Source: a virus
Strand: one strand, 5' to 3'
IMG/VR virus record: IMGVR_UViG_3300025073_000042
Span: 1 to 64,000 of that record
DNA length: 64,000 bases
The position numbers and the translations under genes were made by a program. Positions 1 through 64,000 of this stretch are shown piece after piece. Within the stretch, counting starts at the first letter, position 1. The number at the start of each line of letters is the position of its first letter. The notes below the pieces were generated by a model, which was not told where the DNA came from, did not search any database, and was given only the letters and a program-made list of their open reading frames with translations.

Positions 1-270
1 CGAGGGACAGAGGACTGTCCGGTTCGGTACTACGGCTTCTGCGCGTTGCAGGAAGGGCCGACCCAGACGGACTGCGAGACGTGCGAGATGAGCGACTGTT
101 TCAAGGGTGGAGGGCCTCCACTCGAAAGCGGCTGCCGGATGTTCTGGGAGTGCGCCTACATGGAGCAGAAGGCGGAGACGCAGACCTGCCCTCTCTTGCT
201 GTCCTGGTTCGCGGAACTGCTGGCAGATGCCAAGGTTCACATCCCGAGCGCGGAGGAGCTGACGACATGA
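1..270 (+). CDS. Cysteine-rich small protein, 5' partial
   Basis: The frame is open from the first base of the window, so the gene starts upstream; 89 codons are visible. The product is rich in cysteines (spaced pairs near EDCP, DCETCEMSDC, GC, WEC and TC), which suggests a small metal-binding or disulphide protein. I do not recognise the family. It ends in ATGA, overlapping the next start, so it belongs to the same translationally coupled operon. A TTG at 46 could be an internal start, but nothing in the sequence favours it. Confidence 0.55.
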   Translation, partial: RGTEDCPVRYYGFCALQEGPTQTDCETCEMSDCFKGGGPPLESGCRMFWECAYMEQKAETQTCPLLLSWFAELLADAKVHIPSAEELTT

Positions 271-614
271 GCGCCACGAAGCCCGAGGTCATCGTGGTCG
301 AGCGAGCGGAGGGGTGCGACTGCGGAACCATCGACCTCTTCGGCGGCATGTCCCGCCTTGGCCGCTGGAACTTCGGAGACTTCGGAGGAAGGTTCGTCCC
401 ATGCCCCCACGGTTCCGTCGCCCGCGACCTGCGGGCCGAGGACATCCCGGCGGGACTCGTAGCCCTGAAGTTGGAGGCGTTGGCCGACCAGATGAAGCAA
501 CGAGGCGCGACCTACCCGACAACCCTGGACAAGCTCCAAGAGCGCGATGACGCGCGGTTGTTGGTGAAGGCCGCCCGTCGCGTCCGCGAGGCCGAGAAGG
601 GAGCCGCGACATGA
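267..614 (+). CDS. Hypothetical protein, 115 aa
   Basis: The start ATG overlaps the previous stop (ATGA), and the end overlaps the next start in the same way. A CDCG pair and a later CPHG suggest a possible metal site in the first half (about residues 17-50). The second half is helical and charged (LEALADQMKQRG, LVKAARRVREAEKG). I do not recognise the family. The operon position is the main support. Confidence 0.6.
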   Translation: MSATKPEVIVVERAEGCDCGTIDLFGGMSRLGRWNFGDFGGRFVPCPHGSVARDLRAEDIPAGLVALKLEALADQMKQRGATYPTTLDKLQERDDARLLVKAARRVREAEKGAAT

Positions 615-910
615 GCGAGTGCGCCGTTCGCGTCTGCGCCAACCATCCGAAGCACACCGTTGTGCAGCAACAGGACCGCGACGGAACCAGCCCGCGGGTC
701 GAAGTCGAGTGCTTCACGCCACATTTCACAGTGGGGGAGGTGCAGACTGAGTTCGCCGCTGGAGACCACAAGCACCTGTACTGGAGCAGCGCCTGGGCTA
801 CAACCCCACAGGCTATTGTGACCTGCGCGAACTACAAGCGGTGTTCCGGCTGTGAGCGTTGCCAGCCGCTGCCCGAGTGGTTTGCGCGGCAGAAGGGGGT
901 ACCGGAGTGA
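611..910 (+). CDS. Small cysteine-motif protein, paralogue of 22595-22885
   Basis: A 99-aa protein whose last 30 residues carry TCANYKRCSGCERCQPLPEW. The same tail (TCAAYDECSGCPVCQPLPTW) ends the protein at 22595-22885, so the two are paralogues although their N-terminal halves differ. The CxxCxxC spacing fits a small zinc or iron site. No function is known to me. The start overlaps the previous stop and the end overlaps a GTG start. Confidence 0.65.
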   Translation: MSECAVRVCANHPKHTVVQQQDRDGTSPRVEVECFTPHFTVGEVQTEFAAGDHKHLYWSSAWATTPQAIVTCANYKRCSGCERCQPLPEWFARQKGVPE

Positions 911-1572
911 CCCCGCCCCGCGGCATCACCTCCGCCGACCTGGAAGGCCTCGGCTTCGTTCGCGGCGCCGACGGCATTGCCCGGCGCGTCGAGCGCATCG
1001 AAGCGCCGTCGCCGCGCGGGACGTTCGTCGGGATCGACCCCAGCCTCAAGAACCTCGGGCTGGCGGTCGTTTGGTCGGCACAGCAGCTCGCCGCGACGAA
1101 GTACGTCGGCCTGCCCTCCGCGCGCCGCAAGGGCGAGGACGAAGCAGCGTTCCTGACCCGGAGGCTGGGGCTTCTGCTCGAAGCCGTGCGCGCCTGGGTT
1201 GTGGAGGCGCGCGCGGGGATTGGCGGGCCGGTGACGGTGCTCGTCGAGGGCGCGAAGCCGCTCCACGGGCGGCGCGTCTCGCGGGACACGCTCCCGAAGC
1301 TGGGGACAGCGGTCGGGGTCTGCTGGGCGGCGGCCGCGCTCCACGCGGACGAGGCGCTGTGGGTTCCGCCGGACTGGACGTGGGAGGTTCTCTGCCGCCG
1401 GGCGAAGGGCGGAGCCGGGAAGTCCGATCGCTGGGCCATCGCCGAGGCTGTGCTGCGCGAGGCCGGGATCTCCTGGCCGTTGCCGCCTCCGGCGGGGATC
1501 GACGCTCGCGATCCACAATCCCACGAAGCCGACGCGCTGACGTTGTGCGCGGCGAAACTCGCAGTGACCTGA
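907..1572 (+). CDS. RuvC-like Holliday junction resolvase / RNase H-fold nuclease
   Basis: A 221-aa protein with the RuvC layout. FVGIDPSLKNLGLAV near residues 38-52 has the first catalytic Asp, VLVEGAK near residue 110 has the Glu, and the C-terminal SHEADAL supplies the last acidic residue. Phages use such enzymes to resolve branched DNA before packaging. I chose GTG 907 because it overlaps the previous stop (GTGA); a longer frame is open upstream but would overlap the previous gene by about 50 bases. Length is close to the usual 160-200 aa of RuvC. Confidence 0.75.
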   Translation: MTPPRGITSADLEGLGFVRGADGIARRVERIEAPSPRGTFVGIDPSLKNLGLAVVWSAQQLAATKYVGLPSARRKGEDEAAFLTRRLGLLLEAVRAWVVEARAGIGGPVTVLVEGAKPLHGRRVSRDTLPKLGTAVGVCWAAAALHADEALWVPPDWTWEVLCRRAKGGAGKSDRWAIAEAVLREAGISWPLPPPAGIDARDPQSHEADALTLCAAKLAVT

Positions 1573-1586
1573 GAGGAGGCTTGACC

Positions 1587-2204
1587 ATGATCGAGCCGAA
1601 GCAGTCGCCCGCCGACCCGCGTCAGAACGCCACGTGCGCCCTCGTCGGGATCGTTGTCCTCGCAGTCCTGTTCTTTGGGCTGCTCCTCGGCCCGTGCTCG
1701 AAGGCGCGCCCGGCTGAGTGGGCCGTAGAGTCGCAGCGCATCCTCGCCGGACCTGACCGGCTGAAGGCCGACCTCGTGCGGCAGGCGCTCGCGCATGAGG
1801 CGAAGCCGAAGGACTGTCGCTTCACGCTGTACCATCCCCGCGAGTCAGTTTGGCAGGGCATCGGGTCCTACCTGAATTGGGTTGGGACCGCGACCGGAAC
1901 GAAGGTCAAGCCGGGAGTCGCGTCCTGCACTGTCGCCAACCGCGACCTCTACATGCGTTTCGACCGCCGCCTCGGATGGCTCCGCGCGTGGATGTGGGTA
2001 GAGGGCTATGGCGTATGTCGCGTCGAGGATGTGTTCCCTGGTTTCTCCGACCCGAGCCTCTTCGACCTCGCCTCTCCAGGCCCACCCTACGGATACCAGG
2101 AGTGGCTTGACTCGACGGAGCGGGCGCGGTACGCCTACGACTTCGGAAGTCGCCGGTCAACGGTGGTCATTATCAAGCCTGTCGGGGGCTGGGAGCAGGA
2201 CTGA
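1587..2204 (+). CDS. Membrane-anchored protein with 3D-domain-like region
   Basis: A strong GAGGAGG precedes ATG 1587. Residues about 15-40 form one membrane segment (ALVGIVVLAVLFFGLLLG), so most of the 205-aa chain would lie outside the membrane. The middle (WVGTATGTKVKPGVASCTVA, then VEGYGVCRVEDVFPGF and SLFDLAS) resembles the 3D (three-Asp) domain of the MltA/YuiC family of peptidoglycan-acting proteins, with two of the acidic positions plausible. This is a motif-level resemblance only. An unknown membrane protein is the alternative. Confidence 0.45.
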   Translation: MIEPKQSPADPRQNATCALVGIVVLAVLFFGLLLGPCSKARPAEWAVESQRILAGPDRLKADLVRQALAHEAKPKDCRFTLYHPRESVWQGIGSYLNWVGTATGTKVKPGVASCTVANRDLYMRFDRRLGWLRAWMWVEGYGVCRVEDVFPGFSDPSLFDLASPGPPYGYQEWLDSTERARYAYDFGSRRSTVVIIKPVGGWEQD

Positions 2205-2256
2205 CCGCGCACGACCGCCTGCTGTCGGCTTGGTGGGCGAAACTGGAGGGGAGACC

Positions 2257-2463
2257 ATGACGAAGCTGCTCGGTTGTCTCGGATTTGCGGCGGCAGCATC
2301 CCTGTTCTTCGGATGGGTATTCATGCTGCTGTGGAACTGGATCGTAGTCGAGGTATTCCACGCCCCCGTGCTTACGCTATGGCAGGCATGGGGATTGTGG
2401 TTCCTGGTCTGTCTCGTAGGGAGTGTGTTCCGAAGTCATGCTTCGTCGGCGGAGGGAGGCTGA
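2257..2463 (+). CDS. Small membrane protein, 68 aa
   Basis: ATG 2257 follows GGAGGGGAG. The chain has two hydrophobic segments (LGFAAAASLFFGWVFMLLW and a second around WQAWGLWFLVCLVG). Family unknown. It overlaps or abuts the next small membrane gene, so the two may be translated together. Confidence 0.5.
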   Translation: MTKLLGCLGFAAAASLFFGWVFMLLWNWIVVEVFHAPVLTLWQAWGLWFLVCLVGSVFRSHASSAEGG

Positions 2464-2479
2464 CCCCCTGATCGACCCC

Positions 2480-2704
2480 ATGCAGGCCTTCGCGACTGGA
2501 CTATCGCTGATCGGCCTCGTGCTCAACGTGTTCAAGCGCAGATCGTGCTTCCTCGTGTGGCTCGCGAGCAACGTGCTCTTGGCAGCATGGGCGGCGGACC
2601 GGGCGGCCTGGGGGATGGTCGCCACGCAGGTCGCGTTCGCAGTCATCAGCGCATGGGGGTTCGTGACGTGGAGAGGCGCGCAACCGAAGGGAGGCCGACC
2701 ATGA
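2480..2704 (+). CDS. PnuC-like small transporter fragment (putative)
   Basis: A 74-aa protein with three hydrophobic helices. The pattern NVFKRRS..LVWLASNVL..W and later VATQVAFAVISAWGFVTW resembles half-size PnuC-type proteins common in phages, which are linked to uptake of nicotinamide riboside. Full PnuC has about seven helices; this has three, so it may act as an oligomer or have another role. ATG 2480 is my choice. ATG 2438 in the same frame is possible and would overlap the upstream gene. Confidence 0.45.
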   Translation: MQAFATGLSLIGLVLNVFKRRSCFLVWLASNVLLAAWAADRAAWGMVATQVAFAVISAWGFVTWRGAQPKGGRP

Positions 2705-3531
2705 GACCAGACCCGCACGAGCCACAGATGCACATGAGCAAAGCGTCGGTTGCCGAAGCGCACATTCCGCCTTGGCAGCGCGCCGTTGCCGCGTTCCTTG
2801 AATGGTGGCGCGCCCGGTGGCAGGCCGTCCCGGATGGGGAGTGCGCGAACTGCCCGGTGGAGCGCGAGAAGACGCGCATCTGGCAGGAGCGCGCAGAGGA
2901 GTGGGCGATGGACAACCTGCGTCTGGAGGAGCTGCTCGCAACCGAACAGATGAAGAGCACGCCCAGGCTGGGTTGCTGGGACGATGACCCAATCATGGGT
3001 CCGGTGATGCGCGAGGCCTACTTCGACGAGAAGCCCGTCATCGACGCCGACCTCGCGGTAGCGAGCGATACGCCGCTGCTTAGAGCCCCCCTGTGGAAAG
3101 CGTCGCCCAACGAGTGGGCTGCGCCTTCCGCCGCCGACCGCGCAGCCCCGCGCCCTTGTCTTGAATGCGGAACCTACGTTCCCGCCTCGGCTGGTGAGTG
3201 GCCGAGGTGCCCGAAGTGCGGCACCCCGTTGCCAAGTGCGAGGGAGTACCGCGAGAGGCGTATCGTATCCGCCGCTGACCGTTCCGCCGCGAGGCGGGAG
3301 GGACACGCGCTGAAGTGGCCGGAGGAACAGGCGGCCAAGCCTCGCCCGCTACCGCCGATCATGCGGTACGCGACCGCCCGAAGACGCGAGGCGGAGACGG
3401 GCATCCCGGTGGGCAAGTCCGCGATGTTCCGGGGGCCGGGTTGCACGAGGAGAGACGGCAAGCCCGCGATCACGACCGCCGAGATCATGGCGCGGGTCAG
3501 AGGGGAGGTCTCCCGATGCTCCGACGCCTGA
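2701..3531 (+). CDS. Zinc-ribbon phage protein, 276 aa
   Basis: ATG 2701 overlaps the previous stop. The N-terminal third is helical, rich in Trp and Arg, with one CANC pair. Around residues 158-182 a zinc-ribbon-type CLEC..CPKC motif is visible. The C-terminus is basic and ends GEVSRCSDA. It may bind nucleic acid, but I recognise no family. It overlaps the next gene's start by 16 bases. Confidence 0.55.
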   Translation: MRPDPHEPQMHMSKASVAEAHIPPWQRAVAAFLEWWRARWQAVPDGECANCPVEREKTRIWQERAEEWAMDNLRLEELLATEQMKSTPRLGCWDDDPIMGPVMREAYFDEKPVIDADLAVASDTPLLRAPLWKASPNEWAAPSAADRAAPRPCLECGTYVPASAGEWPRCPKCGTPLPSAREYRERRIVSAADRSAARREGHALKWPEEQAAKPRPLPPIMRYATARRREAETGIPVGKSAMFRGPGCTRRDGKPAITTAEIMARVRGEVSRCSDA

Positions 3532-3623
3532 AAGACCTGCTACTGGTCCCGCTGGACTTCCTGGCCTTGCTGGTCCTCTACATCGCCTACCGCGGCGGGG
3601 TACCGGAGGACTACGATGCTTGA
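3516..3623 (+). CDS. Single-pass membrane peptide, 35 aa
   Basis: AGGGGAGGT lies 7 bases before ATG 3516. The peptide is basic at the N-terminus (MLRRLKDL), then has one hydrophobic helix (LLVPLDFLALLVLYIAY) and a short acidic tail. It overlaps both neighbours. Function unknown; phage micro-proteins of this shape often act at the host membrane. Confidence 0.5.
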   Translation: MLRRLKDLLLVPLDFLALLVLYIAYRGGVPEDYDA

Positions 3624-3702
3624 GCAACCCGAGGACTACGCGGTTTGCTTGGTCTTCTGGGGCGCGACGGGTTATCTCGCGTGGAGGTGGCTGACGAGAT
3701 GA
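3616..3702 (+). CDS. Very small ORF, 28 aa
   Basis: It begins inside the end of the previous gene (ATGCTTGA) and ends in ATGA, overlapping the next start. The peptide (MLEQPEDYAVCLVFWG, then LAWRWLTR) has a short hydrophobic core. The coupled start and stop are the only evidence that it is translated. Confidence 0.35.
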   Translation: MLEQPEDYAVCLVFWGATGYLAWRWLTR

Positions 3703-3950
3703 CCGACCTCCCCGCCCGCTTCGCCAAGCTCCGCCTGCTCCGCGACACCGCCGCCGCGAATGCGCGGATCGCGCAGGAGGATCACGCCGCCCTGGAGGCT
3801 CGCGCGAAGGCCGGCCACACGGTCCTCGCCTCCGAGTGGACTCAGGTCGCCGAACGCCTCGCGCGGAGGCGCGCGGCGAGGGACGCCTACCAGTTGGCGG
3901 TAGAGGTCGTGGGCGCGGACGAGGAGGGCGCGGATGCCGCCGCAACCTGA
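3699..3950 (+). CDS. Coiled-coil hypothetical protein, 83 aa
   Basis: ATG 3699 overlaps the previous stop. The product is almost all helix, rich in Ala, Arg and Glu (AKLRLLRDTAAANARIAQED, then LARRRAARDAYQLAVE), with a likely coiled coil. Family unknown. It overlaps the next gene by 17 bases. Confidence 0.5.
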   Translation: MTDLPARFAKLRLLRDTAAANARIAQEDHAALEARAKAGHTVLASEWTQVAERLARRRAARDAYQLAVEVVGADEEGADAAAT

Positions 3951-4488
3951 GAGGGCCACGATGGCTACGGGACACGCGCGAGGGAACACATTGCGGTGGT
4001 CGGAGACAGACCCAGTGTGGCGCTATGACGACGGGACCCCACTGCCGGGTGACCCATCTCGCGAACGGACTTGTGTGCGCTGCGGTCGGTCTCCGACGCC
4101 GGAAGGCCACGATGCCTGCCTTGAGACAATCCGCGGAGTCTCCTCAGCCTGCTGTGGGCATGGGGTAGATGATGCATACGTCGTCTATTCGCCCTCTGCG
4201 CGGGTCTGGATGCGCGACCGTTCCGAGTGCTACCACATGAGTCGATGCTGTGCCGAGTCGTCCTTCGGGTGGGGCGCCGTGGAGGACTGCGACGGGAATC
4301 AGATTTACTCGTGGCGCGAAGTCTCGCTGGGATGGGCTCGGCGGCGCGGAAAGCGGCCATGCGAGCGATGCGGTGCCAGGCTGCCGAAACCATCCGACCC
4401 CGATCTACTCAACCCGACCTTCCGCCCCGCGCGTGCGGGGCTGATGGAACCTGACGAGGCCGAGAGGCCGGAGGGAGAGACCGATTGA
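3934..4488 (+). CDS. Conserved phage Cys-rich protein (PTPEGHDACL / ACCGHG motifs)
   Basis: A 184-aa protein with TCVRCGRSPTPEGHDACL near residues 46-63 and SACCGHGVDDAYVVY just after. This pair of motifs recurs in small phage proteins of unknown function. A further CERCG lies near residue 145. A zinc-binding role is likely but unproven. ATG 3934 has GAGGAGGG at good spacing; ATG 3961 (AGAGG upstream) is an equally plausible start. Confidence 0.6.
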   Translation: MPPQPERATMATGHARGNTLRWSETDPVWRYDDGTPLPGDPSRERTCVRCGRSPTPEGHDACLETIRGVSSACCGHGVDDAYVVYSPSARVWMRDRSECYHMSRCCAESSFGWGAVEDCDGNQIYSWREVSLGWARRRGKRPCERCGARLPKPSDPDLLNPTFRPARAGLMEPDEAERPEGETD

Positions 4489-4754
4489 GCAAGATCGCTG
4501 AAAAGCTGTCTGGGCTGGCAGGAGTGTGGGACTTCGTGCTCCCCAAGATCATCGCAGAACTGAAGAAGCAGGCGAAGGACCTCGTGCTGTTCTGGGGCAT
4601 CGCCGATGACCTCGGAGCCGATCTGGACCTCGATGAAGCGGAGGGCTGGAAGGTCGTCCTCGCAGCCATCGAGTGGGTTGCGCTGCACGGGACGCCGACC
4701 GAGGAGAAGGTCGCACCGTTCCTACGGCGGAAGAAGCTGATCCCGGCGGCGTGA
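4485..4754 (+). CDS. Hypothetical protein, 89 aa
   Basis: It starts at TTG 4485, which overlaps the upstream stop (TTGA) behind a GGAGGGAGA site. The product is helical (KIAEKLSGLAGVWDFVLPK, then IIAELKKQAKDLVLFWGIAD) with a compact C-terminus (GTPTEEKVAPFLRRKKLIP). I do not recognise it. It is the last gene of the first tight cassette. Confidence 0.5.
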   Translation: MSKIAEKLSGLAGVWDFVLPKIIAELKKQAKDLVLFWGIADDLGADLDLDEAEGWKVVLAAIEWVALHGTPTEEKVAPFLRRKKLIPAA

Positions 4755-4787
4755 ACGTCTTCCCGGCATGGAGGAGGGAGAGGGACG

Positions 4788-5117
4788 TTGAGGCCGAGGC
4801 TCCTCGTTGGCCCGAGGTGCGCCAACCGCCAAGAGACGAGCATCCCGCCCTCCTCCGGCCAGCCGGGTAAGTCTTCCGCCCGGCCGGTACGCGCACCTGG
4901 GGTAGGCCATCGGGCGGGCGAGTCCGGCGGAGGTCGTCCCTTGCGCAAGCGGGGGAGAGTGCTGCCTCTTACCGCCGACTACGACGCGAGGGCGGCCTCC
5001 GGGAAGCCGGGAGCGAGCGTAACTGACGGCTCCCCGGCCGTAAACTATCGCGCGGGCGCAGGGACGGCGGCTGGCGGCCATCCGGGCTCAGAAGCGGGTA
5101 ACGAGGCCCTCCGTTGA
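4788..5117 (+). CDS. Doubtful ORF in a weakly coding stretch
   Basis: The frame from TTG 4788 to 5117 (109 aa) has a strong GGAGGAGGGAG site before it. However, the product is Gly/Pro/Arg/Ala-rich and low in hydrophobic residues, unlike its neighbours. A rival 39-codon frame (GTG 4751 to 4870) overlaps the previous stop. I see no motif in either. The stretch 4755-5132 may be noncoding. Confidence 0.2.
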   Translation: MRPRLLVGPRCANRQETSIPPSSGQPGKSSARPVRAPGVGHRAGESGGGRPLRKRGRVLPLTADYDARAASGKPGASVTDGSPAVNYRAGAGTAAGGHPGSEAGNEALR

Positions 5118-5132
5118 TTCCGAGGGCACAGA

Positions 5133-5321
5133 ATGGCTCAGACGCGGCGACGGACGCAGCTCCACACGCAGACCCTGGCGGCAACACCGATCACGGCAAC
5201 GGACGCGATGGGCCAGGCCCTCCGGGCGGTAGACGGAGGGTCTGGCGATTCCGGGCCCCTCCCAACAAGCCCTGATTCTTGGGGCTTTCCCGGCCTCCAA
5301 AAAAAAGTTGCTCTTCCCTGA
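5133..5321 (+). CDS. Hypothetical protein, 62 aa
   Basis: ATG 5133 follows CCGAGGG. The product has no recognisable motif and ends just before the promoter at 5330. Near its end an AAGCCC / GGGCTT inverted repeat could be a weak terminator. Coding status is uncertain. Confidence 0.25.
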   Translation: MAQTRRRTQLHTQTLAATPITATDAMGQALRAVDGGSGDSGPLPTSPDSWGFPGLQKKVALP

Positions 5322-5329
5322 AAAAAGGC

Positions 5330-5358
5330 TTGACACTCCGTTGACGTGGTGCTATAAT
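5330..5358 (+). promoter_or_regulatory. Consensus promoter TTGACA-17-TATAAT
   Basis: A perfect -35 (5330-5335) and a perfect -10 (5353-5358) are separated by 17 bp, in an AT-rich island preceded by an A-tract. The expected start near 5365 would give a short leader with GGGAGG before ATG 5392. Confidence 0.9.
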
Positions 5359-5391
5359 GGGTACAGTAAAACAGACCAGGGAGGCAGATAG

Positions 5392-5520
5392 ATGGCACGC
5401 AAAAAGAAGCAAGCTGAGATGGCGCAGGCGCCAGCGATCCGCAGGACGGAGCTGTACAAGCAGCGGAGCGCATTGGCGAGCGGCAGTGCCGCAAGGTGCG
5501 GGATACGCTCTGCGGCATGA
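5392..5520 (+). CDS. Basic small protein, 42 aa, first gene after the strong promoter
   Basis: ATG 5392 lies 27 bases after the expected transcription start, behind GGGAGGC. The peptide starts MARKKKQAEMAQAPAIRRTE and is strongly basic. It is likely highly expressed, given the consensus promoter. Function unknown. Its end overlaps the next start as ATGA. Confidence 0.5.
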   Translation: MARKKKQAEMAQAPAIRRTELYKQRSALASGSAARCGIRSAA

Positions 5521-5630
5521 GCGATTGCCAGTGTGGGGGCGGCTACGGGGATGGGCCGGACCGGGATGGGGCGCACCTGGAGGGCGAGGACTGCGGCGAC
5601 CGGATGTGGTTACTCCCCGCGAAGGCCTGA
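5517..5630 (+). CDS. Small Gly/Asp/Cys protein, 37 aa
   Basis: ATG 5517 overlaps the previous stop. The peptide has DCQCGGGYGDG and EGEDCGDRMW, which could bind a metal. It is supported only by translational coupling to 5392-5520. Confidence 0.4.
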   Translation: MSDCQCGGGYGDGPDRDGAHLEGEDCGDRMWLLPAKA

Positions 5631-5719
5631 CCCGCACGCCCTGTTTCCTGCGCCCGGCGACGGACGCAGGGGAGAGGGAGCCGGTCAGACCCCTCAACCG
5701 CCGAGAGAGGTGATCCGCC

Positions 5720-6007
5720 GTGAGCGCCAATCCAAGCGCGAGAGCCGTCACCCGCTGCAAGCCGAGCTGGGCCCGAGGCCGCCCGAACGCCAAACCGAAG
5801 GCCCGCGACCTCAACCCCCTCCGCCGCCTCAAGCAGCACCTCCAGGGGCTTCCGCTGGAGGAACTCCTGGCCGAGGCCGACGAAGAGGCGTGCTGCATCC
5901 TCGTCCGACCGGCCGAGGGCACGCCCGTGCCGGCCGCTGAGTACGATTGGGCGAAGAACTGGCTGGGCTTGACGGACGAGGCCCGGCGGGCGGAGTGTGC
6001 GGCATGA
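5720..6007 (+). CDS. Hypothetical protein, 95 aa
   Basis: GTG 5720 follows GAGAGAGGTGAT. The N-terminal half is basic (GRPNAKPKARDLNPLRRLKQ) and the C-terminal half acidic and helical (LEELLAEADEEACC). Possibly nucleic-acid binding; I do not recognise the family. The end overlaps the next ATG. Confidence 0.5.
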   Translation: MSANPSARAVTRCKPSWARGRPNAKPKARDLNPLRRLKQHLQGLPLEELLAEADEEACCILVRPAEGTPVPAAEYDWAKNWLGLTDEARRAECAA

Positions 6008-6243
6008 CTACCTGCGACCGTTGCGGAAGCGAGCGACTCCTGCGGTTCAGTACGAAGTGCTCCGACCAGTGCTGGCTCGACGGAGCCGGGTTCGAGGACT
6101 ACGAGGGCTATGTTCCCGAGGGCGTCCTGCGGGGCGTTGACCCTGAACCGTGGCAAGGCGAAGACTACCTGACAGGGGAACTTTGTCTGGACTGCGGCAA
6201 GCTCCAAGGCGAGTTCCCGGCGCAGATCGAGGTGCCCGCATGA
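6004..6243 (+). CDS. Small zinc-ribbon protein, 79 aa
   Basis: It has CDRCGSERL at the N-terminus and CLDCGKLQG near the C-terminus, the two knuckles of a four-Cys zinc ribbon, with an acidic middle. It lies directly before the sliding clamp and overlaps it (ATGA), so the two are probably co-translated. Specific role unknown. Confidence 0.6.
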   Translation: MTTCDRCGSERLLRFSTKCSDQCWLDGAGFEDYEGYVPEGVLRGVDPEPWQGEDYLTGELCLDCGKLQGEFPAQIEVPA

Positions 6244-7475
6244 CCCCGAAACACGCTGCGAGCCTCGTCCGTCAGGCCGCGAAGTGCACGGGCGGCAAGG
6301 GGAGCCCGGTCCCGCAGACCGGCCTTCTCGTTGAGCTGGACTCCGAGGGGCGAGCCCGGTTCACGGGCTGCGACTACGACACCTGCCTGACGACGTGGGA
6401 GGAGGGGTTCGCGGAACCGACCCCCACGGGCGCGGCCGTCGTGGACCCGCGCCTGCTGTTGGAGGTCCTCAGCAACCTGCCCGCCAAGCATGATGTCCCC
6501 GCTGACGTGATCCTGGGGGTCCCCGTGGACGGTTCCTGTCTCGTCGTGCAGTGGGCAGCCCGCCGGTTTGAGCTGCGCGCACAAGCACCGACCGCGTTCC
6601 AGACCCTACCCGAGGCGACCGGCGCCTTCTGTGCGTTGGAGCCCGAGGATCTCACGACCTTGGAGCGCGTGGCCGCGAGTTGCGGTTCCAGCGAGCTGCC
6701 TGGCCACGGCAACTCCTGCGTCCACCTCCTCCGCTGCGAGGATACGACCCTCGTCGCCGCGACGGACGGGCGCCGCATTGCATTCTGCCGCCGCCCGTTG
6801 AGCTGGGGCGGCGAGCCGCCGGCGACCGTGGCCGTGCCCGCCGACGCCCTGCGGATGCTGCGCGGAGTCAAGCCTGCCGAGGGGCACCCGACGCTACTCG
6901 TGGCCGATCCCCAGCGCATCACGTTCACCAACGGCTGCTTCACCCTCACCACGACCGCCGGGAACGGCGCCTCGGGGAGCGCGATTGAGAAGGTCCTGGC
7001 GAATCTGAAGCCTTACACCGCGACCGCCGGAGCCGACGCCGCCGAGCTGCGCGCCGTCCTCCTTCGGGCGGGAGTCGTGGCGCGCCGCGCCGACAACCGA
7101 GTGGACCTGGAGGAGCTGCCCGGCGGCAAGCTGGCCGTGGCCGCCGAGTGCAACTCAGAGGACACCCACACGCACTCCGTCACTGGCGACCGCTACACCG
7201 TCCTTGTGCAGGCGACCTTCTCCGAGGTCCTGGAGTCGGGCGAGTCCTATGCCGCGAAGCGCCTGCCGGTGGCCGTGGACTTCCGCTACCTGAAGGACTG
7301 CCTGCCGAAGTCCGGGGCCGTGATCCTGGGGTTCCAGGGCGACCTGATAGGTGTTGTGCCGGACGACGAGGACCCCGATCCGCTCTGCTGGATTGTGGCG
7401 CGGATGAAGACCGGGGCCGAGCTGAACGCCGAGAAGGCGGTTGGCGGGATGCGGGTACGCGACGAAGCCGCCTGA
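6240..7475 (+). CDS. dnaN: DnaN-like sliding clamp (DNA polymerase III beta subunit)
   Basis: The 411-aa length is near the usual 370-390 of bacterial beta clamps. The second-domain hallmark VAATDGRRIAFCRRPL is clear at about residues 170-185. It is followed by the pattern MLRGVKP..HPTLLVADPQRITFTNG. The C-terminal part (LPVAVDFRYLKDCLP, then GVVPDDEDPDPLCWIVARMK) matches the third domain and its end. A clamp tethers the replicative polymerase to DNA; here it would favour phage replication or late transcription. No polymerase gene is visible in the window. Confidence 0.8.
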   Translation: MTPKHAASLVRQAAKCTGGKGSPVPQTGLLVELDSEGRARFTGCDYDTCLTTWEEGFAEPTPTGAAVVDPRLLLEVLSNLPAKHDVPADVILGVPVDGSCLVVQWAARRFELRAQAPTAFQTLPEATGAFCALEPEDLTTLERVAASCGSSELPGHGNSCVHLLRCEDTTLVAATDGRRIAFCRRPLSWGGEPPATVAVPADALRMLRGVKPAEGHPTLLVADPQRITFTNGCFTLTTTAGNGASGSAIEKVLANLKPYTATAGADAAELRAVLLRAGVVARRADNRVDLEELPGGKLAVAAECNSEDTHTHSVTGDRYTVLVQATFSEVLESGESYAAKRLPVAVDFRYLKDCLPKSGAVILGFQGDLIGVVPDDEDPDPLCWIVARMKTGAELNAEKAVGGMRVRDEAA

Positions 7476-7528
7476 TGACGACACGGAGGGGCGCGGCTCC
7501 GGGAACAACGCGCAGAGAGGGGACTCCG

Positions 7529-7879
7529 ATGCGAAACCATGTCGCCGTCGAGGGCATCGAGATCGACTACCAGCCGCAGTACACGCAGCGCCCCTGGTTC
7601 GTGTTCGTGGCGCACACCGCCCCCCGCGGGAAGCGAACCCGCAAGACCGACGGCTGCTTCCCGACGCTGGACGAGGCGCGCGCCCGGAAGGGCGAGCTGA
7701 TGGAGCAGCGCCGCTGCCCCGGCTGGAGCACGCTGGCCGCCGCGAAGCGCGCGACGGACGAGGACTCTGTAACCGAACTCATAGCCGACGGCGCGACGCC
7801 CGAGGAGGCCTGGGCGCAGGTGGCCGAGTGGCGGGCAATGGCCGAGGACCCGACCGCCGGGATTGAGGGGGTGGTGTGA
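7529..7879 (+). CDS. Hypothetical protein, 116 aa
   Basis: GAGAGGGGACTCCG precedes ATG 7529. This fits better than ATG 7475, which overlaps the clamp stop. The product begins MRNHVAVEGIEIDYQPQYTQ and has a C-terminal helical region (SVTELIADGATPEEAWAQV). Unknown family. It ends in GTGATG, overlapping the next start. Confidence 0.5.
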   Translation: MRNHVAVEGIEIDYQPQYTQRPWFVFVAHTAPRGKRTRKTDGCFPTLDEARARKGELMEQRRCPGWSTLAAAKRATDEDSVTELIADGATPEEAWAQVAEWRAMAEDPTAGIEGVV

Positions 7880-8274
7880 TGGAGTTGACCAGGTACGGAG
7901 GAAAGACCCGCGCCGCCTCCCGAACCACGTTGTGGAGGCGAAAGACTGGAAGGCTTCCCGGACGACCATTACCGCCCCCTCCGGACCCGGAGTGGGCAGA
8001 AACAAACCTGCTGCTATTGCAGCAGGCGGCCGAACGAGGCGCGCGGATCGCGCAACGGTTCGCGGTCCGGCGTTGGTCGCAAAGAGAGCAGGACAGCGAT
8101 GAGTTCGATGAACTGATCGCCGTTGCGCTCATGCGGCTTGTTGAGTCATCTGGATGGCCTCAGCGCACCAGTGTGCGTTGGTTGATCGCAGTGGCGCGAA
8201 ACGCGGTGCTATCACACTGGAGACAGCATATCATTGGCCCGGCAAAACGCCGGGCAGAAGGGGACCTAACATGA
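7879..8274 (+). CDS. Sigma-70 region-2-like protein
   Basis: A 131-aa protein. After a basic, Pro-rich N-terminus, residues about 75-120 (DEFDELIAVALMRLVE, then TSVRWLIAVARNAVLSHWRQH) resemble region 2 of sigma factors: the acidic 'DDL.Q.a...l' helix and the 'wl..iarN...d..R' helix that contact core polymerase and the -10 element. No region 4 is seen. It could redirect host RNA polymerase or serve as an anti-host regulator. Based on motif pattern only. Confidence 0.4.
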   Translation: MELTRYGGKTRAASRTTLWRRKTGRLPGRPLPPPPDPEWAETNLLLLQQAAERGARIAQRFAVRRWSQREQDSDEFDELIAVALMRLVESSGWPQRTSVRWLIAVARNAVLSHWRQHIIGPAKRRAEGDLT

Positions 8275-8960
8275 TTGCACTAAGGCCGTCCGCCTCTGTC
8301 ATTCAAGAGGCCCAAGACCAAGACATAGACATATCCGCGCTGTTCCCGTCAGCTTGTACGCAGTGCCTCGCCGGTGAACCTGTGATCGGGTTCGCCGGAC
8401 CTATTCCGGCTGCAATACCACGATGGACGCAGATCGGGGAGTGGATAGTGGAGGTATGTTCACTCCCCGCATTGCGGTGGAAGGCCACGACCAACGAGCG
8501 CTTGTATACGGCCCGTTGGTCGTGGGCGGAATATGGTACAGCAGGGGAAGGGAAACTCGACCTCCGCGCCCCTGAGCCCCTGGAAACGGGGCAGGTCTGG
8601 CTGCTGCGTGATGTTATACGCAGTAAGCTCCTCACGACGACCCCAGTGATAAAGGGGTCAGTCTACGGGGAACGTGTCGAACGCATTGTTGCCCCCCGCG
8701 AGAAGGCATCAGGGAGGGCAACGTGGTTGTTTGAACGTCGGCTTGAGTTTTGGCCGACGGAGGAAACTCAAACGCACCACCTCAAGTATGATGTGGTGCG
8801 GTCGAAGACAACCTTCTCGGGAGCAGGGAAGCAGTACGTGCGCCAATTACCTCTCCTGGCGGATGGTACTGCGGAGTGGCGTGTCTGGGGCGGGTATCGT
8901 TCCGGGCGCGCCTGGACGCAAGCGCGGCTGTCGGTTGTCCATCTGCTGGAGGTGGTCTGA
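8271..8960 (+). CDS. Hypothetical protein, 229 aa, lower GC
   Basis: ATG 8271 overlaps the previous stop. The product has few repeats and many Trp/Arg residues (WTQIGEWIVEVCSLPALRWK). It includes a PVIGFAGPIPAAIPRW stretch and a central ETGQVWLLRDVIRSKLLTTT stretch. No family recognised. Codon use looks visibly less GC-biased than its neighbours, which suggests more recent acquisition. Confidence 0.5.
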   Translation: MIALRPSASVIQEAQDQDIDISALFPSACTQCLAGEPVIGFAGPIPAAIPRWTQIGEWIVEVCSLPALRWKATTNERLYTARWSWAEYGTAGEGKLDLRAPEPLETGQVWLLRDVIRSKLLTTTPVIKGSVYGERVERIVAPREKASGRATWLFERRLEFWPTEETQTHHLKYDVVRSKTTFSGAGKQYVRQLPLLADGTAEWRVWGGYRSGRAWTQARLSVVHLLEVV

Positions 8961-9157
8961 TGGGCCGCCACCGGATGCTGCCCGACGGCGAGCTGATGGT
9001 CGCCCATCGCGTCTACCTCCGCCCCGCCGAGGACCTCGCCCTGCGCGCCGAGGTCGTCCGGCGACGGACGGCCGGCGAGTCTGAGCGGGCGAGCTACTCC
9101 GCCGTCGTGAGGGACCTGATCCGCGCGGCGCTCGTGGCGCCGGAGGCCCAGGCATGA
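8960..9157 (+). CDS. Ribbon-helix-helix-like small protein, 65 aa
   Basis: The C-terminal half (AEVVRRRTAGESERASYSAV, then VRDLIRAALVA) looks like the two helices of a ribbon-helix-helix DNA-binding fold, with LMVAHRVYLRPAED as the preceding strand. It is coupled by ATGATG-type overlap to its neighbours. DNA binding is inferred. Confidence 0.4.
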   Translation: MGRHRMLPDGELMVAHRVYLRPAEDLALRAEVVRRRTAGESERASYSAVVRDLIRAALVAPEAQA

Positions 9158-9387
9158 GCTTCCTCGTCCGCGTCTCCTGGCCCGAGGACGACGGCCACTT
9201 GGCGCAGATGCCGGATGGTTCCGTGGGGATTGCTCCACGCGGCGACGGGAGGCCGTTGGCTTTCCGCGAAGAGTGGCGCGCCGCGGCGGCTGCCGCGCTC
9301 TGGGCTCCCGGCATTGACGCCGTGCAGCGAGAGCAGGGGATCGAACCGAACCACACGTTCCGCATCGAGAGGAGTGACCCGACATGA
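9154..9387 (+). CDS. Hypothetical protein, 77 aa
   Basis: It overlaps both neighbours by four bases. The N-terminus (MSFLVRVSWPEDDGHLAQMP) is strand-like, followed by an Ala-rich helix. No family recognised. Confidence 0.45.
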   Translation: MSFLVRVSWPEDDGHLAQMPDGSVGIAPRGDGRPLAFREEWRAAAAAALWAPGIDAVQREQGIEPNHTFRIERSDPT

Positions 9388-9596
9388 GCCCCGCAGAGCA
9401 GGCCCTCACATGGGGGCTGGCGATGCTCGTCCTGATGGGGGCGTGCCTCGGCTGGATCCCGGCCGGACGGGCGCGCCGATCCCTGGTCGTGGCGGTAGCG
9501 CTCGTGGCGCTGCTGTGGTTTGCGGCCCTCGTCGTGTGCGGCGGGCCGATCCTGGACGCGGGCTTCGCGGCCAACGTCCCGCAGGAGGTGAGGTAG
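9384..9596 (+). CDS. Two-helix membrane protein, 70 aa
   Basis: Two hydrophobic segments (WGLAMLVLMGACLGWIP and LVVAVALVALLWFAALVV) are joined by a basic turn (AGRARRS). The positive-inside rule puts the loop in the cytoplasm. Small size fits a phage membrane micro-protein; unknown role. Confidence 0.5.
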   Translation: MSPAEQALTWGLAMLVLMGACLGWIPAGRARRSLVVAVALVALLWFAALVVCGGPILDAGFAANVPQEVR

Positions 9597-9598
9597 CC

Positions 9599-10063
9599 AT
9601 GCCGAAGCCTGATGAGAGGCCGTTGAGCGAGAGACTACCGGAACTGCTGGAACCGCCATCGGGGTTGCCTTGCGCCGCAGACGAGGCCGCGCGGGCGGAG
9701 TTGACGGTTCGCGAAGCCGCGCGCATCGTCGCCCGCCAGGAGGCCGCCGAGGCGCAGCCGGAGGTCGCGGAGCTGGAGCGACGGGCCAAAAGGCTCGTAA
9801 CCCACTCCGACTACTGCGGAATCGACTATGAGTTCCTCTGCGAGTATGCCGCCGATCTCCGCACCCACGCCGCCTCCCTCGTGGCGCTGTCTGCCGACAG
9901 GCAGGCCCTGGCCGAGGCGCGGGCGACGATTGAGCGGGTCGAGGGGATAGCCGCCGAGTGGTCTGCGGGCGATGTCCCTACCTCGCTATGCTGTCTCCAC
10001 GGTCGACTGCTCGACGCCGCCATAAGCGGCAAGATGGGTGAGCCCCCATGTCCGCCTTCTTGA
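9599..10063 (+). CDS. Coiled-coil hypothetical protein, 154 aa
   Basis: AGGAGGTGAGGTAGCC precedes ATG 9599. Helical charged stretches dominate (REAARIVARQEAAEAQPEVA, ADRQALAEARATIERVEG), with a HSDYCGIDYEFLCEYAADLR block in the middle. The composition resembles many phage early ead/ea-type proteins. The end overlaps the next gene by 16 bases. Confidence 0.5.
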   Translation: MPKPDERPLSERLPELLEPPSGLPCAADEAARAELTVREAARIVARQEAAEAQPEVAELERRAKRLVTHSDYCGIDYEFLCEYAADLRTHAASLVALSADRQALAEARATIERVEGIAAEWSAGDVPTSLCCLHGRLLDAAISGKMGEPPCPPS

Positions 10064-10233
10064 TCTGGCGCCCCGGCCGCCGTCCGAGGATCGGCGTCTC
10101 CGCGAGCCGCTCCGTCGGCTGTCTGGTCGTGTTGGGGATCGTGGCGTTCGTGGTCTATGCCGTCGTCAGCTTCGCGCTCAGTCCGGCCACGCCGGCGGAG
10201 TTCCTGAGCGGCGCGGCGCTCCTGTCCCCTTGA
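10048..10233 (+). CDS. Single-pass membrane protein, 61 aa
   Basis: A basic N-terminus (WRPGRRPRIG) leads into one membrane helix (LVVLGIVAFVVYAVVSFAL). It is the last gene before the promoter at 10230. Function unknown. Confidence 0.45.
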   Translation: MSAFLIWRPGRRPRIGVSASRSVGCLVVLGIVAFVVYAVVSFALSPATPAEFLSGAALLSP

Positions 10234-10258
10234 CGCCGCGTTAGCCACGGAGTAGAAT
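10230..10258 (+). promoter_or_regulatory. Promoter TTGACG-17-TAGAAT
   Basis: -35 at 10230-10235 and -10 at 10253-10258 with 17 bp spacing. It should serve the ParB/IbrAB cassette. Its -35 overlaps the stop region of the upstream gene. Confidence 0.8.
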
Positions 10259-10264
10259 GCCCGC

Positions 10265-10372
10265 GTAGGCTCGCACCTCTCTCGTTGGAGCAGCCGCCTG
10301 CCGGGATCGGACTGGATACCCGCCACGGTGGACGGCTGCGACGCTAACAACCTCTCGGAGGTCCCTGATGCG
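10265..10372 (+). promoter_or_regulatory. Structured leader masking the ParB-like gene's ribosome site
   Basis: ACCTC at 10350-10354 pairs perfectly with GAGGT at 10358-10362 across a TCG loop, hiding the GGAGGT ribosome site. An upstream copy of ACCTC (10275-10279) could pair with the same site. GCAGCCG (10290-10296) pairs with CGGCTGC (10333-10339). These competing pairings suggest translational control; no effector is known. Confidence 0.5.
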
Positions 10373-10960
10373 ATGGCCGATGACTTCACAGAGACCTTGC
10401 CACTCGCCGACCTTCACGAGCACCCTGGCAACCTCCGGCGTCACGGCGACCGTCAGCTCGCCATCCTCAAAGACCGCTTCCTGAAGCACGGTTGGTATCG
10501 CACCGGGACCGTCGCCCGCTGGCAGGGGATGCTGACCATTCTCTGCGGACACGGCATCACGGCCGCCGCGAAACTGGCCGGCGCGGTTGACGGTCCGTAC
10601 CATGTCCGCGAGATCGACCCCGACTCTCGCGAGGCCCTGGACATCATGCGCGGCGACAACCTTTCCGATGACCTCGCGGAGGACGACGAGACGGCGATGT
10701 TGACTTGGCTCGTCGAGCAGCGCGAGGCGGGCGAACTGGCCGGCTCGGGGATCGACGATGAGGCGTTGGCGGAACTGCTGAGGGCGACGGAGGTGCCGTA
10801 CTCCCCGAACCTCACCCCCGACCTGCAACAGCGCGAGTACAGCGACGAGGACGTGGCGCACGGCCAAGAGAAACTCGACGGGCAGTACACCAAGGGCAAA
10901 GAACTCGAAGCGATCATCTGCCCGAAGTGCGGAGAGGAGTTCTACCTTGACGCCGGATGA
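10373..10960 (+). CDS. ParB/Srx-domain protein
   Basis: A 195-aa protein. Residues about 8-60 (LPLADLHEHPGNLRRHGDRQ, then LCGHGITAAAKLAG) match the ParB/sulfiredoxin-like nuclease fold: an 'l.p.d..phP.N.r.' start and a 'v..GH....AA..lG' helix. The C-terminus has CPKCGEEF, half of a zinc ribbon. Phage ParB-like proteins act as nucleases, CTPases or modification partners. ATG 10373 keeps the frame; ATG 10368 is out of frame. A GTG at 10328 would place the start before the ribosome site. Confidence 0.65.
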   Translation: MADDFTETLPLADLHEHPGNLRRHGDRQLAILKDRFLKHGWYRTGTVARWQGMLTILCGHGITAAAKLAGAVDGPYHVREIDPDSREALDIMRGDNLSDDLAEDDETAMLTWLVEQREAGELAGSGIDDEALAELLRATEVPYSPNLTPDLQQREYSDEDVAHGQEKLDGQYTKGKELEAIICPKCGEEFYLDAG

Positions 10961-11447
10961 GGCGGCCATCGAGTTGGCCCGGTTGATCCTGGAATGTGCG
11001 GCTGAGGCTGACCGGCTTCCGCCAGAGTATGAGGACCTGCGCCAGAAGCTCACGGCGCTCCGCGAGCGTGTGAAACGGCAGCCGCAGGCCCTCACTCCCG
11101 AACGGGTCTCCGAGGCCCTGAGGCAGCATGAGTGGGTCTTCGCAAAGACGATGGCGAACAACCCACACGAGTACACGCTCCGGGCCGGATGGCGGGATGA
11201 CGCCCTCTTCGACGCGGTGGTGCTGTCGATCCGGCGACTGGGCTACCAGAGCCGCTTCGGGGGCCGCGCGTATACGTACTTTGACTTCGACGGGTACTGC
11301 TGCTGGACGATGGGGAACCCGGTATCAGAGACGACGCTCATCAACCGGAAGAAGCTCGCGGGCTACATGCCGGACGAGGTACAGGCCCTGCTGGAGAAGT
11401 GCAAGCGCCGAGACGCTGAGCGGAAACATGGAGCCTTGCGAGGTTAG
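10947..11447 (+). CDS. Conserved phage protein (HEYTLR / YFDFDGYCCWTMG)
   Basis: TTG 10947 follows GGAGAGGAGT. The 166-aa product has an N-terminal coiled coil, then HEWVFAKTMANNPHEYTLR and YTYFDFDGYCCWTMGNP followed by ETTLINRKK. I have seen this motif pair in phage proteins near methylation or ParB genes, but no function is established to my knowledge. It overlaps both neighbours. Confidence 0.5.
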   Translation: MTPDEAAIELARLILECAAEADRLPPEYEDLRQKLTALRERVKRQPQALTPERVSEALRQHEWVFAKTMANNPHEYTLRAGWRDDALFDAVVLSIRRLGYQSRFGGRAYTYFDFDGYCCWTMGNPVSETTLINRKKLAGYMPDEVQALLEKCKRRDAERKHGALRG

Positions 11448-11910
11448 TCCTGCTAACCTGTCTGAGGTCGCCAGCATCTTGCAACGGGCGCACTGGCCCG
11501 TCGCCGAACGCCTCGGGATGACGCGGGAGACGAACCCGACACACCCGGCCTTTCAGGATACGCAAAGCCTCGCCCGCCTCGTCAAGCGCGAACGCTCAAA
11601 GCTGTTCGTCTTCGTGAAGGCCGGGGAGACGGTAGGCTGTGGGGGGTATGCTCCGGTACAGCGGGACGGGAAGGCGGCGTGGATCAAGCGGGTGGCGGTC
11701 CTACCCGAGCATCAACGGAAGGGGTACGGAGTGCGGATCGTGCGGCTGTTAGAGGGTATGATGCGGGAAGCCGGGTATGAGAAGGCCTCTCTGCTATGCT
11801 TGACCGCCAATCGGCAGATCGCGGGCTTCTACCGCCGCCTGGGTTATGCGGTAGACGGACGCAGTGGACGGGGACTGTATCGCTGGACGCGCATGAGCAA
11901 GGCACTCTGA
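11428..11910 (+). CDS. GNAT-family N-acetyltransferase
   Basis: A 160-aa protein with the GNAT core. The acetyl-CoA site VAVLPEHQRKGYGVRIVRLL (Q/R-x-x-G-x-G/A) is at about residues 90-110, with WIKRVAV as strand beta-4. The C-terminal NRQIAGFYRRLGYAV is motif B. It would transfer an acyl group to an unknown amine. It lies between the ParB-like and IbrA-like genes and overlaps the IbrA-like start, so it belongs to the same cassette. Confidence 0.8.
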   Translation: MEPCEVSPANLSEVASILQRAHWPVAERLGMTRETNPTHPAFQDTQSLARLVKRERSKLFVFVKAGETVGCGGYAPVQRDGKAAWIKRVAVLPEHQRKGYGVRIVRLLEGMMREAGYEKASLLCLTANRQIAGFYRRLGYAVDGRSGRGLYRWTRMSKAL

Positions 11911-13040
11911 TGAAAATCTACCTCCGGCACAACGTCTTCGACGCCGCCCTCGCCCGCATCCGGTGGCTGTTCGACGAGTTCCCGAACGTGATCGTGAACT
12001 TCTCCGGCGGCAAGGACAGCACGGTGATCTTCAACCTCGCATTGATCGTGGCGCGGGAGCGGGGCCGCTTGCCGCTGCCCGTCTTCTTCATCGACCAGGA
12101 GGCGGAGTGGCAGACAGTCGTTGACTATATCCGCACCGTGATGAACCGGCCTGAGGTCAAGCCGCTGTGGCTCCAGGTGCCCTACCGCTACACGCACGCG
12201 ACCTCTAACGCTCAGCAGTACTTCTACCCGTGGGAGCCGGACAAGCAGTGGATACGGGCCAAGGAGCCCAACAGCATCCACGAGAATACCTTCGGCACGG
12301 ACCGCTTCGCGGCGCTGTTCGGCGGCTACCTGAAGACGGAGTTCCCGAAGCAGCGCGTCTCCCGCCTCGCCGGAGTCCGCTGCGAGGAGAGCCCGGCTCG
12401 CCGCGCGGGGCTGACGCGGGGGAACGTCCTGAAAGGCGTCACCTGGGGACGCACCGAAGGCGACCCGAAGCACCACTTCGTCTTCTACCCGATCTACGAT
12501 TGGTCGGTGATGGACGTATGGAAGGCTATCCACGACCACGGATGGGCCTACTGCAGCCTGTACGATGTGATGTACCAGCACGGCATTCCAACGGCCCGGA
12601 TGCGCGTCAGCAGCATCAACCATGAGACGGCTGTCACTACGCTTCGCTATCTGCAGGAGGTAGAGGGCCAGACATGGAACGCCGTCACTAAGCGCCTGTC
12701 AGGCGTGAACGCCGTCAATCAGATGCAGGCCTCCTGGTTCAGGCCGAAGGACCTGCCGTCGATGTTCGTAGACTGGCGGGAGTACCGCGACCACCTGCTC
12801 GTCAACCTCGTGACCGATGACGAGGTGAGGCGACGGTTCAGGAAACAGTTCGAGGCCGGGGAGCGTGCGATAGCAGACCAGTATCATCCTGAACTCTGGA
12901 AGCATCAGGTAGGGTGCATCTTGGTTGACGACTTCGAGGGTGTGAAGTGGTCAACGTGGATAGCGGCTCACCAAGGATGGCAACGGGCGAGGCAGCCCGG
13001 CGGTCACCGTTACCGCGAGAAGCGGAGGGCCGTCGCATGA
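11910..13040 (+). CDS. ibrA: IbrA-like PAPS reductase-family protein
   Basis: A 376-aa protein. The PP-loop VNFSGGKDSTVIFNLAL at about residues 29-45 marks the adenine-nucleotide alpha-hydrolase fold of PAPS reductases. RLAGVRCEESPARRAG and FYPIYDWSVMDVWKAI are typical of the IbrA/DUF3440 group. In that family it is paired with a ParB-like IbrB, exactly as here (next gene, 4-base overlap). The chemistry in phages is unknown; sulfur transfer or adenylylation is possible. ATG 11910 overlaps the previous stop. Confidence 0.75.
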   Translation: MKIYLRHNVFDAALARIRWLFDEFPNVIVNFSGGKDSTVIFNLALIVARERGRLPLPVFFIDQEAEWQTVVDYIRTVMNRPEVKPLWLQVPYRYTHATSNAQQYFYPWEPDKQWIRAKEPNSIHENTFGTDRFAALFGGYLKTEFPKQRVSRLAGVRCEESPARRAGLTRGNVLKGVTWGRTEGDPKHHFVFYPIYDWSVMDVWKAIHDHGWAYCSLYDVMYQHGIPTARMRVSSINHETAVTTLRYLQEVEGQTWNAVTKRLSGVNAVNQMQASWFRPKDLPSMFVDWREYRDHLLVNLVTDDEVRRRFRKQFEAGERAIADQYHPELWKHQVGCILVDDFEGVKWSTWIAAHQGWQRARQPGGHRYREKRRAVA

Positions 13041-13723
13041 GAGACACGCTGACGAAGTGGATCCAGGCGCAGGCCGATCCGCTCGCCGCCATCGAGCAGG
13101 TCCGCGAGTGGCTGAGCGAGCTACATCCCTGCGCCGCCTCTCCGGTTGACCTTGTGCGGTGGATATCGTTGGAGAAGGTTGAGCCCAACGACTACAACCC
13201 GAACTCCGTCGCGCAGATTGAGTTGGGCCTCCTGCTCACCTCGATCCTGCATGACGGCTATACGCAGCCGGTCGTCACGATCTACGATGAGGAACGGGAC
13301 CGCTACGTGATCGTGGTTGGGTTTCACAGGTACTACGTAATGCTACAGAACCAGCAGGTGCGCGAGTCAACCGGTGGCCTGCTCCCCTGCGTCGTGATCC
13401 GCAAGACCATAGCCGAACGCATGACCTCTACTGTCCGGCACAACCGGGCGCGCGGAAAGCACGGCGTCGCCGGGATGTCCGCGATGGTCTTCCGAATGCT
13501 AGACGAGGGAATGACTGACGCGCAGGTCTGCAACGAGCTTGGCATGGAGCCCGAGGAACTGCTACGGCTGAAGCATATTACCGGCTTCTCGAAGCTGTTT
13601 GCCGACCGGGAGTACAACCGCGCCTGGGTCTCGCGTAGTCAGATCATCGTCAAGCAGAAGGCCGCTGAGGAAGGCCCTGTGTTCGACGAGATAGCCGCAG
13701 TGCAAGAGGCCCTCCGTGGCTGA
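13037..13723 (+). CDS. ibrB: IbrB-like ParB-domain protein
   Basis: A 228-aa partner of the upstream IbrA-like gene. Residues about 40-90 (ISLEKVEPNDYNPNSVAQIE, then VVGFHRYYVM) form the ParB/Srx fold, with VRHNRARGKHG after it and a helix-turn-helix-like GMTDAQVCNELGMEPEEL region. IbrA/IbrB pairs were first described as regulators of immunoglobulin-binding proteins in E. coli, but they are widespread on mobile elements. Overlap and order support a functional pair. Confidence 0.75.
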   Translation: MRDTLTKWIQAQADPLAAIEQVREWLSELHPCAASPVDLVRWISLEKVEPNDYNPNSVAQIELGLLLTSILHDGYTQPVVTIYDEERDRYVIVVGFHRYYVMLQNQQVRESTGGLLPCVVIRKTIAERMTSTVRHNRARGKHGVAGMSAMVFRMLDEGMTDAQVCNELGMEPEELLRLKHITGFSKLFADREYNRAWVSRSQIIVKQKAAEEGPVFDEIAAVQEALRG

Positions 13724-14075
13724 CAACGCGCCGGAGCCGACCTGGGCCGACAAGGCCCGCGCCCTCCACGCCGAGGGCGTCGCCGGCTTCCTCGAAATCG
13801 CGCGCATCGTCGGGGCCTCGGAGGACGAGGTGCGCCTCGCGGTGAACCCCGCCGATGCCGTCGGCCTGCACGTCGCCGGGCTGCGCGCCGATCTCGCGCA
13901 CTACGCCCGCATCGCTATCAAGGCCGAGCAGGCCAATCCGCCGGACGTGAAGACCGCCCTGCGCGCCCGGCAGAAGGCCTCGGAACTGCGCCGCGAGATC
14001 CGGGACGCTCTCGGGGCCTACGACCCGAATGCCCCGCGCGCCAAGATCGCGGCCGCCCAAGCGCCCCCAGCGTGA
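13716..14075 (+). CDS. Small HTH-like protein before the terminase genes
   Basis: GTG 13716 overlaps the ibrB-like stop. The 119-aa product has ARALHAEGVAGFLEIARIVG then ASEDEVRLAV, a helix-turn-helix-like arrangement, followed by a charged helix. It could be an extra DNA-recognition subunit for packaging, or a regulator. No firm family. Confidence 0.4.
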   Translation: MADNAPEPTWADKARALHAEGVAGFLEIARIVGASEDEVRLAVNPADAVGLHVAGLRADLAHYARIAIKAEQANPPDVKTALRARQKASELRREIRDALGAYDPNAPRAKIAAAQAPPA

Positions 14076-14085
14076 GGCCACAGAG

Positions 14086-14655
14086 ATGAGCACCCGCGAC
14101 CTGCTGCCCTCTACCCCGATGCCGCTCGCCCCAACCCTTGACGCCTCCCTCCTGGAGTCCGAGATCGCCGCCTGCGCCTGCGGCTGCGCCGCCCTGGACC
14201 TCGAAGTGGACGAGTGCCAGCCCGACCCCGAACGCGGCCGCCCCTGCCGCCTCGCCGTCTTCCTCGAGTGCCTGTCCACGACGGGACACGACGCCGTGGC
14301 CGCCGAGCGCGCCAGCATCAACCCCGCGACCGTCGAAGCTTGGATCGCCGCCGGCGAAGCCCCCGACGCCCCCGAGCCGCTCGCCGCCTTCGCCTTGGCC
14401 GCCCGCCGCGCCCGCGCCAAGTCCGAGGAGGCCGTCCTGATCGCCGCCAAGGCCCAGAGCCTCGACGACGGACGCCTCGGGCTCGACTACCTGCGGACCA
14501 CGCACCCCGATCGCTACGCCGACCGCCGCGGCAAGGGCGTCGAAGTCAACGTCGCCACAGTCCAGCAGACCTTCGACCCCGCGGCCGTCGTTCGGAACCT
14601 CAAGAACTTCGCCCGGCGAGAGGGGTTGATCGTGGAGGCGGACAGCGATGGGTAG
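14086..14655 (+). CDS. Terminase small subunit (putative)
   Basis: A 189-aa protein directly before and overlapping terL by 8 bases, the usual place for the small subunit. Its helical middle (AVAAERASINPATVEAWIA) looks like the DNA-binding HTH. GLDYLRTTHPDRYADRRGKG is the 'yLrrr.PerY..r' tail common to phage small terminases. It would recognise the packaging start on phage DNA. An N-terminal ACACGCAALD Cys cluster is unusual. Confidence 0.6.
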   Translation: MSTRDLLPSTPMPLAPTLDASLLESEIAACACGCAALDLEVDECQPDPERGRPCRLAVFLECLSTTGHDAVAAERASINPATVEAWIAAGEAPDAPEPLAAFALAARRARAKSEEAVLIAAKAQSLDDGRLGLDYLRTTHPDRYADRRGKGVEVNVATVQQTFDPAAVVRNLKNFARREGLIVEADSDG

Positions 14656-16405
14656 GCTCCGCCCCGCCGTCTACCAGTCCGACGGCTGGGAATCCGCCGT
14701 CGCCAGACTCCTGCGGCCCGACCCCGACTCCCCCACGGGTGTCTGCGACATCCCGAGCGTCGAGCAGTTCATCGCCGACCCCTTCTACTTGGGCGATCTC
14801 GTCGAGCCCGTCCCCGCCCAGGTCGACGTGCTCAAGACCATCTTCGACCCCGCCGCCTTGACCTACAACGAGGTCGGCCTCGCCTGCGGACTCGGCTGGG
14901 GCAAGGGCACCGCCATCTCCATCGCCCTGCCCTACATGGTCTACCGCCTGCTCTGCCTCGCCGATCCATCCGCCTTCTACGGCCTCGCCCCCGGCTCGCG
15001 CATCGGCCTGATGAACTTCTCCGTCACCGCCACCCAGGCCAAGGAAGTCCTGTTCGAGGACGTGGCCGCCCGCATCGACGAGTCGCCAGCCTTTCAACGG
15101 CTCGGCTTTCGACGCGACAAGCGCGTCCGCTCCCGGATCGTCTGGCCCGAAGCCGGTATCGCCATCGTGCCCGGCAACAGCCGCGCCACCTCCGGCCTCG
15201 GACGCAACATCCTCGCCGCCTGCGTGGACGAGTGCTCCTGGTTCCCCCGCGTCCTCTCCCGGCGCATCATCGCCGGCGAAGAGGAAGCCGGCGAGATCGA
15301 CGCCGCCCGCAGCCTCTCGGAAGCGATCCACGAGCGCACCCGCACGCGCGGGAACTCGCGCTGGAAACGCGACTCCATCGTCTTCAACATCTCCTCCCCG
15401 CGCTCGCAGGCCGACTGGATTCAGGAGCTGCGCCGGCAGGCCGAGGCCGGCGCGCCGAACATCCTGTACCTCAACAGCCCGACGTGGGAGGGCTACCCGG
15501 GCTTGATGCTCTGCGGGGAGGTTTTTCAGGACGAGGTGTGCGGCGCGGTCCCCATCGAGTTCCAGGAGGATTTCCGCCGCAACCCCGAACGCGCCCGCCG
15601 CAACTTGGGAGCCATCGCCCCCGAGCGATACAGCGGCTTCTTCGCCGACGCGGCGGCCGTCGAACGCTGCTTCGACCCCACACTCCCGAACTGCCTGGAG
15701 GCCATCGAGACCGACCGCGGAACCGTCCTGCATCGCGTAAAGCTCGACGCCCGCGGCAAGCCGAACGTGCCCTACTACATCCACGTGGACCTTGCCCTGC
15801 GGCGCGACGCCTGTGGTTTCGCCCTCTGCCACGGCGAGGGGAACAACGTCGTCTGCGACGGCTGGGCCCGCATCCGCGCCCGCGACTTCCACGAGAACGA
15901 GATCGACCTGGACGTGCCGGTTCGACTCATCACCGCCCTCAAGGCTCAGGGCTTCCAGGTCGCCGCCAGCTACGACGGCTACCAGTCGGCCCACAGCATT
16001 CAGATGCTGCGCCAAGCGCAGGTGCCCTGCAAGACCTACTCCGTCGATCGCGGCACCCAAGCCTACGACACCCTGCTCGACCTCGTGACCCAGGGCCGCC
16101 TCAAGCTCCCCGAGTGCGACGTGCTGCTCGCCGAGCTGCTGGGTCTGGAGTACGACCAGGCCAAGGGCAAGGTCGATCACAGCCTCTCCGGGAGCAAGGA
16201 TCTCGCAGACGCCCTCGCCGGTGCCGCGTTCCACGTCATCGCCTTGGGGATGCAGCGCGTCGAGACCGGCGCCTCCGCCTCGAAGATCAGCGCCCTGCCC
16301 GGGGGGCTCGACGAGCGTATCTCTGGACGCATGGCCGAGATCGAGCGCAAGGCCCAGGAGGCCTTCGAGCGGATGCAAGAGCGGCTCGGGCAGAAGGCGT
16401 CGTAG
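14648..16405 (+). CDS. terL: Terminase large subunit
   Basis: A 585-aa protein. The ATPase part has the Walker-A-like CGLGWGKGT near residue 80-88 and the Walker-B-like ACVDECSW near residue 190. The RNase H-type nuclease part has YYIHVDLALRRDACG near residue 375 and the late acidic KDLADALAGA. It pumps DNA into proheads and cuts it. The P-loop is a G-x-x-x-x-G-K-G/T variant. Size and context are typical. It overlaps the small subunit. Confidence 0.85.
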   Translation: MGRLRPAVYQSDGWESAVARLLRPDPDSPTGVCDIPSVEQFIADPFYLGDLVEPVPAQVDVLKTIFDPAALTYNEVGLACGLGWGKGTAISIALPYMVYRLLCLADPSAFYGLAPGSRIGLMNFSVTATQAKEVLFEDVAARIDESPAFQRLGFRRDKRVRSRIVWPEAGIAIVPGNSRATSGLGRNILAACVDECSWFPRVLSRRIIAGEEEAGEIDAARSLSEAIHERTRTRGNSRWKRDSIVFNISSPRSQADWIQELRRQAEAGAPNILYLNSPTWEGYPGLMLCGEVFQDEVCGAVPIEFQEDFRRNPERARRNLGAIAPERYSGFFADAAAVERCFDPTLPNCLEAIETDRGTVLHRVKLDARGKPNVPYYIHVDLALRRDACGFALCHGEGNNVVCDGWARIRARDFHENEIDLDVPVRLITALKAQGFQVAASYDGYQSAHSIQMLRQAQVPCKTYSVDRGTQAYDTLLDLVTQGRLKLPECDVLLAELLGLEYDQAKGKVDHSLSGSKDLADALAGAAFHVIALGMQRVETGASASKISALPGGLDERISGRMAEIERKAQEAFERMQERLGQKAS

Positions 16406-16417
16406 CAGCCGTGCCAG

Positions 16418-16449
16418 AAAGCCCCAAGAATGCGCGTTTGTTGGGCTTT
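16418..16449 (+). terminator. Hairpin after terL, weak terminator
   Basis: AAAGCCC (16418-16424) pairs with GGGCTTT (16443-16449), extended by AA/TT with one bulged C. No clear U-tract follows, so termination would be weak. Confidence 0.4.
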
Positions 16450-16513
16450 GCAGTCAAGCAGTCAAGCACACAAGCAGTCAAGCACACAAGCAGTCAAGCA
16501 CACAAGCAGTCAA
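16450..16513 (+). repeat. Eight tandem 8-bp units (GCAGTCAA / GCACACAA)
   Basis: Eight contiguous 8-mers follow the order T T C T C T C T, where T is GCAGTCAA and C is GCACACAA, making a 16-bp superunit repeated three times. They lie between the terL hairpin and the ribosome site of the next gene. Confidence 0.9.
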
Positions 16514-16531
16514 CAGAGAGGATCCACCCCC

Positions 16532-16957
16532 ATGCGACCCCTGCACATCTACATCGCCGGCCCCTACACTGCTCCGACTCCCGACGAGGTCGAAGCCAAC
16601 GTCATGGCTGCCGACCTCATCGCCCGTGAGTTGGCGGCCAAAGGGCACTTCCCGTTCTGCCCACATCGGCAATCGCACGGCTGGGAGCGCGACGGCCGCT
16701 TCGGCTACGAGGACTACCTGCGGATCGACCTCGCGTGGCTTGGACGCTGCGATGCGCTGTTCCTGGTGGGCCGGTCGCCAGGCGCAGATCGCGAGGTTAC
16801 GGAAGCCGAACGCCTTGGGCTGGCTGTCTGGACCCGGATCGAGGACGTGCCGCCGGCAGACGAAGAGCATGAGCCGTTGTTCGACTTGATGGAGGCAACG
16901 GCCAGCCGAATGCTGGCCTACGACGATGCTATGGCTCGTGAACATATCTTAGACTGA
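16532..16957 (+). CDS. DUF4406 / nucleoside 2-deoxyribosyltransferase-like protein
   Basis: A 141-aa protein starting LHIYIAGPYTA, with PFCPHRQSH, YEDYLRIDLAWLGRCDALFL and GADREVTEAERLGL. This is the pattern of the DUF4406 branch of the nucleoside deoxyribosyltransferase-like Rossmann fold. Such proteins may act on free nucleotides or nucleosides. The AGAGAGG ribosome site directly follows the tandem repeat. Confidence 0.7.
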   Translation: MRPLHIYIAGPYTAPTPDEVEANVMAADLIARELAAKGHFPFCPHRQSHGWERDGRFGYEDYLRIDLAWLGRCDALFLVGRSPGADREVTEAERLGLAVWTRIEDVPPADEEHEPLFDLMEATASRMLAYDDAMAREHILD

Positions 16958-17074
16958 CCATGCGCGAGGCGTCTGTGATGCCGCCAGCGGGTTCGCTGAA
17001 GCCTCATTGAGCCTTGAAGTGGGGCAAGGAGGCCAAGGCGAGGTTCCAGGCCCGTAGAATGCCCCACAGACGCC

Positions 17075-17103
17075 TTGACGCGCGGGGCGGGATGTGGTAG
17101 GGT
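17075..17103 (+). promoter_or_regulatory. Promoter TTGACG-17-TAGGGT
   Basis: -35 at 17075-17080, -10 at 17098-17103, spacing 17. No gene follows directly; the RNA would run into the motif-rich gap. Confidence 0.5.
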
Positions 17104-17562
17104 GATGGGCGATGGTCGGCGCAGCACGGACGGACCCCCGCAGAGCCTGAAAGGACGCTCCAGACACTTCGCGAAAACCCCATAAAGCCCCAAACGACAG
17201 CCTTTCCTGAAGCAGAGGAAAAGCGAGGAAACCTCGCGGAAACCTCATTTTGCCCGTAGGATAGCCTGCCTGCCGCACAGCGCAGGCATTCCTCGGCTCT
17301 TTAGGCGGGCGCGCGGGCGCGCGATCACGCGCGACCCCCACACTTAGCGGAAACCTATCTGCCAACCAACCGCGAATACCCCAAAAGCCCGTCGTTGCAA
17401 CGAAAATGGCCTATATACATGAGGCGATTTTTGCGAAAACCAAGTTTTCTAGTTTGCCGCTACTGGTGTGGAATGCCGAGATTTGAACGCGGATCGGGTT
17501 TTCGTCATGGCGCCCGACTGTGGAGCCGTGCCACCAGCGCCCATCGGGGGTCATCGAACCGC

Positions 17563-17591
17563 TTGACGGCGCGTTGCCAGTGTGGTAGGAT
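17563..17591 (+). promoter_or_regulatory. Promoter TTGACG-17-TAGGAT
   Basis: -35 at 17563-17568, -10 at 17586-17591, spacing 17. It should drive 17781-19138 through a ~180-base leader. Confidence 0.7.
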
Positions 17592-17597
17592 GGTCGG

Positions 17598-17780
17598 CGA
17601 ACCCTCGCACGGGTCACACGCAGTACGTCGCTCGCGTCGTTGCCGGAGAATCGATGAAGCTGTTCGTAGCCACCCAGCCGCGGCGCGGTGGTTTTCGATC
17701 TTCGGATGAGTCGTTCCCCGGCCGTGGCTCCATGCCACGCGCCGGGGAGCGGCGGGCGACGAACAGGGAGGAGCCTTGCC
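17598..17780 (+). promoter_or_regulatory. Structured leader of the 17781 operon
   Basis: A 13-bp stem is visible: TCCCCGGC (17715-17722) with GCCGGGGA (17741-17748), continued by CGTGG/CCACG with one bulged C. A second hairpin pairs AGCCACC with GGTGGTT near 17669-17693. The strong ribosome site GGGAGGAG sits at 17767. Confidence 0.5.
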
Positions 17781-17978
17781 ATGATCGACGCGCGGCTGTT
17801 GCCGGCTGACGTGATAGCGCAGATGCAGGCGACGGTTAGTGCCTGCGGGATCGCCTTTTCCGGGTCGGACGAGGAGCCGAACTCGGTGGAGGTTGTGTGC
17901 AACGCGGCGACCGAGGCGGCGGCCGAGGTGTTGAAGCTCTACGCGCAGGCGTGGCTCGATCACCTGCGGGGTGAGTGA
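17781..17978 (+). CDS. Hypothetical protein, 65 aa
   Basis: GGGAGGAGCC precedes ATG 17781. The product is a small helical protein (MIDARLLPADVIAQMQATV, ending LKLYAQAWLDHLRGE). It is the first gene behind the promoter at 17563. Family unknown. Confidence 0.5.
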   Translation: MIDARLLPADVIAQMQATVSACGIAFSGSDEEPNSVEVVCNAATEAAAEVLKLYAQAWLDHLRGE

Positions 17979-18418
17979 TGATCCGCCCCCTCCTCGCCGC
18001 GCTCGACCGCCTGATCTTCGTGCAGCCGCTCCTGGCCCGCGATGCCGAGGGCCGCTACGTCTCCCCCGCTGGCCGGGCGTACCGCGTGACCGTCGAGCCC
18101 CAGCCTGGCGCGGAGGCCGTGATCCTGGTTATGCTGCACGGCGCTCCCTGCGTGCCGAATACGTTTATCAACCACTTGCAGGTCCGTGTGGAGGCGAAGC
18201 CCGCCGCGATCGATGCGGCAATCCGCGAACTGCTGTCGCGGGCCGACGCGGCTGAGGCGCGGTTCACGGCGGTGAAGGCGCAGTTCGACTGGGAGGCGTT
18301 GACGACGCCGCCGCCCGAAGAAGAGCCTTTGCCCGCGGGTCTGCGCGAGGCGGTCCTATCTGGCTCGCCGTGGTCGGAGGAGCCGGCCGACTTCGAGACG
18401 GAAGCGAGAGAGGAGTGA
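17978..18418 (+). CDS. Hypothetical protein, 146 aa
   Basis: ATG 17978 overlaps the previous stop. It begins MIRPLLAALDRLIFVQPLLA, has a strand-rich middle (YRVTVEPQPGAEAVILVMLH) and an acidic, Pro-rich end. No family recognised. Confidence 0.5.
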   Translation: MIRPLLAALDRLIFVQPLLARDAEGRYVSPAGRAYRVTVEPQPGAEAVILVMLHGAPCVPNTFINHLQVRVEAKPAAIDAAIRELLSRADAAEARFTAVKAQFDWEALTTPPPEEEPLPAGLREAVLSGSPWSEEPADFETEAREE

Positions 18419-18424
18419 TTCCAG

Positions 18425-19138
18425 ATGGCGATGGAAGTCTGGTTCGAGGTCGCGTCCGGCGAAGTGCAGCAGCAGGCGCAGGCGCTCATCGCCGAGCACT
18501 ACGCGCACGCCTACGGCGAGCAGCACGTCACAGCCGTTTTCCGGCACGCCGCCTACAGCGATAAGGGCGTCTGCCAGGACTGGCAGGCGGGAGGCGTCCG
18601 GACCCTCGGCAAGTGGGTGAAGGTCTCCGAGCAGTGGAAATGCCTAATGGTCGAGCCTGCGCCGGACATCGTGATCCTGCTCAACTACGAGGCGTGGGAA
18701 GAACTGACCTCAGCCCAGCGCACGGCGCTGCTCGATCACGAGTTGTACCACGGCGTCCAGCGCGCCCACGACATCGGGGAGTTCGGGGAGATCCTCGAAC
18801 GGCGCGGCGACTACCTGAGCCACATCGCGCTACACTTGCCGGCCGACGCTGACCTGCCGCTGAGCGACCCGGAGACCGGCGAGCCTCTCGCGCACGACGA
18901 AGTCGCGGCGGAGCGGGCGCGTGCCGCAGAGCGCCTCGCCGCCGATCCGGCCTTCCGCCGGGCGGCCCGTGACCTCTGCCCGCAGGACGGGGACGGCATC
19001 GAGTCGGTGACGCTCAGCTCGCCGGGGCACGAGCCCGTCGTGCTGACCGGCGAGACGCGGAAGAAGCTCGATCCGATCTTCGACCGTCCAGACTTGGTGG
19101 CTGACGCCAAGCGCAAACTTGGACGGGGGGTCGCGTGA
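18425..19138 (+). CDS. Putative phage zinc metallopeptidase
   Basis: A 237-aa protein with LLDHELYHGVQ at about residues 100-110, an HExxH zinc motif preceded by W.ELTSAQRTAL. This pattern is shared with the 'putative metallopeptidase' family found near phage terminase and portal genes. FRHAAYSDKGV at the N-terminus also fits that group. The target is unknown; processing of virion or host proteins are both possible. Lies just before the portal gene. Confidence 0.7.
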   Translation: MAMEVWFEVASGEVQQQAQALIAEHYAHAYGEQHVTAVFRHAAYSDKGVCQDWQAGGVRTLGKWVKVSEQWKCLMVEPAPDIVILLNYEAWEELTSAQRTALLDHELYHGVQRAHDIGEFGEILERRGDYLSHIALHLPADADLPLSDPETGEPLAHDEVAAERARAAERLAADPAFRRAARDLCPQDGDGIESVTLSSPGHEPVVLTGETRKKLDPIFDRPDLVADAKRKLGRGVA

Positions 19139-19153
19139 ATAGCGAGTGATCTC

Positions 19154-19182
19154 TTGACAATCCGCGCCCTGCGTAGCACAAT
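19154..19182 (+). promoter_or_regulatory. Promoter TTGACA-17-CACAAT
   Basis: Perfect -35 at 19154-19159, -10 CACAAT at 19177-19182, spacing 17. It starts the portal operon with a ~25-base leader. Confidence 0.7.
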
Positions 19183-19213
19183 CCTCGCCGATCCCTCCCT
19201 GAGGTGACGGCCC

Positions 19214-21058
19214 GTGAAGACCGCCTTGCCGATCCCCCGCTCGCACACGCCGACCGTCGAGCTGCTGTCCAAGGCCGCGCCGAGGCGCCGGGCCTTCCCA
19301 AGCGACCAGCGCATCTCCGGCAGCCGTCAGGCGCGCGCGCCCTCTGAACTCTCGCACCTCGCGCAGACTGGCAACGCGATGGTGCAGAGCCGCTTGTTCA
19401 GGACGCGGCGCAACGATCCGGATGTGTACGGGATGCTGAGCCGGCTGCGCTCGCGGGTCCCCGAGCACCGCATCGTGGAGTCCGAGGGCTTCGAGGGAAA
19501 GGGCGACGATGCGACGCGCGAGGGGCTGCTGCGGCTGTTCCACCGGCCTGACGGACAGCATTCGTACCGCCAGCTTCTGTCGGTGAGCGTTGACCGGCTG
19601 AAGTGCATCGGTTCGGCGCACTGGTTGCTGCGCCGGGCCGAGGAGGTGCGCGAGCAGCTTGGGCAGCGGGTGGACGTGCTGGCGAAGGACCTGTTGGCCG
19701 AGTATCCCGGCCTGCCGACCGGCGTGCTGAGCGCGCTGTGCAACAGCTTTGCGCGGGAGCTGAGCAAGCAGGTCGAGACGCGCGGCGACTCGGACGTGGT
19801 GGGCTTCGAGGTCATGTACGGGTACGTCTGCCAGCATCCCAAGGACGAGACGAAGTACGTGCAGACCGTCGGGAGCGGGATGCGCGGCACGCAGGAGTTC
19901 GAGGCGCGCGACGTAGTGGAGTTCATCCGGCTGGACCCGGAGACAGGTCGGCCGCTGGGGGCGCTCGCGACGCTGGAGGCCTGGAGCGACGCTTCGATCT
20001 GGGCGTTCTTGCTGAATCGCGACTCCGCGCGGACCGGGGCGATGGCTGATCGCATGATCGCCATCGAGGGTTTGAGCGACGCAGAGCGTTCGCGCATCGA
20101 GGGTCTCATGCTGTACCGCGCGGACCCGACGCAGACGGACAAGGGTTTCATCCCGATGCTCTTGTCGCTGCAGGCGTCGTTCGAGGGGCGGGCCCCGGTG
20201 ATCCACGATGTCGAGCTGTCGAACAAGTCTCGTGATGCGGGTTGGATCGAGTGGGACCGAGACGTTCTCAAGAAGCGCAAGGGCGCGGTGACGGGGGTGC
20301 CCCTGCCGCTCGTGGACGAGTGGCAGACGGTGAACCGGGCGTCGCTCGACGCTTACTACCAGCTCTTGATCGACTTCGAGTGGTGGCCGCTGTTCTGCGA
20401 CCTGAACGACCCGATCAACGACCGCATCCTGCAGGACGAACTCGGCGTGCAGGACTGGATACACGAGTTCGTGGAGCCCGACCTACGGAGCAGCGAGGAG
20501 CGGTTTCGGCAGGACATGGAGCAGATGGGCGCGGGGCTGCGGACGCCCTACGCGATGATCGCCGACGAGGAGGGAGCGCCCGAAGCAGACCGGATTATCG
20601 CCGACCTCGATGCCCGTGGTCTGGACGGCGGCGTTTTGAAGCTCCCGTGGTTCAAGACCGGCAAGGGCTGGCAGCCGATCACGGAGGTCGTTGGCCGCAA
20701 GGGCGAGCCGCCGCCGACGGTCGGGGCGCAGGACCTCGCGCGACAGATGCAGGGGAAGCCGGGCCCGTCGCTCAACGATCCGAACGCCGAGCCCGACGAA
20801 GAGCAACCTCCGCCCGAACTTGAGAAGCAACTCGCGGCGCTTGACGCCTGGCAGACGGCGTGCAACGAAGCTCTGAGCAAGGGCCTTGATCCGGGCACGG
20901 CGTGGCCGGACGAGGTGAGCGTGTATGACATCGAGGAGCGCCACCTGCGTGATGTGGATGCACGGTTGACGGGCGCAGAAACGAAGCCCGAGGTGTCGGA
21001 CGCCTTCGCGCCGGCGCGGCGGGCGCTGCGCGACGGGCTGAAGGCGGTGACGGCATGA
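19214..21058 (+). CDS. Portal protein
   Basis: A 614-aa protein in the portal position after terL. Recognisable features are the N-terminal DPDVYGMLSRLRSRVPEHRI, EMYG-like and VVEFIRLDPETGRPLG regions. The helical segment SYRQLLSVSVDRLKCIGSAH and the long charged C-terminus also fit HK97-type/large portal proteins. Twelve copies form the DNA entry ring. GTG 19214 follows GAGGTGACGG and fits the promoter at 19154. Confidence 0.65.
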   Translation: MKTALPIPRSHTPTVELLSKAAPRRRAFPSDQRISGSRQARAPSELSHLAQTGNAMVQSRLFRTRRNDPDVYGMLSRLRSRVPEHRIVESEGFEGKGDDATREGLLRLFHRPDGQHSYRQLLSVSVDRLKCIGSAHWLLRRAEEVREQLGQRVDVLAKDLLAEYPGLPTGVLSALCNSFARELSKQVETRGDSDVVGFEVMYGYVCQHPKDETKYVQTVGSGMRGTQEFEARDVVEFIRLDPETGRPLGALATLEAWSDASIWAFLLNRDSARTGAMADRMIAIEGLSDAERSRIEGLMLYRADPTQTDKGFIPMLLSLQASFEGRAPVIHDVELSNKSRDAGWIEWDRDVLKKRKGAVTGVPLPLVDEWQTVNRASLDAYYQLLIDFEWWPLFCDLNDPINDRILQDELGVQDWIHEFVEPDLRSSEERFRQDMEQMGAGLRTPYAMIADEEGAPEADRIIADLDARGLDGGVLKLPWFKTGKGWQPITEVVGRKGEPPPTVGAQDLARQMQGKPGPSLNDPNAEPDEEQPPPELEKQLAALDAWQTACNEALSKGLDPGTAWPDEVSVYDIEERHLRDVDARLTGAETKPEVSDAFAPARRALRDGLKAVTA

Positions 21059-21252
21059 TGCTCAAACGCCGCCCAGGCGAGACGCGCGAAGCCTGGCAGG
21101 CGCGGGTCGCACGGCAGCGCGCGGACGACGTGAAGCCGGGGGACCTGGCGCAGGGCTACTACGACCTGACGACGCGCGTCGCAGCGCGGATGGTGCGCTT
21201 CGCGCGGCGGTTGGACCGCGAGCTACCGGCGCTGAAGCAGCCGGGGTCGTGA
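21055..21252 (+). CDS. Small basic protein, 65 aa
   Basis: ATG 21055 overlaps the portal stop; ATG 21058 is the next codon. The chain is basic and helical (RPGETREAWQARVARQRADD, then VAARMVRFARRLDREL). Unknown; possibly head-associated by position. Confidence 0.45.
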   Translation: MMLKRRPGETREAWQARVARQRADDVKPGDLAQGYYDLTTRVAARMVRFARRLDRELPALKQPGS

Positions 21253-21276
21253 ACGACGGATCACAGAGAGGAGCAC

Positions 21277-21657
21277 ATGACACCCCAACCCGACCCCGAC
21301 CCTCCCGAATTACTCGGCTCGATCACCGACCTTCGCGCCTCACGCGATCCGCTAACGCCCGAGGAACTGGAACTCCACGAGCTGCGCGAGTTGATCCGGC
21401 AGGCGTGCGCGAAGGGCCACGCGCAGACGGAGGCGATCCTGCAAGCCCTCGCTGAGGCGACGAACGCCTCGGTGCTGGTGGTGCGGCCGGTGGACTTCCA
21501 GGACGCCGAAGCCGCGACTCGCCTGCGCGACATGCTGGCGAAGGCGCTGGGCTGCGGGATCGTGCTGTTCCCCTCGCGGATGAACGAGGTCTTCATGCGG
21601 GCCGTAGAAGTGGCGCGCGCCGAGGTGCGCGAGGCAGCAGCCTCGAAAGTGAACTGA
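21277..21657 (+). CDS. Hypothetical protein, 126 aa
   Basis: CAGAGAGGAGCAC precedes ATG 21277. The middle is helical (LTPEELELHELRELIRQAC), followed by ASVLVVRPVDFQDAEAATRL. Unknown; located between portal and MuF-like genes. Confidence 0.5.
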   Translation: MTPQPDPDPPELLGSITDLRASRDPLTPEELELHELRELIRQACAKGHAQTEAILQALAEATNASVLVVRPVDFQDAEAATRLRDMLAKALGCGIVLFPSRMNEVFMRAVEVARAEVREAAASKVN

Positions 21658-21658
21658 C

Positions 21659-22576
21659 ATGCCCCGCGCCGTCCCCCTCCCCGGCCAGGGAACGCGCCGC
21701 GCCCTCGGCGCGGTGCAGCAGCGCGAGTTCCCCTGGCTGAACGCGGCGACCGAGAAGAAGCTGCGCGGGGCGACGACCCGCGAGCAGTGGATCGACCGGG
21801 TGGCGAACGCCACGAGCTACAACCAGCGGGACAGCGACGAGCTGGCCGAGCGCATCTTCAAGACCCGACTGCGCTGCTACGAGGATCGGGTGACGACCGA
21901 GCTGCGTCGGACGGGGGTCCTGAAGCCCGGCGACCGCTGGCGGCTCTCGCCGGATGCGAAGCTGCGCACGGAGCTGCTCGACGAGTCACATCAGCAGGTC
22001 GAGCGAATCTCGGCGACCTACGATCGCGACCGCGGCGCTTGGGCGAAGCGCATGAAGGGCCAGCGCGTCCGTCAGAACCGCTACGGCGTGGCGAAGGACT
22101 TCGACGAGTGGAACGAGAGGCGGGCGGCGTGGAAGGCGAAGCAGATCGAGGACACGGAGTCGATGCTCGCGGACATGCGGGCGGGCGATGACCTGTACTC
22201 GAAGAGCGGGATCGCGGACCCGAAGCGGGACAAGTCCTGGTACTGGCAGACGACGGCCAGCCGGGCGGGGGGCCTCGTGCGCAAGACGCGAGCGAGAGGC
22301 GCGGGGAGAGGCCGGAAGTCCGGCAAGACGAAGGCGGCGGAGGGCCCCTGCGCGAGGTGCCTGCGCGTCCAGGCAGGCAACCCGTATACCCGGAAGGCGC
22401 TGATCCAGCGGGCGAAGGACCTCGGCGCCATCGACCCCAAGCACTTCGTGATGCACCCGAACGAACGCTGCACGGTCCTCTTCAAGCCGGGCGGCCAGGC
22501 GCTGCGGACGAAGGCCAACCGGGCAAAGGCAGAGAAGTGGGCGGCGCGGTACGGCGAGATCGAGAGGGCGGCCTAA
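21659..22576 (+). CDS. MuF-like head morphogenesis protein
   Basis: A 305-aa basic protein. The C-terminal block has CARCLRVQAGNPYTRKALIQ and, later, FVMHPNERCTVLFKP. This matches the 'C..C...G..y.......G.....HP.cRC' end of MuF/SPP1 gp7-type proteins, which bind the portal and help shape the prohead. The position between portal and protease/capsid genes agrees. The N-terminal two-thirds is long charged helix. Confidence 0.6.
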   Translation: MPRAVPLPGQGTRRALGAVQQREFPWLNAATEKKLRGATTREQWIDRVANATSYNQRDSDELAERIFKTRLRCYEDRVTTELRRTGVLKPGDRWRLSPDAKLRTELLDESHQQVERISATYDRDRGAWAKRMKGQRVRQNRYGVAKDFDEWNERRAAWKAKQIEDTESMLADMRAGDDLYSKSGIADPKRDKSWYWQTTASRAGGLVRKTRARGAGRGRKSGKTKAAEGPCARCLRVQAGNPYTRKALIQRAKDLGAIDPKHFVMHPNERCTVLFKPGGQALRTKANRAKAEKWAARYGEIERAA

Positions 22577-22594
22577 CAGAGAGGAGCATCGAGC

Positions 22595-22885
22595 ATGTAC
22601 TGCCACTGCCTGGCCTGTCGCAAGCATCCGCGACACGGGGGCCTCAACAGCAAAGACGAAGACGAAGCGGTAGCGATGTACGTTCAGTGCTTTGATCGAA
22701 GCGAACATCCCGTCAAGCTCAGCGATGACGTCCGCAACCTTGTGTGCTATGGGGAAAGTGGCCCCCTGGTACACGGTCCTCGTGTGGATGCAGAGTTCAC
22801 CTGCGCTGCCTACGACGAATGCTCCGGCTGCCCGGTTTGCCAGCCGTTGCCGACGTGGGCGAAGGAGAGGTACGGGGAGCCATGA
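22595..22885 (+). CDS. Small Cys-motif protein, paralogue of 611-910
   Basis: A 96-aa protein starting MYCHCLACRKHPRHGG and ending in TCAAYDECSGCPVCQPLPTW, the same tail as the protein at 611-910. CAGAGAGGAGC precedes the start. It overlaps the next ATG. The shared tail is likely a small metal site; role unknown. Confidence 0.6.
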   Translation: MYCHCLACRKHPRHGGLNSKDEDEAVAMYVQCFDRSEHPVKLSDDVRNLVCYGESGPLVHGPRVDAEFTCAAYDECSGCPVCQPLPTWAKERYGEP

Positions 22886-23058
22886 CCCGCGAGCAGGCTG
22901 ACCAAAACATGCGTCGGATGATCCATCGGTCCCTTACGAATCCCGAGCGGCGTCCGCTCGTTATCGGACCAACAGCCGCCCGCGAGTTCGCTCGGCAATT
23001 CGGGAAGCTGCCGAGTGGGATAGTCGTTGCGCAGAGGGTACGGGAGGCGGCCCCATGA
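22882..23058 (+). CDS. Hypothetical protein, 58 aa
   Basis: It overlaps both neighbours by four bases. A basic, helical peptide (EQADQNMRRMIHRSLTNPER) with a C-terminal ARQFGKLPSGIVVAQRV stretch. Unknown. Confidence 0.45.
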   Translation: MTREQADQNMRRMIHRSLTNPERRPLVIGPTAAREFARQFGKLPSGIVVAQRVREAAP

Positions 23059-23399
23059 CCCGCATCCTCGTCCCCGACACCAAGCTCGCCGAGGCCGACC
23101 TCGCGCACATCGCCGACTGGCCGGCGGACCTCATCGACATCGACGCGACGGCGACCGTCCGGCGCGCTGACGGCGAACTGCGGACGGGGGTCGTCTGGTT
23201 CTACTCGGAGGACCGCGAGTGGTGCGTGGCTTTCACCTTAGAGCAGGTGCAGGCGCATCGCCTCCACGACCGCGGCTCGCCGCTCAACTTCCGCCGCCTC
23301 GTCGAAGCCGAGATCGAATCTTCCCGCCGCTCGCACATGCAGGGCGGCGCATGGGTGAGGCCGGGATGCAGCCCCAGGTCCACGATCCTCCAGCCGTGA
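23055..23399 (+). CDS. Hypothetical protein, 114 aa
   Basis: ATG 23055 overlaps the previous stop. Strand-rich N-terminus (MTRILVPDTKLAEADLAHIA, then VVWFYSEDREWCVAFTLEQV). The C-terminus overlaps the next gene by about 50 bases, so either its end or the next start may be misplaced. Unknown family. Confidence 0.45.
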   Translation: MTRILVPDTKLAEADLAHIADWPADLIDIDATATVRRADGELRTGVVWFYSEDREWCVAFTLEQVQAHRLHDRGSPLNFRRLVEAEIESSRRSHMQGGAWVRPGCSPRSTILQP

Positions 23400-23599
23400 C
23401 CGCCGAACTGCTTCCGCGCGGCGGGGACGAGGTGTGCGTCGTCTGTGGGGCCTCGGGCTGCGCGGGGCGGCCCTACGCGCGCCCCCGGGTGCTGGCGCTC
23501 ACGCGCGTCGAGCGGCTGTTGGGGGGCGAGTTGCAGCGGGCGGCGGGCCGTGCGTTCGAGGCGACGTGCCCGAGGTGCGGGGCGACGAATCAGCTGTGA
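23351..23599 (+). CDS. Small zinc-ribbon protein, 82 aa
   Basis: It has CVVCGASGCAGR in the middle and CPRCGATNQL at the end, a likely four-Cys zinc ribbon. ATG 23366 is a possible alternative start. It is the last gene before the RNA-rich block at 23.6-24.4 kb. Confidence 0.5.
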   Translation: MGEAGMQPQVHDPPAVTAELLPRGGDEVCVVCGASGCAGRPYARPRVLALTRVERLLGGELQRAAGRAFEATCPRCGATNQL

Positions 23600-23603
23600 T
23601 GGC

Positions 23604-23632
23604 TTGACGCGATAGGGTGTTCGCAGTATGCT
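23604..23632 (+). promoter_or_regulatory. Promoter TTGACG-17-TATGCT
   Basis: -35 at 23604-23609, -10 at 23627-23632, spacing 17. No gene lies between it and the terminator at 23827-23852. Confidence 0.8.
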
Positions 23633-23638
23633 GACCTC

Positions 23639-23858
23639 GCTCGTCCCAGGTAATGACCTCGCGAGGGGTCAGGTGAGCAGCCGCGGTGGGGAATCCGCCC
23701 CGTCCCGGAGCGGCACCCCCGGTCCCGTTTGAGGAGCGTGTACCCGGACTCAATCCCGTGGCCACGGGGAGTTCGGGGGCGCCGGCCATAACCTGGCTAA
23801 ACCCGCCCATGTCTTCACATGGGCTGAAGGCCGCTCCGCGAGGGGCGGCCTTCGCTTT
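23639..23858 (+). ncRNA. Candidate ~220-nt structured noncoding RNA
   Basis: It lies between its own promoter and terminator, with no plausible ORF. CCAGGTAATG (23646-23655) pairs with CATAACCTGG (23787-23796) over 9 of 10 positions as a closing helix. Inside are GACCTC-GCGA-GGGGTC (23655-23670, GNRA loop) and a long hairpin around TCCCGTGGCCACGGGGA (23754-23770). After the closing helix comes GCCCATGT-CTTC-ACATGGGC (23805-23824), then the terminator. I know no matching family. Confidence 0.6.
23827..23852 (+). terminator. Intrinsic terminator hairpin with GCGA loop
   Basis: AAGGCCGCTCC (23827-23837) and GGGGCGGCCTT (23842-23852) form an 11-bp stem (one G-U) on a GCGA tetraloop. A short T-run (CGCTTT) follows. 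Confidence 0.75.
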
Positions 23859-23863
23859 GGGGG

Positions 23864-23892
23864 TTGACATCATCGACGGCTCTAGGTATACT
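23864..23892 (+). promoter_or_regulatory. Promoter TTGACA-17-TATACT
   Basis: Perfect -35 at 23864-23869 and strong -10 at 23887-23892, spacing 17, just after the terminator. It should start an RNA at about 23899-23900 that leads to the gene at 24401. Confidence 0.9.
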
Positions 23893-23899
23893 GAAAGCA

Positions 23900-23994
23900 C
23901 TTCGAGAGCTGTGCGGGTTTTGCGTTTTCGGACAACCTCTTCGGCCCCGGCAGCCCGCGCAGCTCTCGAAGGCAGCGCAAGCAGTCGGGGCCGA
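23900..23994 (+). ncRNA. 5'-terminal interleaved RNA structure (pseudoknot-like)
   Basis: An 18-bp helix pairs 23900-23917 (CTTCGAGAGCTGTGCGGG) with 23954-23971, with one G-U. A 9-nt segment of its loop (TCGGCCCCG, 23941-23949) is perfectly complementary to CGGGGCCGA at 23986-23994. The order A1-B1-A2-B2 is that of an H-type pseudoknot or of two competing helices. A1 begins at the predicted transcript start. Confidence 0.65.
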
Positions 23995-24013
23995 TTTGTG
24001 TTTCAATGAGAGG

Positions 24014-24385
24014 CGAGGCGTGGTACGGTACGGCGGGCTCGGGTTTGGTTGGGCGGGGCAAGGCAGGGCGAGGGTCGTTTGCTATCATCCGCTTCCATTG
24101 GCGTGGTGTGGCCGGGTGATGTGTGTTTTGGTGGGTCCTGGCGGGGTGAGGTTGGGCGAGGCGAGGCGAGGGCTGTAACCGCCATTCTACCTCTTCACGA
24201 GGTGAGGCGCGGTCCGGCTTGGTCCGGCTTGGTAAGGTAGGGTAGGGGTCGTTCGCCATCATCCATCTTCTCACGGTGAGGCAAGGTCAGGTGCGGCAAG
24301 GTCAGGTGAGGTGCGGTCTGGTCTGGTGCGGCAAGGTTTGGTCCGGCGAGGCGAGGCAGGGCGAGGGTCGTACCAATCACATCCC
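24014..24385 (+). repeat. Phased (Y-N-N-G-G) pentamer array with conserved spacers
   Basis: Four tracts of 5-base units run at 24014-24073 (12 units), 24102-24171 (14), 24198-24247 (10) and 24272-24366 (19). Nearly every unit is pyrimidine-N-N-G-G (CGAGG, CAAGG, TCCGG, TCTGG and so on). The phase never slips within a tract. Between tracts lie similar ~25-30-base spacers of the form GAGGGTCGTTTGCTATCATCC, and the last ends at the ribosome site AAGGAGGGA of the 24401 gene. Confidence 0.9.
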
Positions 24386-24400
24386 AAGGAGGGAGCAGAC

Positions 24401-24958
24401 ATGCAGACGTTCAGGGCAAGGATCGAGGGACTGTCGCCGCTGTTGATGCACCGCTTCAGCGAGGAAGCGGAGAAGGCCGTTGAGGAGCAGATCAAGACGA
24501 AGAAGGCCGATCACGGGACACCGGAGGAGGAGGCCGAACGCGCCGCATATCGGATCGACGGCCTGAACAGCGAGCTGTACCTGCCGGGCGAGGCGGTCTA
24601 CCAGTCGCTCGTGAAGGCTGGTGTCGGCTTCGCCGTCCCTGGCGCGCGGGGGAAGACCTACAAGGATTCTGTGAAGGGCATGGTCGTCATCCAGCCGGAG
24701 TGCATTCCGCTCGGCACTGATGAGTACGTCCTCGACTCGCGCCGGGTACGCATCCAGCGCGGAACGTGCATGAGGAAGCGCCCTCGCCTCGATCAGTGGG
24801 CGGCGGAGTTCGAGGTTATGATCTTGGACGAGGAGGCGTTGCCACCTGCGACGCTACTCGCCATCCTGCAGCGCGCCGGTCAGATGGTCGGGGTGCTCGA
24901 CTATCGTCCGCGCTTCGGGCGCTTCCAGGTGACGCTGTGGGAGCAGGTCGCGTCGTAG
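24401..24958 (+). CDS. Conserved phage protein (GLSPLLMHRFSEE family)
   Basis: A 185-aa protein with ARIEGLSPLLMHRFSEEAEK at the N-terminus, a charged GTPEEEAERAAYR loop, LYLPGEAVYQSLVKAG, RVRIQRGTCMRKRPRLDQW and a C-terminal GVLDYRPRFGRFQV. I remember similar proteins in phages and mobile islands, often annotated as hypothetical. The 'G..PLLM..f' and 'G..RP..GRF' ends are reminiscent of RAMP/Cas7-like RNA-binding folds, but this is weak. It follows a ~500-nt structured leader and may bind it. Confidence 0.6.
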   Translation: MQTFRARIEGLSPLLMHRFSEEAEKAVEEQIKTKKADHGTPEEEAERAAYRIDGLNSELYLPGEAVYQSLVKAGVGFAVPGARGKTYKDSVKGMVVIQPECIPLGTDEYVLDSRRVRIQRGTCMRKRPRLDQWAAEFEVMILDEEALPPATLLAILQRAGQMVGVLDYRPRFGRFQVTLWEQVAS

Positions 24959-25030
24959 GTGTTCGATGGTTGCGGCCAAAGCACGGTCGGACGAGACCCG
25001 CATTCGTGCGGGTCTTTCGTCGTCTGGCCC

Positions 25031-25059
25031 TTGACAAGCCTCGCCCGCCTGTGCTAAGA
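25031..25059 (+). promoter_or_regulatory. Promoter TTGACA-17-CTAAGA
   Basis: Perfect -35 at 25031-25036; the -10 (25054-25059) is weak. It would start the structured leader of the gene at 25246. Confidence 0.5.
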
Positions 25060-25062
25060 GAA

Positions 25063-25219
25063 GACCGTCGCACCACAACAGAAGCTCGACGGTCCATCGT
25101 GTGTCGTGCCTGAAACGTTGCCCTCAGCGGGGGCAGCGTCTCGTCGGAGGCCCCGGAGGATCGCCGCGTCAAGCGCGTAGGGCTCAACCCCCTGCGCCTC
25201 GACGTTCGGCGACCCCGGG
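25063..25219 (+). promoter_or_regulatory. Structured leader of the 25246 virion gene
   Basis: GACCGTCG (25063-25070) pairs perfectly with CGACGGTC (25087-25094). Its loop can pair GCAC/CACA (25070-25077) with TGTG/GTGC (25100-25109). A second hairpin pairs ACGTTGCCC with GGGCAGCGT (about 25116-25139). A third pairs GGCCCCGG near 25149 with CCGGGGCC near 25212, enclosing a smaller GCGC hairpin. Confidence 0.5.
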
Positions 25220-25245
25220 GCCGCCGTCATTTCAGGAGGCACGCA

Positions 25246-25746
25246 ATGGACAGCACGGCGCTCCGCCCGAAGATCGCCCCGGTCGGCTTGTTCCGCACCG
25301 TTACCACCGACGACGACACCCAGAACCTGCCCGCCGTGAACACGTTCGCGCGCAACCCCGATGGTGCCTACGACTGGTGCCGGGTCTTCGCGCGCGTCTA
25401 CTTCCACGGCGACGCGGATGCGACGGTCAATCTGCGCTTCGCGACCGGCGTGCAGGACGGGGTGAACGGCGTCTCCTCGTCCGTGGAGCTGAAGGGTTGG
25501 CTCGTCGAGCCCATCGGCGCGTTCGGCGTCGCAGCGGACCTCACGCCGGATACGCCGGTTGTGGCCGACGGCAGCCACCAGCACCAGACGCCCTCGCTGA
25601 CCGAGGGCTGCTACGCGATCGACGTGCCGGTGTACGGCATGGACCTGTGGGTCGCGGTGAGCGGGTTCGCGGGCTACCCGACGGCCTACGATCCCGACTC
25701 GCAGGTAGAGTTGGCCGGGTGCTTCTTCAACAAGGCTGGTACCTGA
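25246..25746 (+). CDS. Putative virion decoration protein, 166 aa
   Basis: AGGAGGCACGCA precedes ATG 25246. The sequence is strand-rich with few charged helices (VGLFRTVTTDDDTQNLPAVN, ADATVNLRFATGVQDG, CYAIDVPVYGMDLWVAVSGF), typical of a small beta-sandwich. It lies just before the protease/scaffold and capsid genes behind its own promoter, which suggests a head decoration or stabilising protein. No family recognised. Confidence 0.45.
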   Translation: MDSTALRPKIAPVGLFRTVTTDDDTQNLPAVNTFARNPDGAYDWCRVFARVYFHGDADATVNLRFATGVQDGVNGVSSSVELKGWLVEPIGAFGVAADLTPDTPVVADGSHQHQTPSLTEGCYAIDVPVYGMDLWVAVSGFAGYPTAYDPDSQVELAGCFFNKAGT

Positions 25747-25868
25747 TAGGCTCGCGGGTCTATCGGCAGGGCCGACCCACCGGCCCATAGAGATGGCCTC
25801 ATGCGATAGAGGCATGATCGGCCTACTCAACTCGTGCGAATGCGCGAGGAGTGGGGGAGCGGTGAACG

Positions 25869-27863
25869 ATGCCCTGGGCGAGCTACGCAGAAGCGAAGCA
25901 GGCGGCACCGGGCTTGGTCTCGGTGCGCCCGAATGCACAGAGCAAACCGCAGCCCGTCAAGAACAAGGCGGCGCTCGACGCGCTGGCCGCGATGTACGAC
26001 GCGGTGCAGGCGCGGGGCGGAGTGGACAATCCGGCGGCCGTCGCGAAGGCGACGTTCGTCAAGGCCTGGCGGCACAATGGCAAGGGCGTTTGGGCGAAGC
26101 ACGTCCCGCTGAGCAAGGAGGTCGCCGTGAGCGAGGTACAGGTTCCGTTCGAGAGTTACGGCCCACTCGTCAAGGCCTACGAAGAGGGCGGCAAGCGGTA
26201 CGTGGTCATCTCTTGCGCGGACGACGGGCCGGACCTACAGAAGGGCGAGGTGCGCGGGCAGCGGACCATCGCCGACGTGATCGATCTGACGTTCCTCGAG
26301 AAGATGGCGCAGGAGAACGTCGCGAAGGCCGTGCCCCTCGTCGCCACGCACGAGGACCCGTTCCAGAACGAGTGCCCGTTGGGCAAGGCGGTGGAGTCCT
26401 GGGTCGAGCCCGCCGGTTCGACGCGCTTCGGGAAGAAGCTGGCGCACAACACCCTCCTGACGAAGTTCGAGCTGACGGACGGCGACCCCCGCACTGAGGT
26501 CCTGTGGAAACAGGGTGCGACGGGTAGCGACGCGCGAGGCACGAGCGTCCACGGCGGCATTACGCGGATCGCCGTCGAGCTGGCGAAGAATGCGGCGGGC
26601 TACGTGCGTCGCATTCTGGACGGGCACGTCGATCACCACGCCGTCCTCGTCCCGGGGCGCGCGGCGAATCCACGCATGGGCATGGTGGCTGCCATGAGCA
26701 AGGCGCTGCAGGAGTCGGGCGCGGAGATCGCCGTGCCGGACGGGCTAGACAAGGCCGAGGTGAAGCTCTGGGGGGGCGATGAGTGCATGACTGGCTACGT
26801 CAAGACCGAAGATGATGCCTACACGGACCCCTGGCCGGTCGGCTCGAGCTTCAACGAGACGATAGCGGCCATTCGGATCAAGGTCGAGGCCCCGCGCCTG
26901 GCCGGCGTCTTCCGGGCCGTCGTGGATCGTATCATCGCGGCTGACGCGGACGACGTGCCGAACAAGGGCGCGGCGCTGGCGAAGGCCGCCGACGAGTACC
27001 AGGCGGCGCTCGACCGGCTGATGGCGCAGGGCGACCTGAGCAAGGCGCAGGCCGACGAACTTGCGGACGAAGCGGCGGCGCTCGTCGAGACCGCCGAGCC
27101 GACGACAGAGACCGACGCACAGACCGCGACGGGCTCGCTCGTCGCAGAAGACGGCGGCACGGCCGCCAAGGAGGCTACACCGATGGCCGAGCAGACGCTG
27201 GAGAAGGCCCTCGACCCGAAGGCGGTTGGGGCCGTGTTCGCGAAGTTCGCCCGAGCGGTCAACCCGCTGCTGAAGTTGATGGGGGGCGGCGACGAAGACG
27301 CGCTGCCCGAGGGGGACGGCGAGGCGACCGTCGAGACGGTCGAGAAGTCGCTGCAGGAGATGGACGCGGGAGCGGGCCGCTTCGCTCTGCTGTCGAAGGG
27401 CTTCATGGCGCAGATGTCGATGGACCCGGCGAGCAAGGCCAAGGCCGACGCGGAATGCCGGATGAACGAAACGGGTCAGACGCCGCACAAGGGTGCGATG
27501 GGCATGGCTCCCGGGGCGATGAGCAAGGAGCAGATCGACGAGTTCGCCGAGGCGCTCAAGGCGCAGGGCTACGTGCTTGCGAAGGCCGAGGCGCCACCGG
27601 TCGTCGCGCCGGTTGTCGCCGATCCCCCCGCCGACGAGATCGAGCGGGTGGCGAAGCTCCTGGCGAACGAGGGGCTGGTCAAGGCGGCCCTCGGCAAGCT
27701 GGATGGCGCGACTCGCGAGGCGCTGAACAAGGCGCTGGGCCCGCAGTCCGCGCAGCCGCCGGCGGATGCCGGGGCCGAGGACCCGTTCGCCGCGCTGAAG
27801 GCGTCGCCCAGGTCGGACGCGGACTTCTACGCGCAGTTCCTGCGGAGCAAGCAGCCGCAGTAG
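25869..27863 (+). CDS. Prohead protease-scaffold fusion with N-terminal ChaB-like segment
   Basis: A 664-aa protein. Residues about 1-80 (YAEAKQAAPG, then AALDALAAMYDAVQARGGVD, AKATFVKAWRHNGKGVW) resemble the short ChaB-like region of phage proteins. About 85-370 look like a prohead serine protease (XkdF/U35-like), with LVATHEDPF as the likely catalytic His region and SVHGGITRIAVEL as the Ser region. The rest is Ala/Glu/Lys-rich helix typical of scaffold, ending ADFYAQFLRSKQPQ. It would shape the prohead, then process it. Confidence 0.65.
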   Translation: MPWASYAEAKQAAPGLVSVRPNAQSKPQPVKNKAALDALAAMYDAVQARGGVDNPAAVAKATFVKAWRHNGKGVWAKHVPLSKEVAVSEVQVPFESYGPLVKAYEEGGKRYVVISCADDGPDLQKGEVRGQRTIADVIDLTFLEKMAQENVAKAVPLVATHEDPFQNECPLGKAVESWVEPAGSTRFGKKLAHNTLLTKFELTDGDPRTEVLWKQGATGSDARGTSVHGGITRIAVELAKNAAGYVRRILDGHVDHHAVLVPGRAANPRMGMVAAMSKALQESGAEIAVPDGLDKAEVKLWGGDECMTGYVKTEDDAYTDPWPVGSSFNETIAAIRIKVEAPRLAGVFRAVVDRIIAADADDVPNKGAALAKAADEYQAALDRLMAQGDLSKAQADELADEAAALVETAEPTTETDAQTATGSLVAEDGGTAAKEATPMAEQTLEKALDPKAVGAVFAKFARAVNPLLKLMGGGDEDALPEGDGEATVETVEKSLQEMDAGAGRFALLSKGFMAQMSMDPASKAKADAECRMNETGQTPHKGAMGMAPGAMSKEQIDEFAEALKAQGYVLAKAEAPPVVAPVVADPPADEIERVAKLLANEGLVKAALGKLDGATREALNKALGPQSAQPPADAGAEDPFAALKASPRSDADFYAQFLRSKQPQ

Positions 27864-27975
27864 CCGTACAGCGGGTCGGACTCACCCTTCGCGGCAACGA
27901 CGCAGCCTGCGACGCAGCAACGACGGTCCCGCGCGGCGGGACGACCCGACACTCGACGCACCTGGAGGGAGACCC

Positions 27976-29382
27976 GTGGACGCAGGCCTCTATGATGCAC
28001 TGCTGAACAAGGCGCTGACCAGCGCCTCCGACTCGGGTGGAGCGTGGCAGGACCACATCTTCAACCCGATCTTGACGGACGCGGCCAAGAAGAAGCGGCC
28101 GATCCTGGAGTACCTCAACATCCGCCCGGCGAACGGCAACCCGCACGTCTTCCGGCGGCGCGACTCGATGCCCTACATGCACTGGCAGGGCGCGGCTGGC
28201 ACGCCGGTCGCGACGCAGAGCGGCGTCTCCGGCCCGTCGGTCAACCTGAAGGTCTGCACGGGCAGTGGCGCCGTGGAGAGCTTCCTCATCTCCACCATCG
28301 GTCCCGACAACTTCGACGTGGCTTTGGCCGAGGTCATGGGCTTCATCGAGGGGACCGCGATGCAGGTGTCGGCCTCGGTGCTGTGGGGCGACGCGGGGCT
28401 GAGTGCCACGGGCGTTGAGACCTCCGGCAACGGGAACATCTACATGCCCCCCGGCCTCGATGCGGACACCGGCATCATGCGGATCAACGGGGCCGGGGCG
28501 GCGCTCACGGATGCGCTGTTCCAGAAGCTGCTGGACACGACCAACGTTGCGGGCATGACCGGCAAGCGGTTCGCGATCATGTCCTCGATGATGGCCTCGC
28601 GCCTGGAGGCTGTCACGCAGTCGCTCGGCGCGCGGTACATGGTCGATGAGGAGGGCCTCTACGGCCGCCGGATCAAGAAGTACCGGGACTGCTACATCCT
28701 GGAGAGCGACCAGACCCGCCCGCGGGCGGTCATGGGCGCGATCTCCTGCGCGGGCAGCGACGGAAGCGGCACGCTCTCGAATGGCACGTACTACTACTAC
28801 GTGGCGCCCGTCACCGCCGAGGGCGAGCAGCTTCGCCAGGCCGCTGAGGCGGACGTCACCCTCGCCGCCGGCACGGCGACGCAGAAGGTGACGATCACCA
28901 TCACCGCCTTCCAGTTCTCCGACACCAACGCGTTGTATGCCGATGCCGTGTACTACAAGATCTATCGCGGCACGGGTACTGGCGCGGAGGTGCTCGTCGC
29001 GACGGTTCCGGCGCTGTCCTACAGCTCGGGCACCGTGAGCGGCGCAGACACGACGCTTGTGGATGACGGCACCGCTGACACGCGCGGCGGCGTGACGGGT
29101 TCGCTGCCGGGCGGTGTGTCCTCGGCCGACGACGAGCTGACTGGTACGGTGACGGCGCCCGAGGAGTGCATCTTCCTCGTGAACGCCGATCCGGCCGACG
29201 GCATCGAGATCGCGGCCAGCGCCAACAAGTCGGCGCAGGCCATCGGCGACAACGACCTGTTCGGCCTCGTGCGCCTGGGCAAGTCGGCGCTCAACGAGCC
29301 GTTCGCGGTGGGGTCGTTCGTCGCTCCGGTCATCAAGCGCGGCGCGTGCCACGGTGTCCTGCGGCGCGTGCTCGCGGCGTAG
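27976..29382 (+). CDS. Major capsid protein with inserted Fn3/Ig-like domain
   Basis: A 468-aa protein after the scaffold gene. The start is GTG 27976 behind TGGAGGGAG. The core (YDALLNKALTSASDSGG, NFDVALAEVMGFIEGTAMQV, FAIMSSMMASRLEAVTQSLG, RYMVDEEGLYGRRIKKYRDC) matches HK97-fold capsid proteins. Between about residues 257 and 375 a beta-rich domain is inserted (GTYYYYVAPVTAEGEQLRQA, AVYYKIYRGTGTGAEVLVAT), which reads like a fibronectin-III-type fold. The capsid sequence resumes with IFLVNADPADGIEIAASANK. Confidence 0.75.
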   Translation: MDAGLYDALLNKALTSASDSGGAWQDHIFNPILTDAAKKKRPILEYLNIRPANGNPHVFRRRDSMPYMHWQGAAGTPVATQSGVSGPSVNLKVCTGSGAVESFLISTIGPDNFDVALAEVMGFIEGTAMQVSASVLWGDAGLSATGVETSGNGNIYMPPGLDADTGIMRINGAGAALTDALFQKLLDTTNVAGMTGKRFAIMSSMMASRLEAVTQSLGARYMVDEEGLYGRRIKKYRDCYILESDQTRPRAVMGAISCAGSDGSGTLSNGTYYYYVAPVTAEGEQLRQAAEADVTLAAGTATQKVTITITAFQFSDTNALYADAVYYKIYRGTGTGAEVLVATVPALSYSSGTVSGADTTLVDDGTADTRGGVTGSLPGGVSSADDELTGTVTAPEECIFLVNADPADGIEIAASANKSAQAIGDNDLFGLVRLGKSALNEPFAVGSFVAPVIKRGACHGVLRRVLAA

Positions 29383-29420
29383 GGTTTCCGGTCCCCCCGA
29401 CCGGCGCCAGCCAGGGCCAG

Positions 29421-29454
29421 GCCCGGAGCCGAGATGTCGGTCTCGGCTCCGGGC
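29421..29454 (+). terminator. 14-bp perfect hairpin after the capsid gene
   Basis: GCCCGGAGCCGAGA (29421-29434) and TCTCGGCTCCGGGC (29441-29454) form a perfect stem with a 6-base loop. No U-tract follows, so it may stabilise the capsid mRNA or attenuate rather than terminate. Confidence 0.6.
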
Positions 29455-29478
29455 ACACATAACAGAGAGGGGCATGAC

Positions 29479-29838
29479 ATGGAACTCGTGTGGCTGCGCA
29501 ACAAGCAAGGCGAGATGAGCGGCACCGTCGCCGTCGGCTTCACCGAAGAGGACCCCATCGGTCAGCCCGGCGGCGGGCTGGCTTATCGGAACTACCAGAT
29601 CAAGTACGACTTCAACGGGACCGACGGAGTAGCGATCATCGGCGTGCCGAAGGAGGCCGTTCCGATGGTCCTCATGATCGGCCCGACCTCGGTTGACATG
29701 AAAGCGCGGTCGCTGCGCACGGCGGGCCGCGCCCCTGACTGCGGGAGCATCTGGGCGGTGTGCGAGAACCAGGCCCCGCCGGCAGCGGTACGCAAGCGCA
29801 GCTTCGTGGAGATCGACGGCGTGAGGCAGACGCTCTGA
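29479..29838 (+). CDS. Small structural protein, 119 aa
   Basis: AACAGAGAGGGGCATGAC precedes ATG 29479. The chain is strand-rich (MELVWLRNKQGEMSGTVAVG, VAIIGVPKEAVPMVLMIG). Position after the capsid gene suggests a head or neck component. The stop overlaps the next start. Confidence 0.45.
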   Translation: MELVWLRNKQGEMSGTVAVGFTEEDPIGQPGGGLAYRNYQIKYDFNGTDGVAIIGVPKEAVPMVLMIGPTSVDMKARSLRTAGRAPDCGSIWAVCENQAPPAAVRKRSFVEIDGVRQTL

Positions 29839-30530
29839 TGGGCAACCTCTGCTCTGAGGCCGACGTGAGGCAGCGTGTCCAACGGTGGGTCCTCGCCGCC
29901 TTCCTGGCGACAGACCTGCAGGACAATGCCGCCTACCTCGTCGGCGCGGGGGGAAGCACGGGACTCGGCCTCATCGTGCGCTGGTCGGCGCAATTCGAGT
30001 TCGATTGTGGGCGCACCATAGACGACGCCAGCGAGACGATCACGCTAGACGGCACGGGGACCAACGAGATCATCCTGCCGAAGAAGTACACGCCCATCAT
30101 CTCCATCTCGGGGATCGTGTACTCCGGAATCGGGACGGCGGTCACGAACTACGGCTACGACGCGGCATCGGGGCGCATCTGGCTGAAGGAGGACATCTTC
30201 ACCCAGTTGACCGACGCCACGCAGTTCGGCGTGCTGCGTCCGGACTTGCCGCGCTGGCCGGCGGGCCGTAGTAACATCACGATCACGCTCAGCTACGGGC
30301 ACGCCTCTATCCCGGTCGTCGTGCGGGGAGCCGTGGCGGATCGTGTCGCGGCGGACGTCCTGATCGAGGATCGGGCTCGCCGCGACCGTGGCTTGACGAG
30401 CAAGGCCCTTGGGGACCGCTCCGAGTCCTACGGGAAGGGCCGCTGGAACGACGAGGTGGACAAGCTGGTGCGGAACTACGAGCAGGCCGTGCGCGGTTAC
30501 ATGAGTCTCGTAACGGCGGGGGTGGCCTAA
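29838..30530 (+). CDS. Head-tail connector protein (putative)
   Basis: A 230-aa protein. The N-terminal helices (CSEADVRQRVQRWVLAAFLA), the strand region (IILPKKYTPIISISGIVYSG) and the C-terminal helix (VVRGAVADRVAADVLIEDRA) match the layout of HK97 gp6/SPP1 gp15-type adaptor proteins, which sit beneath the portal. The place directly after the capsid genes agrees. Confidence 0.5.
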   Translation: MGNLCSEADVRQRVQRWVLAAFLATDLQDNAAYLVGAGGSTGLGLIVRWSAQFEFDCGRTIDDASETITLDGTGTNEIILPKKYTPIISISGIVYSGIGTAVTNYGYDAASGRIWLKEDIFTQLTDATQFGVLRPDLPRWPAGRSNITITLSYGHASIPVVVRGAVADRVAADVLIEDRARRDRGLTSKALGDRSESYGKGRWNDEVDKLVRNYEQAVRGYMSLVTAGVA

Positions 30531-30531
30531 C

Positions 30532-30927
30532 GTGGCGACTGACTGGAGCGGCTACTCGGGCGACTGGCAGTTCGCCGACTGGGAGAACGAGGTCTTGGCG
30601 GTCAGCGCCCGGCCAGCGACGGGCCACACGCTCACGTCGCTGGCGACGGGCGTCGCCGCGAAGGCGGACGGAGAGAAGCAGGGCCTGGGGCTCAGCGGGG
30701 CGGGGACGGCGTTCGGGGCCTATGAGCGGAAGTTCTTCTTCGCGGCGGCGTACCGCAACGCGGCGGGATCGACGCTCAACCCGCGCAGCGATTCGGGAAA
30801 CGACCTGCTGGCGCTGGGCAACGTCCTCACCGACGCGGACGGGCGCGAGTGGGGGATCACGTCGGTCGTCGATCCGGGCGGGGCGGCGGAGCACTACGAA
30901 GTCACGGCCACGAGGCGCATGAGCTGA
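30532..30927 (+). CDS. Head-closure-like protein, 131 aa
   Basis: GTG 30532 follows the connector stop by one base. The small beta-rich protein (EREFFFAA-type core KFFFAAAYRNAAG, then WGITSVVDPGGAAEHYEVTA) fits the stopper/head-closure slot by order. No sequence signature confirms it. Confidence 0.45.
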   Translation: MATDWSGYSGDWQFADWENEVLAVSARPATGHTLTSLATGVAAKADGEKQGLGLSGAGTAFGAYERKFFFAAAYRNAAGSTLNPRSDSGNDLLALGNVLTDADGREWGITSVVDPGGAAEHYEVTATRRMS

Positions 30928-31508
30928 TGCCCTACACGCCGACGCGACAACTGTTGAGCGGGGGAAGCGGGCTGGCGGGGAGCCGTTGGGGCTACCTCGC
31001 GCGGCGCGGCTTCGAGCTGCGGGTGGCGAGTAACCTGCGCAGCATCGAAAGCAAGCAGCGCGTCGTGAGTAAGGTCGCCGCCGACCTGCCGAAGGACGTG
31101 CTCAACGAGGTCGCCGACTGGGAACTGCAGCGCGCGATTCAGTATAGCAGCGGCGGACGGACCTACGCCGAACTGCGCCAGTACCGCCCGGGGCTTTACT
31201 CGGTGCGGCGGCCGGCGCGGCGGGATGACCACATTATCAACACCCACACGGGCACGTTCCGCGCGGGATGGCGCAAGCGCCCGGTGCGACGAACCGGGGA
31301 CACCTTCACGATCAGCCTGTTCAATGTCGGCATGAAGGTCGCGGCGTGGCTCTTGCTGGGGACGCGCAAGATGCGCGAGCGGCCGTTGCTGCGCAAGGTC
31401 GCCGACGAGGCGCGGCCTCAGATCAACAAGGCGATGACCCGCGCGCGGATGCGCCTGCTGCGCGCGGCGCGCAGGTCGGGCTTCGGCTACATGGAGCGGT
31501 TCAACTGA
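30927..31508 (+). CDS. HK97 gp10-like neck/tail protein
   Basis: A 193-aa basic protein. The middle (TGTFRAGWRKRPVRRTGDTF then TISLFNVGMKVAAWLLLGTR) resembles gp10/'minor capsid' neck proteins, whose core reads 'tG.lr.s......g....v......YA..lE.G'. ATG 30927 overlaps the previous stop. The order in the connector cassette supports it. Confidence 0.5.
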   Translation: MPYTPTRQLLSGGSGLAGSRWGYLARRGFELRVASNLRSIESKQRVVSKVAADLPKDVLNEVADWELQRAIQYSSGGRTYAELRQYRPGLYSVRRPARRDDHIINTHTGTFRAGWRKRPVRRTGDTFTISLFNVGMKVAAWLLLGTRKMRERPLLRKVADEARPQINKAMTRARMRLLRAARRSGFGYMERFN

Positions 31509-31972
31509 TGGCACGTCGCTGGGCGCCGGTCCCCATCGGGACGTATCTGGAGAACCTGCAGTCGATCCTGCAGGCTCAGATGCCGGGGCGGCTGGTGACG
31601 GCGGGACTACCGGCGGTCGTGACCTGGACGTACCAGGACGTGATGTTCGATTCGGACGACAAGCTGCCCCAGGTCTGCGTAGGCGCGAAGTGGGTGCATC
31701 GCCCGAAGGGCGGCGGGGGCAGCTTCGAGCCCATCTACTCGACGGAGATCATCTGCGCGTTCCCTTGGCTGGGGACGGGCGACGGCTACAAGGACGGGGC
31801 GGCGATGGCGTCGATTGCCGAGGCGCTCGTATACTACAACATCGGCAACGGCTACGAGGACGTGGTGGAGCGCACGGGGGTCGGCATGGCGGCGGGCTGG
31901 CGCGAGAGTCCTCCGCTGTGGCAGGGCGGGGTGTGGCGCGGCGAAGTGGTCGGCAGCCTGCTGTACTTCTGA
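31508..31972 (+). CDS. Tail terminator-like protein, 154 aa
   Basis: ATG 31508 overlaps the previous stop. An N-terminal helix (IGTYLENLQSILQAQMPGRL) is followed by alternating strands (PQVCVGAKWVHRPKG, YSTEIICAFPWLGTG) and a C-terminal WRGEVVGSLLYF strand, like phage tail-completion/terminator proteins. It precedes the tail tube gene by one gene. Confidence 0.5.
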   Translation: MARRWAPVPIGTYLENLQSILQAQMPGRLVTAGLPAVVTWTYQDVMFDSDDKLPQVCVGAKWVHRPKGGGGSFEPIYSTEIICAFPWLGTGDGYKDGAAMASIAEALVYYNIGNGYEDVVERTGVGMAAGWRESPPLWQGGVWRGEVVGSLLYF

Positions 31973-31981
31973 GAGGGCATC

Positions 31982-32434
31982 ATGCGGAAGTACAAGACGG
32001 TCGAGGAACCGGAAACGCTGATGGCCGATGAGGACGCGCTCGCCGAAGAGCCCGTCTCCGAAGCGCCGTCGTCCGTCGCGTCTGAAGCGCCGGTCGAGGT
32101 TGTCCCGGATCTCCCGCAGCCCGACCTGCGCCCGAAGCCGCGACTCGACTTGGCCTTCGTGGCGGCCGAGATCGCGGCGGGTCGCACGCCGTACTGCCCC
32201 CAGTGCGGCGAGGCGCTCACGACGGTTCCGATCCCCGGGGCGCTGTTGGCGCGCGGCTTCGAGCGGCCTGACCCGGAGGACCATCGCTGCGACCCGGCGC
32301 GTCTCGCGCGGTTGACGCGGGCGAGGTCATTCCAGACGCGGCCCGGCGAGACGTCGCTGGAAGCTCGTCGGCGGAAAGCGGCGGCTACAGAGACCTACAC
32401 CCGGCCGGCCCCTGAAGAGGCCGAGCTGTTCTAA
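31982..32434 (+). CDS. Acidic zinc-site protein, 150 aa
   Basis: The first 60 residues are acidic and Pro-rich (VSEAPSSVASEAPVEVVPDL). The second half has PYCPQCGEALTT and EDHRCDPARLARL, a possible C2HC-type zinc site. Unknown; it lies between terminator-like and tail tube genes, so it may be a tail accessory protein. Confidence 0.45.
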   Translation: MRKYKTVEEPETLMADEDALAEEPVSEAPSSVASEAPVEVVPDLPQPDLRPKPRLDLAFVAAEIAAGRTPYCPQCGEALTTVPIPGALLARGFERPDPEDHRCDPARLARLTRARSFQTRPGETSLEARRRKAAATETYTRPAPEEAELF

Positions 32435-32450
32435 ACCGGAGGCCTGAGAC

Positions 32451-33323
32451 ATGGCACACGAACGCGGGCACAAGGGGCTGCTGTACTACGCGACGCAGAG
32501 CGGGAAGGGCACTCCGACCGCTCCGACGCTGCCCGTCGGGGTGTGGGAGAACCTCCGCGCCCGAACCATCGGCGGGCTGCGGGCGGTGCGCAGCGCCGGC
32601 GCGCGCCGGATCGTGGACTTGGTGGAGGACATGACGGGCGTCGAACTGTCCTTCGACATTCCGAACGTCCAGGCGTCCACCGAGCAGGCGGCGCTGCTCA
32701 ACCTTGGGATCGCGCTGGGCAGCGGCGGGACCACGGCGCTGACCTACCTGACCGTGGGCTTCGGAACGGCGACCGCCGACAAGCATGTCGAGGACACGAA
32801 GATCGACTCCATCAGCCTGTCCGGCGACAACGAGGGCGCGTTCAGCGCCTCGGTTACGGCGATGGGCGGAAAGGTCGGGGAGCCGACGTTGACCTCGCCG
32901 CAGACGTACCTGAGCGACGCCTTCCTACAGATGCACGAGGCGGTCTACTCACGCTTCGAGCTGGCGTCGTTCCGCTGTGAGCTGCGCAACAACCTCGTGA
33001 TGAAGCCGGTCATCGCCGGACCGGCCACGACCCGCGACCCGGGGAGAGTCTGGGACTACCTCACCGAGGGGCCCGAGGACATCAGCGGCAGCTACGGCGT
33101 CTACAACACCTCGGGCGAGGATCTGCAGGCGAACGAGATTACGGCGGTCTCGCCGACGCTGCGCTTTGTGGACAAGGGCGCGGCGGTCGATGAGCTGCTC
33201 ATCACGATCACCACGCAGAAGTCGGGCGACGAGACGGAGACCATCCCCGGCGCCGACGGCGACGTGGAGCGCGAGGTGACGTGGATCGGGACGAGCCTGG
33301 CAATCGCGGCGACCGAGTATTGA
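32451..33323 (+). CDS. Major tail tube protein
   Basis: A 290-aa strand-rich protein in the tail tube position. LLYYATQSGKGTPTAPTLPV at the start is typical of siphovirus tail tubes, and LTYLTVGFGTATADKHVEDT plus SISLSGDNEGAFSASVTAMG fit the long beta-hairpin core. It would polymerise into the tail tube around the tape measure. Followed by a palindrome and the chaperone genes. Confidence 0.6.
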   Translation: MAHERGHKGLLYYATQSGKGTPTAPTLPVGVWENLRARTIGGLRAVRSAGARRIVDLVEDMTGVELSFDIPNVQASTEQAALLNLGIALGSGGTTALTYLTVGFGTATADKHVEDTKIDSISLSGDNEGAFSASVTAMGGKVGEPTLTSPQTYLSDAFLQMHEAVYSRFELASFRCELRNNLVMKPVIAGPATTRDPGRVWDYLTEGPEDISGSYGVYNTSGEDLQANEITAVSPTLRFVDKGAAVDELLITITTQKSGDETETIPGADGDVEREVTWIGTSLAIAATEY

Positions 33324-33335
33324 GTCTCCTGACGA

Positions 33336-33355
33336 CCTGCCTGCCGGCAGGCAGG
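33336..33355 (+). repeat. 20-bp perfect palindrome after the tail tube gene
   Basis: CCTGCCTGCCGGCAGGCAGG is a perfect inverted repeat with no loop bases. It sits in the 65-base gap after the tail tube gene and may act as a processing or weak termination signal. Similar palindromes occur as dispersed repeats in some bacteria. Confidence 0.6.
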
Positions 33356-33388
33356 CGGGCGGCGCACACAGAGAGGAGCATCGACATC

Positions 33389-33688
33389 ATGGCTGAGAAC
33401 AACGGACGCGGCAAGCGTTGGAGCACGAACGACGCAGGCCGCGTCGTCTTTCTTCTGGACGAGGGCTTTCTGCCCCTCGAATGGGAGATCACGGGGAAGG
33501 GGCGGGGGCTGCGGGCGACGGCGGTTTACGAGAACACGTCGGAGCTGCAGGCGGCGCTCGACCGCTACTTCGACACCGACAACTGCTGCCGAGTGTTCGT
33601 GGAACGCTATCGCAAGACGCTGTACCAGATGCAGAATGCGGCCGACACGGGCGACGCGCGCTGCATCGACCTTCAGCCGACGCGCTGA
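33389..33688 (+). CDS. Hypothetical tail-region protein, 99 aa
   Basis: ACAGAGAGGAGC precedes ATG 33389. The product (RVVFLLDEGFLPLEWEITGK, then ENTSELQAALDRYFDTDNCC) has mixed helix and strand. It lies between tail tube and chaperone genes. No family recognised. Confidence 0.45.
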   Translation: MAENNGRGKRWSTNDAGRVVFLLDEGFLPLEWEITGKGRGLRATAVYENTSELQAALDRYFDTDNCCRVFVERYRKTLYQMQNAADTGDARCIDLQPTR

Positions 33689-33716
33689 GGCGCGAAACAG
33701 AAAGAGAGGTCCTACT

Positions 33717-34325
33717 GTGGGAGACCCCGAGACCGTAGATGAGGTTCGCGACGACCGAGACCCGCAGCCGACGCCGTATGCCTTCATCGCCGGGCTGTCG
33801 GAGCGCGAGGCTGAGAAGCTGGCGGAGTTGGAGCAGGCGGCGGCCCTGGAGCCGCTGTTCGCAGCGGAGGTCGAGAAGCCGCGGGTCGCATTCCCCGGGC
33901 ACCCGGATGAGTACGTGATCCTGCGGAGGCTGGACGCCTTCCAGGCTCGCAAGTGGCGGAACATTTCCTCGAGGATGAGCGCGGAGTTCCCCGACGAGGA
34001 GAGCGGCAAGCCGGCCGAGGGTCACATGCGAGCGGACCTGGGCGAGGCGTACCTGTACCTGTGCATGGTCGGGATCGAGGAGTACAAGCTAACCCGGCCC
34101 GGCGAGGCGCAGGCGTCGCGCGGCGGGTGGAGCCGGAAGTTCGAGGGGCAGGCGGAGCGCGGGGAGATCGCCAAGGAGACGCGGGCGACGTTCGGCGCGC
34201 TGAGCCCGAAGGCCTCCGATTGGCTGGAGCGGGTGCTGATGGGCTTCAACGGCCTGACGCCGGAGCAGCGCCGCGCAAAAGCGCCTGCGTCCGACTTCTC
34301 GGCGAGTGGGGAGCCGGACGCCTGA
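33717..34325 (+). CDS. Tail assembly chaperone, short product (G-like)
   Basis: GTG 33717 follows AAGAGAGGTCC. A 202-aa helical protein (FIAGLSEREAEKLAELEQAA, PGHPDEYVILRRLDAFQARK, LYLCMVGIEEYKL) directly before the tape measure, the place of the G chaperone that coats the tape measure. Near its end GCA-AAA-G (34275-34281) can slip -1 into the frame that continues to 34642. Confidence 0.6.
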   Translation: MGDPETVDEVRDDRDPQPTPYAFIAGLSEREAEKLAELEQAAALEPLFAAEVEKPRVAFPGHPDEYVILRRLDAFQARKWRNISSRMSAEFPDEESGKPAEGHMRADLGEAYLYLCMVGIEEYKLTRPGEAQASRGGWSRKFEGQAERGEIAKETRATFGALSPKASDWLERVLMGFNGLTPEQRRAKAPASDFSASGEPDA

Positions 34326-34642
34326 AGGACGTTCCGGCGCGTCGGCTGCCGGGCTGGTGGGAGGACGTGGCGTTGGCGGGGGCGGCGTGGGAGCAGGGGG
34401 TGCCGCCGGTCGGCACGAGCGTCGCCGACCAGAACCCGGACTTCCTGGAGGCGTTGTTCGCCTATCGGCGCGGGGTGAACGAGCGGTCGCTGCCGAAGGA
34501 CCCGGACGGTAAGGCGATGCCGGAGCCTCCGCGAGACGCTGACCCGCTGGCGCAGCTCGACGAGATACAGAGAGCGCAGGAAGCCCAGGCCGCGCCCGTG
34601 AAGATCGCTCGGGCGACGGGCCGCAGGCGGAAGCCGAAGTGA
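34277..34642 (+). CDS. -1 frameshift extension of the tail chaperone (GT-like)
   Basis: The -1 frame is open from well upstream to 34642 and has no good start near the end of the first frame. Its product (GWWEDVALAGAAWEQGVPPV, FLEALFAYRRGVNERSLPKD, ARATGRRRKPK) looks like a real chaperone C-domain. The slip site is probably A_AAA_G at 34277-34281. It overlaps the tape measure start by four bases. The exact shift point is inferred. Confidence 0.6.
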   Translation, partial: KSACVRLLGEWGAGRLKDVPARRLPGWWEDVALAGAAWEQGVPPVGTSVADQNPDFLEALFAYRRGVNERSLPKDPDGKAMPEPPRDADPLAQLDEIQRAQEAQAAPVKIARATGRRRKPK

Positions 34643-37600
34643 ACCCCGAAGAGTCCATGCAGATCATGTTGGAGGCCGTCGATCGCTTTGGGCCGACCTT
34701 CAACGAGTTCCAGCGCGGGATGCGACAGTTGCAGACCGGGATGCGGGCCATGAGCGGCGGCGCCCAGCAGTCGGGTGCCGCCGTCTCGTCGTCGATGGCG
34801 CGGAGCGCGGCGGCAACGGACCGGGCGCGGGATGCGCTGGGGAAGTTCGTCTCAGGTGGGGCCAAGGCGCAGTCTACGTGGACGGCCTTTGCGGCGGGAG
34901 CCAAGAAGGGAGAACAGGCCGCCGACGCCTTTCGCGCTAAGATGTCGGGGGTACAGGAACTGGCGACCGGGCTTGATCAAGTCGCCAACAAGATGCTGAT
35001 GGTCGGCGCGGCGGGCGTTGCGGGCGCGGGGCTGGCGGTAAAGTCGTTTCAGTCGTTCGACACCCCCATGCGCAACGTGAACTCCCTCGCGCAGTTGAGC
35101 GAGTCGGCGTTCGCTGACCTGGAGGAGCAGGTCCTCAAGATCGCCCAGGACCCCCGGATCAAGGATGGGCCAGCGAGTCTAGCCGAGGGCCTGTACCAGA
35201 TTCAGTCCTCAGGGTTGTCGGGGCAGGTCGCGCTGGACACGTTGCGGATTTCGTCGATGGGCGCTTCGGCAGGGCTGAGTGATACGTTCACCTCTGCCTC
35301 AGCCCTCGTCGGAATCATGAACGCCTACAACACGAAGACCGGCCCCGACGCGCAGCACATCATGGACGTGCTGTTCAAGACGGTCGATCAGGGTGTCATC
35401 ACCTTCGAGCAGTTGGCCTCCTCCATCGGGCCCCTCACGTCGATGTCGGCGCAGTTGGAGATGCCGTTGGAACAGGTCGCCGCGGCCATCGTGACGTTGA
35501 CGAGGGTCGGCATTCCGGTCGAGCAGGTGATGATCTCGCTGCAGGCGCTGCTCCGCGCGTTCATGTCGGCGACGCCCGACTCGGGACTCGGCAAGGCGAT
35601 TGAGAACCTCACCGGGCAATCCGCCTCGGCGCTCATCAAGACGCAGGGGCTGGCCGGGGCAATCAAGGCGCTGGCGACCATCGCGGATCAACAGGGCGAG
35701 GAAGCCCTGGCGCAGATGGGTCTCGACGTGCGGACGCTGCGCGCGGTGTTCCCGCTGGCGGGGAAGTCGCTCGCCGACTTCAACGCGCAGTTGGAGGGCA
35801 TGGGCGTCACGGCCGGCTGGACGGAGCGCGCCCTGTCGCAGCAGATGCAGGCTTCGTCCTGGCAGACGGCGCAGTTCAAGAAGCAGATGGAGATTCTCGG
35901 GGTGCAGTTTGGGAAGTTCATCGACGAGGGGCTCATGCCCCTCATCAAGGGCGTCAACAACCTGTTGGCTGTCTTCATCGGTTTGCCGGATTGGGCGAAG
36001 AAGCTCATCGCCCGGCTCGCGGGGACCGGCGGGTTGATCTTCCTGTTCGCCGCGTTGGCCGTGAAGCTCGTCGCAACCGCGATCAACACCGGGCTTGCCA
36101 TCGTTGCCGGCTGGAAGTACATCGCAACCCTGAAGACCGAGGCAATGGCGGCGCTCAAGACGGCGGCGGCCAACAAGGCCCTCGCAGCGGCCCGTGCTCA
36201 GGCAGCTCAGGCCGCTGCAGCGCACGCGGGATCATCGGCAGCGGCGACAACCTCCAAAACCGGGGGCGCCGGGCTGGGAGCCGGCATGGGCTTTGGGGGA
36301 GTAGCGACCATCGGCTTGACAGCCTTCGCGGTGAGCATGGCAGGGATGTGGGAGGCGACGGTTGGGAAGGACATCGAGCAGCTCGACAAGTCGATCCAGA
36401 ATCTCGATAGTGCTATCAGTGAGGCCTCCGCTCGCGGGTTGCAGACAAGTGGAATTGAGGCTGGGGAAAACGCCTCGCCCAACTTCTGGAATACGCTGTT
36501 CGGTCCCTGGACAGATGTCTGGCGGCGCGGCCCGTTCCGAGAAAGTGAGACTTCGAGCACCGGCCCCATCACGCGGGGCGCTGCTCCGGAAACTGCGAAG
36601 GACATGCGCGAACGGGTGAAGGCCGCCTCGGAGAAGGCGACCCAGCAGGAGATGGCGCTCCTGCAAGCACAGGTGCGAGCGGGCGCCGTAGACGCGCTGA
36701 AGATCGACGAGAAGCGCGCGCAGATGCTCGAATCCATGCGCACACAGTGGGTGGCGATGACCGACGAGCAGCGCAAGTCGGAAGATGGCATGAAGCTCCA
36801 GATCGACGCCTGGGGGTTGTACGGCGACAACCTCGAGGCGACGAAGAAGCGGACGGAGGCGCTCGCCGCGGCAGAGCAAAAGCGCCACGAAGAGGCCGTC
36901 AAGGCCCTGAACGACGAACTCGCCCTGATGTCCGGGCGGATCAACGTCATGTCGGCATACACGGATATGCTGGAGGCCGCCGGGGCCTCGAAGACGACCA
37001 TTGGCCAGGCGAAGGCCGGGATCGAGCGCGGTTACTGGCAGCAGGCCCAGCAGTTGCAGGCCGCCGCGCGTTCGCCGTTGCTGAGCCCCGTCGAGCGGCT
37101 CGAAAAGCAGTCTGGCGCGTGGCAGGCCGTGACGAACGCGATCAACGTCTTCAAGCAGGAGCGCGAGGCCCTGCAAGACGCCGAAGAGAAGCTGATGGAG
37201 CAGGTCTCCGACCCGACCTTCTATCTGGGGGAGCAACTCGAAGCCTCCCGCCGGTCGATCGACGCGCTGACGCAAGCAGACCAAGATCAGACGGCGGCGA
37301 TGAACGAGAGCATCGACGCCTACCAGCAGGCGATGGATGTCTGGTTCGGCAAGCAACCCATCATGGGCAACGTCATGCAGATGGCGCAGGCGCAGCAGGC
37401 GCGGAACATCGCTGGCGGGATGGACGTGTCGCAGCTTCGAGCCTACGGAGCCAATCCACAGATGCAGTCCACCGAGCAGATGATCCAGACCGCCTCGGAG
37501 CATCCTGGTATTCGGGCACGAGCGCAGGGCAGCATGTACGGGATGTCGGTTACTGACATCGACCGTCTCGCGCGTCAGCGGATGCAAGAGGGAATCGTCG

Positions 37601-37962
37601 CCCCCAACGTGCAGGCCGCCCAGGAGCGCCAGAAGACCTTCGAGTCCTGGGCGCAGGCCCGCGAGGCGGAGGCGGCGCAAAGCGCCAACCTCATCCAGGC
37701 CAAGATCGATGAGGCGAACGCAAGCAAGGCCCTGGCTGCGTACCTGATGCAGCTTCAGGACTACATGACTGCTCGCACCGGGCTCGCCGCCGCGGGCAAG
37801 CCTGCCGGGCCTCAGCCGCCGGGCATGACCGAGGGGGCGCAGGCGATGGCGTGGGCGCTGATGCAGGGCGTCTACGCAGCGCAGCAGGCGCGTGCTTACG
37901 AGGAGTCCCGCACCGGCGCCCTGGCCGGCGTCGGCCAGCCGTCGAGCATGGGGCGGCAGTGA
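34639..37962 (+). CDS. Tape measure protein
   Basis: A 1107-aa protein, the longest in the window. A typical phage minor-tail (PhageMin_Tail/TIGR01760) core lies at about residues 95-290: SFQSFDTPMRNVNSLAQLSE, LAEGLYQIQSSGLSGQVALD, FTSASALVGIMNAYN. A hydrophobic segment follows near residue 455-500 (LIFLFAALAVKLVATAINTG), then long Ala/Glu/Gln helices. It sets tail length and may reach the host membrane. GTG 34639 overlaps the chaperone frame. Confidence 0.85.
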   Translation: MNPEESMQIMLEAVDRFGPTFNEFQRGMRQLQTGMRAMSGGAQQSGAAVSSSMARSAAATDRARDALGKFVSGGAKAQSTWTAFAAGAKKGEQAADAFRAKMSGVQELATGLDQVANKMLMVGAAGVAGAGLAVKSFQSFDTPMRNVNSLAQLSESAFADLEEQVLKIAQDPRIKDGPASLAEGLYQIQSSGLSGQVALDTLRISSMGASAGLSDTFTSASALVGIMNAYNTKTGPDAQHIMDVLFKTVDQGVITFEQLASSIGPLTSMSAQLEMPLEQVAAAIVTLTRVGIPVEQVMISLQALLRAFMSATPDSGLGKAIENLTGQSASALIKTQGLAGAIKALATIADQQGEEALAQMGLDVRTLRAVFPLAGKSLADFNAQLEGMGVTAGWTERALSQQMQASSWQTAQFKKQMEILGVQFGKFIDEGLMPLIKGVNNLLAVFIGLPDWAKKLIARLAGTGGLIFLFAALAVKLVATAINTGLAIVAGWKYIATLKTEAMAALKTAAANKALAAARAQAAQAAAAHAGSSAAATTSKTGGAGLGAGMGFGGVATIGLTAFAVSMAGMWEATVGKDIEQLDKSIQNLDSAISEASARGLQTSGIEAGENASPNFWNTLFGPWTDVWRRGPFRESETSSTGPITRGAAPETAKDMRERVKAASEKATQQEMALLQAQVRAGAVDALKIDEKRAQMLESMRTQWVAMTDEQRKSEDGMKLQIDAWGLYGDNLEATKKRTEALAAAEQKRHEEAVKALNDELALMSGRINVMSAYTDMLEAAGASKTTIGQAKAGIERGYWQQAQQLQAAARSPLLSPVERLEKQSGAWQAVTNAINVFKQEREALQDAEEKLMEQVSDPTFYLGEQLEASRRSIDALTQADQDQTAAMNESIDAYQQAMDVWFGKQPIMGNVMQMAQAQQARNIAGGMDVSQLRAYGANPQMQSTEQMIQTASEHPGIRARAQGSMYGMSVTDIDRLARQRMQEGIVAPNVQAAQERQKTFESWAQAREAEAAQSANLIQAKIDEANASKALAAYLMQLQDYMTARTGLAAAGKPAGPQPPGMTEGAQAMAWALMQGVYAAQQARAYEESRTGALAGVGQPSSMGRQ

Positions 37963-38108
37963 GCGGGGCAGGTCCTCGGGACCTTCATAACCGCCTCGGG
38001 CCTGTGGGCGCTGCTGATCCACAAGAGTACGTCGGCGGCGAACGAGGCTGCGAAGCCGCAACCGGAGTAGCCGCCCGGCTGCACGGGCGGGATGGAGGAG
38101 GGAGTAGT

Positions 38109-38459
38109 ATGGCACAGTGGCACACAGCGGAAGCGACGCGGGCGGGGCTCAACGTGGTCATCCACTTCCTCGTGCCCGCCGGGAACAATGCGGTCGGCGT
38201 CTCGTGGAAGACGGCGGCCCTGAAGGCCGGGCTGTCGGGCGGAACGCCGTCGAAGTGGGCCGACGCGGGGGAGGCGGCGGCTATCGCGGACGGGTCGGTG
38301 ATCGAGCTGCGGATCGAGGTGCAGCTTGATCGCAGCCAGACGATGGCGGTGCAGAAGGCAGCGGTCCAGGCAGCCGTGACCCGCGCGATTGCTGCGCGGA
38401 AGGCCGAGTGGACGGAGACGCTGAAGCACGCTGGTTTCGCAGAAGGGACGGTGGTCTAG
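38109..38459 (+). CDS. Tail-region protein, 116 aa
   Basis: GGATGGAGGAGGGAGTAGT precedes ATG 38109. The product (EATRAGLNVVIHFLVPAGNN, SVIELRIEVQLDRSQTMAVQ) is mixed helix and strand. It lies between the tape measure and fibre genes. The 146 bases before it are discussed under findings. Unknown family. Confidence 0.45.
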   Translation: MAQWHTAEATRAGLNVVIHFLVPAGNNAVGVSWKTAALKAGLSGGTPSKWADAGEAAAIADGSVIELRIEVQLDRSQTMAVQKAAVQAAVTRAIAARKAEWTETLKHAGFAEGTVV

Positions 38460-39059
38460 GTGGCAAAGACGACCACGACGACGCTGCTGCAGGAGTGGAC
38501 GCAAGTCGCCGCGCAGGCCATTGTGCACAGCGGCGAGGCGGCAATCGATGCCGCCTACGATAACTGGCTGCACTTGCAGGTGGGTCTCGACTCCGCAACC
38601 CCCCATGCCGGCACGAAGTTTGTCGTGCAGGTCTCCAGCGCAGCCGAAGGTGATGAGGACTGGCATGAATTGTTCCCACTCCCCATCCTGTGCGTCGGCA
38701 CGGCGGCGGCCGAGGCGTTGGCGGCAACAGAGCCACAGGGCGAGACCGTCATCGCGGTCGCGGACACGACGGGCTTCACGACCTACGGCATCTTCCTGTT
38801 CCTCAAGGACAACGTGATCGCCGACTCGGAGATTGTGGAGCAGAAGTCGCACGTCGCCAACACCAGCATTACGCTCCTGGACGGGCTGACCAACGAGCAC
38901 ACGGCGGCGGATGCGCTTTGGAACATCGCCGACTCGCGGGCTTGGCTGATCGGCGGCGGGTGCGGGAAGCGCGTGCGCGTCGTCGTGGACAACAACTACG
39001 ACTCGGGCGCGAGCACGTTCTGCTACCGCGCTCAACTCGTGCAGGTGCCGACACTGTGA
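38460..39059 (+). CDS. Tail-region structural protein, 199 aa
   Basis: GTG 38460 directly follows the previous stop. The chain is Ala/Thr/Val-rich and strand-like (LHLQVGLDSATPHAGTKFVV, GETVIAVADTTGFTTYGIF, IVEQKSHVANTSITLLDGLT), as in small tail or fibre-base proteins. The end overlaps the next GTG. No family recognised. Confidence 0.45.
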   Translation: MAKTTTTTLLQEWTQVAAQAIVHSGEAAIDAAYDNWLHLQVGLDSATPHAGTKFVVQVSSAAEGDEDWHELFPLPILCVGTAAAEALAATEPQGETVIAVADTTGFTTYGIFLFLKDNVIADSEIVEQKSHVANTSITLLDGLTNEHTAADALWNIADSRAWLIGGGCGKRVRVVVDNNYDSGASTFCYRAQLVQVPTL

Positions 39060-39856
39060 TCTATCGCCCCTGGACCGGCCAGAACAAGCCGCCGCGAGGC
39101 GCGCGCCCGATACCGGGGCACGCGCTGACGCCTACGGCTGCGTGGCTGTGCAATGAGAGGTCAGGGCCTCTCGTCGCGGATGCGATGCGGACTGGTAGCG
39201 ATGGGGCGGCTACGGCGGGGTATTCATGGGATGCCGATAGTCTCTACCTGAACCAAAAGTACGTCGATGTCGGAAATGGGTGGCCGTTTGCCTGGACAGG
39301 TAGCATCTCGTTGGTGCTGTTTGCCCAGCGTCAATGGGACTCCTCGAGGTGGCTGTTCGGGAAATGCGGCACGATCGGGGAGAGATCGTTTGGCCTGTTA
39401 AACGCATCAGCCACAAGCGTCGCAATGTACGTGGCTCCCAACGCCACTGCACTTACATTTCGCACATCGGGGACGGGCGGGTCGCTTGGCGCATGGGAGC
39501 ACATCGTAGGAGTTTACAATGCAGTGGCGCGGACGTTGGACGTTTACCGGAATGGGGTGCTGGACAACGGTAGTCTGTCGGGTACAGTCCCGGCTGCTCA
39601 GTACGTTGCCAATGGGCGCAACGTATGCCTCGGAGCCGGGGGATCGGGATATAGCCCGAGCGTGATGTATTTGGGCCACGCGGCGTATGTCCAAAGAGCC
39701 CTGTCGGCGACCGAAATTGCTGCTATGGCCGCCCAACCCTACTCCTGGCTCGGCGTCCCTGACCTCGCGAGCATGGGGAAGGCGATACCGGCGGCAGCAG
39801 GCGTCTACCCGATCTTCGGCGGAGAACATGTCATTCAAGGAGCGTGGCAGCTATGA
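39056..39856 (+). CDS. LamG/concanavalin-like tail protein
   Basis: A 266-aa protein whose middle matches the laminin-G-3/concanavalin-like fold: GSISLVLFAQRQWDSSRWLF, SLGAWEHIVGVYNAVARTLD, VYRNGVLDNGSLSG and YLGHAAYVQRALSATEIAAM. Such domains bind sugars, so this is a likely receptor-binding or fibre protein. GTG 39056 overlaps the previous stop. Base composition is slightly less GC-rich than around it. Confidence 0.7.
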   Translation: MIYRPWTGQNKPPRGARPIPGHALTPTAAWLCNERSGPLVADAMRTGSDGAATAGYSWDADSLYLNQKYVDVGNGWPFAWTGSISLVLFAQRQWDSSRWLFGKCGTIGERSFGLLNASATSVAMYVAPNATALTFRTSGTGGSLGAWEHIVGVYNAVARTLDVYRNGVLDNGSLSGTVPAAQYVANGRNVCLGAGGSGYSPSVMYLGHAAYVQRALSATEIAAMAAQPYSWLGVPDLASMGKAIPAAAGVYPIFGGEHVIQGAWQL

Positions 39857-40182
39857 ACGGTGTGCCGAAACTAGGGAACACGCTCTACTTCTCATTCACG
39901 ACGCGCCACCCGGACACGGGGGCAATGAGAGACTCCGATCCCCCGCCGACGTGCAAAGTCTACGAGGGCACAACCAACATTGCGATCTTGAACCCAACCG
40001 TTGTCAGGGTGGCTGCGGGTCACTACTGTGTTCCAGTCGAAGCGACAGCAGACAACGGGTTCGGTGTCGGGAGGTCCTACAACGTGCTGGCGGAGGCGGC
40101 GGTCAAGCTCACCGCGCGAGGAATTGTGGGGCAGTTCGCGCTGGTAGCGGATGGAGCGTCTACCGCGCAAGGAGCGTGTTAA
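39853..40182 (+). CDS. Short copy of the fibre N-terminal domain, 109 aa
   Basis: The product aligns with the first ~105 residues of the next protein (MNGVPKLGNTLYFSFTTRHP against MNGIPKLGNTLYLFFATHNP, and later VEATADNGFGVGRSYNVLAE against IAATEGNGFEAEKSYNAVAA). It stops where the longer protein continues. This is a tandem partial duplication, kept open. ATG 39853 is chosen by analogy with the next start. Confidence 0.65.
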   Translation: MNGVPKLGNTLYFSFTTRHPDTGAMRDSDPPPTCKVYEGTTNIAILNPTVVRVAAGHYCVPVEATADNGFGVGRSYNVLAEAAVKLTARGIVGQFALVADGASTAQGAC

Positions 40183-40184
40183 CC

Positions 40185-41339
40185 ATGAACGGGATACCAA
40201 AGCTAGGGAACACGCTCTATCTCTTCTTCGCCACGCACAATCCGAGTACGGGTGCGGTGAGCGACGCTGACTCCACACCGACCTGCGATGTCTACGAGGA
40301 CGCGACTGACGTTGCGATTCTGAGCCCAACGGTAGTCAAGGTGGCTACGGGCCGCTACCGTGTTCCGATTGCAGCGACGGAGGGAAACGGGTTCGAGGCC
40401 GAGAAGTCCTACAACGCGGTCGCGGCGGCGACGGTCAACAGCATCACTGCGAATGCGGTTGTGGGGCAGTTCACGTTGGCGGCGGCGGATACGGATGACA
40501 TTGTGACGCAGGGAGACGCGGCGTGGATCACGGCTACCGGGTTCGAGCCTGCGGGTGCGGCGGCAGCAGCGGTCGCGACGTTGAACAATCTCTCATCTCA
40601 GGGAGCCCGCGACGCCATGAAGCTCGCCCCGACCGCAGGCGACCCCGAGGCAGGCAGCGTGGACAAGCACCTGGATGACATCCTGGAAGACACCAGCACT
40701 ACCCTCCCCGCACTCATCAACGCCCTCGGCCCCGGCACCGGCGACAAGACGGTCAACGTGACGGTGACTGCCGGAGCCCTGGCCGCGGGCGCCACGGTCT
40801 CGATCTCAGCTACAGCCACAGGTGCTGTGATCGCACGCGCCACGGCCAACAGCCTTGGCGTCGCGACTCTGCACCTCAACGCCGGCTCCTACTTCTACCA
40901 CGCGCACGGCGTCGTGGGCTACACGCACACTCCTGCGGCGTTCACGGTCGCGGCGAGCCCGACCGTGCAAGCCTTCGCGATCACAATGACGGAGTTCGTG
41001 GTCGCCGCGGCGACGGACCCGTCGCTCCGCCGCGTGTGGATGCGTATCTGGCGAGCGGATGGCGAGTACGTCACGGGAACTCCGGCGTTCACGGTTCACC
41101 TGGACGTAGCGTGCAAGTACGAGGACGGTCGGCTCGGCGATCGACGAACGGTCGGATCGACCGACGCGGCGGATCACTCCTATGCCTACGCGGACCTGCT
41201 GCCCACGGACGCGCTGACGCCGGTCACTGCCGGGGACACGGTGGTGTATCGCGTGCAGATTCACGAGACGGGCGAGGAGGAGACGTTCGCCTTGCCGACG
41301 GGCGACCTGTCATCCGTCGAGTTGGCCTCGCTGATCTGA
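40185..41339 (+). CDS. Tail fibre-like protein, 384 aa
   Basis: The N-terminal domain is shared with the preceding small gene. The rest has an Asp-rich linker (KHLDDILEDTSTTLPALINA), an Ig/PEGA-like strand domain (DKTVNVTVTAGALAAGATVS) and a C-terminal strand region (LRRVWMRIWRADGEYVTGTP). Likely a fibre or its adaptor. ATG 40185 lies three bases after the previous stop. Confidence 0.55.
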   Translation: MNGIPKLGNTLYLFFATHNPSTGAVSDADSTPTCDVYEDATDVAILSPTVVKVATGRYRVPIAATEGNGFEAEKSYNAVAAATVNSITANAVVGQFTLAAADTDDIVTQGDAAWITATGFEPAGAAAAAVATLNNLSSQGARDAMKLAPTAGDPEAGSVDKHLDDILEDTSTTLPALINALGPGTGDKTVNVTVTAGALAAGATVSISATATGAVIARATANSLGVATLHLNAGSYFYHAHGVVGYTHTPAAFTVAASPTVQAFAITMTEFVVAAATDPSLRRVWMRIWRADGEYVTGTPAFTVHLDVACKYEDGRLGDRRTVGSTDAADHSYAYADLLPTDALTPVTAGDTVVYRVQIHETGEEETFALPTGDLSSVELASLI

Positions 41340-41341
41340 GC

Positions 41342-41356
41342 GCGCGGAAGCCGCGC
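41342..41356 (+). terminator. Small hairpin after the fibre gene
   Basis: GCGCGG (41342-41347) and CCGCGC (41351-41356) form a stem on an AAG loop right after the stop. No T-run follows; a weak terminator at best. Confidence 0.35.
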
Positions 41357-41452
41357 ACAGCCATTCTACGGGGCGTTTCTGAGCCGAGGGCGTCCTTGGG
41401 CCACTTAGGGGCCGGAAGCGGCGCGGCAGGGCTCCCGGGCCGAACCAGATAG

Positions 41453-41480
41453 TTTACAGGGAGAGGATGCGGGGTATACT
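41453..41480 (+). promoter_or_regulatory. Promoter TTTACA-16-TATACT
   Basis: -35 TTTACA at 41453-41458, -10 TATACT at 41475-41480, spacing 16. The predicted start (~41487) is at the first base of the paired segment A1 in the next entry. Confidence 0.7.
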
Positions 41481-41487
41481 ATGGATG

Positions 41488-41586
41488 CCCTGGCAGGCGC
41501 GCCTCAGAATCGTACAACCGGCCCCATCCCTCCGCGGCGCGCCTGCCAGGGCCGCCGAGCGGGGATGGGGCCTGCCGATTCTGAGG
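41488..41586 (+). promoter_or_regulatory. Two-state leader RNA that can mask the ribosome site of 41593
   Basis: Three perfect complements interleave. A1 41488-41503 pairs with A2 41536-41551 (16 bp). B1 41502-41512 pairs with B2 41576-41586 (11 bp). C1 41520-41530 pairs with C2 41562-41572 (11 bp). B and C nest into one long hairpin that covers the first bases of the GAGGAGGT ribosome site, while A1-A2 competes with or crosses it. A1 and A2 are complete before C2 and B2 are transcribed. Confidence 0.75.
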
Positions 41587-41592
41587 AGGTGT

Positions 41593-41955
41593 ATGATGCA
41601 GACGCGCGGACGTTCGTCCTACGTGACGCTGAACGTGGTGTGGCTGTTGGCGGTGGTGTTCGCGGGGTTCCTGGCGGGGATGGCGTTCCAGTCGTTCGGG
41701 GACTCGCGGGCGGCGGCTGACGATGAGGTCTTCACCTGCGTGAAGTGCGGCGAGGTCGTCACGGAGCAGGCGGTGGTACTGCACACGAAGTGCCGTTCCG
41801 ACGAAAAGCGCGCACTTGGGATGAGCGAAGCTGGTAAGCAACTAACGAAGACACTGCGAGCTCAGATGGATCAGGAGTTGAGCCGTGGCGGCCAGAACAG
41901 CAATCACGCTGGGGGGCGCATGGAGCGCGACTCTGGAGGTCCTAAACCAGAGTGA
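41593..41955 (+). CDS. Membrane protein with Cys motif, under leader control
   Basis: A 120-aa protein. GAGGAGGT precedes the tandem ATG ATG (41593, 41596). One membrane helix (LNVVWLLAVVFAGFLAGMAF) is followed by EVFTCVKCGEVVTEQAVVLH and TKCR, a possible zinc-ribbon half outside or inside the membrane. The C-terminus overlaps the next gene by 71 bases. It is out of place among tail genes and has its own promoter and structured leader. Function unknown. Confidence 0.6.
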   Translation: MMQTRGRSSYVTLNVVWLLAVVFAGFLAGMAFQSFGDSRAAADDEVFTCVKCGEVVTEQAVVLHTKCRSDEKRALGMSEAGKQLTKTLRAQMDQELSRGGQNSNHAGGRMERDSGGPKPE

Positions 41956-44900
41956 CGCGGCGGCAGTAGCACCCCCTCCAGCACAATCAGTAGGTCTTGC
42001 AGCGGTTGGGTGCGCTGCTGCGATTACCGCCAACTCGACGCCCGTTGGTGTTTATGCTCCGCTCACATCGGCCCCTGGTTCCGAGTACCCCGGGCACTAC
42101 TGGGGATCGTACTGGTATACCTTCAGGGTTTCGGCTTCTGCCCCGTCTGACGGTCCATACACGGTAGACTATCAAGTGTGGCTGGGTGACGGTTGGGTCG
42201 TACTCGGCTCCCCTCCGACTGGTTCCCCTCCGAATCCGATCACCGGAGACCTCGCTGTCACCGTCGCCATCACCCTCACCGGCGTCTACCCCAAGGCCTG
42301 GGCCACCGACGCAGCCCCCGCCGCCCGGGGCTTCCTCTGGTTCGGCGATAGGTCCTCGGGCTACTCCTGGTACGCCGATGCGGACTCGGTCGTCACCATC
42401 ACCGCAACCGGCCCCGACTCCACGGTCCTGACCGCCTCGGGCGCGCTCGCGGGCGCGGGAGGAGAACTCAACCTCGGCATCGCCCCGTGGCTGCTCTCTT
42501 GTACCCTCGCCTGCAACCGCTTCCCGTCGGGCGATACCACCTACGCGCGGGTCTCGGACCTGAAGTGGGGGACGCACTCGCTGCAGGCCATCGCCGACCT
42601 CTACAACCCCGGCAGCGGAGACGAACCCAACCCCGTCAACAACCCTGACTGGACACGGGCCGGCAGCGCGGGCACGGACTTCCGCGTCGGCCCCGACGGG
42701 AGCATGGGGATGTGGTGTGAGGCGGCTTCGGCGAGCCCCTCGTCCTGCCTGTGGATTCTCGGCCCGCCGAGGCGCGTGACTTTCAAGCCTGCGACGGGCT
42801 TCTTCGATGACAACGTGGCCGCCGAACCGCCCATCGAAGTGAGTGGAACGCCCGTCGCGTGGGCGGGTAGCCCACCCGCCGCCTCGCCCGATCCGTTCAC
42901 CGGGACTGAGACCTTCGAGGAGACGGGCGGGGATACGTCTAGATTCTTGTTCGAGTGGTCCAGGTTCAGTGGCCCGACGATGGCCCTCTCCGTCACCGAC
43001 GCTTGGCGCACGGACAACGGGGAGGACGTTGACCGGGGGGACCCTGATGACCCGGACAATCCAACCACTGACCAGGACGACAAGAAGTGCGCCCTCTACC
43101 TGCACCCCATCGACGTGACGAACCTCAACGGCATCCCCTGGGACGAGTGGGGGACGTTCCTCACGATCACGCCCGAGGGGAACCTCGGCGTCGTCAAGCC
43201 CGCCGGAGTGAGCCGTCCCGCGAACTGGGTTGGCAGTGGAGGCCTGACGCCAGACGAGACGACCAACGATCTCTGGCATGTGGCTGCCGCGTCCTCCGCG
43301 CCGAAGGCGACGCTGACCATCGCCGAACGCTTCACCAGCCGCATGACCCGCATGTTCGATCACGCCGACGACGACCCGTGGCCGTACCACTGGGAGTGGG
43401 GGTTCCAGTACAACCGCGCCAACCCTCCGACGGCCATCGAGGAACTGCTCGACCCCGAGGCGTACCGCTTCCCTGAGAACATCTGGCACTGGAAGAATCG
43501 CGGCGCAGGTCGCCTGGACATCACGGCCCCTCGCGCGGGGACCGTCGTCCTGACCGTGAACTACAAGATTCCGGTCTTCGACTTCCCGTTCTACGCGGGC
43601 GGCGAGTGGAACTGGGGGCCGGACAGCCCTTCGTCGCTGAGTTGGGTGACGGGCACGGTCTCGTGGAACGTGGCCGTCGAGGTAGGCGCGAACACCGTCA
43701 CTTTCGACCTCGCGCTGCCGAACACGGGAGACTACGACCCGCAGCTCCACGTTGTCACGAGCATCGAGGTGCTGTTGCCCGCCGCGACCGAGGCCGAAGA
43801 CTGGACCCTCTCTGAAATCACGCTGCTCCCTCGCGACCCGAACGCGCTCTCGCGCAACGAGGGCGAGAACTACCACCACGTCTGGTCGATGTTCGACCCC
43901 TACAACTGGGCGGCGGACTTCACGGGATTCAGGGGCCTACTCTCCGGCAGGCGCATCCTGGCGATACCGTCGGGGCAGGATGGTATGGTCGGCGTCGAGA
44001 CCGCGCTGATGATCCGGCAGAAGCGGAGACATGACCCGGACTCCGAGGCGACCGGCGTCCTTGACTACGCGAAGGCGGCCAGCACGACGGCTGCTGAGAT
44101 CGGCTACCAGGAAGGTCTGCTCTGCGAATACGCGGACCCGACGCCGGAAGTCGGGGCGCACAACCGGGACGCCGACTTGAACCAGTTCGTGGCCTCGTTC
44201 CGCGCCTTCGACCTGCGGCACACGCACGAGTTCCAGGGCGACGGCGCGGTGAACATCACGGGCTGCCCCAAGGTCGTGAGCATCGCCGTACCCTACGGGC
44301 TCTGCGGGCTCGACGGGGACGATGCGGACGAAGGCGTGGTCGTCTACTACGACAAGTACCCACGCGGGCGCGAACAGGGGTTGGGGTTCAGCGGACGGTC
44401 GGGGCGGGCTCGACGAACGGGGACAGTCTACCTCTGGAAACGCCCTCTCGCGGGCGGCGCATGGGAACTCACGACATTCTCTGCCGTGCCTGACAGGTTT
44501 GGTCGCTGGAACCTCGGGCCGGACAAGGAGAAGGGCTGGGAGTACGGGGTCACGGACAGTTCAACCACGTCCCCGGACTCGGGAAGCGAGTTCCGCAACC
44601 GCGAGTACGTCTGGTTCACGATCACCCTCGCCGGCGCCAAGTCCCTCGACCACCTCCGTGATCTCGAGGGTCGCATCCAGGTGTACTACGAGAATACGGA
44701 CGGGCAGCTCGTGCGCCGCTGGTACACGCCGACCGAGGACGCCTACGCCGAGACCATCCTCTGGCCGGCGCAGACCACGGACAGCCATCCGAACATCATG
44801 CGGACGGCCGGCAGCTCGGCGCTCACGCTGCTGTTCATTCGCGACGCGGATGCGGTGCTGGTCGTAGAGAGCCTTGACAACGGGCGGACTTGGGGTGATC

Positions 44901-45202
44901 CTCTGAGCATCGCAACCGGCTACACCATCGCCGAGGCCGAGATCGACGGGCCGCGCAACTTGATCTGCGCCCTGCTCTACGACGGGACGGACTGGAAGCG
45001 CGCGGTGCTGGAGTGGGTGCCCGCGACGGCGCAGTGGCAGGTTCACGGGAGCGTCGCGCAGCTCGTGGCGGGCGCCGAACAGCGGGGGTCGCTGCGCCGC
45101 GAGTCGGACGGTTCCTTTAGCTTTGTCTACGTGGACGCGGACGACGCGGTTCAGCTTATTCGAGGGATGCTGGACCAAGGCAACACGCTGGCTTGGAGTT
45201 GA
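41885..45202 (+). CDS. Large tail protein with C-terminal BNR-like repeats
   Basis: A 1105-aa protein from GTG 41885, strand-rich throughout. Blocks such as PITGDLAVTVAITLTGVYPK and RFLFEWSRFSGPTMALSVTD look like Ig/carbohydrate-binding sandwiches. The C-terminal VVESLDNGRTWGDPLSIATG has the Asp-box (S.DnGrTWg) of BNR/sialidase-type repeats. The likely role is a central fibre or tail-tip protein that contacts cell-surface glycans. N-terminal boundary uncertain because of the overlap with 41593-41955. Confidence 0.55.
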   Translation: MAARTAITLGGAWSATLEVLNQSDAAAVAPPPAQSVGLAAVGCAAAITANSTPVGVYAPLTSAPGSEYPGHYWGSYWYTFRVSASAPSDGPYTVDYQVWLGDGWVVLGSPPTGSPPNPITGDLAVTVAITLTGVYPKAWATDAAPAARGFLWFGDRSSGYSWYADADSVVTITATGPDSTVLTASGALAGAGGELNLGIAPWLLSCTLACNRFPSGDTTYARVSDLKWGTHSLQAIADLYNPGSGDEPNPVNNPDWTRAGSAGTDFRVGPDGSMGMWCEAASASPSSCLWILGPPRRVTFKPATGFFDDNVAAEPPIEVSGTPVAWAGSPPAASPDPFTGTETFEETGGDTSRFLFEWSRFSGPTMALSVTDAWRTDNGEDVDRGDPDDPDNPTTDQDDKKCALYLHPIDVTNLNGIPWDEWGTFLTITPEGNLGVVKPAGVSRPANWVGSGGLTPDETTNDLWHVAAASSAPKATLTIAERFTSRMTRMFDHADDDPWPYHWEWGFQYNRANPPTAIEELLDPEAYRFPENIWHWKNRGAGRLDITAPRAGTVVLTVNYKIPVFDFPFYAGGEWNWGPDSPSSLSWVTGTVSWNVAVEVGANTVTFDLALPNTGDYDPQLHVVTSIEVLLPAATEAEDWTLSEITLLPRDPNALSRNEGENYHHVWSMFDPYNWAADFTGFRGLLSGRRILAIPSGQDGMVGVETALMIRQKRRHDPDSEATGVLDYAKAASTTAAEIGYQEGLLCEYADPTPEVGAHNRDADLNQFVASFRAFDLRHTHEFQGDGAVNITGCPKVVSIAVPYGLCGLDGDDADEGVVVYYDKYPRGREQGLGFSGRSGRARRTGTVYLWKRPLAGGAWELTTFSAVPDRFGRWNLGPDKEKGWEYGVTDSSTTSPDSGSEFRNREYVWFTITLAGAKSLDHLRDLEGRIQVYYENTDGQLVRRWYTPTEDAYAETILWPAQTTDSHPNIMRTAGSSALTLLFIRDADAVLVVESLDNGRTWGDPLSIATGYTIAEAEIDGPRNLICALLYDGTDWKRAVLEWVPATAQWQVHGSVAQLVAGAEQRGSLRRESDGSFSFVYVDADDAVQLIRGMLDQGNTLAWS

Positions 45203-45206
45203 TGGC

Positions 45207-45458
45207 ATGGAGATCGACCCGAGATCGACGGTCTATTCGGGGGGGGAAGTCGAGTTGCCGCGTACCCTGCTTGGCTACGTTGCGCGCGCCCTCCTGTGGT
45301 TGGCTCGCTGGTCGCCGTGGCTGGAGCGGTACGCTTGGCGTGTCGTATTGCGAGCGGCACTCCCCAATGCGAGCATCGAGTGGAAGACGATGCAGGTTGA
45401 TGATTCGGCCTTGACGGATAAGCAGAAGGCCCTCCTGAAATCTATCAGCATGGACTAA
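45207..45458 (+). CDS. Small protein with amphipathic helix, 83 aa
   Basis: ATG 45207 follows GGAGTTGATGGC. The middle (LPRTLLGYVARALLWLARWS) is a hydrophobic/Trp-rich helix and could touch the membrane. The C-terminus is charged (DDSALTDKQKALLKSI). Unknown. Confidence 0.45.
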   Translation: MEIDPRSTVYSGGEVELPRTLLGYVARALLWLARWSPWLERYAWRVVLRAALPNASIEWKTMQVDDSALTDKQKALLKSISMD

Positions 45459-45462
45459 GCCC

Positions 45463-47673
45463 GTGGCCTCCACGCGCCTCCATCCGCTGTCCTCTGTCCG
45501 GCTCTTCGACGCCGGTGCCGATGGCTACGCGAGCGACCGCGGCTTCTACGTCCACGACATTCTCTCGCAGTCCTGGCCCTCGTGCCGACCGACCTGGGCG
45601 GTCGGCGAGGACAGCTACCAGTACCCGACGACCTTCCTGCTCGCCGAGCTGGGCGTCGTACTGCCCGCCTTCGAGATTGTGCCCCGCGACGCGAGCCTCG
45701 ATCACTGGTCGGGGTGGACGAACGTCATCGGCGGGGGTACCTGGGAGACCTCGTTGGCGCAGGCCGCCGGCGGCAAGCTCTTCATCTACCACATCTACAC
45801 GACGCCCGGCGCTACCTACGCGCTGACCTCGGACTTCGATCTGCCGGACGACCCCTGGTTCTGCTTCAGCCTCGCCGTCGAGACGCCGCTGCGGACCAAC
45901 GCCTCCGGCAACACCGAGGCCGCGTTCGTGGACGTGGTGTTCGGCGGGGGAGGCTGGGCGATTCAGTTCCGGCCGCAGGGGAGCCCCGCGCTCTTCAAAG
46001 CGGACGGCGGGGAGTGGGTGCAGGTCGCGGAGCTGCCCAGCCCCGAGACGCGCCCGTGGCGCCCCTTCGGGAGCAACGACTTCCCGGCGGTCTTCGATGT
46101 CGTGGTGGGCGTCGTGCGCGGCGCGCTCGCCATCAGCTTCGACCGCGGCGCGTCGTGGGCGACCTACACCGAGCCCGGAGGGATCATCGTGCAACAGGGG
46201 CCCGTGGTCGTCGGGGGCTACGGACAGGGCTGCTTCTGGTGGTGGCACGAGGTTCGGCCGCTGCTCCATGAGAACGCCCCCTCGCCCGCCTTCGCGTCGA
46301 TGCTACACCCGATCTTCGATGATCGGCCCTCGGAGACGGACCCGGCCACGCTGCTCGTGACGGCGGGCTATCACGCCTTCGTACCCGAAGGCACGGCAGT
46401 CGCCGTCGAGCAGAACGAGACGGACGCCGGAGATCCCGGCGTCTTTTCATACACGGCGACGTTCATGACGGCGCAGGCGACGATGGGCGGCGCGCCCTTC
46501 GACTCCTGGCGCTTCCCCGCCCTCTGCGCGGTGGACGCCTACTGGACGCCGACGCTCGTCGCGCCCGCCCCGGGGGCCTACGCGGAACTGACCGTGCCCG
46601 GCGGGGCGTCGTTCGGCGTGGACGGCATCCACGTCGAGCTTCCGCAGGACCTCGCGGCCAACTCGGCGACCCTCGAACTGAGCCTGCGCCCCAACATCAC
46701 CTTCACCGGCGAGTACCGCTGGCGGTACGTCGAGATCGACCTCGGCTTCCGGCACGAGGATGACAGCTACGCCATGTGGCCGGTCTTCGCGGGCTACGTG
46801 CAGGAGTGCGAGACCCGTCAGACGCCGGAGTGGAACCAGGGCCACAAGCTGACCCTGCGCCTCGCCGACGCGACGTGGCGCTTCAAGACCTCCGAGGTAG
46901 ACGAAGGCTTCCCCTGCCTGGACTTCGCCAACGGCAACGAGGCCCTGCTGTCCGTCGCGGCGCGCGCGGGATGGAGCCCGACGCGCTGCTCGTTCGTGGC
47001 GACGACCATCGCCCTATCCGGCGGCACGGCGGATGCGCCGGTCTGGCATTGGGCGGGCTCGCGCGCGGAGTTGCGCCTGGGGCAGGGCCTGTGGGAGGTC
47101 ATGGCACGGATCGCCGACTACCTCGGCGTCGAGTTGTTCATCGGCGGCGACGGCGTGCTGTACACGCGCGTCCGGAACGTCGTGCTGCCGGCCTTGCACA
47201 CCTTCGACGGAAGCCAGTCCTCGGACCTGGACGACGCCATTGAGTCCATCGAGTACGCGGCCCGGTCTTCGGACCTCGGGACGGCGGTCATCGTGCGCGG
47301 CGAGGACGACTCCTCCCGCGGCGTCGCCGTCTACGCCATCGACTTCAGCCGGGAACGGGTGCCGGGCAACGACCCCTTCATCTCCTGGCGACAGACGCGG
47401 CGCGTGGACGGGCGCGAGTACACGGAGATCGACGAGTGCGCGCGCGTGGCGCTGCTGGAGTACGCGCAGATGCACGAGTCGGGCTTCACCTTGGGCTTCG
47501 AGTCGCACGGGAACCCCGAGGTAGACCGGCGCGAGCAGGTGCAGATCACGAACGTCGCCGTGGGGACGGGGGTAGCCCAGCGGTTTATCGTGATGGAAGT
47601 GGGCCACGACTGGGGGGCGGTGCTCTCGAACTGCAGAAGCGAGTTCGTTTGCCGGAGGATTGAGGACGCATGA
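45463..47673 (+). CDS. Tail hub/baseplate-like protein, 736 aa
   Basis: GTG 45463. The N-terminal 300 residues are strand-rich with one Asp-box-like element (ISFDRGASWATYTEPGG). The C-terminal half (LTLRLADATWRFKTSEVDEG, GLWEVMARIADYLGVELFIG, VIVRGEDDSSRGVAVYAIDF, EYTEIDECARVALLEYAQMH, RREQVQITNVAVGTGVAQRF) resembles the gp27-like hub module of siphovirus tail-tip proteins, which joins fibres to the tube. Confidence 0.55.
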   Translation: MASTRLHPLSSVRLFDAGADGYASDRGFYVHDILSQSWPSCRPTWAVGEDSYQYPTTFLLAELGVVLPAFEIVPRDASLDHWSGWTNVIGGGTWETSLAQAAGGKLFIYHIYTTPGATYALTSDFDLPDDPWFCFSLAVETPLRTNASGNTEAAFVDVVFGGGGWAIQFRPQGSPALFKADGGEWVQVAELPSPETRPWRPFGSNDFPAVFDVVVGVVRGALAISFDRGASWATYTEPGGIIVQQGPVVVGGYGQGCFWWWHEVRPLLHENAPSPAFASMLHPIFDDRPSETDPATLLVTAGYHAFVPEGTAVAVEQNETDAGDPGVFSYTATFMTAQATMGGAPFDSWRFPALCAVDAYWTPTLVAPAPGAYAELTVPGGASFGVDGIHVELPQDLAANSATLELSLRPNITFTGEYRWRYVEIDLGFRHEDDSYAMWPVFAGYVQECETRQTPEWNQGHKLTLRLADATWRFKTSEVDEGFPCLDFANGNEALLSVAARAGWSPTRCSFVATTIALSGGTADAPVWHWAGSRAELRLGQGLWEVMARIADYLGVELFIGGDGVLYTRVRNVVLPALHTFDGSQSSDLDDAIESIEYAARSSDLGTAVIVRGEDDSSRGVAVYAIDFSRERVPGNDPFISWRQTRRVDGREYTEIDECARVALLEYAQMHESGFTLGFESHGNPEVDRREQVQITNVAVGTGVAQRFIVMEVGHDWGAVLSNCRSEFVCRRIEDA

Positions 47674-47900
47674 AGATCATCGGTCGCCACGCCTCACAGG
47701 TCCGCGCCGCCGTCCGCGAAGCGGTGCGCGTCACGAGCCGACGGAACCCCGGCCTCAGCGAACGGATGCTGGGGGCCATGCACTCCTCCGGCGGAATCTG
47801 CCTGACGTTCGCCGACGGCACGGCGACGCGGACGAAGTTCACGCTGGGGGCTCCGCTGCAGGACTTCCCTTACGTGGGAGCCTCGCCCACGCTACGCTAA
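47670..47900 (+). CDS. Small tail-associated protein, 76 aa
   Basis: ATG 47670 overlaps the hub stop. It reads MKIIGRHASQVRAAVREAVR and ends with LTFADGTATRTKFTLGAPLQ. Unknown. It is the last gene of the tail operon before the promoter at 47907. Confidence 0.45.
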   Translation: MKIIGRHASQVRAAVREAVRVTSRRNPGLSERMLGAMHSSGGICLTFADGTATRTKFTLGAPLQDFPYVGASPTLR

Positions 47901-47906
47901 GACGCC

Positions 47907-47935
47907 TTGACGCTATGACGCTACAGCGTTATGCT
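47907..47935 (+). promoter_or_regulatory. Promoter TTGACG-17-TATGCT with internal inverted repeat
   Basis: -35 at 47907-47912, -10 at 47930-47935, spacing 17. The spacer and -10 hold ATGACGCT-AC-AGCGTTAT (47915-47932), an inverted repeat with one mismatch, well placed for a repressor. Confidence 0.75.
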
Positions 47936-47954
47936 GTCAGGAAGGCAAAACGCC

Positions 47955-48725
47955 ATGCTCCGACAACCCTTCTCCCAGCTCCCCGATGATGTCGGCTACG
48001 CAGACTCCTTCCCGATCTCGAACTGGGAGCGCCTCTTCGACGGGCTCGACCTGCAACTCTCCGCCGCCCTGAAGTACGCCTGCGGAGAGGGGGTCATCGC
48101 CGGCGGCACGATTCAGACCGACAAGACCGTGACGCCCATCGAGTGCGTCACCGGCGGCGGCGCGCAGGGGACCTGGTACGGCAAGACCACGGCCAACACC
48201 GACCTCTCGGCCCTGCTCACCAACAGCCTCGAGAACGTCGTCTGGGTCTGCCTGGTCCGAATGCCGACGACCGGCGCGGATGCGTGGCCGGGGTACAGCT
48301 CGACGTTCAACGCCGGGACCCTCCAGTTCAAGGTACAGCCGACCGCGCCGCCGAACTCCTTCAAGCTGGGATCGATCACGCTCGACGGCGCGGGCGCCGT
48401 GACCGCCGTGGACAACAGCCCCATCGAGCGGCCGGAGATCTACGCGCCGAGCTTCCGCCCTTGGACGGGCAGCGTGACCTTCACGCCAGCGGGGGCGGAC
48501 GCTGAGTGGGTGGAGTGCGATCACTCCGCCGACATTCAGTTCGCCGTGCCGGGACAGGTGACGTACTGGAACCCGAAGGCCGGCGGCTTCGAGGTGGGGC
48601 CGATCGCGAACGGCGAGCCCGGCGGCGTGTGGCTCCTGGTGACGCCCCCAGCGTCTGGTGATCCGTACTACGGCAGCGCCAGCGTGCGGCTGTACGTGAC
48701 GCGCATCGGCATCCAGCAGAAGTGA
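47955..48725 (+). CDS. Structural/fibre-like protein, 256 aa
   Basis: ATG 47955 follows AGGAAGGC shortly after the promoter at 47907. Strand-rich sequence (SLENVVWVCLVRMPTTGADA, GTLQFKVQPTAPPNSFKLGS, PEIYAPSFRPWTGSVTFTPA) ending VRLYVTRIGIQQK. Likely a virion surface protein with its own regulation. No family recognised. Confidence 0.45.
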   Translation: MLRQPFSQLPDDVGYADSFPISNWERLFDGLDLQLSAALKYACGEGVIAGGTIQTDKTVTPIECVTGGGAQGTWYGKTTANTDLSALLTNSLENVVWVCLVRMPTTGADAWPGYSSTFNAGTLQFKVQPTAPPNSFKLGSITLDGAGAVTAVDNSPIERPEIYAPSFRPWTGSVTFTPAGADAEWVECDHSADIQFAVPGQVTYWNPKAGGFEVGPIANGEPGGVWLLVTPPASGDPYYGSASVRLYVTRIGIQQK

Positions 48726-48734
48726 GCCCGCCAC

Positions 48735-50378
48735 ATGGCCGTCCATCGTGGGCACGCCGTCACGCGCAACGCACAGCACGTCGTCGTCGGGGCCAGCCAG
48801 ACGACCCCCGCCGGCCGTAAAGGCGGAGGGCACGCGAAGCGGCGTCCGGCGAAGCTCGCCTGGCGGGAGGCGGTCGAGGACATGCCCCTGACGATCTCGG
48901 TGGTGATCCCCACTCGCAACCTGCCGGACTCCCACGTTCGGCGTTGCGTCGCCGCGCTGCCCGAGGACGTGGAGGCCGTGCTGGTCCTCACCGACGCCGG
49001 GCACACGGATGTCTCCTGGCTCGCCGGACGCCCCCACACGAAGGTCGCCCAGGACTTCGCGCCCTTCGTCTTCGCCCGCGCCTCGAACCTCGGCGCCCGA
49101 GCGGCAAGCGGCGAGGCGCTGCTGTTCCTGAACGATGACTGCTTCTTCCGCGACCCGAGCGACGTTCACGCGCTCTGCTCCGCGCTCAACGATCCCTCGT
49201 GCGGCGCCGTTGCGCCGCTCGCCACCTACGCGGGGAACCCCGACATGCGCGGGCAGTCTGCGACCGGAGAGGTGCGGCGCACCTTCCGACCGCTCAACGG
49301 TTTCTGCGTCGCCCTGCGTCGGGGCACGTTCTACGGGGTCGGCGGCTGGGACGAACGTTACCGCGGCTACGGCACCGACGACGACGACCTCGCCACGCAG
49401 CTCATGCAGCGACACTACCGGCTCCGGGTGAACGGCGCGGTCTGTGTGGATCACGTCGGTCACGCCAGCTTCGGGCGCGATTGGGAGCACATCCATTCCG
49501 AGATCGAGAAGTGGGGCGCGGTCTTCGCCGAGAAGTGGGGCTTCCCGCGCGAGGGCCTGGCGTCACGGTTCACCGATCCGGAGGTCTCGGTCGTCATCCC
49601 CTGCTACAACGCCGAGGAGTGGATCGCCGAGTGCGTCGCGTCGTGCTTTGCGCAGGAGAGCGCGCCGAGCTTGGAGGTCGTGGTCGTCAACGACGGTTCC
49701 ACGGATGGCAGCCTCGAAGTGCTGCGGGCGCTGAAGGCGCGGTATGGCGAATCGCTGATCGTGATGACTCAGCCGAACGCCGGTCCCTCCGCCGCGCGCA
49801 ACAAGGGCGTCCGACGGTCCCTCGGGCAGACCATCGTGTTCCAGGACGCCGATGACCTCATGCCGCCGACGCGGGTCCGAGACTCGGTGGCGGCGCTCGC
49901 CGACCTCGATCTCGTGTACGGGCAGTGCTGGTACTTCGAGCCCGGCCAGCCGGTCGAGTCGGGCTACCTCATCGAAGGGATCGTCAGCCCACATCCCGAC
50001 CTCATTGCCCAGGGCAACGGCTTCCGCATCGGGGCCTCCGCTGCACGGCGGAGCCTCTTCGAGGAGCACGGCGTCTGGCTCGACGAGGCGATGGCCGGCG
50101 CGGAGGACTGGGAACTCATGGTTCACGCCGTCGCGAAGGGTTTGCGGGTCGCCGCCCACGGAGTCGGCGCGGCGCAGGCGCACTTCGCGGCTGGGAAGCA
50201 GGGCGACGTTCCGGTGATGCTCTGGCGCCGGATGGTCAAGGGCTCGCTGCGTTGGCGTGTGGACTACGAGCAGCTTCGTGCCCACGGTTGCCGGAAGCAC
50301 GCGCGGTTCTTCGGGTACGTGCAGGAGCACGGCGCGCTGCCCCCACGCGGAGAGGATTGGACGGGCGGGATTTCGTGA
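48735..50378 (+). CDS. Tandem two-domain glycosyltransferase (GT2-type)
   Basis: A 547-aa protein with two GT2 domains. The first (about 50-270) has TISVVIPTRNLPDSHVRRCV, acidic metal motif LLFLNDDCFFRD and RGYGTDDDDLATQLM. The second (about 275-540) has VSVVIPCYNAEEWIAECVAS, VVVVNDGSTDGSLEVLR and FQDADDLMPP. Both likely transfer sugars from nucleotide donors, perhaps to the virion or host surface. The first domain may start later than GTG/ATG 48735; a basic 40-residue head precedes it. Confidence 0.75.
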   Translation: MAVHRGHAVTRNAQHVVVGASQTTPAGRKGGGHAKRRPAKLAWREAVEDMPLTISVVIPTRNLPDSHVRRCVAALPEDVEAVLVLTDAGHTDVSWLAGRPHTKVAQDFAPFVFARASNLGARAASGEALLFLNDDCFFRDPSDVHALCSALNDPSCGAVAPLATYAGNPDMRGQSATGEVRRTFRPLNGFCVALRRGTFYGVGGWDERYRGYGTDDDDLATQLMQRHYRLRVNGAVCVDHVGHASFGRDWEHIHSEIEKWGAVFAEKWGFPREGLASRFTDPEVSVVIPCYNAEEWIAECVASCFAQESAPSLEVVVVNDGSTDGSLEVLRALKARYGESLIVMTQPNAGPSAARNKGVRRSLGQTIVFQDADDLMPPTRVRDSVAALADLDLVYGQCWYFEPGQPVESGYLIEGIVSPHPDLIAQGNGFRIGASAARRSLFEEHGVWLDEAMAGAEDWELMVHAVAKGLRVAAHGVGAAQAHFAAGKQGDVPVMLWRRMVKGSLRWRVDYEQLRAHGCRKHARFFGYVQEHGALPPRGEDWTGGIS

Positions 50379-50472
50379 TTTCCTTGTGTCACGTGCGTGC
50401 GCCTGCGCGCCCTCGTGCGCGCGAGGTTTGCGGAAACCACATTCGCCAACCAACCGCGCAACGGCAAAAGGC

Positions 50473-50501
50473 TTGACGTTCTGGCAGTTTTGGCTTATAT
50501 A
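50473..50501 (+). promoter_or_regulatory. Promoter TTGACG-17-TATATA
   Basis: -35 at 50473-50478, -10 at 50496-50501, spacing 17. The leader after it can fold GATTCC-TCG-GGAATC or instead pair CTCGGG with CCCGAG over the GAGAGGAG site. Confidence 0.8.
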
Positions 50502-50566
50502 TAGGAGGTGATTCCTCGGGAATCGGTTAGCGGAAACCAGCCCCGAGAGGAGTTGTGTGGACCATA
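50499..50566 (+). repeat. Leader repeat, copy A
   Basis: About 68 bp roughly 80% identical by eye to copy B at 51850-51918. Both contain the GAATCGGTTAGCG.AAACCAG core and a CCCCGAGAGGAG ribosome site. In copy A the start codon position reads ATA or an earlier GTG. Confidence 0.8.
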
Positions 50567-50582
50567 AGAAAAGCGGCAGGGG

Positions 50583-50604
50583 ACCGTCGTCTTTAGGCGA
50601 CGGT
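50583..50604 (+). repeat. Left-end hairpin of the tnpB element
   Basis: ACCGTCG (50583-50589) pairs perfectly with CGACGGT (50598-50604) around TCTTTAGG. The same CTTTAG loop and stem appear at the right end (51821-51842). Such subterminal hairpins mark IS200/IS605-type ends. Confidence 0.65.
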
Positions 50605-50629
50605 GGAATGCCGCAACCTCCCTCCTGGT

Positions 50630-50658
50630 TTGACTTGCTCTGCCCTATATGGTATGAT
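50630..50658 (+). promoter_or_regulatory. tnpB promoter TTGACT-17-TATGAT
   Basis: -35 at 50630-50635, -10 at 50653-50658, spacing 17. The predicted start coincides with GTG 50665, so the tnpB mRNA may be leaderless. Confidence 0.75.
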
Positions 50659-50664
50659 ACCAAC

Positions 50665-51834
50665 GTGAACCGAACGGTGCGTCTCATGCTCCAACCTACC
50701 CCTGAGCAGGCCTCTGCGCTGGCTGAGACCTCTCGCCAGTTCACGGAGGTCTTCAACGTTGTCTGCGCCTGGGGTTGGGCCAACACCGAACGCAACGGCG
50801 TCCGACTGCATCATGCTACCTACCGGGACCTGAAGACGCGCCTCCCCGCCCTGGTCTCCGACCTCCACTGCCAAGCCAGAGTCAAGGCGACCGAGGCCCT
50901 GAAGTCTGCCTTCGCCCTGCGGCTGAAAGGGCAGAAGGTCAACGCCCCTCATTCCGACGCTTGTCCATCTCGCCTGAACATCCACACCTTCAAACTGGAT
51001 TGGTCGGCCTCCGCCGTTCGCCTCTCGACGACGGATGGCCGGATGACCGTGCCCTTCTCGGCCCCGCAGTTCTCCGAGAAGTGGACGGGCGAAACTCCGC
51101 TGACCGCCGACCTCATCGAACGCAACGGTCGTTGGTGGTTGCACGTCGCGGTTGACGTACCCGCGCCGGTTGTCATGCCCTCGGCAGAGGTCGTCGGCGT
51201 TGACCTTGGGATCGCTCGGCCCGCCGTCATCTCCAACAACTGCTTCCTCGGGAAGCGCGGTTGGCGCAAGATCGAAGACCGCAACCTCCGTCTTCGTCGT
51301 GCCCTTCAGACGGCGGGCACCAAGTCCGCCAAACGGCATCTGAAGAAGATGCGCCGCCGACAGGCCCGATTTCGAAGAGACTGTGATCACGTCCTCTCGA
51401 AGCAGATCGTGGCCGCCGTCCAACCCGGCGGGACCGTCGTCCTCGAAGACCTGAAGAACATCCGCTCCTGCGCCCGTCAACGACGCGGAGGGCAGTCCCG
51501 TCGCCTGCACGGATGGTCGTTCGCGCAACTGAAGTCCTTCGTCCAGTACAAGGCCGAGGAGGTTGGGGTAACGGTGGCGCTGGTCAATCCGGCGCATACC
51601 TCTCAGACCTGCTCCTCCTGTGGACACAAAGCCCGCAACAATCGCCGGTCGCAGTCGGCGTTCGTCTGTCGTCAGTGCGGCTTCACGCTGAATGCCGACC
51701 TCAACGCGGCCCGCAACATCGCGGCCAAGTACCTCACCGCCTCCGGCATGACCGGAGCGGATGGGCTGTCTATCAAGCAGCCTGATGTGGGGAGTCATGC
51801 TCTGCATGGTTCACTCACAAGCCGTCTGCTTTAG
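50665..51834 (+). CDS. tnpB: TnpB RNA-guided nuclease, intact
   Basis: A 389-aa TnpB. The RuvC-type active site is complete: Asp in VVGVDLGIARP (~180), Glu in TVVLEDLKNIRS (~261) and Asp in NADLNAARNIA (~345). The four-Cys zinc finger CSSCG..CRQCG lies before the last Asp. The N-terminal MLQPTPEQASAL and the basic LKKMRRRQARFRRD helix are typical. Its guide RNA would come from the 3' end and the sequence past the right-end hairpin. The stop lies inside that hairpin. A start at GTG 50557 would add 36 unrelated residues. Confidence 0.9.
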   Translation: MNRTVRLMLQPTPEQASALAETSRQFTEVFNVVCAWGWANTERNGVRLHHATYRDLKTRLPALVSDLHCQARVKATEALKSAFALRLKGQKVNAPHSDACPSRLNIHTFKLDWSASAVRLSTTDGRMTVPFSAPQFSEKWTGETPLTADLIERNGRWWLHVAVDVPAPVVMPSAEVVGVDLGIARPAVISNNCFLGKRGWRKIEDRNLRLRRALQTAGTKSAKRHLKKMRRRQARFRRDCDHVLSKQIVAAVQPGGTVVLEDLKNIRSCARQRRGGQSRRLHGWSFAQLKSFVQYKAEEVGVTVALVNPAHTSQTCSSCGHKARNNRRSQSAFVCRQCGFTLNADLNAARNIAAKYLTASGMTGADGLSIKQPDVGSHALHGSLTSRLL

Positions 51835-51842
51835 CTGGCGGT
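51821..51842 (+). repeat. Right-end hairpin of the tnpB element
   Basis: GCCGTC (51821-51826) pairs with GGCGGT (51837-51842), including G-U pairs, around TGCTTTAGCT. The tnpB stop codon lies in its loop. Confidence 0.6.
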
Positions 51843-51849
51843 ACTTGAC

Positions 51850-51918
51850 ATATAGAAGGCGATTCTTCAGGAATCGGTTAGCGCAAACCAGACCCCGAGA
51901 GGAGCCGTGGAGACCATG
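51850..51918 (+). repeat. Leader repeat, copy B, with pseudopilin start
   Basis: The counterpart of 50499-50566. It ends in the ribosome site GAGAGGAG and ATG 51916. The promoter-like TTGACA before it lacks a -10 at the right distance. Confidence 0.8.
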
Positions 51919-52593
51919 AGACGAGGCGCACGAGGCTTCACCCTGATCGAGCTGTTGGTGGTCATTGCGATCATCGCCATCCTGGCGGCGATCCTGTTCC
52001 CTGTCTTCGCCCGCGCTCGTGAGAAGGCGAAGTCGGCAAGCTGTCTGAGCAACGTCAAGCAACTTACGCTTGGTCTGATGATGTACGTCGGTGACTACAA
52101 CGACACGATTCCGATGACCGGCGCGGGCTTCTGGGATGGCGGCGGGAACTGGACAGGCTGTTGTAACCTGCGGTGGTATACGAGCATCTTCCCCTATCTG
52201 AAGAACCAGGAAATCCTCGCCTGCCCCTCCGTGCGCGGACAGTTGGGCTATGTGGCCGTCTGTCGCACGCAGGCCTCCATCCTCAGCGAGCTATCATCGC
52301 CAGCCACGACCGGGATCATCACCGACGCATACCGCCCGCAGCCCAGACTGGACTCGGGACAGGACTATGCGGACGGTAGTCCGGTGTACGCTCCGGCGAA
52401 GCTCCAACAGCCCACCAACGCGCCGTGGGGCGGTCCCCCGCCCTGCTCGGGAGGCCTGGCGAATGCGCTGCCCGCCGACCGGCACAATCGAGGGGTCAAC
52501 GTGGGGTATCTCGACGGACATGCTAAATGGCAGGGAGTGGTGGTCTTCTCTGGTGATCGAGCCATCATCCCGGCCTCCAAGTGGGACCCGTAA
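51916..52593 (+). CDS. Type IV pseudopilin-like protein with prepilin signal
   Basis: A 225-aa protein with a textbook type III signal: RRGARG then [20 protein letters not shown], with the conserved Glu at +5 after the cleavage site. [20 protein letters not shown] and the C-terminal [16 protein letters not shown] are marks of the H-X9-DG (DUF1559-like) pseudopilins of Planctomycetes and Armatimonadota. It needs a host prepilin peptidase, so it is probably host-derived cargo. ATG 51916 is preferred over GTG 51907. Confidence 0.85.
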
Positions 52594-52604
52594 GGGGATT
52601 GGTT

Positions 52605-54260
52605 ATGAGACGCACCCTGACGATAGTCCTGCTGGCCGTGTTGGCATCGGTTGGCGTGTGCCAAGACTTCACCTTGGCCGCCCTGCGAATGAGCGACAAA
52701 CTGACCAATCACTCGCGTCCCCGCGCCCCTCTTCGAGGGCTGAGTCTCGCGGGGGCTCGCGGGGAGACGGTCGCGGCACAGTTCGCGGTCATCGCAGGAC
52801 CCGGTTGCGAGTCCGTCAACCTCAGCACCCTTTGGTTCCAGGGCCTCATGCCAGCCGCTCACCCGATACAGTTCCTGACGCTCAAAGATGGGGAGTTGCG
52901 GGCCGAGGTCATCAGCAATAGCTGGACTGCCAGTTTTACGCCCGAGCGGAGAGTCGTGCCTATCTGGGTGACGGTGCGGATACCGGATGGCACGGCTGCG
53001 GGGCAGTATCGGGGAACGGTCACGGTCACTGGTTCGGAGCAGAAGGAGCGCATTCCGGTAGCGGTGCGTGTCTACGACTTCGACCTTCCGAAGCAGCAGC
53101 ACCTCCCCACGGACTTCGCCTTTCGGCCGGGGAAGGTCTGGGCCTACTTCAACGATACCCCCGGCAACGACGACCGCTGGTGGGAGCACATGACCTTCGA
53201 GCGGTACTCCCGCTGGCGGGCGAAGCTGATGGAGTATCGCATCACTCCGCAGCCCTACATGGATTCCCCGCCGGCGAAGGGCCTGGATTCAATGGCCTAT
53301 CAGTGCTGGCTCGATGGGTCGTGGGATGGCGAAACCTCGATGCCGGACTGGGGTCTGTTCGACCAGCAGGTAGAGGACCAGTTTGCGAATGGGGCAGCGA
53401 TGGCGCGGCTCGGGTATACGAGCGCGCCGGACCCCGACTCCGACCGTTGGCGCTTCTGGCGAACGTGGTTGCCTCAGTTGGAGCGGCACGTTCGAGACGA
53501 GGGCTGGGAGCGGCGCTGCTTCATCTATCAGACGGACGAGGTGGTGCCCGATCAGTTCCCCGGCTTCATGCAGCGCGGGGAAGCCATCGGACGCCTCGCT
53601 CCTTCGGTGAAGAGGCTGACGGTCATTCAGCATCCATACCCCGAGGAGATCAACGCCGTCACCGACATCTGGGTGACGACGATGGGCGTCTTCAGCAGCA
53701 ACCAACAGCGGGCGCACGACCTCCAGGCGCAGGGGGATGAAGTTTGGGTCTACGTGTGCTGCTCGGGAGCCCCGCCCTTCAGCGAACTCTACATCCATGA
53801 GGACGGCCTCAACCATCGGCTGCTCCCGTGGATTATCCGCAAGCATGGACTCCAGGGGTTGCTCTACTATGGGTGCTGCTTCTGGACGGATCAATACCGG
53901 GCGCGTTTGGCCGATGTGGAGGAGGATGGGACCCTCTCGCCTGTCTGGGGGCTGACGAACGGGCAGTATGATGGCGGGGGCGTCCTGCTCTACCCCGGCG
54001 GCAAGCGCATCGAGGACGAACCGCAGGTCAGCCTGCGCCTCGCGCTCCTCGGGCAGGGCCTGCAGGACTGGGAGTACTTCTGGCTGCTGGACGACCTTGT
54101 GAGGCGGGGGCGCGGGACTGAGCGGCAGAGGATGCAGGCGCGGGCACTGCTGGAGGTGCCCAATTCAGTAGTCAAGGGTTGCGGGGAGTTCACAACCGAT
54201 GAGAGGCGGCTTGACGGGCATAAGGCGAAGCTGGCGCGGCTGATCGAAGCGATGGACTGA
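52605..54260 (+). CDS. Secreted DUF4091-type glycoside hydrolase-like protein
   Basis: A 551-aa protein with a signal peptide (MRRTLTIVLLAVLASVGV, cleavage near CQD). An Ig-like part (about 25-165) is followed by a TIM-barrel-like region with DRWWEHMTFERYSRWRAKLM and CFIYQTDEVVPDQFPGF. The end, GGGVLLYPGGKRIEDEPQVS then LQDWEYFWLLDDL, is the DUF4091 signature. It may act on cell-surface glycans. It follows the pseudopilin gene by 11 bases, so they form a pair of exported proteins. Confidence 0.75.
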   Translation: MRRTLTIVLLAVLASVGVCQDFTLAALRMSDKLTNHSRPRAPLRGLSLAGARGETVAAQFAVIAGPGCESVNLSTLWFQGLMPAAHPIQFLTLKDGELRAEVISNSWTASFTPERRVVPIWVTVRIPDGTAAGQYRGTVTVTGSEQKERIPVAVRVYDFDLPKQQHLPTDFAFRPGKVWAYFNDTPGNDDRWWEHMTFERYSRWRAKLMEYRITPQPYMDSPPAKGLDSMAYQCWLDGSWDGETSMPDWGLFDQQVEDQFANGAAMARLGYTSAPDPDSDRWRFWRTWLPQLERHVRDEGWERRCFIYQTDEVVPDQFPGFMQRGEAIGRLAPSVKRLTVIQHPYPEEINAVTDIWVTTMGVFSSNQQRAHDLQAQGDEVWVYVCCSGAPPFSELYIHEDGLNHRLLPWIIRKHGLQGLLYYGCCFWTDQYRARLADVEEDGTLSPVWGLTNGQYDGGGVLLYPGGKRIEDEPQVSLRLALLGQGLQDWEYFWLLDDLVRRGRGTERQRMQARALLEVPNSVVKGCGEFTTDERRLDGHKAKLARLIEAMD

Positions 54261-54271
54261 GAAGGGTTGCC

Positions 54272-55054
54272 ATGTACTCTCGTGCCCGCGTCGCTCTCAC
54301 CCTGTCGCATGTGTTCCCCACGTTGGGGATGCCGGACGCGGTGAACCTCACCCCTATTCATGTTGGGCACGCGCGGACGTTACTGCTGGGCAGCCTCGTG
54401 GCGCAGCACTACGGTTGCCCCTTCCACATTCGGCTCGACGGGCCTTACCGTGATCCGAACCAAGTTCCTCCGCTGATCGTCGATCGCGGCGATGCGATCC
54501 TGGAACTGCTCGGCTGCCTGCGCGCTATGGGGGTGTCGTGGGATCAACTCTACTGGTGCCCACAGGAGCCGACATCGCTCTTGTTGGCGAAGCGCGAGGG
54601 TCTGGCGCGGATCAAGGCCGGCTGGGCGATGGGAGACATTCACCTCGCACAGATCCTCGATGATGCAGTGGACCACGCGCCATCGCTGATCGTGCGTGGC
54701 GGGGAGTTCGCGCTTGACGGCGACACCACATTCGCGGGTGTCGCGCACCTCGGGCAATTCGTGGCGACCGAGGAGATGGTGTACTGCGCCCTCGGCGAGC
54801 AGAAGCATGAGTTCACGGCGCCGATGGTCTTCCTCGGGCCGGGCAAGATGTCGAAGTCAAAGCTGACCGTTGTCCCCTGGCAAGTTCTCACCTCGCTCCC
54901 ACCTGAAGGAGTGAGGCGCTTCCTACTGGCGACAGCTATGCGACCCGACGATCCGTTAGCCGCATTCGATGATCCGTTCAGCCTCGACCATCTTGATCCA
55001 CGTCCCTATCGTTGGGACTGGAAGCAGTGGGCGCAGGCAGTGAAAAGGGGCTGA
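54272..55054 (+). CDS. Minimal class I aminoacyl-tRNA synthetase-like protein (GluRS type)
   Basis: A 260-aa protein. HVGHARTLLLG at about residues 31-41 is the HIGH motif, and GKMSKSKLTV near residue 191 is the KMSKS loop. ILELLGCLRAMGVSWDQLYW and SLIVRGGEFALD match the GluRS/GlnRS catalytic domain. There is no anticodon-binding domain, as in GluQ-RS (YadB). It should form an aminoacyl-adenylate with ATP; the acceptor is unknown. It heads a cassette with glycosyltransferases. Confidence 0.7.
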   Translation: MYSRARVALTLSHVFPTLGMPDAVNLTPIHVGHARTLLLGSLVAQHYGCPFHIRLDGPYRDPNQVPPLIVDRGDAILELLGCLRAMGVSWDQLYWCPQEPTSLLLAKREGLARIKAGWAMGDIHLAQILDDAVDHAPSLIVRGGEFALDGDTTFAGVAHLGQFVATEEMVYCALGEQKHEFTAPMVFLGPGKMSKSKLTVVPWQVLTSLPPEGVRRFLLATAMRPDDPLAAFDDPFSLDHLDPRPYRWDWKQWAQAVKRG

Positions 55055-55055
55055 C

Positions 55056-55961
55056 ATGCCGCTCGTGCGACACGATCCTGACTTGAGGTTCGGGCCGTCT
55101 CGCGAGGAGAGGATACCCGACGAGCCTTGCATTCTGACCGATGCAGATTACGAAACCGTCATCGGTCGAAAGCCGGCTCTGCCGTTGTACTTCTCACCGA
55201 CTGAGCTATTGACGACGGACTCAACCGTCGGCTACCTGCCGGGGCGCGTCGTGCTACAAAGCATGAGCGGCGAGGAGCATCTATTCAGGTCCGACCTCTT
55301 CGACTTGGTCTGTCCGCAGGATGTGCTGTTCTCCTTCCTCTTCCAGCCCTGCGAGTCGGCAGACCCCGTGCCGCTCGTGCCCATGTGGAAACGTCTGCGA
55401 CGGGCGATCCGTGACGTTGGGCCGCAGGTGTACGCTGTGCTTGTCGGCAATGTCCATGCTGAGACCCGCTTCGACCGGATGCTCCGCGCCGAGACCGACG
55501 AGTGTCGCACGGAGTCCGTCCGGCGCCTCGTCGAGTTCGTGAAGCGCGCGGGTGGGATGCTGCGCGACTGGGGCGCGCGGCCGGCCTTTGGGATCGTCTC
55601 GCCGCAGATCATCCTGCACGCCTACTGGGCCGACCAACACCTGCCGGGCGGGGATCCGCTCCTGCCGGTGTTGCGGGACATGGGCGCGCTGGTGATCTCC
55701 TTCTCGGGCTGCCCCGAGTGGTGGGCCAGCCGCGAGGAGTTCTGGCCGCAGCACGGCAAGCAGCGGACGTATCAGTGGTACGCGCAGAACGAGGACCTCG
55801 ACGAGTGGCCGTTCCAGCGAATCATCAACTGGGTGAGCGCCGTCGAGTGTTGGGCAGGGGTGGAGTACCTCGCCGGGCTGCAGGCGGGCAACGACCTCAA
55901 GCTCGCGGCCGGAGGTTTCCGAGCTGGGGTCATCGGCGAGCTGCCGGACGGCTCGCGATGA
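55056..55961 (+). CDS. Unknown protein of the synthetase-glycosyltransferase cassette, 301 aa
   Basis: ATG 55056 comes two bases after the previous stop. Landmarks are LVCPQDVLFSFLFQPCESAD, YAVLVGNVHAETRFDRMLRA, GIVSPQIILHAYWADQHLPG and ALVISFSGCPEWWASREEFW. Alternating strands and helices suggest an alpha/beta barrel. I recognise no family. Its fixed place between the synthetase-like and glycosyltransferase genes suggests it works with one of them. Confidence 0.55.
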   Translation: MPLVRHDPDLRFGPSREERIPDEPCILTDADYETVIGRKPALPLYFSPTELLTTDSTVGYLPGRVVLQSMSGEEHLFRSDLFDLVCPQDVLFSFLFQPCESADPVPLVPMWKRLRRAIRDVGPQVYAVLVGNVHAETRFDRMLRAETDECRTESVRRLVEFVKRAGGMLRDWGARPAFGIVSPQIILHAYWADQHLPGGDPLLPVLRDMGALVISFSGCPEWWASREEFWPQHGKQRTYQWYAQNEDLDEWPFQRIINWVSAVECWAGVEYLAGLQAGNDLKLAAGGFRAGVIGELPDGSR

Positions 55962-55977
55962 GAGAGAGGAGCACAAG

Positions 55978-56808
55978 ATGAGTCAACCGAAGGTGGCCGT
56001 GATTTGCCGGTTCTGGAACGGCGAGGACCTCGTTGGCGATTGGTTGGCGGCGATTGAGCCGTGGGCCGTCAACGTGTTCCTTCTGGACGCGGGCTCCTCG
56101 GACGACACCTGGCGGTCTCTGCAGGAGATGACGGAACTCCACTGGCTGAACTTCCCCGGCGGCCTGTACCGCCTCCCGCCCTCGGCGCCGATGCTCAGCG
56201 GTTTCTACACGAACCTGCTCTTGCGGATGCTCGACGACGCGCAGCCGGAGCTGGTCGTCCATCTGGACCAGGACGAGTTCCTCGAGCCGGAGATCGTGGA
56301 CTGGTTCCCGCGCATGGTCGCCGACCCGGAGCACGACGCATGGAGCATCGTCCGCCGCAACTTCGTCTTCGGGCGGGAGCGGTACGAGACGACCGCGAAG
56401 GTCATGCGGTTCCGCGAGCACTTCTGTTACCGCTGGGCGCCGGGCCTCCGGCACCCGTCGCCGCTGCCGAACGGCAAGCCTCGCCAGCAGGGCATTCACC
56501 ACCTGGAGCGCATCCCGCTCGGGCACCCCGCGCGCGAGGACACCGAGCCCGACGGCGCGAACGGCTACGTGCCTCAGCTCAACGCGCGCCTCGGGGCCTT
56601 GCCCAACGCGGGGCCGTGGATGCTGCACTACAACTTCCGCAACGAGGCCCGCAACCGTCTGCACTACAACCGCCTGAGGTCGCAGGCGCATGAGGACCGC
56701 CCAAACCTGCTCGCGACCCGGGAGACGCTGAACTGCCCGACGGAGCAGTACGTGCCGTTTGCGGAGCGGCTGACCGCCGCGCAGCGAGAGGAGTTGACCC
56801 TCGCATGA
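55978..56808 (+). CDS. GT2-like glycosyltransferase, 276 aa
   Basis: GAGAGAGGAGCACAAG precedes ATG 55978. VAVICRFWNGEDLVGDWLAA is the family's first strand and NDP-binding loop, VFLLDAGSSDDTW the second, and VHLDQDEFLEPEIVDWFP holds the DxD metal motif. This matches Glyco_tranf_2-type 'glycosyltransferase family 92/2_4' proteins. Acceptor unknown; the virion, capsule or O-antigen are possible. Confidence 0.65.
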   Translation: MSQPKVAVICRFWNGEDLVGDWLAAIEPWAVNVFLLDAGSSDDTWRSLQEMTELHWLNFPGGLYRLPPSAPMLSGFYTNLLLRMLDDAQPELVVHLDQDEFLEPEIVDWFPRMVADPEHDAWSIVRRNFVFGRERYETTAKVMRFREHFCYRWAPGLRHPSPLPNGKPRQQGIHHLERIPLGHPAREDTEPDGANGYVPQLNARLGALPNAGPWMLHYNFRNEARNRLHYNRLRSQAHEDRPNLLATRETLNCPTEQYVPFAERLTAAQREELTLA

Positions 56809-57608
56809 TCGCTCCCCAGACCGTCGTGGTCGGCTGCGGCTGTGTGGGCGAGGCGACGGCGCGTGTGTTGGAGGCGTCGGGCATTGAGGTGGGGCGCCAT
56901 GACCCCGCGCGGAAGCTCGATCTCTCGGCTGTCTCCGGACCGCGCACGCAGGACGTCATTATCTGCCTACCCACACCGGGCACGACCGACGCGACGCCCG
57001 CGGCGTTGGACTGCTCCTTGGTCGAGGCGGCGCTGCGCGAGTGGGCGGAGCGTTGTCCCGAGGCGCGGATCGTCGTGCGCAGCACGGTCCCGCCGGACTT
57101 CTGGGCGGGGCTCCCCTGGCCCCTGCGCGCCCGCTGTGTGCACTGGCCCTGCTTCGCGGAGCACTGGCGGCTGGAGGAGTTCGAGACGCGGCCGCCGTTC
57201 GTGGTCTTCGGTGTGGATCAACCTGAAGTGGTCGCCCGGATGGGTTGGGATGAGGTGGCTCCGTACCTGCCCGACGGTCAGATTCTTGCCTGTTCCCTGG
57301 AGTGCGCCTCGTGGATCAAGCTCTCCACTAACGCCCTCTACGCGGCGAACGTCGTGCTCGCCAACGAACTCGCCGCGTTGGGCGCATCCTACGGCGTAGA
57401 GTGGGACGAGGTGCGAAAGGCCCTTGACGCGAATCCACGTTTGGGGGATACTTTCGCCGTCAGCCTGGTCGGCGGCTACGGGGGCGCGTGCCTGACGAAG
57501 GATGTGGGGCACATCGCCCGGCTCGCCGACGAGCACGCAGCCGGCCGGGTCGGTCTGTTGCGGTTCCTGGGGCTCGCCAACGAGGAGTGCCGACGCCATG
57601 CCGGGTGA
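56805..57608 (+). CDS. Truncated UDP-sugar dehydrogenase-like protein
   Basis: A 267-aa protein with the NAD-binding start VVVGCGCVGEATARVL and RIVVRSTVPP. ASWIKLSTNALYAANVVLAN is the central helix, and GGYGGACLTKD contains the catalytic Cys (usual form GG.C.PKD). The usual C-terminal UDP-binding domain is absent (family length is 400-450 aa). It may still oxidise a sugar nucleotide with a partner, or be a repurposed dehydrogenase. It overlaps both neighbouring glycosyltransferase genes. Confidence 0.7.
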   Translation: MIAPQTVVVGCGCVGEATARVLEASGIEVGRHDPARKLDLSAVSGPRTQDVIICLPTPGTTDATPAALDCSLVEAALREWAERCPEARIVVRSTVPPDFWAGLPWPLRARCVHWPCFAEHWRLEEFETRPPFVVFGVDQPEVVARMGWDEVAPYLPDGQILACSLECASWIKLSTNALYAANVVLANELAALGASYGVEWDEVRKALDANPRLGDTFAVSLVGGYGGACLTKDVGHIARLADEHAAGRVGLLRFLGLANEECRRHAG

Positions 57609-58443
57609 AGCGATCGTCGTCGCCGGCGTCCGCGCGAAGAACGAGGCCTCGATCCTCGGCGAGACCTTGCCCCTTTTGCTTCGCCACTGCGATGCGGTCG
57701 TCGTGCTGGATAACGGCTCCACGGACGACACGGCGGCCGTCGCCGCGCAGTGTGGATGTCACGTCCTCTGCTACCGTCCGCCCTTCTACCACGAGGCGCT
57801 GGAGCGAACGATCCTCAACCACCTCTGTCAGTTCGTCGCCGCGGGACTTGCCGAGGGCGACCTCTCCCGCTGTTACGAACTGTCCGCCGACGCCGACGAG
57901 GTGTGGGACGGCGACCTGCGGGCGGAGGTCGAGGCAGTCCACGCGGGGCATGATTCCGGCGCGTTCGCCTGGAGCTTCCCGCTCTACGACCTGCGGCTGT
58001 GCAGCGCGGCGCCCGAGGAGCATCTGGTCGTTTCGCCGCTCTACCCGCATCGGTGCTGGGCGGAGCCCTTCTTCCGGCGCATCCCGCGCTTGTGGCGACT
58101 CGACGGTCCGCTGGTGGTTTTCCCGTTCCGCGAGCACCACACGACGCTGCCGAACTTCCCGGCGGGTTCCGTCCGGCAAGCGACGACGCCGGTGCGGCAT
58201 TACGGCCTGTGCCGGTCAGTCGCCGACTTCGAGGCGAAGCGCGAACGCTACTCGACGGGGCAGCACGCTGGTCAGGCGTACTCCCGCGAGTGGGAGTTGG
58301 CGCACGCCGTGATCGACAGGGAGCACCTCGTGCGCTGGGAGCCGGGCGCTCCGCCGCCGGCGGGGGTTGAGTGTCACCTCGGCAGCAACGTCGCCAAGCG
58401 CGACCCCGACAACAGAGACCGCATCATCAGCGCCGTCTGGTAG
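57598..58443 (+). CDS. GT2-like glycosyltransferase, 281 aa
   Basis: ATG 57598 overlaps the dehydrogenase end by 11 bases. IVVAGVRAKNEASILGETLP, AVVVLDNGSTDDTAAVAAQC and YELSADADEVWDGDLRAEVE (DxD-like) define a GT2 fold. The C-terminal RHYGLCRSVADFEAKRERY resembles glycosyltransferases of O-antigen clusters. It likely uses the product of the dehydrogenase-like enzyme. Confidence 0.65.
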   Translation: MPGEAIVVAGVRAKNEASILGETLPLLLRHCDAVVVLDNGSTDDTAAVAAQCGCHVLCYRPPFYHEALERTILNHLCQFVAAGLAEGDLSRCYELSADADEVWDGDLRAEVEAVHAGHDSGAFAWSFPLYDLRLCSAAPEEHLVVSPLYPHRCWAEPFFRRIPRLWRLDGPLVVFPFREHHTTLPNFPAGSVRQATTPVRHYGLCRSVADFEAKRERYSTGQHAGQAYSREWELAHAVIDREHLVRWEPGAPPPAGVECHLGSNVAKRDPDNRDRIISAVW

Positions 58444-58452
58444 GTGGCGACA

Positions 58453-58881
58453 ATGGCGAGCTTCAACGAGACGGACCCGACCCTTGGCCGGGGCATGGCC
58501 GACTCCCTGCGCGCCGGGGACTTCGCGCCGAGCCACTACGCGCGGATGCGCGTGATCGCCGTCACGGCGACGCCGACGCGGCTCAACGACCTCCTCGGAT
58601 TGGCGGAGGCGGGCGCCGATCCCGGCCCCTCGCGCGGCGTGACGAAGGTTCGCCTGTGGCCGCGCGGGGAGAAGTTCTGGTTGAAGCGGGACCCGGCGGA
58701 GACGTTGACGCACGGCGAGTTCGAGGCCGACGGCGAGTACCTGATCGTGGGCGAGGACGCGGACCTCGGGGCGACGGACGTGGCGGTGGCGGTGCTGATC
58801 CTGCCCGACAACCCGTGGCTGATGCTGGCGCAAGGCTACGGCTATGGGGCGGATTCGACGGTGCTGGTCGAGGAGCTGTGA
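58453..58881 (+). CDS. Hypothetical protein, 142 aa
   Basis: ATG 58453 is preferred, as GTG 58444 is only nine bases upstream. The chain (GMADSLRAGDFAPSHYARMR, VTKVRLWPRGEKFWLKRD, EYLIVGEDADLGATDVAVAV) is strand-rich. It stands between the sugar cassette and the lysis genes. Possibly a virion component. No family recognised. Confidence 0.45.
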   Translation: MASFNETDPTLGRGMADSLRAGDFAPSHYARMRVIAVTATPTRLNDLLGLAEAGADPGPSRGVTKVRLWPRGEKFWLKRDPAETLTHGEFEADGEYLIVGEDADLGATDVAVAVLILPDNPWLMLAQGYGYGADSTVLVEEL

Positions 58882-58932
58882 GCCGCGCCGAACCCGATCC
58901 CAAGGCGGAGTAGCGCCGGGTGGAGCTTTGCG

Positions 58933-59358
58933 ATGACCTTCGACTCGACCGTGACTCTCGGCAACCTGCTGACGATTCTCACCCTCGCGCTGGGCCTCCT
59001 GGCGGCTATCATCAGTTCGCGGGTTGAGCAGGCCAAGGCCGGAGCCCGCATCGATGCGTTGGAGAAGGGCAAGGTCGCGACGGTTGACTGTCTTCGGAGC
59101 CACGGAGAGACCGTCACCACAGGCTTCTGCCGGCAACAGCACGAGCGGTCCAACTCCGTCATCGAGAGGCTATCTGAGGAGTTCGGTGGGCTGGGGTTGC
59201 AGGTCCGGGAGTTGGTGACGAACCAACACTGGGTGATGGACTCGCTGAAGCTGATGAACGCGCATGGGGTCAAGACCGCGAACCCGCGACCGGCGGAGTT
59301 ACCGCCGGACCCGCGCGACCGCCCGCAGGACGGGTGGGACCCGAAGGAGGCCGAGTAG
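58933..59358 (+). CDS. Membrane-anchored coiled-coil protein (lysis cassette)
   Basis: A 141-aa protein with an N-terminal membrane helix (GNLLTILTLALGLLAAIISS), then a charged helix (VEQAKAGARIDALEKGKV, SNSVIERLSEEFGGLGLQVR) and a Pro-rich tail. This is the shape of small phage proteins near holins (spanin-like or bacteriophage hemolysin-type). It stands just before the endolysin-like gene. Confidence 0.5.
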   Translation: MTFDSTVTLGNLLTILTLALGLLAAIISSRVEQAKAGARIDALEKGKVATVDCLRSHGETVTTGFCRQQHERSNSVIERLSEEFGGLGLQVRELVTNQHWVMDSLKLMNAHGVKTANPRPAELPPDPRDRPQDGWDPKEAE

Positions 59359-59360
59359 CC

Positions 59361-60155
59361 ATGAGCGAGTGGAATGAGCTACATCCCGCCGACCAGCAGG
59401 TGTACACGTCGTTGGGCGTGACGCCAGGCGATATGACGCAGGTCGTTGGAACCGCCACTGCCTCGGCGGGCTATCACCTCGCTGAGGGCTACATCGACGG
59501 GCGGCCCTACACATCCTGTGCCGACCTCGCGGCGCACGACAGGTTTCTGACCCGCGCCTGGGCCTCGCGCGCCTATGCGGCGAAGCGCATCGCCTTCTTC
59601 CGCGACTACCAGGATCACATGAGCCAGCATATCCATGTGGTCTCCGTCGGCCTTCGCGACCAGTGGGGTCGGACGCGCATCCAGCCCGGTCCCCGAATGC
59701 AGATCATCGACTTCATCCGAGGGCTGAACGGGCTGGTCAACCATCGGGCAATCCGCCAACCGTTCACGCCGACCGTCGCCGAGTGCGCCGCCGTCTCCGC
59801 CGCCTACAACGTGTGGGCCCCGGGGGTGCGGACGAAGGTCTACGCCGAGGACGGGCGCTGGATTCCCTGCTACGCGTTCGGCGAGAACGGCACGACGCGC
59901 TGCGAGGTCCGCGCCCTCGTGGAGGGCATCGAGCCGGGGCGCTTCGCGGTCGGTTTCGAGGAGGGCCATGTAGTCGTGCGCGATACGCAGTCCGGCGACA
60001 CCCTCCCCCTCGTCAACGCCCGCCCGGTGCTGGAGGGCGGCTTCACGCGCGCCAACGTGCGGGGGATCGTGGAAGCACTACCCGGTTGGGGGATCAAGAG
60101 CTTCGAGTTGTTCGACGACGGGGAGTGGGCGAAGATCGTGGTAGCCCACGCCTGA
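59361..60155 (+). CDS. Putative endolysin, M15/VanY-like peptidase
   Basis: A 264-aa protein directly upstream of holin-like genes. ASAGYHLAEGYIDGRPYTSC, then ADLAAHDRFLTRAW, then QHIHVVSVGLRD resemble D,D-carboxypeptidase/M15-type domains: a His and Asp in the first motif and HxH in the last could bind zinc. A C-terminal region (ARPVLEGGFTRANVRGIVEA) may bind the wall. It would cut peptidoglycan during lysis. Confidence 0.55.
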   Translation: MSEWNELHPADQQVYTSLGVTPGDMTQVVGTATASAGYHLAEGYIDGRPYTSCADLAAHDRFLTRAWASRAYAAKRIAFFRDYQDHMSQHIHVVSVGLRDQWGRTRIQPGPRMQIIDFIRGLNGLVNHRAIRQPFTPTVAECAAVSAAYNVWAPGVRTKVYAEDGRWIPCYAFGENGTTRCEVRALVEGIEPGRFAVGFEEGHVVVRDTQSGDTLPLVNARPVLEGGFTRANVRGIVEALPGWGIKSFELFDDGEWAKIVVAHA

Positions 60156-60164
60156 CGCATCCCA

Positions 60165-60240
60165 CGGCCCTCCGCCGCCGCGAGGGCCGCCTTACCCACA
60201 AACTCGCCGGAAGGCCGCCGGGGCGCGCGAGGGGCGGCCT
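60165..60240 (+). terminator. Two hairpins after the endolysin gene
   Basis: CGGCCCTC/GAGGGCCG (60165-60172 with 60182-60189) and AGGCCGCC/GGCGGCCT (60212-60219 with 60233-60240) are perfect 8-bp stems. No T-run follows; they may set mRNA stability between the endolysin and holin genes. Confidence 0.45.
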
Positions 60241-60262
60241 ACTGAACGGAGGAACGGAACCG

Positions 60263-60571
60263 ATGGATGCACTGCTCAAGGAGTTCGTCGCGAACGCCGC
60301 GCTCCAGGCGGCCGTGATCGGCGCGGTCGTCTGGGTCGTCATCGCCGGCCTGAAGAAGGGCGGCATCCTGCCGGCCGAAGGCGCCGATCTCACGAAGCGA
60401 ATCACGGCGGCGGTCGGCTGCGTCCTGCTGGGTGCCGCGCAGACCTGGCTGACGTGGCAGGCGTCGGGGCTCCCGCCGGACTGGGGCAAGCTCGTCGCGG
60501 CCGTGATCGTCGCCTGGTTCGCGGCGGCCGGCGCGCACACCGTCACCAAGAAGAAAGGAGCCACCCCATGA
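60263..60571 (+). CDS. Holin-like membrane protein, 102 aa
   Basis: ACGGAGGAACGGAACCG precedes ATG 60263. Three hydrophobic segments (ALQAAVIGAVVWVVIAGLKK, ITAAVGCVLLGAAQTWLTW, LVAAVIVAWFAAAGAHTV) and a basic tail (TKKKGATP) are typical of class I phage holins. It follows the endolysin-like gene and would permeabilise the inner membrane. Confidence 0.65.
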   Translation: MDALLKEFVANAALQAAVIGAVVWVVIAGLKKGGILPAEGADLTKRITAAVGCVLLGAAQTWLTWQASGLPPDWGKLVAAVIVAWFAAAGAHTVTKKKGATP

Positions 60572-60918
60572 AGCGAGTCCTGTTGCCGTTCGTGCTGTTC
60601 GCCCTGGCCGCGGCGGCCGTCGCCGACGGGGCGATTGAGGTGTCCGTCGTTCAGTCCACGTTCGTCGGTAGGCCATTCGTCGGGACGGTCGGGAGCATCC
60701 GGCTCTGTACGCTGGAGGCCCCGAACCCGTTCGGCGAGCTTGCCTGCTACGCGGACGGTGGCGTGCGTCTCAGCGAGACGACTGAGAACAGCATTGCGGG
60801 TTTCCTCGTCGGCGCATCGGTAGGCCAACGCGGGAGTGCACTAAGGTTCGGAGCGGGGTACATTTACCCAGACTCCAGCCTGACGGTATACACAAGGGCA
60901 GTTCTCATGCGGTGGTGA
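60568..60918 (+). CDS. Secreted protein with signal peptide, 116 aa
   Basis: AAAGGAGCCACCCC precedes ATG 60568. An N-terminal signal (MKRVLLPFVLFALAAAAVAD) is followed by strands ending ALRFGAGYIYPDSSLTVYTR and a final aromatic residue, like a small outer-membrane barrel or spanin partner. It overlaps the holin-like stop. Its role may be the last lysis step, which would imply a diderm host. Confidence 0.5.
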   Translation: MKRVLLPFVLFALAAAAVADGAIEVSVVQSTFVGRPFVGTVGSIRLCTLEAPNPFGELACYADGGVRLSETTENSIAGFLVGASVGQRGSALRFGAGYIYPDSSLTVYTRAVLMRW

Positions 60919-60921
60919 TTG

Positions 60922-60950
60922 TTGACTTCGCGGTCTCGACATGGTACTAT
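60922..60950 (+). promoter_or_regulatory. Promoter TTGACT-17-TACTAT
   Basis: -35 at 60922-60927, -10 at 60945-60950, spacing 17. The predicted start (~60957) is the first base of the paired segment A1. Confidence 0.75.
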
Positions 60951-60956
60951 GTAAAG

Positions 60957-61038
60957 GCCTGCGGAGGCTACCACAACTGACCTAAGATCACCTCGCCCGA
61001 CTTCGACCCGCCTCCGCAGGCACGGTCGGAGTCGGGCG
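60957..61038 (+). promoter_or_regulatory. 5'-terminal interleaved RNA structure before the HNH gene
   Basis: A1 60957-60968 pairs perfectly with A2 61010-61021 (12 bp). B1 60994-61008 pairs with B2 61024-61038 (15 bp, one G-U). The order is A1-B1-A2-B2. A2 lies wholly in the B loop, so the two helices compete or form a tight pseudoknot. Confidence 0.7.
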
Positions 61039-61050
61039 TTGTGTTTCCGG

Positions 61051-61133
61051 CGAGGGTGGGGCGGGATCGAGACCTGCCAGTTCTGGCGTTGGCCCGCCAG
61101 ACCGCCTTAGGACATAGGGGAGGCTCACCCTCG
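61051..61133 (+). promoter_or_regulatory. Second folded part of the HNH leader
   Basis: CGAGGGTG (61051-61058) pairs perfectly with CACCCTCG (61126-61133) and encloses CTGGCG/CGCCAG (61083-61088 with 61095-61100). The ribosome site GGGAGGAA follows at about 61145. Confidence 0.5.
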
Positions 61134-61156
61134 GCCAGCCGGATGGGAGGAATTGG

Positions 61157-61834
61157 ATGACGGGACAATCTGGGGCAGGGATGGTAGCTTGCGCCTGCGG
61201 CTGCGGGAAGATGCGATCAGCATTCGATAAGAAGGGAAGACCACGCGCCTACATCAAAGGGCATGGACAGCAGGAGCATTACCCGCTGGCATCGGAGGAA
61301 CTCCCGGACTTACCAAACGAAGTCTGGAAATCCTGCCGTGACTTTCCGCGATATGAGGTTTCTTCGCTTGGCCGCGTTCGGCGCCGGCCCCCTGTCAGGT
61401 CTTCGCATGGTCCTGTCATCATGGACTCGCACCCAGACCCATGCGGATACCCTCTGGTGAATATCTACGCGGACGGCACCGCTGCAAACAAGAAGGTACA
61501 TCAGCTTGTCGCCGCTGCGTTCATCGGGAAGGTCCCCGAGGGATTGGAATGCCACCACCTCAACGGGGTAAAAACCGACAACCGCGCGCGGAACCTAGGG
61601 TACATATCCCACGCAGCCAACGTCGCTCACGCATTCCAGACCGGACTCGCCGACGGTGAGCATTGTCGCGGCAGTAAGCAACACCTGTCGAAGTTGACGG
61701 AAAGCGAAGTACTCCGTATCCGTGAACTGCTATCAAACGGAAAGCGCGTCTACGAGGTAGCCGAACTGTTCGGAGTGAATTGGAGTACCATCGACCGCAT
61801 TCTAAAGCGGGAGACGTGGGGATGGCTTGACTAG
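61157..61834 (+). CDS. HNH homing endonuclease
   Basis: A 225-aa protein. An N-terminal CACGCGKMRSAF..GHGQQEH element is followed by a NUMOD4-like motif (FPRYEVSSLGRVRRRP). The HNH core VHQLVAAAFIGKVPEGLECH, then HLNGVKTDNRARNLGYIS, comes next. A C-terminal helix-turn-helix (RVYEVAELFGVNWSTIDRIL) reads DNA. Such free-standing enzymes spread by cutting related phages. Its own promoter, leader and downstream hairpins make it an insulated unit. Confidence 0.85.
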   Translation: MTGQSGAGMVACACGCGKMRSAFDKKGRPRAYIKGHGQQEHYPLASEELPDLPNEVWKSCRDFPRYEVSSLGRVRRRPPVRSSHGPVIMDSHPDPCGYPLVNIYADGTAANKKVHQLVAAAFIGKVPEGLECHHLNGVKTDNRARNLGYISHAANVAHAFQTGLADGEHCRGSKQHLSKLTESEVLRIRELLSNGKRVYEVAELFGVNWSTIDRILKRETWGWLD

Positions 61835-61842
61835 AGCAACCC

Positions 61843-61955
61843 GCCCGCGCAATGGCGCGGGCTGGAGGCCGGTGCGCAACGGCCTCCGCTTCTACCACGG
61901 GGCAGTGGGTGCCCGACCCTCAACGCGCGCCTCCGGGAGGCTTCCGGAGGCGCGC
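61843..61955 (+). terminator. Three strong hairpins after the HNH gene
   Basis: Perfect stems: GCCCGCGC/GCGCGGGC (61843-61862), GGAGGCCG/CGGCCTCC (61864-61887, then GCTTCT) and GCGCGCCTCCGG/CCGGAGGCGCGC (61925-61955, 12 bp). Together they probably end the HNH transcript. Confidence 0.6.
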
Positions 61956-62014
61956 TGCGATTCTGGATTGGCGGTACGGGGACGGCAGGGGACTCTATAG
62001 CCGAAAAATACTTC

Positions 62015-62043
62015 TTGACAGAAGGCTTTATCTCCTGTATGAT
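62015..62043 (+). promoter_or_regulatory. Promoter TTGACA-17-TATGAT
   Basis: Perfect -35 at 62015-62020, -10 at 62038-62043, spacing 17, in an AT-rich stretch. It drives the small early genes from 62083 with a short leader (AGGAGG site). Confidence 0.9.
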
Positions 62044-62082
62044 ACCCTACAGTAGACCGAACAACAGACCAGGAGGCCCGAG

Positions 62083-62301
62083 ATGACCCGCAACGAACAG
62101 ACGACGCCGATCAAGTACCGGGCGACGATCAAGCAGGATGGCCGCGAATGCGTTGTCCTCCCGCGGAGCAAGAAGACCGGGCTCTTCCGCACCGTCCAGG
62201 CCGCATTCAATGCGCTGGAGAAGGCGGGCCGCAACCTGACGCACGACGCGCAGGGCTGGGTCAGGGGCACGGACGGAAGCTCCAACACTATTGCGCTGTG
62301 A
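62083..62301 (+). CDS. Small early protein, 72 aa
   Basis: CAGGAGGCCCGAG precedes ATG 62083. The basic, compact product (IKYRATIKQDGRECVVLPRS, TGLFRTVQAAFNALEKAGRN) could be a small regulator. Unknown family. First gene behind a near-consensus promoter, so likely highly expressed. Confidence 0.55.
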   Translation: MTRNEQTTPIKYRATIKQDGRECVVLPRSKKTGLFRTVQAAFNALEKAGRNLTHDAQGWVRGTDGSSNTIAL

Positions 62302-62388
62302 AGCCTCACCGGGGCGCCCGCCCCGTCTGCCGACTGAGAGGGCAGACCGGATGGACGAGCCGAACACACAGAGAGAGGAACCAATCCG

Positions 62389-62694
62389 ATGACCCAGACC
62401 ACCGAGCAGATCCTCCAGCAGGAAGAGACGGAGCGCCAGGAGTGGGAGGCGCAGACCGAGGCCTTCCGTCTGCACGACGGACAGTCCCTCACAGTGGCCG
62501 ACGCGCGCAAGCTCTTTGACGCCGTGGCCGACCCTCAGAACTGGAAGGCGCCCTGCGCCGCGTTCGTTCCCGCTCCCGCCGCGGAGGCCGTCTGCAAGGC
62601 CATTGAGTTCTACCACGGCGCGCGGGCGACGGTGGCCGGCATCCAGCCGCTCACCGGCAAGGTCCTCGTTGAGAGTACGGGATACGCCTGCTGA
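62389..62694 (+). CDS. Small early protein, 101 aa
   Basis: ACAGAGAGAGGAACCAATCCG precedes ATG 62389. The product has an acidic, Gln/Glu-rich head (TEQILQQEETERQEWEAQTE) and a helical middle (SLTVADARKLFDAVADPQNW). Unknown. The stretches after this stop and after the previous one share TGAAGC(C/T)TCACCGGGGCGC. Confidence 0.5.
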   Translation: MTQTTEQILQQEETERQEWEAQTEAFRLHDGQSLTVADARKLFDAVADPQNWKAPCAAFVPAPAAEAVCKAIEFYHGARATVAGIQPLTGKVLVESTGYAC

Positions 62695-62742
62695 AGCTTC
62701 ACCGGGGCGCGCATGGTACACGCGCAGGAAGCGAGGCCCATC

Positions 62743-62949
62743 ATGCCGAAGCCTAAGACCCTGACCTACCCCGAAGCCGCCGAGGCCCTGGGCGTGACGC
62801 CTACCCGCGTGGGGCAGCTCGTGCGAGCCGGTCGCCTGCCGGGCGCGGGGTACGACGCTGAGACGGGCCGCCGCCTCGTGGAGCGGGCTGCGGTCCTCCG
62901 CCGCAAGCGCCGCCCGCCGAAGGCCGGCCGCCCGCCGAAACGCGCTTGA
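62743..62949 (+). CDS. MerR/excisionase-like HTH protein, 68 aa
   Basis: LTYPEAAEALGVTPTRVGQL then VRAGRLPGAGYDAETGRRLV is the winged-helix DNA-binding pattern of excisionase/MerR-type proteins. The C-terminal KAGRPPKRA looks like an AT-hook. ATG 62743 is preferred; ATG 62713 in frame is possible. It may regulate the early promoters around it. Confidence 0.6.
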   Translation: MPKPKTLTYPEAAEALGVTPTRVGQLVRAGRLPGAGYDAETGRRLVERAAVLRRKRRPPKAGRPPKRA

Positions 62950-62974
62950 CAGGCCGTCAATGCCATGCTATATA
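62946..62974 (+). promoter_or_regulatory. Promoter TTGACA-17-TATATA
   Basis: Perfect -35 at 62946-62951 and -10 at 62969-62974, spacing 17. It overlaps the upstream stop codon region. The RNA started at ~62981 meets a terminator after ~79 nt. Confidence 0.85.
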
Positions 62975-62980
62975 GTACTC

Positions 62981-63059
62981 GCTGTACGGATTCCCTTGGC
63001 AGACCAAGAGCCTATGTAATAGGAGACGCGCCTCCAGTGCGGGGCGCGTCATTGTTTTT
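62981..63059 (+). ncRNA. Candidate ~79-nt small RNA
   Basis: The short unit between a strong promoter and a strong terminator has three consecutive hairpins: CTTGG-CAGA-CCAAG (62995-63008), CCTAT-GTA-ATAGG (63011-63023) and the terminator stem. No ORF with a ribosome site lies inside. Confidence 0.6.
63025..63059 (+). terminator. Intrinsic terminator
   Basis: GACGCGCC (63025-63032) and GGCGCGTC (63043-63050) form a perfect stem, followed by ATTGTTTTT. The clearest rho-independent terminator in the window. Confidence 0.9.
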
Positions 63060-63072
63060 GATCCGGCCCGCT

Positions 63073-63101
63073 TGACAGGCCGTTGACGCCGTGCTATAGT
63101 G
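63073..63101 (+). promoter_or_regulatory. Promoter TTGACA-17-TATAGT
   Basis: Perfect -35 at 63073-63078, -10 at 63096-63101, spacing 17. The 20 bases around its -35 (CGCTTGACAGGCCGT) duplicate the promoter at 62946, so the two are likely copies. Confidence 0.9.
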
Positions 63102-63134
63102 ACTGCCGACGGACCTGATAGAGAGGAGCGGAGA

Positions 63135-63770
63135 ATGCTGATTGACACTGGTGGGCTGTGGATCAACCCGCAGTACATCATAGCGGTTGAGGATGCGGGA
63201 GAAGCAGCGCGGCTTCTCGGCCTTCGCACTCGTTTCTGGACGAGCAAGCCGTTTGGCCCGCAGGATAGCTGTGGTGCGTTTGAGAGTGAGTTGGAGCCTC
63301 GGGAGTTCGTGGCGCGCATGGAACGACGAGGAAAGGAGCGATCCTGTGGAACATCCGAAGCCGGTCCCCCTGACCCTCGCCCCTCGAGTCCGTGGGCTTG
63401 GTTGTGCGAGTTCTGCTTCCGCGTGATCGCTGAGGGGCCGCTTCCCTCCAGTTGGGAACTGGTTTGGCAATCGGCGGTCTGTCCCGAGTGTCAGAAGCGC
63501 GTAGCAGAGCGGGGAGGGTACGCGGTAGTGCCCGGTGGCGCCTTCGCACAGGGGCCTGATCCGCGCGAGAACAACTACATGGCGCGGTTCCTCGATCTAC
63601 GGGCACAGGCGCCCGCCGAACCCCGCCTCACCCTCGCCCTCTCCCGCGACGGCGACTCCTGGTGCGCGCTTCTGGGGACGAATCTCCAGGAGGGCACGGC
63701 CGGGTTCGGCGCGACGCGGGGCGAGGCCCTGCGGGCGTTGGCGCAGGCGCTGGAGGGTGAGTCGGCATGA
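63135..63770 (+). CDS. Zinc-site hypothetical protein, 211 aa
   Basis: GAGAGGAGCGGAGA precedes ATG 63135, 27 bases after the predicted start of the promoter at 63073. Residues about 90-125 hold LCEFCFRV and AVCPECQKRV, a four-Cys zinc site. The C-terminal strand (LTLALSRDGDSWCALLGTNL) and EALRALAQALEGES helix resemble small RNase H-adjacent 'HicB-like' folds, weakly. Role unknown. Confidence 0.55.
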   Translation: MLIDTGGLWINPQYIIAVEDAGEAARLLGLRTRFWTSKPFGPQDSCGAFESELEPREFVARMERRGKERSCGTSEAGPPDPRPSSPWAWLCEFCFRVIAEGPLPSSWELVWQSAVCPECQKRVAERGGYAVVPGGAFAQGPDPRENNYMARFLDLRAQAPAEPRLTLALSRDGDSWCALLGTNLQEGTAGFGATRGEALRALAQALEGESA

Positions 63771-64000
63771 TCGTCGCCCACACCGCCTCGGCGAGCACCG
63801 TCCACCTCTACGGGTGCGACCGCCGCGAGCCGATCTACCATCCGCGCCTGCCGAACTTCGTGCGGCGATACGCGCTCCAGGTGCGCGGCGGCAACTACCA
63901 GGCTGCCGGCGGCGACCTGCTGATCGCACTGGCGTGGGCGCGGCGCATCGCGGAGGGCGAGGGGTTGAGCCTGACCGTGACGCGCCCGGTAGCAGACGAG
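63767..64000 (+). CDS. Hypothetical protein, 3' partial
   Basis: ATG 63767 overlaps the previous stop and the frame is open to the end of the window (78 codons). It starts MIVAHTASASTVHLYGCDRR. Unknown; the operon continues past the window. Confidence 0.45.
   Translation, partial: MIVAHTASASTVHLYGCDRREPIYHPRLPNFVRRYALQVRGGNYQAAGGDLLIALAWARRIAEGEGLSLTVTRPVADE

Follow-up and report, generated by a model that had tools for sequence, protein, structure and literature searches.

What does a stretch of about 220 nt contribute to a phage genome if it runs from a promoter to a terminator-like hairpin and contains no gene? For the segment at 23639-23858, the original prediction had proposed a free-standing structured RNA of no known family. 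Its promoter, its lack of a gene and its small hairpins withstood our analysis, but the exceptional core and the helix drawn to close that core did not. Our best reading is that two untranslated regions, each with a promoter of its own, precede a VIPR locus and that the segment is the first of them; the evidence does not support a new family of structured RNAs.

Genomic setting of the segment

The window analyzed here comprises 64,000 nt of an IMG/VR record of 79,951 bases, i.e. a phage genome of about 80 kb. Terminase as well as major head and tail proteins identify a tailed phage. Searches with the portal or terminase recovered no relatives, and the major capsid protein was the only member of the portal/terminase/capsid set to find any (identity about 26%). 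Judged by its sequence, the phage is very divergent and unlike anything in the collections searched.

The segment is located in a gap of about 800 nt that separates the upstream gene, whose end is at 23599, from the next gene, which starts at 24401. Codon usage resembling that of the phage genes was absent from every frame of the region (approximately 23600-24400), and ORF translations matched no family in Pfam or PHROG. A hidden gene was therefore rejected, all ORFs having negative codon scores, which bears out the claim that the segment contains no plausible gene. The long minus-strand ORF at 23499-23900 was also discarded as a gene, being mechanical. A search for tRNAs and tmRNA returned none. 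The existence of a gene-free unit that runs from a promoter to a hairpin is well supported, and this unit is probably transcribed. The following features make up the segment and the locus behind it:

23639-23858, + strand: candidate untranslated RNA (putative start and end)
24012-24076, + strand: vrRNA 1, GGYNN repeats
24100-24174, + strand: vrRNA 2, GGYNN repeats with a degenerate 5′ part
24201-24250, + strand: vrRNA 3, GGYNN repeats
24275-24369, + strand: vrRNA 4, GGYNN repeats (19 units)
24401-24958, + strand: vipr gene, encoding a RAMP protein (phrog_4652)

VIPR consists of Vipr, a small RAMP protein with a core of the RRM type, and of GGY/NN vrRNAs, and its characterized member stems from phage SUSP1 (PMC13142463, preprint). 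A vrRNA contains 9-16 YNNGG repeats with variable NN and a constant tail and is encoded beside vipr; targets are read with a one-base skip, and vap is an accessory gene (PMC13142463). The stretch 24012-24958 is a VIPR locus on account of both its protein and its repeats. The array (24012-24369) is composed of four blocks of 8-19 GG-phased units each, with a GGGTCGT-type tail behind three of them, and blastn matched its repeats next to phrog_4652 genes of Felix O1-like phages. The product of 24401-24958 matched phrog_4652 (E = 1e-22), the only annotation that the families searched gave for the locus, and one of unknown function. Phages phiSUSP1/SUSP2 were among its tblastn matches (E = 2e-9). 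The AlphaFold2 model of Vipr (pLDDT 91) was closest to Csm3/Cas7 among solved structures (Z 12.9, 156 residues, rmsd 3.4). A scan by the array alone yielded 120 loci, 85 of which had a Vipr homologue.

Behind vipr, no vap-like gene was recognized, and the next ORFs matched neither Pfam nor PHROG. Targets of the vrRNAs were sought in the phage's own genome and in the other loci examined without a match above control, and an exact scan of viral contigs with 11 units of vrRNA 4 likewise returned nothing. The nearest Vipr relatives were those of loci L095 (45% identity) and L136; neither VIPR locus is preceded by a counterpart of the 220-nt segment. In L136 (850-1840), from a MAG labelled Ardenticatenales, GGYNN arrays flank vipr on both sides.

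Given the identity of the downstream locus, the 220-nt RNA lies in a VIPR control region. The segment was rejected as a vrRNA since it has no GGYNN repeats; a GG-phased run of 8 units is absent from 23600-24000. That the RNA is a dedicated VIPR component, e.g. an RNA that helps to process or assemble the vrRNA-Vipr particle, is very improbable despite its adjoining position on the same strand, as nothing similar in sequence or structure was found in 133 other loci (85 of the 120 array-derived ones with vipr) and the main text of PMC13142463 names vipr, vap and vrRNAs only.

Promoter class and 3′ hairpin module

The two ends of the unit, together with a second copy of its 3′ part, are as follows:

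23604-23632, + strand: promoter P1, TTGACG-17-TATGCT (promoter scan and strand-count class)
23805-23824, + strand: first hairpin of a tandem 3′ module, 8 pairs
23825-23854, + strand: second hairpin of the tandem module, terminator-like, 13 pairs, poor U-tract
61836-61897, + strand: paralogue of the tandem hairpin module, directly after the stop codon of an HNH gene

The scan recovered P1 at exactly its predicted position, with a score of 9/12. The evidence for P1 is stronger than this score implies, because its class is strongly biased in strand: the strict form TTGACN-17-TANNNT occurs at 13 sites on the + strand and at none on the - strand of the 80-kb genome, where shuffles give an expectation of 0.05 sites per strand. 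The class is sharp and sigma-70-like, with all members on the + strand (5330, 10230, 17075, 17563, 23604, 23864, 47907, 50630, 60922, 62015, and 63072; in the full record also 68664 and 76419). The hexamers of P1 are identical to those of the promoter for gene 47955.

Behind most promoters of the class, a gene begins within about 35-170 nt. P1 is an exception, placed 5 nt past the stop codon of the gene upstream and 200 nt ahead of the terminator. Such an arrangement would be odd for an ordinary GC-rich spacer, in which the terminator of the head operon merely adjoins the promoter of a short, non-functional transcript and the folds arise by chance; however, no clear gene is seen over a long stretch behind another class promoter, at 17075. 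The same exception favors a small RNA of about 220 nt that acts independently and in trans, through its structure or by base pairing; its own promoter and 3′ hairpin module, with no gene between them, speak for this as well.

Several further observations were made elsewhere in the genome. In the roughly 450 nt that follow the promoter at 17075 (17075-17560), no clear gene is present, and GCGRAAACC motifs are repeated. On the - strand, 17465-17490 reads like the 3′ end of a tRNA (TTCAAATC..CCACACCA) and is possibly an attachment site. A TnpB-like protein with a Cas12f1-like TNB domain (Pfam E = 5e-24) is encoded at 50557-51834 and starts at a class promoter. At 51907-54260, a prepilin-like DUF1559 protein is found beside a glycoside hydrolase of family GH123, an unusual cargo for a phage that may hint at the host.

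At the 3′ end, the predicted 8-bp hairpin is present (23805-23824). In the two copies of the tandem module, every pair that can form in both holds, and 4 pairs are compensatory, with both sides changed, which speaks for a functional RNA module at which transcripts end. Since this copy with compensatory changes lies behind a gene stop (61836-61897), 23805-23854 is probably the terminator module of the phage. Of the terminator as predicted, the stem of 13 pairs thus gained the backing of a paralogue; the U-tract behind it is CTTT only, and a consensus terminator scan did not list the hairpin at 23825-23854, so that termination is something we infer. In other viral contigs, the tandem module was sought and not found. 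Its re-use right behind the stop of another gene is also what a plain spacer would show.

Fold of the core and search for relatives

Between promoter and 3′ module, the core contains three elements of interest:

23639-23678, + strand: 5′ hairpin domain with a GCGA-capped stem (23654-23671), pair probability 0.6-0.8
23706-23714, + strand: CGGAGCGGC, complementary to the terminator arm 23830-23838, possible antiterminator
23743-23777, + strand: interrupted hairpin of 14 pairs, the only strong element of the core, pair probability 0.98

The whole 220 nt fold with a z-score of -3.4. Nearly all of the excess structure comes from the end module, which alone reaches -6.3. The core (23639-23796, z = -1.1) ranks 69th among 320 genome windows; for its sub-core 23680-23796, the z-score is 0.1. 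Locally, values of -2.5 (23639-23679) and -3.0 (23740-23780) were obtained, and the only well-determined elements of the core are the 5′ hairpin, including the GCGA-capped stem that had been foreseen, and the hairpin at 23743-23777. The multi-branch core, taken earlier to be unusually structured, is therefore ordinary. This favors the spacer and weakens the case for an independent RNA, although the stable hairpin at 23743-23777 would suit the latter.

A nine-pair long-range helix had been drawn around the core. In the computed fold, the helix in this position has 5+3 pairs with a mean pair probability of 0.19, and the sole nine-pair long-range helix found joins 23706-23714 to 23830-23838 by perfect pairs. 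Because its partner is the 5′ arm of the terminator itself, helix and terminator are mutually exclusive, as expected of an antiterminator, and the earlier drawing cannot hold both. A fold forced to contain the nine-pair helix was predicted at -117.0 kcal/mol, compared with -118.9 kcal/mol for the best fold (+1.9), and is favored until the 3′ arm of the terminator is made. Shuffled sequences formed this duplex more rarely (p = 0.006-0.008), and 2 of 40 random hairpins used as controls also reached p = 0.01 for pairing of the antiterminator type. The assignment of 23706-23714 as an antiterminator is hence suggestive and no more. For a spacer devoid of function, a complementarity of this kind is unlikely (p ~0.01).

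Searches for relatives covered known families, the phage itself and other genomes. The Rfam search called for at the outset was run on the window with the covariance models of Rfam 15 and gave no match at the gathering score; the best match below that score was P26, with 20.9 bits (cut-off 36) and E = 0.09. At both the gathering and the E-value level, the segment accordingly matched no known family, in line with the original prediction. Its exact pattern is absent from the viral contigs searched and recurs nowhere in its own genome. No homologue was detected by blastn and nhmmer in the 133 other loci, nearly all of which had been fetched by VIPR array or Vipr, nor in plasmid and phage collections. 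Covariance model R1 found no relative in 1.24 Mb (best foreign match E ~1). Among 400 genomes from the phylum of the Ardenticatenales MAG that holds L136, only short matches occurred, several of them to the terminator stem. Compensatory evidence is thus limited to the paralogue of the 3′ module, the core having no relatives. Finally, duplexes in trans with the vrRNAs, the neighboring leaders, or sampled gene starts never beat shuffles.

Conservation being found nowhere in these searches is in keeping with a spacer, which we nevertheless regard as somewhat unlikely in view of its promoter and the antiterminator pairing. An independent small RNA is unlikely as well, given a core structured no more than background, the lack of relatives by blastn, nhmmer, covariance model or pattern, and the duplex results. 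The statement that the segment is an independent RNA and not a leader is not supported: the core is ordinary and has no relatives that could show conservation, and the last 60 nt are re-used at the end of a gene. As the unit stands directly ahead of a VIPR locus that has its own second promoter, a role as leader or insulator is at least as likely.

Possible leader switches in the VIPR control region

The second promoter-led region follows immediately:

23864-23892, + strand: promoter P2, TTGACA-17-TATACT, for the VIPR locus (promoter class)
23900-23994, + strand: bistable P2 leader, A (23900-23917) paired with A′ (23954-23971) versus a hairpin at 23941-23994 followed by TTTGTGTTT

The two competing states of the P2 leader have predicted energies of -49.7 and -46.9 kcal/mol. 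Inverted repeats in the order A-B-A′-B′ with arms of 9 or more occur three times in the window (about 0.5 in shuffles), in all cases directly at promoters (23864, 41453, and 60922). These leaders with overlapping inverted repeats (23900-23994, 41487-41572, and 60957-61038) are unrelated in sequence. The second hairpin of the 60922 leader ends in TTGTGTTT and is terminator-like, as is that of the P2 leader, and in the 41453 leader sequence and fold indicate that the second hairpin extends over the ribosome-binding site GAGGAGG. The switch of P2 between A/A′ and terminator is clearer than the antiterminator pairing of P1. Next to the arrays of the other VIPR loci tested, bistable leaders were not seen; as a general VIPR feature they were rejected, and they represent a habit of this phage.

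We tentatively favor the reading that the P1 unit belongs to the VIPR control region as a leader or an insulator and is not translated, which we consider quite possible, if somewhat short of probable. Transcription would start at about 23639 and proceed through some 160 nt of untranslated RNA, and transcripts would end, at least sometimes, at the tandem hairpin (23805-23854). This hairpin may also stop or protect incoming transcripts of the upstream head genes, and we propose that the guide-RNA locus is insulated in this way. During synthesis, 23706-23714 may base-pair with the terminator's 5′ arm, making the unit possibly a conditional terminator; the choice of pairing would then decide whether transcription stops there or continues through the P2 leader and the four vrRNAs into vipr. 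That the P1 unit serves VIPR at all is likewise something we infer.

This leader or insulator reading draws on the 13:0 promoter class, the absence of a coding frame, the re-used 3′ module, the rarity of the antiterminator pairing in shuffles, the VIPR array and vipr downstream on the same strand, and the clearer switch of P2, whose design was found three times and always at promoters. Several points argue against it. With P2 situated downstream of the terminator, the VIPR locus needs no read-through from P1; L095 and L136 have no similar upstream part; two of the 40 control hairpins equal the p-value; the U-tract is weak and the consensus scan missed the hairpin; and no homologue indicates selection on the core. 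A more specific version, in which two successive RNA switches control VIPR (P1 as conditional terminator, P2 as A/A′ versus B/B′ leader), is decidedly doubtful. If true, it would define a class of leader switches by topology alone, since the P2 design recurs ahead of two other genes without shared sequence, and such switches would read something generic, e.g. the speed of transcription, instead of a ligand.

Taken as one RNA that has no relatives, the segment is of modest interest; its place in a VIPR control region matters more. This guide-RNA system has been known only since 2026, and conditional terminators that gate guide expression would, if confirmed, provide a first testable proposition about the timing of such systems by phages.

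With ROOL, GOLLD, 6S RNA, tmRNA, and RNase P RNA, the segment shares a gene-free, transcript-sized layout from promoter to terminator; it differs in having no Rfam match, no excess of structure in its core and no relatives. The downstream locus resembles characterized VIPR in its Vipr of Cas7/Csm3-type RAMP fold and its same-strand GGYNN vrRNA array, and differs in lacking a recognized vap and in carrying a bistable leader before the array. In transcription attenuators, e.g. the rplJL leaders, antiterminator and terminator are mutually exclusive. Unlike these, the P1 unit is followed by no gene before the next promoter, the next gene being vipr behind P2; it has no recognized conserved sensor domain or leader peptide, and its effect on termination is a predicted one. 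What it has in common with attenuators is a promoter, a long untranslated leader, a terminator-like hairpin, and a strand complementary to the 5′ arm of that hairpin.

Follow-up and report, generated by a model that had tools for sequence, protein, structure and literature searches.

A divergent phage locus with four YNNGG repeat tracts and a Cas7-like RAMP gene, very probably a VIPR system

In the genome of a phage known from metagenomic sequence, a stretch of about 370 nucleotides repeats the pentamer YNNGG directly upstream of a small gene, which raises the question of what reads such a pattern and what the unconstrained bases within it encode. The window analyzed here is the whole stretch of 64,000 nucleotides that makes up positions 1 to 64,000 of the IMG/VR virus record IMGVR_UViG_3300025073_000042 (79,951 bases). 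A preliminary description of this DNA, made from the sequence alone, had offered two readings of the array: a multimeric protein that binds RNA or single-stranded DNA at 5-nt steps, or stacked two-tier G-quadruplexes.

A system with these features, the Viral Interference Programmable Repeat (VIPR), was published in 2026 (PMC13142463). In the Escherichia phage SUSP1, where a type II VIPR has been shown experimentally, the protein Vipr binds vrRNAs of ~100 nt that are composed of 9–16 YNNGG repeats and a 3′ tail. The NN dinucleotides of the vrRNA base-pair with double-stranded DNA, one target base being skipped from each dinucleotide to the next; binding of Vipr silences transcription, and the natural targets are satellites and prophages (PMC13142463). 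The locus in the window is very probably a VIPR system, comprising a guide-RNA array and Vipr. The phenomenon is thus already published, and the window locus is a new, divergent representative of it. Its phage origin is consistent with the usual viral or proviral home of VIPR.

The repeat array and its transcription signals

Four YNNGG tracts, all on the + strand, occupy positions 24012–24366 of the window. In the interval 24014–24385, 48 pairs of GG dinucleotides are spaced at lag 5, compared with 13.5±3.2 (maximum 24) in 1000 dinucleotide-preserving shuffles of the same interval, and 46 pairs are spaced at lag 10; the period-5 excess claimed in the preliminary description is borne out. The longest phased GG run of the array is 19 units, compared with a maximum of 8 in the shuffles, and phased runs in the rest of the window do not exceed 5 on either strand. 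A scan of the 80-kb record for further arrays returned none, except for one 5-GG match at 31920.

The vrRNA1 repeat tract (24012..24073) contains 12 GG in 13 positions, the remaining position being GC, and has the NN series GA GT AC AC GG CG TT TG GG AA AG GA. The vrRNA2 tract (24097..24171) is composed of 15 units, three of them imperfect (TGATG, TGTGT, and TGGGT), while the vrRNA3 tract (24198..24247) and the vrRNA4 tract (24272..24366) are strict runs of 10 and 19 GG units, respectively. The earlier counts of 12, 14, 10, and 19 units are essentially right, with tract 2 revised to 15; the phase, which had been said never to slip, is strict in tracts 3 and 4, but tracts 1 and 2 together contain four imperfect units. 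The elements previously described as conserved spacers are the sequences at the 3′ end of each tract. The tails of vrRNA1, GGGTCGTTTGCTATCATCC (24074..24096), and of vrRNA3, GGGTCGTTCGCCATCATCC (24248..24271), each share their first two G's with the last repeat unit, and an exact 19-mer, GGGTCGTTYGCYATCATCC, follows tracts 1 and 3; 0.07 chance matches to this 19-mer are expected in the window with up to three mismatches allowed. Conservation does not extend to the vrRNA2 tail (24172..24197), which has diverged, and is partial in the vrRNA4 tail (24367..24385; GGGTCGT...CATCC), which adjoins the ribosome-binding site. All of these tails lie on the + strand.

The signals that flank the array, likewise on the + strand, would fit one transcription unit. 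A promoter-like element, TTGACA-17-TATACT (23864..23892), matches the consensus at 11 of 12 positions and lies directly 5′ of the predicted array transcript; two such sites are found in the 3.5 kb scanned, with 0.3 expected. The predicted transcript would begin with a hairpin leader (23900..24003), which has a stem of ~22 bp and a calculated RNA fold of −52.5 kcal/mol (z −3.6), and which may cap the RNA. All four guides sit between this near-consensus promoter and leader and the vipr gene (24401..24958), which is preceded by a ribosome-binding site, AAGGAGGG (24386..24393), 7 nt 5′ of its ATG. Downstream of vipr, a terminator-like hairpin, GACCCGCA/TGCGGGTC followed by TTTCGTC, can be read at 24994..25014; it has few Ts and was not picked by the terminator scanner. 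A single transcript from near 23900 would carry four vrRNAs, each made of a YNNGG tract that ends in a short 3′ tail, and then the vipr message. The next gene, at 25246, has its own leader, and the major head protein is encoded at 27976, a few kilobases downstream of the locus.

Other structured elements are present in the window, in which an Rfam search gave no match. Just upstream of the array, positions 23604–23860 form a separate transcription unit with a promoter-like TTGACG-17-TATGCT and a strongly folded stretch of ~220 nt (z −3.4) that ends in a terminator-like hairpin; with no Rfam match, this unit is a possible novel non-coding RNA. The leader of the gene at 25246 (25065–25245) has an extremely strong predicted fold (z −6.7), and a 16-bp repeat, CAAGCAGTCAAGCACA, is present in 3.7 perfect copies in an intergenic gap at 16450–16513.

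The Vipr protein and its linkage to the array

The vipr gene encodes a 185-residue protein that belongs to PHROG 4652 (E 1e-22), a family listed as of unknown function. No Pfam family reaches the cut-off for this protein, and PADLOC returned no match. A profile built from 65 homologues gave one strong match in the PDB, entry 36pp, “SUSP1 Vipr protein” (E 5e-44), which is also matched by the single sequence (E 1.7e-10). The AlphaFold2 model (pLDDT 93.7) most closely resembles, in a Foldseek search of the PDB, the backbone subunits Csm3 and type VII Cas7 (E 1e-6), and a glycine-rich C-terminal loop, GxxDxRPRFGRF, is conserved among the homologues. The protein is therefore a small RAMP with a single RRM and a homologue of SUSP1 Vipr, as in published VIPR systems. 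A tblastn search found relatives in 129 phage records. Most of these are Felixounavirus-like coliphages, and Gordonia, Mycobacterium, and Pseudomonas phages are also represented; the SUSP1 protein is among these homologues, and six plasmids also hold relatives. A search of genome contigs with P0001 did not find a close relative.

Linkage between gene and array was assessed from both directions. A DNA-only scan of viral contigs with the pattern (GGYNN)x8+GG identified at least 120 array contigs, which were searched for homologues with an iterated HMM derived from nine homologues. A Vipr homologue is encoded in the fetched stretch of 90 of the 120 listed contigs and elsewhere on the contig in six more (28 contigs were tested at full length); the homologue lies nearly always less than ~1 kb from the array and on the same strand. 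Conversely, all 13 loci that were found by protein (L001–L008, the SUSP1 locus L130, and four plasmids, L235–L238) carry a tract of at least six phased GG, whereas 542 kb of control sequence (104 loci) contains two tracts of at least that length. The weakest array among the 13 is that of L003, with 7 units, and the SUSP1 locus contains the same kind of arrays. A homologous gene lacking an array, the case that had been named in advance as evidence against the array claim, was thus seen at none of the 13 loci, and the claim stands. The preliminary description had also mentioned similar tracts upstream of related genes in other phages and proposed a search for them; such tracts do occur, both upstream and downstream of the gene. 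In the fetched data, the gene–array link is nearly obligatory, and this link, together with the homology to 36pp, supports the earlier nomination of the 24401 product as the binder. The DNA pattern alone finds VIPR loci with about 80% success and so offers a cheap search route.

Two groups of arrays fall outside this description. Clean period-5 arrays are present with no Vipr homologue detected in 22 of the 28 contigs tested at full length; these 22, L031, L035, L039, L060, and L077 among them, reach 105 kb. Their arrays could be orphan guides used with the Vipr of another element, or their Vipr could be divergent. Very long arrays are observed in L027 (6294–6980, ~135 phased GG units) and L072 (about 7600–9200, tracts of 33–52 units), and perhaps correspond to the staggered overlapping guides mentioned for VIPR (PMC13142463).

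The main features of VIPR that can be read from sequence are present in the window: a Vipr protein, YNNGG tracts, and phage origin. The 3′ tail, constant after each tract in VIPR, is common to at least two of the four tracts here. The array, its linkage to vipr, and the homology and fold of Vipr are direct observations on this locus.

Guide content and alternative readings

By analogy with SUSP1, processing of the RNA, its binding by Vipr, the skip rule, and repression would proceed in the window phage as in its characterized relative. Vipr would coat each tract, holding the GG and the Y and leaving the NN exposed, with one subunit per 5 nt as the period of the array suggests. The NN series would then pair with double-stranded DNA, with one target base skipped between dinucleotides, and the bound complex would keep a gene of a rival phage, prophage, or satellite from being transcribed. 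The earlier proposal of a multimeric protein that binds RNA at 5-nt steps agrees with what has been shown experimentally for the homologous SUSP1 Vipr (PMC13142463). The observation that only GG and Y are held is likewise confirmed as a pattern, but the probable role of the NN as the carrier of information, in a gapped guide that pairs with target DNA, had been missed.

If the two bases of each NN are copied from neighboring positions in a target, they should show the statistics of adjacent bases. In 390 tracts, the NN within a unit do resemble natural adjacent bases (TA low; AA, TT, and CG high), and their frequencies correlate with those of coding dinucleotides (r 0.73–0.92). The association between bases of neighboring NNs, which are separated by GGY, has a spread of 0.09, compared with 0.22 within the unit. 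These statistics fit copied, gapped target sequence, as expected, and do not fix the length of the skip; a search of the fetched loci for targets likewise gave no evidence for or against the skip rule. A comparison of codon phases by dinucleotide statistics singled out no phase, all phases being correlated.

Targets were sought by a seed search with a 1-nt skip, for all four guides in viral contigs and for guide 4 also in genome contigs. An exact search of viral contigs with 10 units of vrRNA4 gave 0 matches. The best whole-guide matches for the four guides are 18/24, 22/30, 17/20, and 29/38. In a judgment made without formal calibration, they do not exceed what seed selection and chance would yield; a convincing natural target was not found. 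The phage exonuclease family PHROG 298 recurred among the guide-4 seed matches (L146, L150, L151, and L155; motif LLAKFPED). As an established guide-4 target it was rejected: the best match among 75 fetched relatives is 28/38. No copy of this exonuclease is detectable in the record of the window phage, and a peptide search for guide 4 in phages found nothing. The collections searched may lack the neighbors of this phage, which would account for the missing matches, and the targets of the window guides could be predicted once neighboring phages are sequenced.

Could the array serve another purpose, or none? The window is GC-rich, as a chance, low-complexity, or protein-coding origin of the repeats would favor, but neither the shuffles nor the rest of the window come close to the array, its units vary at NN, and tracts of this kind recur beside homologues in very different phages. 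Chance, low complexity, and a coding repeat are ruled out by the shuffles, the contig scan, and the homologue-locus test. Two-tier quadruplexes (GGN3 repeats) could in principle arise from GG spaced at 5 nt, and might act as a signal for replication, packaging, or transcription. Such structures need no exact period, no linked Cas7-like gene, and no Y, whereas a pyrimidine follows GG in 94% of 5635 units, a figure that is partly selected by the search pattern. The quadruplex reading of the preliminary description is unneeded and highly improbable, as it leaves the Y, the free NN, and the linked Cas7-like gene unexplained.

Less remote, though still improbable, is a cis-regulatory leader, in which Vipr would coat its own 5′ untranslated RNA and stop its own translation in the manner of TRAP. 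The position of all four tracts in the vipr leader, the last ending ~20 nt before the ribosome-binding site, would suit such a role. In many homologous loci, however, arrays follow the gene or flank it on either side, and the SUSP1 tracts are separate guide RNAs of ~100 nt (PMC13142463). Autoregulation could also occur in addition to the guide function.

Comparison with known systems

TRAP is an 11-mer ring that reads (G/U)AG triplets. Like the proposed Vipr complex, it is a multimer that reads regularly spaced short RNA motifs; unlike in TRAP, the free bases of the window array would be the information. The 24401 protein shows no sign of TRAP homology; its matches are to SUSP1 Vipr and to folds of the Cas7 type.

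The backbone of CRISPR class 1 systems (Csm3/Cas7, type III-A and type VII) shares with the window protein the RAMP fold and the glycine-rich loop and, by analogy, probably oligomerization on a guide RNA. The window system differs from CRISPR class 1 in its period (5 nt versus 6 nt), its putative gapped guide, and its single small protein, and no CRISPR-like array was found among the tandem repeats of the window. VIPR has been proposed as the ancestor of the CRISPR RAMPs (PMC13142463).

The closest known system is that of SUSP1, with which the window locus shares a homologous Vipr, same-strand YNNGG tracts, phage carriage, and several guides that are each followed by a 3′ tail. The two proteins are only ~26% identical, and vrRNA4, with 19 units, exceeds the 9–16 reported for characterized vrRNAs. 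In the SUSP1 clade, the tail has a conserved secondary structure with a pseudoknot (PMC13142463). The window tail differs in sequence and is without evident structure: the pseudoknot is not predicted for it, and single-sequence folds are weak. The same tail was found in no relative among the fetched loci. Unlike SUSP1, the window has guides only upstream of the gene and no adjacent vap, an accessory gene that is typical of VIPR and is not stated as required (PMC13142463). No vap was found beside the window vipr, and no ORF of at least 70 residues starts directly after it. A vap-less type is plausible because six vap genes are named for seven VIPR types (PMC13142463).

Elsewhere, a downstream gene common to a large Vipr branch (L102, L109, L112, L122, and others) is a candidate vap family with the motif LTPE-VV--A-NP-S-LH--F-WDD--AA, and is unlike the partner gene of SUSP1. 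By eye, the gene 3′ of vipr in L068 (after position 3020) looks like a small nuclease of the restriction type (motif IDFALPKEKILIECDGEKYH).

The window protein pairs with that of the IMG/VR contig L113 (support 98/94) in a maximum-likelihood tree and falls outside the supported clade of SUSP1, Medea1, and Gordonia and Mycobacterium phages; the window system branches deeply, apart from the SUSP1 clade. L113, the nearest relative found (45% identity), also has a period-5 array and no vap, and differs from the window in that its arrays lie downstream of the gene and carry the tail GGGGATTATTTTCC. Tentatively, and with considerable doubt, the two could represent a minimal VIPR lineage that lacks vap, possibly a separate type with self-regulated expression. 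All four guides of the window (one over-long, at 19 units) and vipr would then be expressed as a single transcript from one promoter, behind a hairpin-capped leader. With its deep branching, single protein, and four clear guides, the window locus provides a point of comparison for the minimal needs of VIPR.
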